DNA of 34,589 nucleotides from Acidobacteriota bacterium (GTDB lineage Bacteria > Acidobacteriota > Terriglobia > Bryobacterales > Bryobacteraceae): contig JACQZR010000021.1 in assembly GCA_016213775.1 (NCBI GenBank), positions 1 through 34,589 on the forward strand. The letters are read 5' to 3'. The translations under genes were made by a program, and so were the position numbers. Numbering within the stretch: position 1 is the stretch's first letter; the number at the start of each line of letters is the position of its first letter. The notes under the pieces are model-generated. The model made no database searches. It worked only from the letters and a program-made list of their open reading frames with translations, and was not told the origin of the DNA. This document shows positions 1 to 34,589 of the stretch, piece by piece.

Positions 1-165
1 CTCGATGAGCCCACCAATCACCTGGAGATGGAGGCTCAGGAGGCGCTTTCGAAGGCACTGCGGGAGTTCCCCGGAGCAGTGCTGTTCGCCTCGCATGATG
101 AGTGGTTCCGCGAACAGACCGCGACGCACTCGCTCGATCTCCCAACTGCGTGGCAATGCTGTTGA
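1..165 (+). CDS. ABC-F family ATPase, C-terminal fragment (5' end outside window)
   Basis: Frame 1 is open from the first base and encodes 54 residues up to a TGA. It begins with LDEPTNHL, the Walker B/D-loop signature typical of ABC-F ATPases, and continues to ASHD, the H-loop histidine. ABC-F proteins are soluble twin-ATPase proteins that act on the ribosome, in translation rescue or antibiotic resistance, rather than as transporters. This would be the last part of the second ATPase domain. The protein ends about 20 residues after the H-loop, so there is no long C-terminal extension. Which ABC-F subgroup it belongs to cannot be judged from so short a piece. Confidence 0.85.
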   Translation, partial: LDEPTNHLEMEAQEALSKALREFPGAVLFASHDEWFREQTATHSLDLPTAWQCC

Positions 166-420
166 GCATTGCGAGAGTCTCGCGCACGTCGTCATCGGTG
201 CGGAGGAAAACAGTGGACTGTTTTGAGAATCAGGCACCCAGCGTGCGACGCCCGGACCAACGCCCGACCGCCGTTGAGGCGGCCTCACTCATCAAGCCAC
301 CCGCTTGCCGGGCGGTGTCTGACTAGATTCTTGGACCGAGGATCGTAAACAAAAGTACTTCAACAAATTGAATCCGAAAGCTGACCGCTGATGCCTGCCA
401 CAAATTTCAAATACTTTTGG

Positions 421-1602
421 CTAGGAACTCTGTACTATGGTTCGCGTGCGAATCGCATGCCGTCGCGCACAGTAGAAAACGTACGCGTTGCTCCAGTCTC
501 CCCAGTGGAATCCCGATGGATTCTCCACCGCTTCGTCGTGCTTTCCCATCGTCTCCACGTGCCAGATCGTGCTATCGGCGTCCTCCTGGCTCGCCAGTGT
601 GAGTAGCGGCTCCATCGCCGCACCGCATGCGCAGCCGGGCAATTCCGGGTCCTGAATCCATTGCGCATACCCGAGCAGCTTCGTCCCCGGTGCCGTCGCA
701 ATGTCGTAGCTGTATCGCCATTCCGGGCCGGGGTCGTCTCCGTGCCGTGCTGCCGCCCTCGCCTGCGGCGCCCGGTCGAACCACGGCTTCAGGTTCTTCA
801 GGCTCCGCATCGTGTCCGGACCCAGTTCTTCCCCCTGCGGATACTCGACGATCTCCTCCGGCCGCAGCCGGCATTCCCGAATCGCGAACCCCTTATACTT
901 CACGGCCTCCAACTCCGCCGCCGGCCGCATCGCCGATTCCGTCCGCCAGTAGATCTTCGCCCCATTCGTTTGCGGTAGTTTCTCGCCCGGTTCCGGCAAG
1001 CGGTTCCCCCGAAAATGAACCCGCGGGCACCACAGCACCTGCAACAGGTCCTTCCCGTGTGGCCACGGCAGTTCCGGAAAATCGTCCCTCCGCAGTTGAA
1101 TCAATGGGAAGTATCCCGCGTTGTGAGGATTCCCCGCCTCCGCGGAACTGCGCCGCTGTTCGTCGTATTGCTTCTTCGTTTCGGCAATTTCCGCAGGCGT
1201 CAACTCAGGCAACCCGCCTGCCCGGAGCTTCTTGTACTCGGCCTCGAAATCGCGATTCCACTTTTCCAACGCGGCGAAGTTATTCGGCCCGGACGGGGGT
1301 GGTTTCAGTTTGATCTTCTCTCCCAGCTTCATCTCCCGTGCGTGTTCGAGCGCCTGTTGCAGCGTGTATTCCCCAACCTTCTCCACAGGATCCGTCTCGC
1401 GGCAGAACGGCCAAGCCTCTTTCGAAGGCCAAAGGAACCTCCCTCCGATTTTTGAAGCATTTACCGGCAATGGCTTCTTCACCCGCTCCGGACGCAGCCG
1501 GAGCGCGCTCCGGCGGTACTCGGCAAGCCCCGGCATCGCCTTCTCGACATCGAACAATCGGGGCGGAGTCAGCCCCTGAAACCGCGGAAGTGGGTTCGTC
1601 AT
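421..1602 (-). CDS. DUF1963 (YwqG-like) family protein
   Basis: A 393-residue protein of unknown biochemical role. The C-terminal third has the pattern of DUF1963/YwqG proteins: GTKLLGYAQWIQDPE, then a cysteine pair in CACG, then a WGD...YVFYC stretch near the end. The N-terminal half is rich in charged residues and I do not recognise it. I chose the start at 1602 because GGAGG lies about 10 bases upstream of that ATG. An ATG 33 bases further upstream has no such site. No signal peptide or membrane segment is visible, so it is probably cytoplasmic. It lies about 100 bases downstream of the NfrB-like gene on the same strand and could be co-transcribed with it. The family call rests on remembered motif patterns. 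Confidence 0.65.
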   Translation of the reverse strand: MTNPLPRFQGLTPPRLFDVEKAMPGLAEYRRSALRLRPERVKKPLPVNASKIGGRFLWPSKEAWPFCRETDPVEKVGEYTLQQALEHAREMKLGEKIKLKPPPSGPNNFAALEKWNRDFEAEYKKLRAGGLPELTPAEIAETKKQYDEQRRSSAEAGNPHNAGYFPLIQLRRDDFPELPWPHGKDLLQVLWCPRVHFRGNRLPEPGEKLPQTNGAKIYWRTESAMRPAAELEAVKYKGFAIRECRLRPEEIVEYPQGEELGPDTMRSLKNLKPWFDRAPQARAAARHGDDPGPEWRYSYDIATAPGTKLLGYAQWIQDPELPGCACGAAMEPLLTLASQEDADSTIWHVETMGKHDEAVENPSGFHWGDWSNAYVFYCARRHAIRTRTIVQSS

Positions 1603-1705
1603 AGCGTTGCTGCCTCCGACCGCCAACGCGAGCATGGAACGCCGAGTCAGGTGCGTATCTTCAGAATCGGCTGCTCCTGGGTGTCACTTTACTTTCAGCT
1701 CCTCA

Positions 1706-3586
1706 TTACTGCGTAACCTTCGCCGCCGTCGCAATTGGAGTTGCCACCTTCGCCGCACCTCCCGGAAACAGCGCCTCCCGCAGCCGGTTGAAATTCGATT
1801 GCGTCACCAGGTGTACCCTCACGTGCAGCTTCGTGTGAGCCGCCAGTTCCCGCTCCAACCCCTCCTGTGGAATGTCACAACACGCAATAAATAGAAACCC
1901 GCCTGCCACCTGAAACGGAATCACCTTGTGCTCCAACGCTACCTGTAAAGGAAGCGCCCGCACCACCCCGCTCCGCACTCGCCGCGGATCCAACCCAGCC
2001 AGCGGAATGCTCCCCTGTTGGCTCAACCCCTGATACACCTGTTCCTCCGTTACCAGACGGCACCGCACCAGGAACTCCCCAATTCGCTCCTCCGGCGGTT
2101 TGTTCGCAATCGCCCACGCGAGCTGGTTCGCGGTCAACCGCCCGGCGCTCATCAGAACCTCACCCAACCGCATGGGATTGCGAGCCGCCGCAACCGCCGT
2201 TGCCGGCATCATCGGATACCTGTGGTCCGTCTTCAGCCAGACCAGTTTTGCGATCCCCAGGCGAGCCGCCGCATACCGCCGAATCGCCCCCAGCGTCGCC
2301 CGAAAATTGATGTAATTGGCGAGTATCGCCCGCACCGGAACCCCCGAGGCAAACCACCAGCCATATACGCGCGCCGAGCACCACGCCCGCACCCCCAGGT
2401 GTACAACCTGAATCGCCGTGTTCGATCCCATCAACAGAAGTGCGGGGACATTCGCCGTGATCGCTCCCAATCCCCACGTCCCGCCGAACCACCTGCTCCA
2501 ACACCACGTCCCCAAGCCGTAAAAGAACAACAGTGTCGTCAGAAAGCTTACGGGGTTCCCGATTAGCCCCTTCCGGTCGCGCCAAAGCCAGTAGCGCGTC
2601 CCCAGGCCACCCTTCCATCCATGGCGCTCCCAACTCTGCAGCGAAATCCCCGTCACCCATCTGGTTCGCTGTTTGATCGCCGACCGCACTGTTTGCGGAA
2701 AGAACTCGCGCGTCGCTACTGGCCGCCCTTGTAACATGCGAACCGGAACAAACAACTGCGGGCAGCCGAGATAGTGCAATCGCAGCCCGTTTTCGTAATC
2801 CTCCGTCAGGCTCTCCGGCTCAAAAATGCGCCCGTTCTCCTTCGCGAGACGGTCCAGAGCCCAGCGCGTGAATCCCGTCCCTACCCCGTTCGACGGAACA
2901 AACCCGTTCAGAATCTGCCGCCCGGGCATGTCTTTGGTCTGGAACTCGGCGAATTCGTCGCAGTAAATCCCGTGAGTCCACTTGCTTATCGGCGTTGGCA
3001 ATGGCAACACCGGCACTTGGACCATGTCATAGATATCCGCGCAGTAGTTGATCCAATGCAATGCGTGCTCGTGGATCACGTCTTCGGCGTCATGCGTCAG
3101 GATCACTTCGAATCGCACGTTCCGGTCGCGCTCAAACTCCACCATCCGCTGAAAAGCCCAATTCAGGCAATCGGCTTTCGATGTCGGTCCCGGATTGGCG
3201 CAAACCGATACATGAACATTCGGATGCCGCGCCTCCAACTCCCGTACCGCTCCCAGCGTCGGCTCGTCGTTCGGGTATGCCCCTAGAAAGAAGTCATATG
3301 CCCGGTAGTCGATCCGGTCCACATTGTGATCCACCATCTGCCGGATCACCGCATCTTCCCGCCACAGCGGCACCAGGATCGCTGTCCGCTTCTGCGGAGC
3401 GGCGAGCGCTTCCTTCCGTTCCGCCTCATCTTCCTGCACGGAGTGCAGTGTCTGCCGGGAAAGCCAGGTGAGCAGGCACACCGCATCCAGGAATAGATCA
3501 TCGATTCCGCTGAGGAAGATCCACGCAGCCAACGGCAGGATCAACGACCGTACCACTTCATCGACACTCTGTAGGTTAAAGTCCAC
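1706..3586 (-). CDS. NfrB-like membrane glycosyltransferase with C-terminal MshEN domain
   Basis: 626 residues. The layout is an N-terminal membrane segment (about 12-42), a GT2 domain (about 66-320), further membrane helices (about 344-412), and a C-terminal MshEN domain (about 471-605). GT2 hallmarks are visible: the HDAED acidic motif (D166-D169), the TED acceptor-base motif (E262-D263) and QRTRW (Q306-W310), the QxxRW motif of processive or polymerising enzymes. The same architecture is known from E. coli NfrB, an inner-membrane glycosyltransferase controlled by c-di-GMP through MshEN. Two RLGxxL-type half motifs occur, R473-G475 and R501-G503. The second has Arg510 where a glycine is usual, so ligand binding may be altered. 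The start appears to be GTG with a weak ribosome site and could be a few codons off. The acceptor sugar cannot be predicted. Confidence 0.82.
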   Translation of the reverse strand: MDFNLQSVDEVVRSLILPLAAWIFLSGIDDLFLDAVCLLTWLSRQTLHSVQEDEAERKEALAAPQKRTAILVPLWREDAVIRQMVDHNVDRIDYRAYDFFLGAYPNDEPTLGAVRELEARHPNVHVSVCANPGPTSKADCLNWAFQRMVEFERDRNVRFEVILTHDAEDVIHEHALHWINYCADIYDMVQVPVLPLPTPISKWTHGIYCDEFAEFQTKDMPGRQILNGFVPSNGVGTGFTRWALDRLAKENGRIFEPESLTEDYENGLRLHYLGCPQLFVPVRMLQGRPVATREFFPQTVRSAIKQRTRWVTGISLQSWERHGWKGGLGTRYWLWRDRKGLIGNPVSFLTTLLFFYGLGTWCWSRWFGGTWGLGAITANVPALLLMGSNTAIQVVHLGVRAWCSARVYGWWFASGVPVRAILANYINFRATLGAIRRYAAARLGIAKLVWLKTDHRYPMMPATAVAAARNPMRLGEVLMSAGRLTANQLAWAIANKPPEERIGEFLVRCRLVTEEQVYQGLSQQGSIPLAGLDPRRVRSGVVRALPLQVALEHKVIPFQVAGGFLFIACCDIPQEGLERELAAHTKLHVRVHLVTQSNFNRLREALFPGGAAKVATPIATAAKVTQ

Positions 3587-3651
3587 CTTTGGATGTAGTG
3601 CCCGCGCGGAGGATTTTTTCTCTCAGAATCTCGCTCCTCCAGCCAGTGGTT

Positions 3652-3668
3652 TTGGCACGGTGTTTGCT
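3652..3668 (+). promoter_or_regulatory. Sigma-54 (-24/-12) promoter
   Basis: TTGGCACGGTGTTTGCT fits the RpoN consensus TGGCACG-N4-TTGCW with every defined base matched. It points toward the OmpA-like lipoprotein gene, with a predicted transcript start near 3680 and a leader of about 235 bases. An exact match is not expected by chance in a window of this size. Sigma-54 promoters need an enhancer-binding activator. No such gene is in the window. Confidence 0.65.
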
Positions 3669-3816
3669 ACTGATCTGTTCAGATGCGGTTCCTGACCGGT
3701 GGTTGGTACGAACTTGGGAAATTCTGCTAGAGCATGGGCAGAAGAAAATTCCTCTCCCGGTAAAAATTACCAATCGGTCTTATCCGTCGCAGCCTCCCGT
3801 GGTCTCTCCCGCGGGC

Positions 3817-3873
3817 ACGTTTGCCGGTGGTGGCTCCCTGAAACGTCTCCCTCCGAGCGTTGCCGCCACCGGC
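3817..3873 (+). promoter_or_regulatory. Leader region with two competing hairpins
   Basis: GCCGGTGGTGGC at 3823-3834 can pair with GCCGCCACCGGC at 3862-3873, 11 of 12 bases with a 27-base loop. ACGTTT at 3817-3822 can pair with AAACGT at 3841-3846, which encloses the left arm of the first hairpin. The two structures should interfere with each other. They lie in the leader expected from the sigma-54 promoter. A regulatory switch is inference only. Confidence 0.4.
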
Positions 3874-3886
3874 GAACATATATAAT
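3860..3886 (+). promoter_or_regulatory. Possible sigma-70-type promoter for the OmpA-like gene
   Basis: A perfect TATAAT at 3881-3886 is preceded by TTGCCG at 3860-3865, with a 15-base spacer that is shorter than usual. The start codon lies 29 bases downstream, with AGAGG at 3902-3906 as ribosome site. The -35 box overlaps the right arm of the leader hairpin. Confidence 0.45.
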
Positions 3887-3914
3887 TTAGCAATGGGCTT
3901 AAGAGGTTTGCTGT

Positions 3915-4682
3915 ATGTCAACTCAGAGATTTACCCTAACACTCGGATTAGTTGCTAGCCTGAGTTCTTCCTTATTCTCCTGCGCCACTAAGAAATACGT
4001 TGCAGGACAGGTCACTCCCGTTACCCAGCGGGTTCAGAAAACCGAGACGCGAAATACCGAGCAGGATCAACAGCTCGACGTCCTCGAACGTGACTCCTCG
4101 CGCACTCGCGAGAACCTCGTGGATCTAAAGGGGAACGTCGAGAAACTCGATACCCAACTGAAGTCTACCTCCGAGACAGCACAGGGCGCGGCATCGGCGG
4201 CTTCGCTGGCGCAACAGCAAGCGGCGGATGCCCGCCTCTATGCCACCAATCGCTCCGACACCATTGAGAAGACCATCGAAGGCATCGATCAGTTGAAACT
4301 CACAAAGACCACGAACGTCCTATTCAATACAGGACGCAGCGAATTGACCGCCGATGCAAAAGCCGCGTTGGACGAGCTGGCAAAGCAGGCTGCACAACTG
4401 AAGCGTTTCGCGGTTGAGGTTCAGGGCTTCACGGACAGCACTGGCAGCACGGCCCTCAATCTGCAATTGAGTCAGCGACGGGCCGAAAACGTCGCCCGCT
4501 ATTTTACTGTTCAGCATCAGCTTCCGCTGCGGAACATACATATGATTGGCGTTGGTACTGCGGCGCCCATTGCCGACAACACCACGCGCGCCGGCCGCAA
4601 GCAAAACCGCCGTGTTGAGATCCGTCTTTTCGTTCGCGAGGACCCGGCTACTGTCACGTCAGCCGCGGCCCAGGTTCGGTAG
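3915..4682 (+). CDS. OmpA-like peptidoglycan-binding lipoprotein
   Basis: 255 residues. A signal peptide ends in a lipobox-like LFSC, which makes Cys23 the likely lipidated residue. Residues about 35-125 form a Glu/Gln/Lys-rich coiled-coil region. Residues about 128-240 form an OmpA C-terminal domain, with LFNTGRSELT, GFTDSTGS, LSQRRAENV and the closing GRKQNRRVEI motif that contacts peptidoglycan in this family. The protein should anchor the outer membrane to the cell wall from the periplasmic side. AGAGG precedes the ATG by about 9 bases. The gene stands alone, divergent from the NfrB-like gene and convergent with the esterase gene. Its upstream region has both a sigma-54 and a TATAAT-type promoter, which suggests conditional expression. 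A short Ala/Val tail follows the OmpA domain. Confidence 0.9.
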   Translation: MSTQRFTLTLGLVASLSSSLFSCATKKYVAGQVTPVTQRVQKTETRNTEQDQQLDVLERDSSRTRENLVDLKGNVEKLDTQLKSTSETAQGAASAASLAQQQAADARLYATNRSDTIEKTIEGIDQLKLTKTTNVLFNTGRSELTADAKAALDELAKQAAQLKRFAVEVQGFTDSTGSTALNLQLSQRRAENVARYFTVQHQLPLRNIHMIGVGTAAPIADNTTRAGRKQNRRVEIRLFVREDPATVTSAAAQVR

Positions 4683-4814
4683 AGTGCAGGCCGGCCTCCC
4701 CCAACCGCCTCTATCGCCGCAGGAATCGGGCAGAACATGTGAAGGCAAGTCGTCTCTTGCACCCACTAGGGCGTTCGTCGGCATCGCACCCACATCTGCC
4801 CGTTCCTTGCGGTA

Positions 4815-7100
4815 TTACTTGAGCCCCGCGTTTTCCGCCAGCCACGTGAACACCCGCTCCTGTGTCCTTCTCTTAAACTGGTTGAAATCCATGGGAGTTT
4901 CGAGACTCAGATTCCCCGCCACTGCCCAAGCCTTCCTCGCCTCCGCAACCTCGGCCCGAACATCAGCAACCCGCGCATAGCGGTCCAATGTTGGGGCGAT
5001 AAGAAGGACCTTCCTCGGCGCAGCCAGCGCCAGTGCCGCATCAAAATCAAACGGCAGCCGACCCTCCTGACCCACAAAAAAACCCAACCGCGGCATCAGC
5101 CCATGCAAATGGGAATAGTGCCGCACGCCCTCCACCCCGCGGTCCGCCGTGTCCAGCCGCAACGGATCGAACCCGCACACTGCCGCCAATCCCGCTACGC
5201 GCCCATCCAATGCCGTCGTCATTAATCCCACCTTGCCGCCCAGCGAATACCCCATCAGGTAGATCCGGTCAGCGTCGATCATGTCCAGCGCAGCCAATGC
5301 CTCCACGGCCGCTCGCGTATCGGCTACCATCTTCCCCATCAGCGACCAATGTGGATACCGGTTATAGAATTCCTTGGAATCGCGTACACGTGTCCCGAAC
5401 CCGATCTGATCGAATGCAAACACGGCGAACCCTCGCTTCGTCAAGCTCGGAAACGAAGGCCGCTGATCCATGCGAATGTCGGACCCCGTCGACGTCCATG
5501 GCTCCGCAATCGACCAGCCGTATTGGTAGCTATAGGCATGCAGCCAGATCACCACCGGCAGTTTTCCTGTCGCCGCCTTGGCCGGCAGAAATAGATTTCC
5601 CGCCAGCCCGTCGCCGAACGGTAGAATCTTCAGTTCCATTCCTTCCTTGCGCACCCGCTCCATCGACGCACGGTCCGCCGCCGGGCGCCGGAACAACCCG
5701 GCCAGCGCCCCCTCGCTCACAAACGGCTGAGTGGGCAAATCGCGACGCGGCAGATTGGCCGCATACGCGGGCTCATCTCCCAACGCCCACTCCACTTGCT
5801 TCCGCAGCGAGCTCTTCTCCAGCCGCAGGCTGCGTACCGCATAGGAAGTGGCCTGAATGTTCTCTCCTGAAACCTGTTTCCACTTCTCAAAATCATATCC
5901 ATGGATGAATGTTTCGGTCTTCGACCGTGGCCGCCGGTCAAACATGGCATCGAAGAAATCAACGAAGTTCTCGATATCTCCGGATGTCGTATCGTGCTCG
6001 CCTTCGCGTAAGTGAAGCCACAGATTCTGCTCGCGATTGAGGAAACGGTAGACCCGCAACGTATCCCGGTAATTCTGTTCAAACCCAAACGGATTCCCGG
6101 CTGACTCCGCAAACCCTGAATACATCATCAACCCGCGTGGCGCAATCAAGGCCTGCAGCGTATTCTGATCCACAGGCAACTTATCCTCGCGTCCGGAAAA
6201 GAACCGCAGCCGCGGATGAAACCAGTGCGACTGCGCCCCGGCCAATAACTCGATGCTTTCGTTGGCAAATGGCTCGGTGGTGTACCGCCACGGATCGCAC
6301 TCCCCGCTATTTCCGCTCGATGGAATCACCGCGGCGATGCGTTCGTCAAAGGCCGCTGCCAGCAGCGCCTGCTTCCCATTGCGCGAATGCCCGGTTAAGC
6401 CGATCTTCTTTTTGTCCACCTCCGGCAGCGTCAGAAGATAATCCACAGCCCGCGACGCCGCCCATGCCCACCTCGCCAGCACCGAAAAATCGTGTTGCGG
6501 ATACACTTCCACCCACGCATCGGAATCGTCGCCATTGCCGTACCGCGGATCCGTTGCGTGATACACACAGGCAATGTAGCCCCGCCGCACCGCCGTGTAG
6601 ATCCACGGACGGTTGCGCGCATGATTAGTCAAAAATACCGGAAAGGGCCCCTTGCCCTCGGGAATCACCAACTCCACGCGCAGTGTCGCCTTGTGAGACG
6701 GCCCGAACTCCAACCGCACCTCGCGCACCGTCGCGCGGCCCTCTTTGCGCGTGGCAGTCACGACAGCCCGCAGATTATCCGGCGCCGGCGGAAACTTCCC
6801 ATACATCCAATGCTCAATCCCGGCGCGCAGGACCTTCTTCCGTTCCGTCCATTGCGCCCCCGTCTGAACGCCCTGAAGCGGATCCGGTAGCCCCGGAATC
6901 GAAGGCATTGCATCGAAGTCCGGAGGCAACTCCCCCGTTCGCCGGATCCAATCCTCCCACGTCCGGTCCACGGCATTGATCCGTCCATCCGGCGGCACCC
7001 GGCTCGGCCGCAGCACCTGCAGCAGTTGATCGAGCGTGGCCTCACGGTCGGCCTGCGCCGAAACCGGCATCGTCAGCAGAAACAATAGAAGGAGTTGCAT
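4815..7100 (-). CDS. Secreted protein with two alpha/beta-hydrolase domains (CE15-like plus AXE1/DLH-like)
   Basis: 761 residues from the ATG at 7100, chosen because it opens a clear signal peptide (hydrophobic run, then VSAQA). The open frame extends further upstream without protein-like sequence. Domain 1 (about 85-390) resembles CE15 glucuronoyl esterases: nucleophile Ser239 in GHSRNGKQAL and the likely catalytic His369 in REGEHD. CE15 enzymes cut lignin-glucuronoxylan esters. Domain 2 (about 485-755) is a second hydrolase with nucleophile Ser619 in GYSLGG and a possible acid Asp706. At the usual C-terminal histidine position I see PMDFNQF, so its triad is non-canonical or the domain is degenerate. 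The protein is probably periplasmic or secreted and active on plant cell wall esters. The substrates are inferred from family membership. Confidence 0.8.
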   Translation of the reverse strand: MQLLLLFLLTMPVSAQADREATLDQLLQVLRPSRVPPDGRINAVDRTWEDWIRRTGELPPDFDAMPSIPGLPDPLQGVQTGAQWTERKKVLRAGIEHWMYGKFPPAPDNLRAVVTATRKEGRATVREVRLEFGPSHKATLRVELVIPEGKGPFPVFLTNHARNRPWIYTAVRRGYIACVYHATDPRYGNGDDSDAWVEVYPQHDFSVLARWAWAASRAVDYLLTLPEVDKKKIGLTGHSRNGKQALLAAAFDERIAAVIPSSGNSGECDPWRYTTEPFANESIELLAGAQSHWFHPRLRFFSGREDKLPVDQNTLQALIAPRGLMMYSGFAESAGNPFGFEQNYRDTLRVYRFLNREQNLWLHLREGEHDTTSGDIENFVDFFDAMFDRRPRSKTETFIHGYDFEKWKQVSGENIQATSYAVRSLRLEKSSLRKQVEWALGDEPAYAANLPRRDLPTQPFVSEGALAGLFRRPAADRASMERVRKEGMELKILPFGDGLAGNLFLPAKAATGKLPVVIWLHAYSYQYGWSIAEPWTSTGSDIRMDQRPSFPSLTKRGFAVFAFDQIGFGTRVRDSKEFYNRYPHWSLMGKMVADTRAAVEALAALDMIDADRIYLMGYSLGGKVGLMTTALDGRVAGLAAVCGFDPLRLDTADRGVEGVRHYSHLHGLMPRLGFFVGQEGRLPFDFDAALALAAPRKVLLIAPTLDRYARVADVRAEVAEARKAWAVAGNLSLETPMDFNQFKRRTQERVFTWLAENAGLK

Positions 7101-7330
7101 ACGATTTGTTCCAGCATATCCCGCCCAGGCGAGGCAGGAGCGAACGACTTCAGTTCTTAAACCAGCCCCTCCGCCCGCTGATATAGCGCTGCGGTTCTTC
7201 GATGCCGCGCATAGTACCTTCTCACTGCTTGCCACACAGCCGGCTATGGGGTGGCGCGCGCGTATTCGGTATCCGGGACTGGAAGCCCTTCGCGTATTCC
7301 GGGTAACCGGATTCGAGGATATGCCGCTTC

Positions 7331-7570
7331 TCAGGTCCCAGTCTCTTGATGACCGTCGATAAGACGTTGACGCTTGGCCGCCCAATAGCGTTCACCGGCG
7401 GCAATCGACTCGCCGGAGTTCAGGCCTTCGACGGCGAGGGCCTCAAGCTCCTCCTCGGCGGTCTGTTGATCGCGTGCGATACGCTCGATGTAGGTTTCGA
7501 TGCTTACCCCAGCCGCGTCAGCTCGGGCTCGGAGCTTTTCTTCCAGTTCAGGATGTATGCTGATTGCCAT
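7331..7570 (-). CDS. Small antitoxin-like protein (RHH/CopG type), apparently orphan
   Basis: 79 residues from the ATG at 7570, chosen because AAGGAG lies 8 bases upstream. An ATG 54 bases further upstream lacks a site. The N-terminal segment MAISIHPELEEKLRARADA followed by GVSIETYIERI has the strand-helix-helix look of ribbon-helix-helix antitoxins. The charged C-terminal half would be the toxin-binding part. No toxin gene is visible downstream: the 230 bases to the esterase gene hold no RelE, ParE or PIN-like frame. It is therefore either an orphan antitoxin, a solitary regulator, or the remnant of a broken module. A promoter and palindrome lie just upstream. Confidence 0.6.
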   Translation of the reverse strand: MAISIHPELEEKLRARADAAGVSIETYIERIARDQQTAEEELEALAVEGLNSGESIAAGERYWAAKRQRLIDGHQETGT

Positions 7571-7597
7571 CGCCTCGTCTCCTTGCGTACCTAAACC

Positions 7598-7612
7598 ATT
7601 GTACGTCCGTAC
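7598..7612 (-). promoter_or_regulatory. Candidate -10 box and operator of the antitoxin-like gene
   Basis: On the minus strand TACAAT (7603-7598) is a good -10 box about 28 bases before the start codon. It overlaps the perfect palindrome GTACGTCCGTAC at 7601-7612. A palindrome over the -10 box is what an autoregulating antitoxin would bind. The -35 box is weak. Confidence 0.4.
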
Positions 7613-7736
7613 GCGCACGCCCATCAGCCGTCTTCACGCCCATTAGCGCGTCCGTCAATCCCTGATTCGGAGGTAGTTCCTCCGTCAGCCGGCTCCAATG
7701 TCGTGGACACCTTCACGGTGCTATCGTTGAGATGAG

Positions 7737-8216
7737 TTGAATCATAGGCTGCGCGACGTCATAGGCAAACGGGGTGAAAACATCGTGGAGCTCTGCTTGA
7801 CCGACTATGCTGATTTTCCGAGCCCGCTTTTCAGCCCCACCCATCTCGGCGAGAAATGGCCAGCCGTTGATTACTGCGTAGAACTCACCACCTTACCCGG
7901 TAAGCGGCCGTTCTTCTTCGTGCAGGCGAAGGCCACGGCTGCAACCGCACCTCACAATAGCCTGCGGATATCCTCGACAAGAGAAGATGTGGCCCGGCTT
8001 CTCGAGATCCCGGCCCCGACGTACATCCTGGGTGTTCATGAACCGTCCAAACGCGTGTTCATCCGCTCCGTTCATGATGGCGTCGCGGTAAAGGCCATCA
8101 CGCAGATCCCAGCCACCCACGAGCTGACAAGCTCTAACCTCAAAATGCTTCATGATGAAGTTGTGCGATTCTGGAAGGGAAGGCGGCACAAGCCGACGAA
8201 ATCGGTATTCGCATGA
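7737..8216 (+). CDS. DUF4365-like protein, first of a tandem pair
   Basis: 159 residues starting at TTG. An in-frame stop lies only 6 bases upstream of this codon, so no earlier ATG is possible. The N-terminal part reads RGENIVELCL, then AVDY (Asp45), then FFFVQAKAT (Gln63, Lys65). That D...QxK order is the active-site pattern of PD-(D/E)XK nuclease folds, and it is typical of DUF4365 proteins. No DNA-binding or membrane segment is visible. It overlaps the next gene by four bases (ATGA), so the two are probably translated together. The role is unknown. DUF4365 domains occur in nuclease-like and defence-associated proteins, so DNA cleavage is possible but not shown. Confidence 0.6.
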   Translation: MNHRLRDVIGKRGENIVELCLTDYADFPSPLFSPTHLGEKWPAVDYCVELTTLPGKRPFFFVQAKATAATAPHNSLRISSTREDVARLLEIPAPTYILGVHEPSKRVFIRSVHDGVAVKAITQIPATHELTSSNLKMLHDEVVRFWKGRRHKPTKSVFA

Positions 8217-8737
8217 ACCGAACGAAATCACAGGGTGAAATTGTGGCGAGACGCGCTGAGCTACTTGTCGAGCTCTTCCTCCAGGACATCGGTGCAACCT
8301 ACCATTCCGGACGAGGTGATGACTTTGGCTACGATTTCATCGCTGCGTTTCCGAATGCGCAGGGGGGGACGAATTTCAGCGCCGTGCAAGTAAAGGCAAC
8401 GGACCGCCCGATTGAGGGTTTCTTTGCATTGGACTCGAAGTGGTACAACCGCTTTGCTCATTCCAACATCCCTCTTCTGCTTCTCGTTGTCGATACCAAA
8501 CACAACCGCATGTTTCATGCATGGCTCGACGAGGACGTCCTCAAACTGAATCCTGGCAACCGGACAGTCCGCGTCCCGGTTGTCCCAATCGACGACACCG
8601 TAAGGGGCCAGATCCGCAAGCGGCTGTCGGGTAACCAGAGACCACCTCGCCGCCAGCGTTCAATATCTGGCCCTTCAAAGAAACCCACTCCTCCACAATC
8701 CCTGGTGCCTACCCTGGCGGAGACCGGCACAAACTAG
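8213..8737 (+). CDS. DUF4365-like protein, second of a tandem pair
   Basis: 174 residues. The ATG at 8213 overlaps the stop codon of the preceding gene. It has the same layout as its neighbour: QGEIVARRAELLVELFL near the start, GDDFGYDF (Asp41), then AVQVKAT (Gln59, Lys61). The two proteins are therefore diverged paralogues, or two subunits of one complex. The last 40 residues are Pro/Arg/Ser-rich and probably disordered. The second copy keeps the more canonical GYD...QVK motif. Together they form a two-gene operon flanked by an antitoxin-like gene and a respiratory operon. A restriction or other defence function is a guess based on the fold. Confidence 0.65.
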   Translation: MNRTKSQGEIVARRAELLVELFLQDIGATYHSGRGDDFGYDFIAAFPNAQGGTNFSAVQVKATDRPIEGFFALDSKWYNRFAHSNIPLLLLVVDTKHNRMFHAWLDEDVLKLNPGNRTVRVPVVPIDDTVRGQIRKRLSGNQRPPRRQRSISGPSKKPTPPQSLVPTLAETGTN

Positions 8738-8842
8738 TTTCCTGCACCCATCCCCTCCAGCCGGTTGCGCGGAATTGTTCAAGACGTCTGCTCCACTGAC
8801 CTCCCAACCCCGTGCATGATACAGTTTCAAGAACAGGATCAC

Positions 8843-9643
8843 ATGCGACTCTGCATCATCTTTCTGGGTATCGGCCTCGCCGCCCAACACGACGCCAGCA
8901 AAGAAGGCAAACCCAAGAACCCCGCCTTCGGAAACCCCGAAGCCATAGCCGCCGGCAAGAAACTCTACGCTAACTCCTGCGCCGCCTGCCACGGACCCAC
9001 CGGCCAGGGTGGACGTGGACCCAACCTCCGCCATCGCGGCGCATGGCATCCGCTGGAAGACGACGGCCTCTTCCGCATCATCGAAAAAGGCGTCCCCAGT
9101 TCCGACATGCCCGGCTCCAACCTCCCCGAATCCCAAATCTGGCAAACCGCCGCATTTGTTCGATCTCTCACCGCGCCAGCCATCGAAAGCACCACTATCC
9201 CCGGTGACCCGGCCGCCGGCGAATCCCTCTTCACCGGCAAAGCAGGCTGCGTCAATTGCCATCGCGTCTCCGGCCGCGGCGGAATGCTCGGCCCCGACCT
9301 CAGCAACATCGGCGCAATGAAGGCTCTCGAAGACATTCGCGAGTCCATCCTCGATCCCGACGCCGACGGCTTCCATCGCTACAAAGCCGTCACGGTCAGC
9401 ATGAAGAATGGAACCACCATCAAAGGCGTCGCCCGCAACCGCAACAACTACTCCATGCAGGTGCAGGACGCCAAAGGCGAACTCCATCTACTCAACATGC
9501 GCGACGTGAAAGAGGTCACCGTCTCCGAGCATTCCCCAATGCCGCGCAACTACGCCCAGCGCCTCTCCAAAGAAGAGCTCGATAACGTCATCGCCTACCT
9601 CGCCCGGCAAAGCGTCCGTCCCAGGGATGCCGCCAAAAAATAG
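8843..9643 (+). CDS. Dihaem c-type cytochrome, electron acceptor of the PQQ dehydrogenase
   Basis: 266 residues from the ATG at 8843, chosen because it opens a short signal peptide (MRLCIIFLGIGLAAQ). The frame is open further upstream but not signal-like. There are two haem c sites: CAACH (46-50) in the first domain and CVNCH (136-140) in the second. Met89 and Met233 are likely axial ligands. The segment after the second haem (about 160-225) has the GTTIKGVARN...LLNMRDVKEV pattern of the haem-binding domain common in Planctomycetes and Acidobacteria. The protein should be periplasmic. It ends 12 bases before the PQQ dehydrogenase start and almost certainly takes electrons from it toward the respiratory chain. 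Confidence 0.88.
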   Translation: MRLCIIFLGIGLAAQHDASKEGKPKNPAFGNPEAIAAGKKLYANSCAACHGPTGQGGRGPNLRHRGAWHPLEDDGLFRIIEKGVPSSDMPGSNLPESQIWQTAAFVRSLTAPAIESTTIPGDPAAGESLFTGKAGCVNCHRVSGRGGMLGPDLSNIGAMKALEDIRESILDPDADGFHRYKAVTVSMKNGTTIKGVARNRNNYSMQVQDAKGELHLLNMRDVKEVTVSEHSPMPRNYAQRLSKEELDNVIAYLARQSVRPRDAAKK

Positions 9644-9655
9644 GGAGCAAGATTC

Positions 9656-11260
9656 ATGAAGCACCTGCTGATCCTCACCGCCGCCGCTACCCTGTTGCCG
9701 GCTCAAGTCACCTACGAAGACATCCTCAAAGGACCCGGCGCAAACTGGCTCACCTACGCCGGCGATTATCAAGGCAAGCGCCACAGTTCGCTCACCCAGA
9801 TCACCGCCGCCAACGCCGGCTCACTCGCCCCCCAATGGGTCTACCACGTCCCCAAGGCCAACGGGCTCCGCACCAACCCGCTGGTCTACAACGGCGTGAT
9901 GTACGTCACCGCCACTAACGAAGTGCGCGCTCTCGACGCCCGCACCGGACGCCTCATCTGGGAATTCAAGGATTCGCGCGCCAAGCTCGAACGCGTCAAC
10001 CGCGGCGCAGCCATCCTCGGCGACCGCATCTTCTTTGTCACCTCCGACGTCCACCTCGTCGCCCTCGATCGCCGCAACGGCGCGGTCCTCTGGCAGAAGC
10101 AGTACGGACGCACGGAAGATGGACTCTACTCCACAGCCGCTCCCGTCGCCATCAAGGACCGCGTCATCGTTGGCGTTGGCGGCGGCGACAGCGGCATGCG
10201 CGGCTACGTCACGGCCTTCTCCGCATCCACCGGCGAAGAACTCTGGCGTCGCTACACCATCCCGGCCAAAGGCGAGCCCGGCGCCGAAAGCTGGGGCAAG
10301 TACATCGAATACGGTGGTGGCGGAACGTGGTCCAGCGGAACCTACGATCCCGAGTTGAACCTCCTCTACTGGCCCACCGGTAACCCCTGGCCCGATTTCT
10401 ATGGCGGCGACCGTCAGGGCGACAACCTCTACACCTGCTCCCTCCTCGCCCTCGACCTCAACACCGGCAAGATGAAATGGTATTTCCAGTTCACGCCCCA
10501 CGACACTCACGATTGGGACGCGCAAGCCTGGCCGGTGCTCGCCGACATCCCCTGGAACGGCCAGACCCGCAAAGTGGTGATGCACGCCAATCGCAACGGC
10601 TTCTTTTACGTGCTCGACCGTGTTACCGGCGAATACCTCCGCGCCACCAAACTCGTCGACAAGCTCGATTGGGCTACCGGCATCGACGCCAAAGGCCGTC
10701 CGATCCTCGTACCCGGCAAGGACCCGACCCCCAACGGCAACCGCGCCTGCCCTGGCGTCCGTGGCGCAACGAACTGGATGTCGCCCTCCTACAACCCTTC
10801 CACCGGACTCCTCCACGTCGTCACCCTCGAACAGTGTGACATCTTCACCAGTTCCGCCAAGGAGCCCGAGCCCAAGAAGAACTTCGCAGGCGGCGGCGCG
10901 GGACCCAAGCCCGTCGAACTCGGCCAGTTCTTTCTCCGCGCCCTCGACCCCAAGACCGGCAATCGCGTTTGGGAATACCCGATGACTGGGCCCGCCGAAT
11001 CCTGGGCAGGCACTGTCTCTACGGCCGGCGGCGTTGTTTTCTTTGGCGATGACGATGGCCAACTCGTCGCCGTCGACGCCAGGACCGGCAAGCACCTCTG
11101 GCACTTCCAGATGGGCGAAGGGCAAAACGCCTCCCCCATCACCTATTCCGTTGATGGCAAACAGTACGTCGCCATTGCTTCCGCAACAGCCATCTTTTCT
11201 TTCGGTCTCCACGAGCCCGTGCAACCGGTAGACGTGCCCGCGATAAAGAGTGTACGGTAG
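9656..11260 (+). CDS. Pyrroloquinoline quinone-dependent dehydrogenase, lanthanide-type signature
   Basis: 534 residues with a signal peptide ending near LLPAQ. The chain is an eight-bladed propeller with repeated ALD.RTG..W motifs (for example 91-102 and 470-482) typical of type I quinoprotein alcohol dehydrogenases. It oxidises a primary alcohol or aldehyde in the periplasm and passes electrons to a cytochrome c, here the upstream dihaem protein. Around the catalytic aspartate the sequence is TPHDTHDWDAQ: Asp286 aligns with the catalytic base and Asp288 with the extra aspartate of XoxF/ExaF-type, lanthanide-using enzymes. The adjacent-cysteine ring of methanol dehydrogenases is replaced by KL (110-111) before ERVNRG. 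The substrate is unknown. AGGGAGCAAG precedes the ATG. Confidence 0.87.
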   Translation: MKHLLILTAAATLLPAQVTYEDILKGPGANWLTYAGDYQGKRHSSLTQITAANAGSLAPQWVYHVPKANGLRTNPLVYNGVMYVTATNEVRALDARTGRLIWEFKDSRAKLERVNRGAAILGDRIFFVTSDVHLVALDRRNGAVLWQKQYGRTEDGLYSTAAPVAIKDRVIVGVGGGDSGMRGYVTAFSASTGEELWRRYTIPAKGEPGAESWGKYIEYGGGGTWSSGTYDPELNLLYWPTGNPWPDFYGGDRQGDNLYTCSLLALDLNTGKMKWYFQFTPHDTHDWDAQAWPVLADIPWNGQTRKVVMHANRNGFFYVLDRVTGEYLRATKLVDKLDWATGIDAKGRPILVPGKDPTPNGNRACPGVRGATNWMSPSYNPSTGLLHVVTLEQCDIFTSSAKEPEPKKNFAGGGAGPKPVELGQFFLRALDPKTGNRVWEYPMTGPAESWAGTVSTAGGVVFFGDDDGQLVAVDARTGKHLWHFQMGEGQNASPITYSVDGKQYVAIASATAIFSFGLHEPVQPVDVPAIKSVR

Positions 11261-11269
11261 ACGAGGACC

Positions 11270-11944
11270 ATGTCTGACGCAAACTTTCTTGAATACCTGA
11301 AGACCGTCGATACACCGACACTCTGCAACGCTATCGAACTCCTCGGCGTCCGCAAACACCACGAAGGCTTCACTCCGCTCCAGTTGCGCTGTCTCTTCCC
11401 CGAACTCGGCCGTATGGCCGGCTACGCGGTCACCGCGCAAGTGGAATCCATGACCCAGATGGAACCGCGCGACAACCGCCTCTTCCTCGACCTCTATTCA
11501 CTGCTTGATAACAGTCCAAAGCCCGGCGTCATCGTGTTGCAGGAAATCGGAGGCCACGGCGATTACGCCGCCCACGCCGGTGAGGTGATGACCACGATCT
11601 TCCATCGACTTGGCGCAATCGGAATGGTGAGCGATTGCGGCGTCCGCGACATCCCTGAAGTCCGCCGCCTCGGCTTCCAGTACTTCGCCCGCGGAACCGT
11701 AGCCAGCCATGCCAACTACCGCATCGCACGAGTCGGCGTGCCTGTACAAATCATGGGTCTGGTAATCAAAACCGGCGACCTCCTCCACGGAGACGAAAAC
11801 GGTCTCGCCCTGATACCCGAAGAAAAGCGCGATCTGATCCCCGAAATGGTGGATAAAATCCGAACCCGCGAAGGCAAACTCCTGGAGTTTGTCCGCAGCG
11901 ACGCCTTCACCCTGGAAGGTCTCCGCAGCCACATCCTGGAATAA
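11270..11944 (+). CDS. RraA family protein (4-hydroxy-4-methyl-2-oxoglutarate aldolase-like)
   Basis: 224 residues starting 9 bases after the dehydrogenase, with AGGA just before the ATG. It shows SDCGVRDIPEVR (Arg126, Asp127), the substrate and metal-binding motif of the RraA/HMG-aldolase family, and GDLLHGDENG followed by LIP, the second conserved loop. Members include class II aldolases of 4-hydroxy-4-methyl-2-oxoglutarate, oxaloacetate decarboxylases, and the RNase E regulator RraA. Keeping the Arg-Asp pair favours an enzyme over the RNase E inhibitor. It may act on a product of the alcohol oxidation encoded upstream, or be unrelated. It is cytoplasmic. A dispersed hairpin repeat follows the stop codon within 10 bases. 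Confidence 0.83.
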   Translation: MSDANFLEYLKTVDTPTLCNAIELLGVRKHHEGFTPLQLRCLFPELGRMAGYAVTAQVESMTQMEPRDNRLFLDLYSLLDNSPKPGVIVLQEIGGHGDYAAHAGEVMTTIFHRLGAIGMVSDCGVRDIPEVRRLGFQYFARGTVASHANYRIARVGVPVQIMGLVIKTGDLLHGDENGLALIPEEKRDLIPEMVDKIRTREGKLLEFVRSDAFTLEGLRSHILE

Positions 11945-11952
11945 CTCTCAGG

Positions 11953-11996
11953 TGGGGCGGCCAATCCTGGCCGCGGCTGGCCTTTCCAGGCCAGCC
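11953..11996. repeat. 44-bp dispersed hairpin repeat, copy 1
   Basis: Identical to copy 2 (15274-15317), with one difference from copy 3 (20508-20551). It contains two adjacent stem-loops: GGCC-AATCCT-GGCC and GCTGGCC-TTTCCA-GGCCAGC. It lies between the convergent RraA and TPR genes and could also act as a transcription barrier. Confidence 0.85.
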
Positions 11997-12008
11997 AAAT
12001 TCCGCCAC

Positions 12009-12914
12009 TCACCGGATCACATCTAATATCCCGGCCGCCCGGGCCTGCATCATCGCCGCATCCATCATCTTGCCGGCCCGCGCCAGCATCCCCGCATGAC
12101 TCTCCAACGCCCGTCCAAACTCCACATGTCGCGACCCCACTTGGTCCACAATCAACTGGCAACTCAGCTTATACAAACTCCCCGCTGCCTCAAATTGATC
12201 CTGATCATCGTGGAGCTTCGCCAGTTCCAACAGCGCCTGCCACAACAGCGGATGTTTCCGTCTCTCAAACGTATCCCGCGCCCCCTTGATCAGCGGTAGT
12301 GCGATCGTGAAGTTCTTCTTCGCCCGCAGAATCCCGCCCAACACCAACTGGCATTGCGCCCGCTCCAACGCATCCGGCTGGTGTGCCTCACACTGCCTCA
12401 CCGCCCGCCGGGCGTAGCTCTCGGCGCTATCCAGATCGCCTTTCGCCATCATCGCCGACGCACAATTGCACAGCAACCGCCACGTGTTGCTGGTGCGCTC
12501 GGATTCCGGGATGCGCTCCCACAAATCCATCGCTTTCTGCAACGCCTCAATCGCCGCATCCGGATGCCCGGCGTCGTTCTCGCAATTTCCAAGCTCCATA
12601 TACGACAGGGCCTCATTGGTCCGGTCCTGCGCCTTCGAGTAGAGCCTCGCTGCCTGCCCCAAATGCCGCGCTGCCTTCGCTAACCGGCAGCGCTCATAAT
12701 CCAGCAGCCCGTTCTCGTACGCCACCCGTGCCCGGTGCAATATCCGTTTCCTCCGCGATCCCCAGAAGAGACAAGCCAGCAGGACACAAGCGATGCCAAG
12801 CGAAACCCACCCTTCCGCACGAATATCCGGATCACGAAAGAAGACGAGAAGCACACCGCCAAGCGCAGCGCCTAAAGCCGCTGTTATGGCGGCGAGGATG
12901 CGTACAAAAGCCAT
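12009..12914 (-). CDS. Membrane-anchored tetratricopeptide repeat protein
   Basis: 301 residues from the ATG at 12914, chosen because the protein then opens with two hydrophobic segments (about 5-26 and 36-52). The longer open frame upstream is not protein-like. From about residue 60 it is all-helical with TPR-like units, for example LSYMELGNCENDAGHPDAAI and LWQALLELAKLHDDQDQFEA. TPRs bind other proteins. Nothing shows an enzymatic domain. An SD-like AGAAGAG precedes the start. The gene is divergent from the OlsF-like gene about 100 bases away and convergent with the RraA gene. Its partner and function are unknown. Confidence 0.72.
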   Translation of the reverse strand: MAFVRILAAITAALGAALGGVLLVFFRDPDIRAEGWVSLGIACVLLACLFWGSRRKRILHRARVAYENGLLDYERCRLAKAARHLGQAARLYSKAQDRTNEALSYMELGNCENDAGHPDAAIEALQKAMDLWERIPESERTSNTWRLLCNCASAMMAKGDLDSAESYARRAVRQCEAHQPDALERAQCQLVLGGILRAKKNFTIALPLIKGARDTFERRKHPLLWQALLELAKLHDDQDQFEAAGSLYKLSCQLIVDQVGSRHVEFGRALESHAGMLARAGKMMDAAMMQARAAGILDVIR

Positions 12915-13014
12915 TGCTCTTCTATCGGTCCCCCCGCGCGTTCCCAACATAGAGAGATCCCCCCAAGGACAATTTCGGGAATTATCTGACTCGGACATGG
13001 GATGTAGGTACCAA

Positions 13015-14775
13015 ATGGAGCCAAACCCGCTACTATCGATCCCCAACGGCATGCTTCCGGTCACCCGTCTCTTTGGACTCCACCAGGCCCGGCATCTATA
13101 CGAAACACTCGTGAACGCTCCTGCCGCTCCCATCGCCTCAAAGGCAGTGGATGCCCTCCAAATTCGCATCCATGCCACCGAATCGGACCTAAAACGAATC
13201 CCGGCAGATGGCGCAGTCGTCGCCCTTAGCAATCACCCCACAGGAATCCTCGATGGCATCGTCTTGCTCCATATCCTCCGGCAAAGGCGCCCCGACGTCA
13301 AGGTGCTCGCCAACTCCCGTCTGTCTGCTATTCCGGAACTCCGCGATATCGTCATCCCCGTCGACCCCGGCGTTGGCGCATCCGGCGAAAGCCGTTCCGG
13401 CATGCGGTCTGCGCTCCAACATCTCGATCGCGGTGGACTGCTGCTAGTCTTCCCCGCCGGCGAGGTCGCCCACATCGACTGGCTTCACTGGACTCCGCGT
13501 GAATCCCCCTGGAATCCCCAGATTGCGCGTCTCATCCACCTTGCCGCGCGCCGCCTCGGAAGCCTCAATATCCTTCCTTTGCATATCACCGGCTCCAACA
13601 GTCCCCTTTTCCACGGAGCAGGGCTGGTGCATCCCATCCTGCGCACCGCCCTTCTGATTCGCGAGCTTCTCAACAAACGCGGAGTCACCGTCGAAGTTTG
13701 CACCGGAAACCCGATCTCCGCCGCCGTGCTCGAACCCCTGGAAACCGACGCAGCCCGCATCGCCTACCTCCGCGAACGCACTGACCTCCTGGGCCGCCGC
13801 CAGTCGCTGAAGCAAAACACCACTGCGCCTCTCGCCACCCGCCATCGCCGCGCAACGCAGCCCATCGCACACGAGCAGGACACTGCCAAAATGGCCGCCG
13901 AAATCGCCGCGCTTCCTCCGTCGCAACGGCTCACCAGCTCAACCGATCTTCATGTTTACCTCGCCACCGCGCAACAAACTCCCACCGTCCTCGCGGAAAT
14001 CGGACGCCTCCGCGAGATCACCTTCCGCGCCGCGGGCGAAGGCACCGGAAAGAACTCCGACCTCGATTCCTTCGACCTCCATTACCATCACCTTTTCCTG
14101 TGGAACGAAACCAAACGCGAAGTCGTCGGCGCCTACCGCCTCGCCGCCACCGATGAGGTTCTCCCGCGCAAAGGTATCGACGGCCTCTACACGTCCACCC
14201 TCTTCCGCTACGACGAAACGTTCCTCCGCCGCATGGGACCCGCCATCGAACTCGGCCGTTCCTGGATTCGATCTGAATACCAACGTTCCTTCTCCTCGCT
14301 GCTGCTCCTTTGGAAGGGGATCGGCAAATACATCGCCGCTCATCCGGAACACAAAGTCCTCTTCGGGCCCGTCAGCATCAGCAATCGCTACCAACCCATT
14401 TCGCAGCAGCTCATGATCTCCTTCCTGGAAAAACACGCATGGCTGGAAGAATGGTCCCAACTCGTCCGCACGCGCAATCCCTTCCGCAAACGCGCCGCCG
14501 AACCAGGTCCGCAGCTTTGGCGTGCCTGCGACGCCATCGATCATCTCGCCGACCTCGTCAGTGACGTAGAGCCGAACGGCGAAGGCGTACCCGTGCTTCT
14601 CCGCCAATACCTCAAGCTCGGAGGAAGATTGCTCGCATTCAACGTCGACCCGGAATTTTCCAACGTCGTTGATGGATTAATAGTCGTGGACCTGATGCGC
14701 ACGGAACCCAAACTCCTGGAACGCTACCTTGGAAAATCCGAAGCGCAAACATTTCTGAGGAGAAACGTTCAATGA
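13015..14775 (+). CDS. Bifunctional OlsF-like acyltransferase (PlsC domain plus OlsB/GNAT domain)
   Basis: 586 residues from the ATG at 13015, which has TAGG about 9 bases upstream. An ATG 18 bases earlier is possible. Residues about 45-240 form a lysophospholipid acyltransferase domain: SNHPTGILDG (His74, Asp80) and VFPAGEVAH (Pro147, Glu150). The His-Asp spacing is one residue longer than the usual HX4D, as in related putative-haemolysin acyltransferases. Residues about 300-480 form an OlsB/haemolysin-like N-acyltransferase domain, with VVGAYRLAAT, ELGRSWI and LLLLWKGIGKYI. This fusion matches OlsF, which makes ornithine lipid by N- then O-acylation. Acylation of another amino acid is equally possible. 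Its stop overlaps the DoxX-like start (ATGA). Confidence 0.75.
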   Translation: MEPNPLLSIPNGMLPVTRLFGLHQARHLYETLVNAPAAPIASKAVDALQIRIHATESDLKRIPADGAVVALSNHPTGILDGIVLLHILRQRRPDVKVLANSRLSAIPELRDIVIPVDPGVGASGESRSGMRSALQHLDRGGLLLVFPAGEVAHIDWLHWTPRESPWNPQIARLIHLAARRLGSLNILPLHITGSNSPLFHGAGLVHPILRTALLIRELLNKRGVTVEVCTGNPISAAVLEPLETDAARIAYLRERTDLLGRRQSLKQNTTAPLATRHRRATQPIAHEQDTAKMAAEIAALPPSQRLTSSTDLHVYLATAQQTPTVLAEIGRLREITFRAAGEGTGKNSDLDSFDLHYHHLFLWNETKREVVGAYRLAATDEVLPRKGIDGLYTSTLFRYDETFLRRMGPAIELGRSWIRSEYQRSFSSLLLLWKGIGKYIAAHPEHKVLFGPVSISNRYQPISQQLMISFLEKHAWLEEWSQLVRTRNPFRKRAAEPGPQLWRACDAIDHLADLVSDVEPNGEGVPVLLRQYLKLGGRLLAFNVDPEFSNVVDGLIVVDLMRTEPKLLERYLGKSEAQTFLRRNVQ

Positions 14776-15215
14776 CCAAGCCAATGATCTACGTGAGCTG
14801 GGCCCTGCGCATCATCACCGCCGTGATACTGCTCCAGACCCTGTTCTTCAAATTCACCGCTGCGCGTGAGTCGGTATATATCTTCACTACCGTAGGCATG
14901 GAACCCTGGGGCCGCATCGGCAGTGGGATCGCCGAACTGATCGCCGCCGCGCTTCTGCTCTACCCGCGCACCGTTCCACTCGGCGCACTCCTCTCCCTCG
15001 GGGTGATCAGCGGAGCCATCTTTTTCCACCTCACTAAACTCGGCATCGCCCTCACTGCGGTCGACGATCACGGCGAGCTATTCGCCCTGGCCCTCGTGGT
15101 ATTCTTCTGCTCCGCCGCGACACTGGTCCTTCACCGGGCCGACGTTGTTGGTGCAGGGCGGCTAATCCTGCCCGCGCACCTTCTTCGCATCTCGTCGTCA
15201 TCGGCGCAAGAATAG
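14772..15215 (+). CDS. DoxX-like small membrane protein
   Basis: 147 residues with four hydrophobic segments, roughly 5-27, 46-66, 72-92 and 98-120. The first helix ends in LLQTLFFKFT, and GIAELIAAALLLYP opens the second region, as in DoxX-like quinone-interacting membrane proteins. The start codon overlaps the stop of the OlsF-like gene (ATGA), so translation is coupled. A membrane or redox role beside lipid synthesis is plausible but unproven. The last 25 residues look non-native and run toward the repeat cluster. Confidence 0.7.
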   Translation: MTKPMIYVSWALRIITAVILLQTLFFKFTAARESVYIFTTVGMEPWGRIGSGIAELIAAALLLYPRTVPLGALLSLGVISGAIFFHLTKLGIALTAVDDHGELFALALVVFFCSAATLVLHRADVVGAGRLILPAHLLRISSSSAQE

Positions 15216-15226
15216 ACTCCCAGGCT

Positions 15227-15340
15227 GCCGAGACTCATCTCGGCGACTGGAGTTTGGACATTCAGCCGTCTTGTGGGGCGGCCAATCCTGGCCGCGGCTG
15301 GCCTTTCCAGGCCAGCCATGCGCCGAGACTCATCTCGGCG
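15227..15340. repeat. Hairpin repeat cluster with 44-bp repeat copy 2
   Basis: The 44-bp repeat occupies 15274-15317. It is flanked on both sides by the same small hairpin, GCCGAGA-CTCA-TCTCGGC, at 15227-15244 and at 15321-15340, where the stem extends to 8 bp. The cluster fills the gap between the DoxX-like gene and the glycosyltransferase operon. Confidence 0.85.
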
Positions 15341-15388
15341 CTTCTTCCGGCTAGACGGCCGCGCAGGTCACTGTGAAGTTATTTTTGC

Positions 15389-16516
15389 GTGGACCCTTAC
15401 AGAGCCGCGACCCTAAGGGAGACGGTTTCCGCGAGAATCCACCCCGGTCCCACACCCTCTTGGCGTACAATCAAGGGATTGCCGGTTCCGAGCGCGATCG
15501 TTGTCATTCCTACGTTGGAGTCAGGAAAGGTTCTGAAGGCTTGTCTCGCCAGCCTTTCCCTTCAAACCAGGCGTGATTTCGCAATCATCATCGTCGATAA
15601 CGGTGGGCAGGGGCGTGCGAGGCCCCTGGTGAACAAATTCCTTTCAAGCAATCCGCGAGCACCAGACACACGAGTGATCGACAACGAACGAAACGCCGGT
15701 TACGGCGAAGCGGTGAATCAGGCGTGGCGCGCTGTCGACGCCCCGTTTGTTGCTGTGCTCAACGATGACACCACCGTCGCCCCCGAATGGCTCGATGCGC
15801 TTCTGCGCGCTGCCGCCTCCGACGAGCAGACCGGAATGTGCGCCTGTCGTGTGATCCTCTCCGAGGAGGGGACTCTCGATTCCGCGGGCATGCTGCTCGC
15901 CTCCGATGGCAGCAGCAAACAACGCGGCCACGGCTCACGCCCCGAACAATGGGACGAAAGCGGCGACTGTCTCCTCCCCAGCGGATCGGCTGCTCTCTAC
16001 CGCCGTGAGCTTCTGGAACAAACTGGAGGTTTCGACCCGAAATTCTTTCTTTACTGCGAAGACACCGACCTCGGCCTGCGCGCCATCTGGGCGGGCTGGC
16101 ACTGCCGTTACGTCGCGCAAGCCCGCGTCTGGCACCATTACTCCCGCACCGCTGGCCGGGTCTCGCCCCTCAAAGCCTTCTACGTCGAGCGCAATCGCTG
16201 GCTGGTTGTCGCCAAGAATTTCCCGCTCGGCATGGCGCTACGCACGCCCTTCGCGACCATCGCCCGCTACTTCCACCACTTGCTCTCCATCGGCCGGCAT
16301 CAGGGCAGCGCTGCGTCAGATTATGTCAAGCAGGGAAACTCATTTCTGAGTCTCGTGTTCATTCCTCTTCGCGCGTTGTTCTCCTTCCTGGCGCTGCTCC
16401 CCTATGCGCTGCGGGAGAGAAAAGGAATCCTCTCGTCCGCTCGGATCCCACCCGAAGAATTCGAGTCCCGGTGCCGCCAACACTCCATCTCGCTGAAAGA
16501 GGTTGCTCAACTTTGA
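15389..16516 (+). CDS. Glycosyltransferase family 2 (rhamnosyltransferase-like)
   Basis: 375 residues. A GT-A fold begins at about residue 35 with SAIVVIPTLESG. The DxD-type metal site is LNDDTT (Asp126-Asp127) and the acceptor-base region is YCEDTDLGLR (Glu224-Asp225), a layout typical of rhamnosyltransferase-like GT2 enzymes. The C-terminal part (about 325-352) is hydrophobic and probably membrane-associated. The start is GTG and uncertain: the first 30 residues are not typical of the family, and a TTG just before the fold is an alternative. This is the first gene of a tight operon (15389-20476) of glycan-assembly enzymes, and its stop overlaps the next start. The donor sugar cannot be predicted. 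Confidence 0.85.
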   Translation: MDPYRAATLRETVSARIHPGPTPSWRTIKGLPVPSAIVVIPTLESGKVLKACLASLSLQTRRDFAIIIVDNGGQGRARPLVNKFLSSNPRAPDTRVIDNERNAGYGEAVNQAWRAVDAPFVAVLNDDTTVAPEWLDALLRAAASDEQTGMCACRVILSEEGTLDSAGMLLASDGSSKQRGHGSRPEQWDESGDCLLPSGSAALYRRELLEQTGGFDPKFFLYCEDTDLGLRAIWAGWHCRYVAQARVWHHYSRTAGRVSPLKAFYVERNRWLVVAKNFPLGMALRTPFATIARYFHHLLSIGRHQGSAASDYVKQGNSFLSLVFIPLRALFSFLALLPYALRERKGILSSARIPPEEFESRCRQHSISLKEVAQL

Positions 16517-17244
16517 TTCGCGACGTACAACCCGGATCGCTCATGATCATCGTCCCCGCGCTGAACGAAGAGTCGGCGATCGGCGCGGTTGTGCGCGAAA
16601 TCCAGGAGAACGTGCCCGGCGTGCCTGTACTCGTGATTGACGATTGCTCTATCGACGCCACGGCGGCGGTTGCGCGTACCGCTGGCGCGGAGGTGCTCTC
16701 CGTGCCCACCCACCTCGGTCTCGGTGGGTGCGTCCAGGCCGGCTACAAACTCGCCTTTGAGCTCGGTTTCGATTATGTGATCCGTCTGGACGGCGACGGC
16801 CAGCATGACCCTCGATACATCCCCGCCATCTTTGAAGCTCTTCGCACATCCAATTGCCAGATGGTGATCGGCTCGCGCTTCGTCGATCCCGGCCAGCAAT
16901 ACACCAGCCTTGTGCGCTCCTGGGGCATCCGGTTTTTCCGTTTTATTCTCCGCCCGATTCTCGGCCAGACTGTCCACGACCCAACCTCCGGTTACGTTGG
17001 CGTGAATCACGAAGCCCTCGCCCTCTTCAGCCGCAGTTTCCCACTGGAATATCCTGAGATAGAAGCGCTGGTGGTGTTACAGCGGCGGGCCTTCCGTTTC
17101 CGCGAAGTGCCTTGCCAGATGCGCCCGCGCCGCACCGGCCGCAGCAGCATCACGCCCTGGCGCTCGCTGTTCTACATCGTTCACGTTTTACTCGGTGTGT
17201 TCGTCAATATATTGAAGTTCGAACGAAGCCGGTGGCGCCGTTAG
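16513..17244 (+). CDS. Glycosyltransferase family 2 (polyprenyl-phosphate glycosyltransferase-like)
   Basis: 243 residues. I chose the TTG at 16513 because it overlaps the preceding stop codon (TTGA) and has AGAGG about 10 bases upstream. A GTG 42 bases earlier and an ATG 30 bases later are alternatives. The fold opens with MIIVPALNEE and VLVIDDCSIDAT, and the metal site is RLDGDGQHDP (Asp93, Asp95), as in dolichol/undecaprenyl-phosphate sugar transferases. A C-terminal hydrophobic stretch (about 216-235) may sit on the membrane. It probably loads a sugar onto a lipid carrier for the GT-C enzyme encoded downstream. Directly behind it is a DUF2304 gene, a common companion of such enzymes. Confidence 0.87.
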   Translation: MIRDVQPGSLMIIVPALNEESAIGAVVREIQENVPGVPVLVIDDCSIDATAAVARTAGAEVLSVPTHLGLGGCVQAGYKLAFELGFDYVIRLDGDGQHDPRYIPAIFEALRTSNCQMVIGSRFVDPGQQYTSLVRSWGIRFFRFILRPILGQTVHDPTSGYVGVNHEALALFSRSFPLEYPEIEALVVLQRRAFRFREVPCQMRPRRTGRSSITPWRSLFYIVHVLLGVFVNILKFERSRWRR

Positions 17245-17270
17245 CCCAGGCGCCGCTAAGGAGGACCCAA

Positions 17271-17633
17271 ATGAATCTGGAACGCCTGTCCAACGTGCTC
17301 ACCCTGTTCAGTGGAGGTCTCATCCTTCTCGTGCTTTCCTCCGTCCGCCGCCAACACATCCGCGTCGAATACTCCGTGAGTTGGCTCGGGGCCGGAATCG
17401 TCCTGCTAATTCTCTCGCGCTCCACTTTCCTTCTACAGTGGCTCGCTCGTACCATGGGAATAGCGGATCCGCCGCTGGCCCTCCTGGTGGCCGTCTTCGC
17501 GGTGTTCCTGTTCGTCTTCTACCGATTCTCTGTGATGGTCTCTCATTTGAAAGATTCCAATATTGCGCTCACCCAGCGCATCGCCATACTCGAATACCAA
17601 CTGCGGTCCCAGCATGAAGGCTCCAAAGAATAA
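17271..17633 (+). CDS. DUF2304 family membrane protein
   Basis: 120 residues from the ATG at 17271, chosen because a full AAGGAGGA ribosome site lies just upstream. Three membrane segments (about 8-24, 36-56 and 65-88) are followed by a short amphipathic or coiled-coil tail. The size, topology and position directly behind a DPM1-like GT2 gene match DUF2304 proteins. Their exact role is not known, but they are regularly found in glycosyltransferase operons. The 3' end overlaps the next gene by 20 bases. Confidence 0.8.
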   Translation: MNLERLSNVLTLFSGGLILLVLSSVRRQHIRVEYSVSWLGAGIVLLILSRSTFLLQWLARTMGIADPPLALLVAVFAVFLFVFYRFSVMVSHLKDSNIALTQRIAILEYQLRSQHEGSKE

Positions 17634-19350
17634 GGCGGAGCAGGCAGCCAAACCGGTCGCGGCACTCCCGCCCGGGACGCTACCCACGCTGCACCTGATT
17701 GGGCTTGCCTTTGCAGCGCTGCTCATCGTCCTTTACGTCTACTCGCCCGCGCTCAACGGACCGTTTGTCTTCGACGATGAATACCTGCCTTTCCGTGATC
17801 CGGGCTTTCTCAAGAACGGCGTCGGCAGCATGTCCCCCATGGCGCGCCCATTCATGAACTATTCGTTTTGGTGGAATCTGAAACTGTTTGGCGAAGACCC
17901 TTATTCCTTCCATGTCTTCAACGTGATCCTCCACTGGATGAGTACCGGCATCCTGTTTCTCGCCCTGCGCAAGCTTCTCGAGATGGGCGGTGTGGTTGCA
18001 TGGCGCGACTGGCTCGCCGTTTTCGGCTCGGCGGTTTTCCTGCTTCATCCCATCAACACCGAGTCCGTTGCTTACGTTGCCGGCCGCAGCGAGGGCTTCA
18101 GCCTCCCGCTCTTCCTCGGCGCATACACAATCTTTCTGTATCGCCGGCCCGGCGGTATCGACTGGCTCGGAACCTTCGGTGTCATCGTTCTCTTTGTGTG
18201 CGCCATCTTTAGCAAGGAGCATACCGCCGTTCTTCCGGGGCTGCTCTTCCTGACAGACATCTGCTTCCCTGAGGGGACGGTTGCGCAAACCCTGCGTCGC
18301 AACTGGCGACTGCACGGCCCCATCATTGTGGTTGGCGCGGTGAGCTTGTATCTCGTCTACGATGTGTTGCGGCAAGCACGCACCGCCGGCTTCCAGATGG
18401 CTGACCTTCCATGGAACCATTACTTTTATACGCAGTGGCTCGTGATTTGGGTCTACATACGGCTCTATCTCCTTCCTGTTGGTCAGAACGCGGATTGGGA
18501 TTATCCCGTATCCCGCTCCATCACTGACCACGGTGCAATCCTCGGGTTGATCGGAATCGTGGCGCTGCTGGTGGTTGCCTTCCGGTACCGCCGGCGCTAT
18601 CCACTGGCTTTCTTCGGACTGCTCGCCTTCGCCCTGTTGATTGCCCCCACATCTTCGGTGGTGCCTATCAGGGACACACTCGCCGAGCGCCGTCTCTATC
18701 TTCCCTTCATCGGGTTGCTGCTCATCACGTGCGAATTCGTGCGCCGCTGGAACACGACCACCGCCACACGCGCCGGAACGTTGGCCACCGTGCTGCTCGC
18801 TCTCGGCTACATGACAAGTGCCCGCAGCGCCGTCTGGGGCGACCCGTACTTGCTCTGGAAAGACGCCACCGAAAAGAACCCGGCCAATTCGCGCGCCCAC
18901 TTCCATCTCGCCATGGTTCACTACGAGCGGCAGGAATGTCCCGAAGCCCTGAAGAAGTTCGACGATGCCGCCAAAGTGGGCAAGCCCGACTACAGCATGC
19001 TCATCGACTGGGGCCTCGCGCTCGACTGCGCCAATCAGCAGGATCAGGCGTTGATGAAGTTCCGCGAAGCGCAGAAGATCGAGAACAGCTATCACGTGCA
19101 CTCGCTCATGGGCATGGTGCTCGCCAAGCAGAACAAGCCGGGCCTCGCGCTCGACGAGCTGAACGAAGCGGTTCACCTCAACCCCAACTACGACATGACG
19201 TTCCTCTATCGCGGCAATGTCTACCTGCAGATGAACCAGTTCGATCAGGCCGAAACCGACTACAACACGGCTCTCAAACTGAAGCCGGGCGACCCCAACA
19301 TCCTCCAAGCGATCGAACTGCTGAAACGGCGCCGGAGCGGCGCGCGATAA
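17614..19350 (+). CDS. GT-C fold membrane protein with C-terminal TPRs (TMTC/O-mannosyltransferase-like)
   Basis: 578 residues from the ATG at 17614, inside the end of the DUF2304 gene. After a first membrane helix (about 25-45), the first periplasmic loop carries FVFDDEYLPF (Asp54-Asp55), the acidic pair of GT-C transferases that use lipid-phosphate sugars. Further motifs are RPFMNYSFWWNLKLFG, HVFNVILHW and LHPINTESVAYVAGR, all typical of TMTC-like proteins. About ten membrane helices end near residue 405. The remaining part is TPR repeats (about 425-570). In this family the enzyme transfers a sugar from a polyprenyl carrier to a protein or glycan on the outer face of the membrane. The GT2 upstream would supply the lipid-linked sugar. 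The acceptor is unknown. Confidence 0.82.
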   Translation: MKAPKNKAEQAAKPVAALPPGTLPTLHLIGLAFAALLIVLYVYSPALNGPFVFDDEYLPFRDPGFLKNGVGSMSPMARPFMNYSFWWNLKLFGEDPYSFHVFNVILHWMSTGILFLALRKLLEMGGVVAWRDWLAVFGSAVFLLHPINTESVAYVAGRSEGFSLPLFLGAYTIFLYRRPGGIDWLGTFGVIVLFVCAIFSKEHTAVLPGLLFLTDICFPEGTVAQTLRRNWRLHGPIIVVGAVSLYLVYDVLRQARTAGFQMADLPWNHYFYTQWLVIWVYIRLYLLPVGQNADWDYPVSRSITDHGAILGLIGIVALLVVAFRYRRRYPLAFFGLLAFALLIAPTSSVVPIRDTLAERRLYLPFIGLLLITCEFVRRWNTTTATRAGTLATVLLALGYMTSARSAVWGDPYLLWKDATEKNPANSRAHFHLAMVHYERQECPEALKKFDDAAKVGKPDYSMLIDWGLALDCANQQDQALMKFREAQKIENSYHVHSLMGMVLAKQNKPGLALDELNEAVHLNPNYDMTFLYRGNVYLQMNQFDQAETDYNTALKLKPGDPNILQAIELLKRRRSGAR

Positions 19351-19351
19351 G

Positions 19352-20476
19352 ATGGACCGCCCGCTGCGTATCGGCGTCAACGCACTGTATCTGATACCGG
19401 GCGGTGTGGGCGGAACCGAGATCTACCTGCGCAGCCTGCTGGCCGCACTGGCCGGTGTGGACACCCGCAACGAATACTTCGTGTTCACCAACCAGGAGAC
19501 GGGAGCCGGCCTTGTTCCCGACTCCGCGAACTTCCATCATGCTCCCCAACGTCTGCATGCACGAGTGCGGCCGCTACGCCTTGCCTGGGAGCAAATCGTA
19601 CTGCCACGCCGTTGCCGCCAACTCAGTCTCGATGTCCTCTTCAACCCTGGCTTCACTACGCCGCTGTTCGCACCCTGCCCGGCGGTAACGGTCTTCCACG
19701 ACCTCCAGCACAAGCGGCATCCGGAATACTTCCGCTGGTTCGATCTGCCCTTCTGGCAGTTGTTTCTTTATTGGTCGGCGAAGCGGTCAACACAACTGAT
19801 CGCGGTTTCCGAAGCGACACGGCAGGACTTGCACAAGTATTACGGCACCAATGACGCCCGCGTTCGCGTCGTCCCTCACGGCGTAGACAACGTGTTCTTT
19901 GAAATCGGCCGCCAGCGGAAAACCGAAGCCTCACGTAACTTCATACTCTGCGTATCCACACTGCATCCACACAAGAACCTCGACCGCCTGGTGCGTGCCT
20001 TCCGCAAAGTGCGTGCCGCATGCCCCGATTTCCGGCTGATCATCGCCGGCATGCACGGGTTTCAGACCACCGCGATCGAGCAGACCATCGCCAACTGCGG
20101 CCTCGGTGCGCACGTCCAAATCACCGGCTGGATCCCGCGCGAAGAGCTGCTCGATCTCTACTTGCGCGCCTCGGCATTTGTATACCCCTCGACGTTCGAA
20201 GGCTTCGGCATGCCCGTGCTGGAGGCCCTCGCGGCCGGCATCCCCAGCGCCGTATCCAACATCGAGCCCATACGGAGCAACGCCGGATCGGCGGCCCTGC
20301 TGCTCGACCCGGCGGATGAGGACGATATCGCCGCGAAGCTGATCGAAGTGATCAGCAATCCGGAGGCACGCACCCGCCTCGCCGAAGCCGGCCCAAAACG
20401 CGCGGCCAACTTCAGTTGGCGCACCGCGGCTGGACAGACCCTCAGCGTGTTGCAAGCATCTGTCCGGCGTTCATAG
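19352..20476 (+). CDS. Glycosyltransferase family 4
   Basis: 374 residues starting one base after the previous stop codon. It is a GT-B enzyme: N-terminal Gly-rich loop GGVGGTEIY (17-25), VSEATRQDL and VPHGVDNVFF at the hinge, TLHPHKNL at the start of the C-terminal domain, and the EX7E donor-binding motif with Glu283 and Glu291 (FEGFGMPVLEA). No membrane helix is visible, so it works at the cytoplasmic face. It closes the glycan operon: two GT2 enzymes and this GT4 would build or extend a lipid-linked sugar that the GT-C protein uses. A dispersed hairpin repeat follows 31 bases after the stop and may mark the operon end. Confidence 0.9.
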   Translation: MDRPLRIGVNALYLIPGGVGGTEIYLRSLLAALAGVDTRNEYFVFTNQETGAGLVPDSANFHHAPQRLHARVRPLRLAWEQIVLPRRCRQLSLDVLFNPGFTTPLFAPCPAVTVFHDLQHKRHPEYFRWFDLPFWQLFLYWSAKRSTQLIAVSEATRQDLHKYYGTNDARVRVVPHGVDNVFFEIGRQRKTEASRNFILCVSTLHPHKNLDRLVRAFRKVRAACPDFRLIIAGMHGFQTTAIEQTIANCGLGAHVQITGWIPREELLDLYLRASAFVYPSTFEGFGMPVLEALAAGIPSAVSNIEPIRSNAGSAALLLDPADEDDIAAKLIEVISNPEARTRLAEAGPKRAANFSWRTAAGQTLSVLQASVRRS

Positions 20477-20507
20477 GCCTTGTTTTCGTGGAGCAGGCAC
20501 CGTCGTG

Positions 20508-20573
20508 TGGGGCGGCCAATCCTGGCCGCTGCTGGCCTTTCCAGGCCAGCCAGCCTCGACACTCATGTCGAGG
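20508..20573. repeat. 44-bp dispersed hairpin repeat, copy 3, with adjoining hairpin
   Basis: The 44-bp unit at 20508-20551 differs from copies 1 and 2 at one base. It is followed by an 8-bp hairpin, CCTCGACA-CTCA-TGTCGAGG (20554-20573). This hairpin has the same CTCA loop as those beside copy 2 but a different stem. Stem change with loop kept suggests selection on RNA or DNA folding. Confidence 0.85.
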
Positions 20574-20647
20574 CAGGTTTTCGCGTTCGACACGCGGGTA
20601 GCAACGCAACATTTGTGCCGCAGGACCTCTATCTTTGCGCTTATGGT

Positions 20648-22516
20648 TCATAGGCCGGCCTTGCTCGCGATCTGATGGAACCGCGGATGCTCGCGCAGCT
20701 TTCGGAACGATGGATCGACGCGAAAGAACGTGACCCAGGAACTGCGCTCCGCCACCGCCTTCTCCAGTTGATCCAGTCCGCGCTCCTTGTCCCCCAGCGC
20801 GTCATAAACCATCGCCACCATAGCAGGGCTCACGTAACGGGTTGTATCGTTCAACACCGCCGACAGCTTCTCCCTCGCGGTCGCGGCATCGCCGCCATTG
20901 GCGTATGTACGAGCGATCAGCAGCCGCACCCACGGGAGATCCTCCATTGCCATCGACCGCTCCAGATAGGCGCGCGCCTTCGCCGATTGTCCCGCCAGGT
21001 CCCACGATCGCGCTGCTTCATGCAGCGCCGGCAGGTAGGACGGATCGGAAGCCAGCACCGCATCCTGCTCGCGCGCCGCCTGCTCGTACTTTCCTTCATA
21101 GAACGAAACCAGGCCGAGGTTCACACGCACCACGAGATCATCGGGATCCAACTCGATGGCGCGGGCAAAGTATCGGCGCGACTCAGTATACCGGCCCATC
21201 TGCGAAAGGTACTGCCCGTACCAATCGAACGCGTGCGGATAACTGGGGTTCAGCTCGATCGCCTTGCGGAACTCCAACTCCGCGCCGGCCCAATCCCAGT
21301 CGTGAAACCACTTCACAATGCCCAGGCTCACGCGCGCCTCCGCGCTGGCAGGGTCCAACTCCACTGCGTGTTGTGCCGCGGCCCGCGCTTCCGGCAGCAT
21401 CGAAGGATTCCAGTGATAGGTGCACCAGTTCAGGATCACTTCCGCCGAAGCGGCCCAGGCGTGCGCGAACCGCGCGTCCAATTTCACTGCTTGCCGGAAC
21501 AGATCCAAGGCTTGCCGTGCCCCCTGCTCGGTGAACCGCGTGTAATGATAACGGCCCCGCAGATAGAGGCGCAACGCCTCCGGCGCCGTCGTCAGCGGTA
21601 CCCCCACCCGGTCGCGCTCCGCAGCCGAAAGATGGGTCTGCAGCGCCTCCGCCACCTGCCTGGAGAGCGAGTCCTCCACCCGCAGCAGATCAGTCAGGTT
21701 CTCATCGAAGGTGGCGCCCCACATCGGCGTCCCGTTGGAGGTGTCAATGAGCTGCACGTTCAGCCGCAGCCGGCCGCTTTCGGTACGCACCGTCCCCTCC
21801 AGCACATAATCGGTCTTGAGGTCCCTGCCGGCCTTCACGGGGTCTGACTTCCCGTACGGGAGCACGCGGCTGGTGGGACGGATGATGATCTTCTGCTGGT
21901 TGGTGAGACGGGTGATCAGAGCATCGGCGAGCCCGACACCAAGGTAATCGTGCTCCGGATTCGCGTTCAGGAAACGGAAGGGCAGTACGGCCAGGCTTCG
22001 CCGTTCCTTCGCGATTCCACCCACGCGGAGGAACAGTAACACTGCCGCAACCATCACCCCCACAGCCGCCACCATCATCCAGCGGCGTGAACTCTTTTCT
22101 ACGGACGCCGGCGGCTCCGGCGAAAGCGGCGTCACCTGTCGGCGTTCGAACTGCGGCGCGTAGGCGCCCTTGGGAACCCGTACCTCCCAGGGATCGGCGG
22201 CGGCGTTCTCACTCCCGTAGTACTCAGCGAGCCGGGCACGCAGCTTCACTACTTCACTGCGGACCGTGGAGTCGGTTTTCGGGTCGTAGTCGATAGCCTT
22301 GCCGAACACCTCCACGCCGACCACGGATTCCTTCAATCCCGCGCCCCGGCCAGCCAGGGTTTCCTCCACCAGATATCGCAAAAGACGCGTCTGCCGGTCG
22401 GATGCGGAGAACTGGCGCGACCGCAGCAACCGCTCCAACTGCGCGCGGATTTCGGCCTCTATCTCATTGGAAAACAATGAACTCAAGTGTTGTGACAACC
22501 CCTCTGGCAACCCCAC
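20648..22516 (-). CDS. Winged-helix / TolB-like / TPR membrane regulator
   Basis: 622 residues. The N-terminal part (about 22-125) is a helix-turn-helix-like domain with VRSEVVKLRARLAEYYG and WEVRVPKGAYAPQF, a pattern common in large acidobacterial regulators. A single membrane helix lies at about 146-166. After it comes a TolB-N/FlgO-like domain (about 171-297, LAVLPFRFLNANPEHDYLGV and LEGTVR). Several TPR units (about 310-600) follow. The topology recalls CadC: DNA binding inside, sensing outside. No cyclase or kinase domain is present. The annotated start is GTG with a poor ribosome site, and in-frame TTG codons about 30 bases downstream are alternatives. Its targets are unknown. The divergent secreted-protein gene 92 bases away is a candidate. 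Confidence 0.8.
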   Translation of the reverse strand: MGLPEGLSQHLSSLFSNEIEAEIRAQLERLLRSRQFSASDRQTRLLRYLVEETLAGRGAGLKESVVGVEVFGKAIDYDPKTDSTVRSEVVKLRARLAEYYGSENAAADPWEVRVPKGAYAPQFERRQVTPLSPEPPASVEKSSRRWMMVAAVGVMVAAVLLFLRVGGIAKERRSLAVLPFRFLNANPEHDYLGVGLADALITRLTNQQKIIIRPTSRVLPYGKSDPVKAGRDLKTDYVLEGTVRTESGRLRLNVQLIDTSNGTPMWGATFDENLTDLLRVEDSLSRQVAEALQTHLSAAERDRVGVPLTTAPEALRLYLRGRYHYTRFTEQGARQALDLFRQAVKLDARFAHAWAASAEVILNWCTYHWNPSMLPEARAAAQHAVELDPASAEARVSLGIVKWFHDWDWAGAELEFRKAIELNPSYPHAFDWYGQYLSQMGRYTESRRYFARAIELDPDDLVVRVNLGLVSFYEGKYEQAAREQDAVLASDPSYLPALHEAARSWDLAGQSAKARAYLERSMAMEDLPWVRLLIARTYANGGDAATAREKLSAVLNDTTRYVSPAMVAMVYDALGDKERGLDQLEKAVAERSSWVTFFRVDPSFRKLREHPRFHQIASKAGL

Positions 22517-22608
22517 AAACCGCGAAAATCTTCAGCTTGCCGGCGCAAACTCACCTTGAGCCCGAACAAATGGCGCTCAACAAACAACCCGGATTTGGAG
22601 ACAAGAAA

Positions 22609-23199
22609 ATGACCCGCATGAACATGCTCACTACCTCGCTTGCCGCACTCGCGATCACCATGACGCCTGCACTCGCGCAACCGCCAACCACCGTCGATCC
22701 CATCGTCGGAACCTGGGTGATGAAAGTCCCTGGCGGGACGCCCGACGAAACCTTCTTCGCCATTCACACCTTTCACCAGGGAGGAACCTTTAGCGAAAAC
22801 TCGACACTCCTCCCAAGCCTCGTGGAAGGTCCGGCGCAAGGAACCTGGCGGCGGGAGGGCAACTCCTATAAATTATCCTTCATTCTCTTCGCCTTCGAGG
22901 AAGGCGTTCAGGTGGGCTACCTCCGCGTCCGTTGCGTGATCAAACTCGCGGGGGACAAGCTGGACGCTACTACTGAAGTGGACTTCATCGACCCCGAAGG
23001 CCACGCGGAAGTTGTCGGGAACGGTCCGTTCTTCGGCACAAGACAAAAGGTAGACGACGCCGGATCAATGGTGGACGTTCCTCTCGGTGTTTCCCAATCC
23101 GGGGAAAACTCGGCTAGGGCGGGTGACAAATCCGCTCGCCTTGGCCGTGATACCAAATCCCGCGGATGGTCCCGGTTCGCCATGGATCGGCGCCGTTAA
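22609..23199 (+). CDS. Small secreted lipocalin-like protein of unknown function
   Basis: 196 residues from the ATG at 22609, chosen for its clear signal peptide (to about ALAQ, residue 24) and a TGGAG site 9 bases upstream. The mature part opens with PIVGTWVMKV, and alternating beta-strand sequence (GTWRREGNSYKLSFI, GYLRVRCVIKLAGDKLDA) suggests a lipocalin-like barrel. No enzyme motif is seen. The final 45 or so residues (from about KVDDAG) are Ser/Arg/Gly-rich and do not look like the rest. The stop codon lies one base before an IS-linked hairpin, so the native 3' end may have been replaced. Confidence 0.5.
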   Translation: MTRMNMLTTSLAALAITMTPALAQPPTTVDPIVGTWVMKVPGGTPDETFFAIHTFHQGGTFSENSTLLPSLVEGPAQGTWRREGNSYKLSFILFAFEEGVQVGYLRVRCVIKLAGDKLDATTEVDFIDPEGHAEVVGNGPFFGTRQKVDDAGSMVDVPLGVSQSGENSARAGDKSARLGRDTKSRGWSRFAMDRRR

Positions 23200-23200
23200 A

Positions 23201-23372
23201 CCGCTTGCCTACGGTCACGGCTCTGTATCGTATCACGTTGCAGTTACCGAGCCGTGACCGTGAAGTAAGCGGTGTTTTCGAACTTCTGCAAGCCGCTGGG
23301 AGTCCATCAACACTGGCACATCCGACGTGTCGTAGATCAACATCGGCGGTACGTTCTACTGCCTGTGCAGCA
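23201..23372. repeat. Hairpin plus IS3 fragment, copy A (internally deleted)
   Basis: Arms 23201-23223 and 23249-23272 form a near-perfect inverted repeat around a 25-base loop, with core ACGGTCACGGCTC. The sequence continues into an IS3 transposase fragment. Compared with copy B (24347-24620) it lacks about 100 bases after the shared CTTCTGC. It also has a one-base insertion near 23321. Homology to copy B ends at about 23372. The rest of the gap, to 23551, holds no gene that I can support. Confidence 0.75.
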
Positions 23373-23551
23373 CGTGGAGCAGTCTATCAGAAACTCCAAT
23401 AAATCAGCTAAAGATAAGTCGCCAAGGGCGAGTGGTCGAGCGCCCGACTGGGACTTCAGACGATTCTCTGATCGCCACTATGCCGTCAGGCAGGATCTGG
23501 GCGCGACAGCACCGATCCGAGTGGGCCAGGCTCGCTGACAGGTCTCCTCCG

Positions 23552-23863
23552 TTAGCGAGCAGGAACGAGTGGCTGGTTCGACGACCGATAACGGCGGACG
23601 TTGATTTTACTGGCGCGCTGGCGGGCCTGAAAGATGTCATACGCTGACTGCATACCCATCAGCGTTTCCATCCTCGGGCCGAAGGCCTTTTCGATCCGAA
23701 GGGCCATATCACCTGTCAGATCCACTTTAGTGTTCAGCAGTCCGGAAAGCGCCTGGCGCGACACGCCGAGCACTTTGGCGGCATCGGTCACCGTCAGGCC
23801 GTTCGCTTCAATGATCTCGGTGCGGATCACATGGCCGGGATGTGGCGGGTTGTGCATAGGCAT
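23552..23863 (-). CDS. higA: HigA-type antitoxin (XRE family HTH)
   Basis: 103 residues from the ATG at 23863. GGGAGG lies 5 bases upstream, and a second ATG two codons later is possible. It reads MHNPPHPGHVIRTEIIEANG, then a helix-turn-helix around TVTDAAKVLGVSRQALSGLL (about 24-43), then GPRMETLMGMQSAYDIFQAR. This is the HigA pattern. HigA neutralises HigB and represses the operon. It follows the toxin gene after a 10-base gap, the toxin-first order characteristic of higBA. The last dozen residues, after NVRRYR, exceed the usual family end. Confidence 0.88.
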   Translation of the reverse strand: MPMHNPPHPGHVIRTEIIEANGLTVTDAAKVLGVSRQALSGLLNTKVDLTGDMALRIEKAFGPRMETLMGMQSAYDIFQARQRASKINVRRYRSSNQPLVPAR

Positions 23864-23873
23864 GGGTTCCTCC

Positions 23874-24158
23874 CTAGTGGTAATCCTCAAAGTTCACATC
23901 CAGCAGTTCGTCGGCGTCGACACGGAACGTCAGCCGCCAGTTACGCGTCACGTGAAGGCTCCATGTCCCCTTGCGGCCGCCCGTTAGAGTGTGGACCTTC
24001 CACAGCGGCCATGAGTTCAATTCACCAACGTCGCTCATCTGGTCCAGCACGGCGAACATGGCGCGCAGCTTCGGAACGGCATCAGCCGGAAGGCCCTTCG
24101 CGATGCCCTCCTCGTAAAACCGCTTGAGCGGTTTATGGCTGAAACCCCGAATCCTCAC
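23874..24158 (-). CDS. higB: HigB-type toxin (RelE/ParE superfamily)
   Basis: HigB toxins are ribosome-dependent mRNA interferases. The frame extends to a GTG at 24179, but that codon overlaps the promoter -10 region. I prefer the GTG at 24158, which gives 94 residues beginning RIRGFSHKPLKRFYEEG, where HigB homologues normally start. The C-terminal WSLHVTRNWRLTFRV and VNFEDYH match the RelE-fold core and the family ending. The predicted transcript start falls on this GTG, so the mRNA may be leaderless. The toxin lies upstream of higA and should be co-transcribed with it. Confidence 0.87.
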   Translation of the reverse strand: MRIRGFSHKPLKRFYEEGIAKGLPADAVPKLRAMFAVLDQMSDVGELNSWPLWKVHTLTGGRKGTWSLHVTRNWRLTFRVDADELLDVNFEDYH

Positions 24159-24193
24159 TGTCAAAGTGTAATGTGTCACTTGACGCTTGTCAA
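24158..24193 (-). promoter_or_regulatory. higBA promoter with nested palindromes
   Basis: On the minus strand a perfect TTGACA (24193-24188), a 17-base spacer and TACACT (24170-24165) form a strong promoter. Two palindromes overlap it: TTGACGCTTGTCAA at 24180-24193 (exact) and TCAAAGTG-N8-CACTTGA at 24161-24183 (one base off). HigA dimers probably bind here. Confidence 0.65.
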
Positions 24194-24346
24194 CTAGGCG
24201 TTCTTTCGTAGTTTTTGCCCCATTTAGGGCTTCCTCAGTCCCCTCGCTGGACAGAACTGAACAGTCCTGAACACTTTGTTCGCGTGTCCGCCATCCGGAA
24301 CGAAGCCAAGTTCACCGGCAACACTTAGGCGGCTAGACATTAGAGA

Positions 24347-24620
24347 CCGCTTGCTGAACGCGCGCGGCTCGGTATCGTATCACGCTGCAGTTGCAGAGGA
24401 GCCGTGACCGTGAAGTAAGCGGTGTTTTCGAACTTCTGCCACGGGCTGTTTAGGCCGTCCAGTGTCTGGCGGGTGCTGGGGCAAGCAGGGCTGTTGTCGA
24501 AGTGCAACGGCAAGCCCGCCGAAGAAAGGTACAGGCCGCAGCCGCTGGCAGTCCATCAACACTGGCACATCGACGTGCCGTACATCAACATCGGCGGTAC
24601 GTTCTACTGCCTGTGCAGCA
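24347..24620. repeat. Hairpin plus IS3 fragment, copy B
   Basis: The right arm 24399-24422 is identical to that of copy A. The left arm 24347-24370 has decayed to a few matching bases at each end. The shared sequence runs through CTTCTGC and, after about 100 bases missing from copy A, through the transposase fragment to 24620. With copy A it brackets higBA in direct orientation. Confidence 0.75.
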
Positions 24621-24990
24621 TCTTGCATGGTTTCAGCCGGTACATCGTGAACTGGGACATCCGGGAGTCGATGACCGAGGCGGACATCGTGGTCATCTTG
24701 GAGCGCGCCAAGGAACTTCATTCAGAGACGAAGTCCCGGATCATCTCCGACAACGGGCCGCAGTTCATTGCCAAAGACTTCAAGGAATTCATTCGGATCT
24801 CGGGCATGACCCCACGTCAGAACTTCGCCCTACTATCCCCAGTCGAACGGAAAATCGAACGTTGGCCAAATCCCTCAAAGGAGAGTGCATCCGGCCGGCA
24901 ACGCCATCGTCGCTGGAAGATGCGCGGCGTCTGCCGAAGGACGTCCTCGCCGGGCGTCAGCAGGAGATCCATACGGAGAGGGATGGGTAA
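24422..24990 (+). pseudogene. IS3 family transposase (OrfB) remnant
   Basis: The frame encodes the rve/DDE core of IS3-type OrfB: HQHWHIDVPYINIGGTFY (first Asp), NWDIRESMTEADI, and IISDNGPQFIAKDF (second Asp). The 5' half of the gene is missing and replaced by the hairpin sequence. Near KIERW (the catalytic Glu region) the frame shifts: the continuation SLKGECIRPATPSSLEDARR lies in another frame and then jumps to LAGRQQEIHTERDG, skipping the usual intervening segment. With a 5' truncation, a frameshift and an internal deletion it cannot make an active transposase. OrfA is absent. Confidence 0.88.
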
Positions 24991-25143
24991 ACCCCTATCG
25001 AGAGACTCGCGGCGGCCGAGTCCTCCGAGTCTGTAAACACAACGCCGTCACACAGGACTGATCGCGGCGTGGTGTCCTCGTGCGGCAGTACAGCGACGGC
25101 CGCCGGCAAGTGCGTCGGCGAGCCGTGACCGCGACTGGCGACA

Positions 25144-27912
25144 TCACAGCTGGGGCACGCGATTAATCGGCTTTGATATCTTGATCCGCTTCGCAGATCG
25201 GAAACGGTCAACATCAATCTCTTTCGACAGGAGAAACTTCAAGAATGACTTCTCCTGGAATCGACACGTCTGGGCAATGCCAAGGAGCACAAGGTAGTCG
25301 ACAGCGCCTCGCTGGTAGAGCCGGCCCGAAATCTTCCTCTGCACCGCAAGATGCCTGATCGCCCGCTCGCCTGTGTTGTTGTTCCAGGGAATGCCATCCT
25401 CGTCAAGGAAACGGAACAACGATTCTCGGTACCTCACAAACCGTTTCTGGTAAGTCTTCGTCACGTCCAGGCCGTACTCTCTGCCCTCAATTACTGTTTC
25501 GTAGAACCGGTCCACTTGCTTCTTGAATCTGCGCAGGTGTCTAGCTTTCAGACCCCATCGGTCGATGGCCTCAATAATGGGTACGATGAGGTCTTTCACT
25601 CCTGAGACAAACCCCTGAAGTTCCTCGTCAAACGGAAACTTCCATAGATCTTCATTTAAGTCCCGGATTAAGTGAACCCAACACTTCTGCTGTCTGCAGT
25701 CCAGCGCGTCATATCCCGCGTAAAAATCCGATACGACAACTCCCTGATAACCGCGGAGAATCTCCCGCACGATCGCGGTCTCCCGTGTTTCCGTCAATCG
25801 GAAGACAACGTGCCGACCGTCACTGAATACCCACACATACTGATCGACGCCGTCGATGCTGAGCCGTGTCTCGTCGACGTGGACAAACGGACTTTCCAGC
25901 AGGCGCTTCACGAGAATCGATTCCGTACGGCGGTAGTACGCGGCGAAGGATTCAACGAAATTGACGATGCTCGCCACGGACGCCGTCTCGTGGAACAATT
26001 CCTCCATTGCTTGGGTGATCACCCGGTATGGAAGCCGAAGAACAATCCGCTGATAGACGGCCCAAGCCCGAAATCCGTGGCCAAACGTCTGTCCGCGAAG
26101 CCGTTTGATTATAGGCGGTTCATAGAACCGGTGACACCGTTGACAGTAGCGCTCTTCGCCGGCGTACTTAACCACTGTCTTCCTGCACCCGGTATTTGCG
26201 AAACTTAGATCAACGATGACGATTTCAGCATCTTTGCCCGGCTTCTTCTGAAGGCGCTCTCCCTTGTGCTTGGGGCAGGTTCTCTTCGAAGCGACTTGGA
26301 TTACCGTGCGGCGACCCGCTGGAACGGTCCTCTCGTAGGCTTGGTGGCCCTTTGGTGCTCCTGGCCCGTTCCGTTTTGCCGTATCGGTTTGGGGCCGAAA
26401 GCTGATCCGGCCTTTCGGATGATCAAAGCTAGCGTACAGAAGCACGTGGTCAAGGGCCGTATGCAGTTCACTACCGAGCCTGGTAGCGTTCTGCTTTGGG
26501 CGGTCCACATAGTCAATGTCTAGCTCTGAATCGGCGTCGGTTCGAAGTCTCGCCAGTTTCTCAGTCAGGATGCGCAACGCCTGGCAATCCTCGGCGTTGT
26601 ACGAGATGAGTTTCTGCTTATATGCTGCTTCGCCGGCCATCTCCCAGCGGTACCGCCAAACCAGGCTCTGTAATCCGGAAGCGTCCGGCGCCGTCCAGGA
26701 AGCGCCAAGAAATTTGCCCAGCACCTTTAGGCCGTTAGAACGGACGGGAAAATAGACCTTGCCGTATACCTGAGAATTGAGATTGACCAATCTCTTGCTG
26801 AGGCATTTGACGTCCGTACCGAAGCGCTTAGCGAGAGACTCAATCGCCCGAACCTCATAACTCCCATAGTGATAGATGGGCGCATCGGGATACTCTTCCG
26901 CCTTCTCGATAAACATGCGCCAGATCGATTCTTCCTCTTCCGTCGTCTCGGCCCAGAAGGCGTGTTGCGTCAGAGTTTCGCGGGCGCGGACGAGCAGTCC
27001 AATGAGATAAGAGACCTGCTGATCCGGGATACCCTCAATATCCAGAAAGAGCTCAATGTCACTCTTCTGGATCTCCGGAACCGTCTGAATGTAGATCTTA
27101 CCGGTCCTGATGGCGAGCGCCTGTATCTCAAGATCAAAGCGCGGCGGTTGGGCTGCACGCCGTCGCCGTCGTCTCCGTGGTTTGAACAGAAAGGAAAGCT
27201 GCTTGACGGTGAAGATCCCTTTGCTGTGGTACCTCCGAATAGCCTTTGAAGTCATGCGATCTAACAGACTAAGATCATCAGCATCTTCCGCCTGCCGGCT
27301 ACAGACGCTTTTGAACGGGCAGTACGGGCAATGCTTGTTGAGGACAACTGGCGGCGGCTGGGCTGGTGGGTCTCCATACCAACCCTTTATGCGCTCCAGG
27401 ATGGAACCGACTATCTTGTACATGGGCTGAAGGTTCACTCGGTGGCACTCGCCATCAAGCGTTATGAGACATCCCATGGCGGGAGGCTTGTTCTGAAGCT
27501 GTCCGAGCACATATCCGACCACGGACAAATTGAGCATCTGCTCTTTTTCCAAACGATAGGTCCCAACCACGATCGTGGGCTCGTAAGCGACAGGGTCTCC
27601 ACGCTGACCCACGATCCTCAGTGCGTCGCAATACGCCGTAACATTTGCGGCTTCGAGGTTGGCTTCCGTGAGAACCTCGATGCTGGAGGAAAACGCCCTG
27701 TCGTTGTATGAGCAGGTCGATGTGTTTGTCCGCTGGAGGTTGGCCAGGTATGATTCTCTGTTAGCGCTGGCACGCTCCTCAAGAATGTGCGCATAATCGT
27801 TCGGTATGCCGCGGTCTTCGGTGCAATGGAGAAGGAAGGCTTTGCGCGGACAGTGCGAATACGCTATCACGCCTTCGGCGCGAATGACCTTGGTGTGCAT
27901 GGTTCTTGACAT
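25144..27912 (-). CDS. Cas4/RecB-like nuclease - RNase H-like - IS66-type transposase fusion protein
   Basis: 922 residues from an ATG with AGGAGG 11 bases upstream. (1) Residues 1-235 are a TM0106-type RecB/Cas4-like nuclease: YSHCPRKAFL (Cys21) and CPYCPFKSVC (Cys195, 198, 204) would bind an Fe-S cluster. Asp96 and Glu111 fit the nuclease core, but the usual lysine is not obvious. (2) Residues 255-455 resemble a YprB RNase H-like exonuclease: IELFLDIEG (Asp291, Glu293) and ISYNAEDC (Asp442). (3) Residues 510-600 have cysteines of a zinc-ribbon type (546, 576, 590, 593). (4) Residues 600-905 are an IS66-like DDE transposase: HVDET (Asp680), VSDFYAGYD (Asp729), NNNTGERAIR (Glu849). No frameshift is seen. 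No terminal repeats were found by eye. Confidence 0.8.
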   Translation of the reverse strand: MSRTMHTKVIRAEGVIAYSHCPRKAFLLHCTEDRGIPNDYAHILEERASANRESYLANLQRTNTSTCSYNDRAFSSSIEVLTEANLEAANVTAYCDALRIVGQRGDPVAYEPTIVVGTYRLEKEQMLNLSVVGYVLGQLQNKPPAMGCLITLDGECHRVNLQPMYKIVGSILERIKGWYGDPPAQPPPVVLNKHCPYCPFKSVCSRQAEDADDLSLLDRMTSKAIRRYHSKGIFTVKQLSFLFKPRRRRRRRAAQPPRFDLEIQALAIRTGKIYIQTVPEIQKSDIELFLDIEGIPDQQVSYLIGLLVRARETLTQHAFWAETTEEEESIWRMFIEKAEEYPDAPIYHYGSYEVRAIESLAKRFGTDVKCLSKRLVNLNSQVYGKVYFPVRSNGLKVLGKFLGASWTAPDASGLQSLVWRYRWEMAGEAAYKQKLISYNAEDCQALRILTEKLARLRTDADSELDIDYVDRPKQNATRLGSELHTALDHVLLYASFDHPKGRISFRPQTDTAKRNGPGAPKGHQAYERTVPAGRRTVIQVASKRTCPKHKGERLQKKPGKDAEIVIVDLSFANTGCRKTVVKYAGEERYCQRCHRFYEPPIIKRLRGQTFGHGFRAWAVYQRIVLRLPYRVITQAMEELFHETASVASIVNFVESFAAYYRRTESILVKRLLESPFVHVDETRLSIDGVDQYVWVFSDGRHVVFRLTETRETAIVREILRGYQGVVVSDFYAGYDALDCRQQKCWVHLIRDLNEDLWKFPFDEELQGFVSGVKDLIVPIIEAIDRWGLKARHLRRFKKQVDRFYETVIEGREYGLDVTKTYQKRFVRYRESLFRFLDEDGIPWNNNTGERAIRHLAVQRKISGRLYQRGAVDYLVLLGIAQTCRFQEKSFLKFLLSKEIDVDRFRSAKRIKISKPINRVPQL

Positions 27913-28105
27913 GACATGAACGACCTCCTGCAGTCTTTCATACCTCCAAATCCACGCCGAGCGCCCGGTGGGGCCTGCCGCGTAGCAAATCGCCTTTTGA
28001 CCGCCGGCTCTGCTCGGCGGCCCGAACAGCCTTCCGGATCAATAGGTTCTCGCTCGTCGCTAAAAGGCGGGCCGATCCCGGCCGCTTGGCAGGAGACCGA
28101 AGGGA

Positions 28106-29056
28106 TTACAAGCTGCACTCAGGCTCAATTCCGAGCTTGTCGTTAACGGCGCGGCTCAGCCTCTGCTTGCATCCGAGGTATCGTTCGGTCGTTTGAATCG
28201 AAACGTGTCCGAGCAGGAACTGAATTTGGTCGAGCTCTCCGCTGGCAAGATGGCATAACCGAGCGCAAGTCCGCCGTAGGTCATGCGGCGCGAGCTTCTC
28301 GATGCCCGCGCGGCTGGCCGCTTCCTTCACAACCTCCCACAGCACCTTCGGCGTCATACCCTCGCCCCACACCTTGCCAGCCTTGTTGATCGAACGGAAC
28401 ACCGTGCCTTCGGTGATTCCGGCAGCAGTGCTCCAGACGTCGACTGCGGCCTTGACCCATGTCGGGACCGGAACCGTCCGGATATGTCCCGCCTTGCCCT
28501 TCAGGTCCGCGATCACCCAATGCTCCTCGCGAACCTGGATGGAATCCATCGCCAAGGACAGAAGTTCGCCGCGCCGGAGGCCGCAACCGATTAGCATCGC
28601 CAGAATGGCGCGGTTTCGTTTTCCGCGTAGTGTGGCGATGTCCGACCGTTCCAGCAGGAGCTTGCCCTGGGCGGGGGTGAGCCAGTTGCCCACGCGGACG
28701 CCAAGACGCCGGACTCCTTTGACTCGCCTTATTCCCGCCCCCAGTTCCGGGCTCAACAATCCCGAGTCGCACGCCTCATAGGCCACGCGGCGTACCGCCG
28801 CCAGACGCAGATTGATGGTGTTCGGAGCGTATCCTTTCTGTTCCAAGTAAATCCGGTATCTCAGGACCACGGTGCGATTGAAGGCCAGGCGCGGCTCCGA
28901 GCAATACCACTCGACGAACTCGTTGATGGCATGGTCGTACGTTCGTTGCCCGCTCACGGATGTGAGGGTATTGCGGACAGCGGATTTGGCCTGTTCGAGA
29001 TCCGGCAGTGCCAGGACCCGCTTCGGCGATTTCTTCTTCTTTCGAGGCTTCGACAT
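28106..29056 (-). CDS. Tyrosine recombinase/integrase (XerD-like)
   Basis: 316 residues from the ATG at 29056, chosen because the protein then opens with the basic MSKPRKKKKSPKR and AAGGGGG lies upstream. An N-terminal SAM-like core-binding domain (about 20-110) is followed by the catalytic domain. All active-site residues are present: Arg161 (GLRRGE), a Lys near 186-188, His258 and Arg261 (HDLRRT), His284 (LLGH) and the nucleophile Tyr293 (ERYLG). It cuts and rejoins DNA at specific sites. It lies 193 bases upstream of the nuclease-transposase gene on the same strand and could be co-expressed with it. No att sites are evident. Confidence 0.9.
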   Translation of the reverse strand: MSKPRKKKKSPKRVLALPDLEQAKSAVRNTLTSVSGQRTYDHAINEFVEWYCSEPRLAFNRTVVLRYRIYLEQKGYAPNTINLRLAAVRRVAYEACDSGLLSPELGAGIRRVKGVRRLGVRVGNWLTPAQGKLLLERSDIATLRGKRNRAILAMLIGCGLRRGELLSLAMDSIQVREEHWVIADLKGKAGHIRTVPVPTWVKAAVDVWSTAAGITEGTVFRSINKAGKVWGEGMTPKVLWEVVKEAASRAGIEKLAPHDLRRTCARLCHLASGELDQIQFLLGHVSIQTTERYLGCKQRLSRAVNDKLGIEPECSL

Positions 29057-29108
29057 GGGCGGCGGCCCCCTTTGACCGCCGACCCCAGAATGCATTAGTA
29101 GCGGTAGA

Positions 29109-29312
29109 ATGGTTATCAAGATGGAACGTGTACCGTCACAGCCTGTCAAGGATCCGCCGAACCTCGTTCGGGCATGTCCGTTCGATCTCGACCGGCTGTT
29201 GAGCCACATCGATCCTGGACCTGCCGAAGAATCCGAAGCCTACGTACGCCTCATCTATGAGCAGCGCCGTTCTGACCTCTCCTCCAAACGCAACGGCAAG
29301 ACTGGTCGTTGA
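29109..29312 (+). CDS. Putative VapB-like antitoxin upstream of a PIN toxin
   Basis: 67 residues starting at ATG 29109. An ATG 12 bases later is an alternative. The protein is small, acidic in the middle, and ends in EAYVRLIYEQRRSDLSS, a pattern I associate with small proteins encoded just before PIN toxins. There is no clear DNA-binding fold. It overlaps the toxin gene by 56 bases in another frame, which would couple their translation. The antitoxin role is inferred mainly from this arrangement. Confidence 0.55.
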   Translation: MVIKMERVPSQPVKDPPNLVRACPFDLDRLLSHIDPGPAEESEAYVRLIYEQRRSDLSSKRNGKTGR

Positions 29313-29697
29313 TACAGATGTTGCCAGTTTCATTTTCAAATGGCACCCCGTGTTTGCCCCGCGGTTTGTGAGCATCATCCGTGGTGCCGAGTTGATTGTC
29401 TCGTTCATGACATTGGCGGAAATGCGCCAAGGTGCGCTGGACGCGAATTGGGGACAACGCAAGTGGGACTTGCTGGATGCATATCTCGCGGATTTCTCAG
29501 TCCTGAATTCGGACAATCTACTGTGTTCGACCTTGGCTCCGGTTCGAAACGAGAGCGTGAGGAAAGGGCACCAGATGAGCGCAGCCGATGCATGGATCGC
29601 CGCCACGGCTCTGGTCCTGTCCGCACCACTGGTTACAAATAACGCCAAAGACTACCGCCACTTGGGCAACCTCCAACTCGTTTCCCCTGCCCGCTAA
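29257..29697 (+). CDS. vapC: PIN-domain toxin (VapC-like)
   Basis: 146 residues. The PIN fold starts at LVVDTDVASFIF (Asp19). Other acidic residues of the metal site are Glu55 (LAEMRQGA) and Asp111 (SAADAWIAATAL), followed by LVTNNAKDY near the end, where the fourth acidic residue is replaced by Asn or supplied by Asp132. VapC toxins are Mg-dependent ribonucleases that cut tRNA or rRNA. The first 15 residues precede the fold, so a start closer to it is possible. It overlaps the small gene upstream, the likely antitoxin, and is divergent from the integrase gene. Confidence 0.85.
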   Translation: MSSAVLTSPPNATARLVVDTDVASFIFKWHPVFAPRFVSIIRGAELIVSFMTLAEMRQGALDANWGQRKWDLLDAYLADFSVLNSDNLLCSTLAPVRNESVRKGHQMSAADAWIAATALVLSAPLVTNNAKDYRHLGNLQLVSPAR

Positions 29698-29855
29698 ACC
29701 GACGGCATTTGGAGGCAGATCGCGGCGGGCCGGGAGATCGGTCCTGTGTTGTCGGCAAGGGGCGAGCAATCCTGGGCTGTGTCAGATGCCGGACATCCGT
29801 CGCGTTATGGTCTACCCTTCGCCGTTGATCGCGACAAATGACCCTTTGCCTCCTC

Positions 29856-29892
29856 TTGACTATCTGCAATCGTCCTAGTACTGTAGATAGTC
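29856..29892 (+). promoter_or_regulatory. PadR promoter and operator
   Basis: TTGACT at 29856-29861 (-35) and TACTGT at 29879-29884 (-10) are 17 bases apart. GACTATCT at 29858-29865 and AGATAGTC at 29885-29892 are exact inverted repeats that span the promoter from one box to the other. This is a natural operator for the dimeric PadR repressor encoded 13 bases downstream. Confidence 0.65.
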
Positions 29893-29904
29893 GAGAGGAA
29901 GTTC

Positions 29905-30234
29905 GTGGGCAAACCGTCCGATCTGATTCAAGGCACCCTTGACCTGCTTATTCTGAAAACGATCTCGCTCGAGCCGATGCACGGCTGGGGAATTGCTCAG
30001 CGCATCCAGCAGATCAGCGGGGAGGTTCTACAGGTCCAGCAGGGGTCACTGTACCCGGCAATTCATCGCCTTGAGCAACAGGCTTGGATCAAGGCCGACT
30101 GGCGCGAGACAGAGAACAACCGGCGGGCGAAGTTCTATTCGCTTACACCAGCCGGCCGCCGGCAACTGGAGAAGGAGTTGGCCAACTGGAAGCGGCTTTC
30201 CGGCGCGGTGGGCCTCATCGTTGAAATGGTGTAA
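29905..30234 (+). CDS. PadR family transcriptional repressor (acidobacterial type)
   Basis: 109 residues starting at GTG, with GAGAGGAA as ribosome site. It opens with LIQGTLDLLILKTISLEPMHGWGIAQRIQ, the PadR winged-helix start, and continues with VQQGSLYPAIHRLEQQAWI and FYSLTPAGRRQLEKE, the recognition helix and wing. The short C-terminal helix would mediate dimerisation. PadR proteins repress their own operon until a ligand binds. The stop codon is 5 bases before the ADOP permease start, the standard acidobacterial PadR-ADOP arrangement. It probably controls that permease through the palindrome in its promoter. Confidence 0.92.
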   Translation: MGKPSDLIQGTLDLLILKTISLEPMHGWGIAQRIQQISGEVLQVQQGSLYPAIHRLEQQAWIKADWRETENNRRAKFYSLTPAGRRQLEKELANWKRLSGAVGLIVEMV

Positions 30235-30239
30235 CCGCA

Positions 30240-32936
30240 ATGAGGATGACAGACCGTCTACGACTGCGACTCCGCTCGCTGGTTCGCCGGCAGCGCGTCG
30301 AGCGCGAGCTTGACCAGGAGATCCGGTACCACCTGGAGGAACTCACCCGCCAGAATATGAAGCGCGGCCTGAGCCCGGCGGAGGCCCGCTCCGACGCTCT
30401 GCGGCGCTTCGGCGGGGTCACGCAGATTCAAGAAGACTGTCGCGACAAGCGCCGCACGCGCTGGTTGGAAGATCTGGTTGGAGACGCTCGCTACGCGCTG
30501 CGAACCCTATGGAAAACACCGGCGTTCACCGCTGCAGTGCTGGCGTCGCTGGCTCTCGGCATTGGCGCCAATACGGCGGTGTTCACGCTGATTCACGCGG
30601 TGATCCTTCGTCCCCTGCCGGTACCACAGCCCGAGGAACTTGTAGAAGTGACCGCATCTCCGGTCTTCTCTTTTGCGATGTACCGCGATGTTTGCCAACG
30701 CCAGCGGGTCTTCACCGGCATCATGGCCAGCTCGCGGGAATTTCCAGTGCGTCTGAACATACCCCGCGGCACGGAATCATTCACCCTGGACAACATCCCA
30801 ACAACCTTCGCTACAGCCAACTATTTTTCCGTGCTGAAGGTTCAGCCGCAGATAGGCCGTTTCTTCAGCGAAGAGGAAGACCAGATCCCCGAGAGCGCAG
30901 AATCGCAGGGTTCCGTAGCGGTGCTGAGCGATGCCCTTTGGACTCGGCAGTTTGGCCGCGATCCAGGTGTGCTGGGCCGCGTCATCTACGTCAACCGTAG
31001 CGCCTGCCATGTCATTGGCGTGGCACCGCGCGGATTCACCGGCGATGTAGTCGGCATCGCAACCGATGTGTGGGTGCCTCTAACACCCTTTTCGCCGCGC
31101 CGGTACCTGGAGGGCTGCGGCGGCATGTTCACGCGGTCCCTCGCACGGCTGAAGCCGGGCGTTTCCCTGGAGCAGGCCCGAGCCGCGATCCGTCCTTTGT
31201 ACCAGCAACTGCTAGCCGCCGAGTGGGCTCAGTATCCACAATGGAAGCCGCGCAATCCGAGGCCGATTCAAGAGTATCCGATGCACGTGCGTGCCGCCGA
31301 GGCAGGCCTCGATTCCGGCGTGCGAAGCAAGTTCGCGAAGCCGTTGTGGATCGTTATGGCGATTGTGGCGGCAGTGCTGCTGATCGCCTGCGCCAACGTG
31401 GGAAACCTCTTGCTCGCGCGATCCACCTGGAGGCGGCGCGAGTTCGGCCTGCGGCTCGCACTGGGATGCGGCCGCGGACGGCTGATGCGGCAATTGCTGA
31501 CCGAAAGCCTGATGCTTGCCGCGATGGGCGCCGGCTTGGGCCTGGCGATTTCGTAGTGGGGAAGCCGTAGTCTAAGCCTGATGGCCGGCGTCCGGGAGAT
31601 CGATCTAGGCCCGGATGTCACCGTGTTGGTTTTGCTGGCTGTAGTCGTAATGTTAACCGGCATTGGGTTCGGCAGCGCTCCGGCATGGCGTGCCGGCCAC
31701 GTGGATCTGGCAGCCTCGCTGGGCGATCAGGCCCGCGGCAGTGCCGGCCGTCACGTACGGCAACGCTTGAGCCGCACGCTCGTCGTGACTCAAGTGGCCC
31801 TTTCGCTCGCCCTGCTGATCGGCGCAGGCCTTTTGATTCGAAGCATCTACAACCTTCGCCATCTGGATCCTGGATTCCGGCCGGAACACGTGCTGATCTT
31901 CGACATGGCGCACAATCCGCGGAACCGCGAGCCAGTGGCACTGGCGCGAGTAGCGCAGCAGGTGCACGACCGCGTACGCCAGATCCCCATGGTGCGCTCC
32001 GCCAGCGTCTCCGCCATCCTGTTGTTCAGCGGCGCCGACCAATACGCGCCTGTGCGGATCGAAGAGTACCCGGCGAGTCTGGAGAACGTGGAACTGGCGC
32101 GATTCAACTATGTGTCCGCCGGTTATCTGGAAACGGTTGGAATGACCATACTGGATGGGCGAAGCATTGGAGAGCAGGATACCGAGACCGCTCCGCTGGC
32201 AGCCGTGATCAATCAATCGATGGCGCGTAAGTACTTCCCGCAGGGAAGTCCGCTCGGCCGTATAATGGAAATCGCCGACCCCGGCCGCCGTGGCAAGCCG
32301 ATCCAGATTGTCGGTGTTGTGCGGGACGCCCGCTACAACAATCTTCGTGCCGGGACCAAACCCATGTTCTACATGTCAATCCAACAGTCGCCGCGGACGC
32401 TGCGGGGAATCGAGGTACGCACGACTGAATCTGTCACTGGGATTCCAGAGCAGGTTCGCCACGCGGTGCTTGATGTGACGCCGGACCTGATGATCCGACG
32501 CGTGGCGACCCTCGATGCACAGATCGATGAGACCATCCGCCCGGAGCGCATGCTGGCGAACCTGTGCGTTGCATTCGGCGTCATCGCGCTCCTGCTGGCC
32601 AGTGTTGGACTCTACGGCGTGCTTGCGTATAGTGTGGCGCAGCGTACTGGTGAAATCGGAATCCGCATGGCGCTGGGCGCAACTCGCAGCGCCGTTTTGC
32701 GGCTGGTTCTGGGCCAGAGCGCCGCCGTCGTAGTTTTGGGCTTGGTTATTGGAATTGCCCTGGCGCTGGCGACCACGCGCCTGCTGTCCACCTTTCTCTT
32801 CGGCATCACGCCATGGGACGCAGGCACAATGGCGGCGGCTACAGCCGTGCTGGTGCTGGTTGCCGGAGTTGCCGCATGGCTCCCTGCGCGGCGTGCCACC
32901 AAGGTTGATCCGATGGTTGCTCTCCGGCACGAGTAG
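30240..32936 (+). pseudogene. ADOP family (MacB/FtsX-like) permease interrupted by one in-frame stop
   Basis: Read through one TAG, the frame encodes 898 residues, the normal length of an acidobacterial duplicated orphan permease. The first half (30240-31553) has the MacB-type opening PAFTAAVLASLALGIGANTAVF and ends in the helix GAGLGLAIS. The TAG at 31554-31556 is followed in the same frame by WGSRSLSLMAG and the rest of the permease, including LTGIGFGSAPAWRAG, LVVTQVALSLALLIGAGLL and the closing GIRMALGAT...LPARRATKVDPMVALRHE. The family usually has Tyr or Phe before this Trp-Gly. Either the gene is a recent pseudogene, the TAG is a sequencing error, or it is read through. Restart at ATG 31581 would give only the second half. 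Confidence 0.85.
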
Positions 32937-33040
32937 AGCCTCATGTTGTAACCGTTCAGCGGCCAAGGTGAAAGGCTGCCCGGAAGCGCGCAATTCTGAT
33001 TACCCGGCGGTAGTCGCCAATAACCGGCCAATCTCATGAG

Positions 33041-33083
33041 TGAGCGCATTCAGCGTCGAGCGAGAATGCGCTCATTCTTTTTT
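33041..33083 (+). terminator. Rho-independent terminator of the PadR-permease operon
   Basis: An 11-bp perfect stem, TGAGCGCATTC (33041-33051) with GAATGCGCTCA (33064-33074), encloses a 12-base loop. Three bases later comes a run of six T (33078-33083). It lies about 105 bases after the permease stop codon, in the right orientation. Confidence 0.85.
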
Positions 33084-33320
33084 CGTTCGACACTGTTTCA
33101 TACAGGAGGGTGAAGGCCAGTCGCCGGATCGAACTTGGCGGTGAGACCAGCGGCGGGCCTTCACGCCAGCCGTTGATTCTCTTTATCGCACTGCCGTGGA
33201 CGGATGACAAGACCGAGCCGGGGTAGCTGAGATCCAGTTGTCACAACTGCCACGGCGTTGTCCGATTTGCTGCCAGGACACGATCATTGGTCACGGCCGC
33301 CGCCGCAAGCAGGCTCATGA

Positions 33321-33370
33321 TGTCAATCGCGGCGAAAAAGTGGGCCATTTTGGCGGGTGAAAAGGGACCA
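33321..33370. repeat. IS21-type terminal repeats
   Basis: A TGT terminus at 33321 is followed by two related units 25 bases apart: GGCGAAAAAGTGGGCCA (33331-33347) and GGTGAAAAGGGACCA (33356-33370). Multiple spaced terminal repeats beginning TGT are typical of IS21 elements. This would be the end beyond istB. The other end was not found. Confidence 0.6.
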
Positions 33371-33441
33371 GCAGTTCGGTTACGCTATGACCACCGGCAG
33401 GCCTAAAGAATCGGAGCGTGAAGGACCGGCTTTCTCTCAGA

Positions 33442-34167
33442 TCAGACCGGGTCCTTCTCCGCTGCTTTGATCTCGGGGGCGCGGTACGATTTTCCTTTTA
33501 CCTTGAGAATGATCGCTTTTTCCACTAACCGGTCCAGAAGAGCCATCGCCAGCGGGCCGTCAGTGAGATAGTCTCCCCACTTGTCGAAATCGACGTTGGT
33601 CACCAGCGCCGTCGAGCGCTTTTGGTTTCTTGCGGCGACAACCTTGTAGAGCAGATGAGCGGCTTGTGGGCACTCGGTGCGCTCGATGCGGTCGAACCCG
33701 AATTCGTCAATGATCAACCAATCCGGGCTGGTGTAATAGCGCAGCCTTACGGGAAGAGTCTTGTCGGCCAGAGAAGCCGTGAGGTCCCTCAGCAACTGGG
33801 CGGAAGTGCGATAGAGAGCGCGGTAGCCGTGAGCGCAGGCCTTCTGCCCCAGACCCTGAATGATGTGGCTCTTCCCAGTTCCGCTCCAGCCGACCAGAAT
33901 CAGGTTGGCCCGGCGCCGGATGAAATCGCCGCTGGCCAGTTCTTCGATCTGCATGCGGTCGAACGCTTTCGGATTGAACTGCCAGTCGAATCCTTCCAAC
34001 GTTTTCTGTTCCTCGAACCGCGCTTCCCGGATATGGATTACTTGCCAGCCCGAATCCTGGGCTCTCCGATCTCCGCTACTCAAAACCCGGCAGTCCGAAA
34101 GCCGGAACCGAGCCGTAGGCATACGGTTGCACAGATTACTCCCTTGTAGTCGCCCGGCGTTTACCAA
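33442..34167 (-). pseudogene. istB: IS21 family helper ATPase IstB, N-terminally disrupted
   Basis: The open frame is 241 residues, but only residues from about 46 on (REARFEEQKTLEGFDWQFN) are IstB. The AAA+ core is intact: Walker A GWSGTGKS (93-100) and Walker B LIIDEFGFD (Asp154, Glu155). The C-terminal part (LVTNVDFDKWGDYL, ALLDRLVEKA) is also preserved. About 60 residues of the normal N-terminus, which bind IstA and DNA, are replaced by unrelated sequence. No istA is present upstream on this strand. IstB assists the IstA transposase in IS21 transposition, so this copy cannot move the element alone. Confidence 0.82.
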
Positions 34168-34489
34168 GACTCTCCGCCACAGCGTGCGGGAGCGAGTCGT
34201 GATTGATTCCTTTCGTTAGCCAATCTCGTCTTGCGCCGCGCACCGCGTGTCAATGGGCTGAATCGGGGGACCAGCCGTTGGCCAGTGGCGTCCAAACTGG
34301 GCCGTCGAAATGGCTATACTCGCCACAGCGAACGCCGCTCTCCATTTCACGCTGACCCAGCACACCTCAACCAAATCGCCGTACCCGCTGAATCCGCCAC
34401 CTCGCCCCTCCGCTTGGCCTCCGTCAGATTGGCCGATAAATCGGTGAATTGTTTCCCAACCAATCTCAACCATTCAAGGAGTTTCCAAG
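34168..34489. other. Intergenic region between the istB remnant and a second integrase
   Basis: 322 bases without a supportable gene. An 85-codon minus-strand frame (34216-34473) is present but looks non-coding. The region may include decayed IS21 sequence or the end of another element belonging to the integrase gene that follows. Confidence 0.4.
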
Positions 34490-34589
34490 ATGACCCCTCT
34501 TCGTCAACGCATGATCGAAGACATGCAACTGCGCCGCTTCTCGCCCGAGACGCAACGCAGCTACATCCACTATATTGCCGATTTCGCCA
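34490..34589 (+). CDS. Tyrosine-type integrase, N-terminal fragment (runs off the window)
   Basis: The ATG at 34490 has a perfect AAGGAG (34476-34481) eight bases upstream. The 33 visible residues, MTPLRQRMIEDMQLRRFSPE followed by TQRSYIHYIADFA, match the SAM-like core-binding start of tyrosine integrases, often found with IS91-type elements. The catalytic part lies outside the window, so intactness is unknown. Confidence 0.75.
   Translation, partial: MTPLRQRMIEDMQLRRFSPETQRSYIHYIADFA

Follow-up and report, generated by a model that had tools for sequence, protein, structure and literature searches.

A TM0106 module and an IS66-type transposase joined in one gene of a soil acidobacterium

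The fusion of a TM0106 module to an IS66-type transposase in a gene of a soil acidobacterium is real. Its architecture recurs in full-length relatives, each of its halves forms one clade, the protein is conserved, and the gene is patchily distributed and often broken. We are evenly divided on whether the protein serves as transposase to a minimal mobile element that derives from IS66, consists of a single gene and has an exonuclease built in.

Domains and active sites of the fusion protein

The gene lies on the minus strand of the window, by which we mean the whole stretch of DNA that was analysed (34,589 nt). It is an uninterrupted frame of 922 residues, as an earlier note on this DNA had stated, and the ribosome site claimed there was found as AGGAGG, 11 nt upstream of the ATG. 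The fusion gene is the one match at E 1e-3 in its own genome (10.96 Mb, 314 contigs). Its parts are the following.

25144..27912, minus strand: complete fusion gene, a single ORF from ATG to TGA, 922 aa
27058..27879, minus strand: RecB/Cas4-like Fe-S module, about residues 12-285, with Cys21, 195, 198 and 204 kept and the catalytic D-x-K lost
27301..27330, minus strand: cysteine cluster CPYCPFKSVC, residues 195-204
26533..27057, minus strand: RNase H-like domain, predicted DEDD exonuclease, about residues 286-460, with D291, E293, E353 and D442
26134..26277, minus strand: zinc-ribbon-like ligands C546, H549, C590 and C593, between exonuclease and transposase
25231..26088, minus strand: IS66-type DDE transposase domain, about residues 609-894, with D680, D729 and E849

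The presence of both modules in one chain, also claimed earlier, was confirmed by NCBI curated profiles, each above its cut-off. The TM0106 profile TIGR03491 covers residues 12-450 (E 2.2e-61; 208.3 bits against a cut-off of 97.45) and the IS66 profile NF033517 transpos_IS66 covers residues 522-894 (E 8.2e-56; 189.7 bits against 180). With Pfam, RNase_H_2 (PF13482) was found on residues 288-453 of the window protein, and DDE_Tnp_IS66 (PF03050) on residues 609-865 with 115.2 bits against a cut-off of 23.1.

The motifs described in the earlier note as intact proved to be so only in part: the DDE residues, the exonuclease acids, the zinc ligands and the Fe-S cysteines are present, but the RecB/Cas4 catalytic D-x-K is absent from all 12 fusions compared, that is, the window protein and 11 full-length fused relatives. 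The triad D680, D729 and E849 had been named correctly and is identical in 12 of 12, and the zinc-ribbon-like ligands C546, H/C549, C590 and C593 are likewise present in every fusion. So are D291, E293, Y438 and D442 of the exonuclease domain, and E353, which we take to be the second acidic motif of a DEDD exonuclease, is Glu in 11 fusions and Asp in one. The assignment of D291, E293, E353 and D442 to the DEDD motifs is likewise our presumption. A conserved VDL of the canonical relatives is changed to VNL in 11 of the 12 fusions; by our understanding of DEDD exonucleases, its Asp presumably lies outside the four metal ligands. Judged from these residues, the DDE and exonuclease sites are predicted to be catalytic.

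In the RecB/Cas4-like module, Cys21, 195, 198 and 204 are retained in all 12 fusions. The canonical TM0106 relatives carry the motif YEVxDTK, with the D in 10 of 10 and the K in 9 of 10 compared; in 3 of the 12 fusions D96 has additionally been lost. Because the D-x-K is gone from every fusion, this domain is probably a dead nuclease, and the earlier idea of an active RecB/Cas4 nuclease was not borne out.

A structure model of the full-length protein was too poor for use (pLDDT 36). For residues 1-470, a model from nine sequences, which drew on three loci from a scan of viral contigs for canonical TM0106 proteins, reached a pLDDT of 80.9. Foldseek gave three PDB matches to it at E 0.001 or better; the best were two Cas4 chains of the type I-C Cas4-Cas1-Cas2 complex 8d3l (E 6.8e-6, TM 0.60 by target, rmsd 6.6), and Dna2 (5eax) was matched at E 5.0e-4. 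The Cas4-like fold proposed earlier thus found its structural counterpart, and a Cas4 profile spans residues 13-207 of the fusion protein. The top viral structure matches were giant-virus proteins, one of them named YprB RNase H-like. In PADLOC all nine proteins scanned gave weak Cas4 profile matches, which reflect the Cas4 fold only, and a sequence search of the PDB with the fusion protein gave no match at E 1.

Relatives, trees and broken copies

Full-length fusions were found in Acidobacteriota, in the phylum of a Syntrophaceae MAG and on two cyanobacterial plasmids, 12 in all from three bacterial phyla, so that the fusion recurs with its halves joined and not as two separate genes. Identity to the window protein is 88% for L032, 85% for L033, 81% for L034, 49% for both L035 (Syntrophaceae) and L042 (a plasmid of Calothrix sp. 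PCC 7716), 34% for L005, and 31% for both L025 and L043 (Acaryochloris marina plasmid pREC4); L048, L049 and L039 are further full-length members. The nearest relative, L031 (96%), is frameshifted at about residue 62. The expectation that related fusions already sit in databases was correct, although they are labelled in part: the two plasmid copies are entered as 'transposase IS66, putative' (BDA76463.1) and as 'TM0106 family RecB-like putative nuclease' (WP_261892461.1), each label covering one half, and the family thus sits in databases under two half-names.

The distribution is sparse. In the taxonomic family of the window, 7 of 237 genomes, spread over 7 of the 76 genera, have a match at E 1e-60, and two of these genomes (G009 and G049) hold fragments only; in its genus the fusion is found in one of 12 genomes, its own, at the same threshold. 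A sample of the phylum gave matches in 4 of 396 genomes at E 1e-30, the window's own genome included and two others (G315 and G363) with only broken copies. For the phylum to which the Syntrophaceae MAG belongs, the count at 1e-60 is 3 of 395 genomes, and in G826 the match is a broken N-terminal half. Among 72,556 plasmid records, two have a locus that spans 80% or more of the query; there were also 271 partial matches, mostly plain IS66 or TM0106 proteins among the matches listed. The Syntrophaceae contig (58.6 kb, island-like) carries two divergent fusions, both opposite to most neighbouring genes. No two near-identical copies were seen within one genome among the genomes searched. Three scans of viral contigs with fusion queries confirmed no fusion, and phage records gave no full-length member with the queries used, three records having partial transposase matches.

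Separate trees were built for each half, with the 12 fusions set against 10 TM0106 proteins for the N-terminal half and against 11 plain IS66 proteins for the C-terminal half. The fusions form one clade apart from the others in both trees (support 100/99 and 100/100, respectively). The same two groups of six appear in each, supported by 98/96 and 84/83 in the N-terminal tree and by 98/99 and 100/99 in the C-terminal tree; the trees disagree on the branching inside the second group, which they do not resolve, and a warning about long branches was issued by the program. Among the window gene, L032, L033 and L034, whole-gene dN/dS is 0.18-0.25 in all six pairs, and by module it ranges from 0.12 to 0.42, the weakest value being that of the RecB-like part in L033 against L034. 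All six tested pairs are under purifying selection.

Many further copies are damaged. L040/L068 is a fusion copy with an internal deletion; L036, L037, L038, L041 and L079 are fragments, some of them ended by contig ends. Three loci considered as stand-alone N-terminal versions were rejected as broken copies: L050 is an N-terminal half with stops, L076 has a frameshift and is interrupted beside an rve-like frame (transposase-like, as read by eye), and L077 is an N-terminal piece running into a methyltransferase-like frame. Among the close relatives examined, intact stand-alone halves were not seen. The L077 frame (G049:C26) resembles a deletion product yet is open over 468 aa, the first 254 or so residues of a fusion relative being followed by the methyltransferase-like sequence.

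Boundaries, repeats and neighbouring genes

In one cyanobacterial pair the shared stretch nearly coincides with the ORF. The copy on Aulosira laxa NIES-50 plasmid5 has an internal deletion: what remains is the first 25 nt, made up of 3 nt ahead of the ATG and 22 nt of coding sequence, followed directly by the last 236 nt, and over these last 236 nt it is 94% identical to the Calothrix copy. Similarity between the two runs from 3 nt before the ATG to 2 nt past the stop, which suggests that the moved unit is close to a bare ORF. On the left side, the Calothrix flank matches a fusion-free plasmid region of Calothrix NIES-4101 as far as 5 nt short of the ATG, and the gene upstream is 83% identical there; the right side of this empty site was not found. 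The Aulosira remnant, which keeps both ends of the fusion, is labelled 'putative transposase IS66' (L112, 3980-4237). The gene upstream of the Calothrix fusion, at 5431-5970 of L042, is short and conserved on cyanobacterial plasmids; 31 plasmid records match it at least in part, Calothrix 7716 included, and on the three plasmids compared it is followed by a tyrosine recombinase directly in L115, on the other strand in L114 and past two small genes in L113.

At the acidobacterial loci flank similarity drops to background near the ORF. Against L033 and L034, the 60 nt leading up to the ATG of the window gene show no similarity and the first 30 nt beyond the stop show some; against L032 neither side shows any. 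However, L033 and L034 have about 50 nt upstream and 30 nt downstream in common, and the window and L031 share the upstream tyrosine recombinase and about 96 nt downstream, so that the moved unit is not always the bare ORF. Some bins farther from the gene exceed 100 shuffles (at -90 to -60 for window/L033 and L032/L033, at +60 to +90 for L032/L033), which we read as chance among 60 bins; the upstream bins of L032 are offset by 12 nt in this comparison, and carry no offset in the other flank comparison.

No convincing terminal inverted repeats or 8-bp target duplications were found in the 15 regions tested; the ends of L064 match at 10 of 18 positions and beat all 100 shuffles, which is weak across 15 tests. 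Direct repeats were surveyed in 18 records, two of which have flanks too short; the other 16 represent 15 distinct places. Long repeats were found in L033 and L034, an exact 17-nt repeat in L067 and none in the other 13. In L033 a repeat of 161-166 nt (87%) of a host gene end surrounds the fusion, and in L034 a 134-nt repeat (98.5%) of host DNA does so, which may be an assembly effect since it reaches the contig end. In L033 the repeated sequence is the end of an SGNH-hydrolase gene, present on both sides of the fusion (5745-5910 and 8933-9098) as if more than 160 nt of target had been copied. The SGNH gene yielded no informative empty site in the two-genome genus of L033; the right flank of the window led, in its own genus, only to a related recombinase/PIN locus and to no empty site, and the Acaryochloris flank search gave no useful boundary.

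The neighbours of the fusion gene in the window are as follows.

28106..29056, minus strand: tyrosine recombinase, directly upstream and on the same strand, 94% identical in amino acids between the window and L031
24422-25036, plus strand: remnant of an rve (IS3-type) integrase core, adjoining the fusion gene
29257-29697, plus strand: PIN-domain toxin-like gene, adjoining the tyrosine recombinase
30240-32936, plus strand: FtsX/MacB-like permease in two frames, 30240-31556 and 31581-32936, with the family name given by eye

No partner gene is constant: the commonest neighbour families are present at 4 of the 19 places compared, a number that two families reach. One is the tyrosine recombinase (window, L031, L042 and L112); the other is a large FtsX/MacB-like permease (window, L031, L065 and L070), which is the next gene downstream in the last three. 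These recurring permeases may only mirror the abundance of such genes in acidobacteria, as they are presumably numerous in these genomes, and the permease region of the window matches further copies in its own genome. Both window frames match one larger protein of L070 and are perhaps one broken gene. No cas1/cas2 or CRISPR was noticed among the neighbours read. Downstream of the fusion or its remnant, the permease lies at 6163-9195 in L031, 302-2465 in L065 and 2110-4752 in L070. Short pieces like the rve remnant recur elsewhere in the window genome, which also holds two decayed relatives of the tyrosine recombinase (58-65%; G000:C257:47894-48708 and C135:477-1245) without a fusion. Another genome of the genus (L089) has a 73% similar PIN/recombinase stretch, also without the fusion.

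Possible roles and comparison with known systems

The idea that the two parts were joined in frame by accident, or by an assembly error, in a single genome has nothing in its favour beyond the unusual architecture; it was rejected, since eleven full-length fused relatives, two of them on complete plasmids, leave it hardly any probability. The gene could instead be a passenger, the cargo of tyrosine recombinases or plasmids, with its own DDE activity serving another purpose or none. Such a recombinase lies directly upstream in the window, in L031 and at the Aulosira remnant, and 0.6-3.6 kb away in L043, L042 and L032, and in the window and L031 recombinase and fusion form one common 4-kb block at 94%. 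However, reading by eye the genes around L033, L034, L064, L065 and L066 revealed no recombinase; among the recombinases compared, the only close pairs are window/L031 (94%) and Aulosira/Calothrix 7716 (47%), the other detected pairs being at 20-32%; and the Calothrix fusion stands behind an unrelated plasmid gene, 3.6 kb from the recombinase. We regard the role of a passenger as rather unlikely.

We think it improbable that the protein is a nuclease that has been domesticated or works in defence, once a transposase and now retained by plasmids and islands as a DNA-attacking effector. Toxin-like neighbours would fit such a role (PIN near the window gene, VapC beside L043, a ParE-like gene under the Pfam cut-off near L067 and HEPN near L050), as would the purifying selection on all modules and the PADLOC matches. 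The latter, however, are explained by the fold, a constant partner gene is missing, broken copies are many, and the viral and phage collections held no full-length member with the queries used. Cargo and defence both also fit the patchy distribution, but the ORF-tight boundary and the frequent decay are less easily explained by either.

Under the reading as a minimal mobile element derived from IS66, a single ancient event would have fused a TM0106 module to an IS66-type transposase, and the resulting gene would have spread across phyla in one piece ever since. In this scheme the dead Cas4-like Fe-S domain might grip the DNA end or a single strand, the DEDD 3'-5' exonuclease might trim the gripped DNA, and the zinc ribbon and DDE domain might recognise and transfer the ends. 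We infer that the element mobilises itself. The long direct repeats of L033 and L034 count against a simple cut-and-paste IS66 element, which would not make them. A bolder version, which we put forward with considerable doubt, is that the element consists of the ORF and a few bases, with the start and stop codons as its ends and no inverted repeats or short target duplications; the exonuclease and the dead Cas4 end-holder would replace accessory proteins, and insertion would follow a route undescribed for DDE transposases, perhaps with long target duplications as in L033 and L034. A transposase with an exonuclease and a Cas4-type DNA holder of its own would tie transposon end processing to the Cas4/Dna2 world within one protein. 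The fusion offers a compact setting in which the contribution of such modules to integration can be tested, and a nearly bare mobile gene would be an unusual kind of mobile element.

No published description of a TM0106-IS66 fusion was found in the literature searched. In the portions of PMC5704561 at hand, Cas4-like domains are fused to UvrD helicases and to Cas1 and an inactivated Cas4 is given for TTV1, and a fusion to IS66 is not mentioned there. The available portions of PMC3985635 describe COG2251 as a DUF83 domain (PD-(D/E)XK-nuclease-like) with an RNase H-like domain, often accompanied by AAA domains, and assign IS66 to a different clade. The fusion has the same order of RecB/Cas4 and RNase_H_2 as TM0106/COG2251 (TIGR03491), which all nine members scanned match, but a transposase follows and the D-x-K is lost throughout. 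The earlier note has canonical TM0106-family proteins usually alone or joined to a helicase, and the AAA domains described for COG2251 in PMC3985635 agree with a helicase; most of the canonical relatives compared have about 870-1120 aa, some being cut. Cas4 (8d3l) and Dna2 (5eax), the top structural matches, are resembled in fold and in the four kept cysteines; unlike in them, the catalytic site is degenerate, and the neighbours read offer no link to Cas1 or CRISPR.

IS66 elements have terminal inverted repeats and make an 8-bp target duplication, and accessory tnpA and tnpB are usual in the family, though absent in single-gene subgroups; neither was noticed among the neighbours of the fusions. 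Like IS66 transposases, the fusion has a DDE domain above the curated cut-off, the DDE triad and zinc-ribbon-like ligands; it differs in the 460-residue N-terminal TM0106 module, in the lack of convincing inverted repeats or 8-bp duplications in the 15 regions, and in branching apart from the 11 plain IS66 proteins. In TnsA-TnsB of Tn7, a restriction-type nuclease fold is teamed with a DDE transposase. The fusion recalls this arrangement, but its nuclease fold looks dead, and the second activity would be the predicted DEDD exonuclease.
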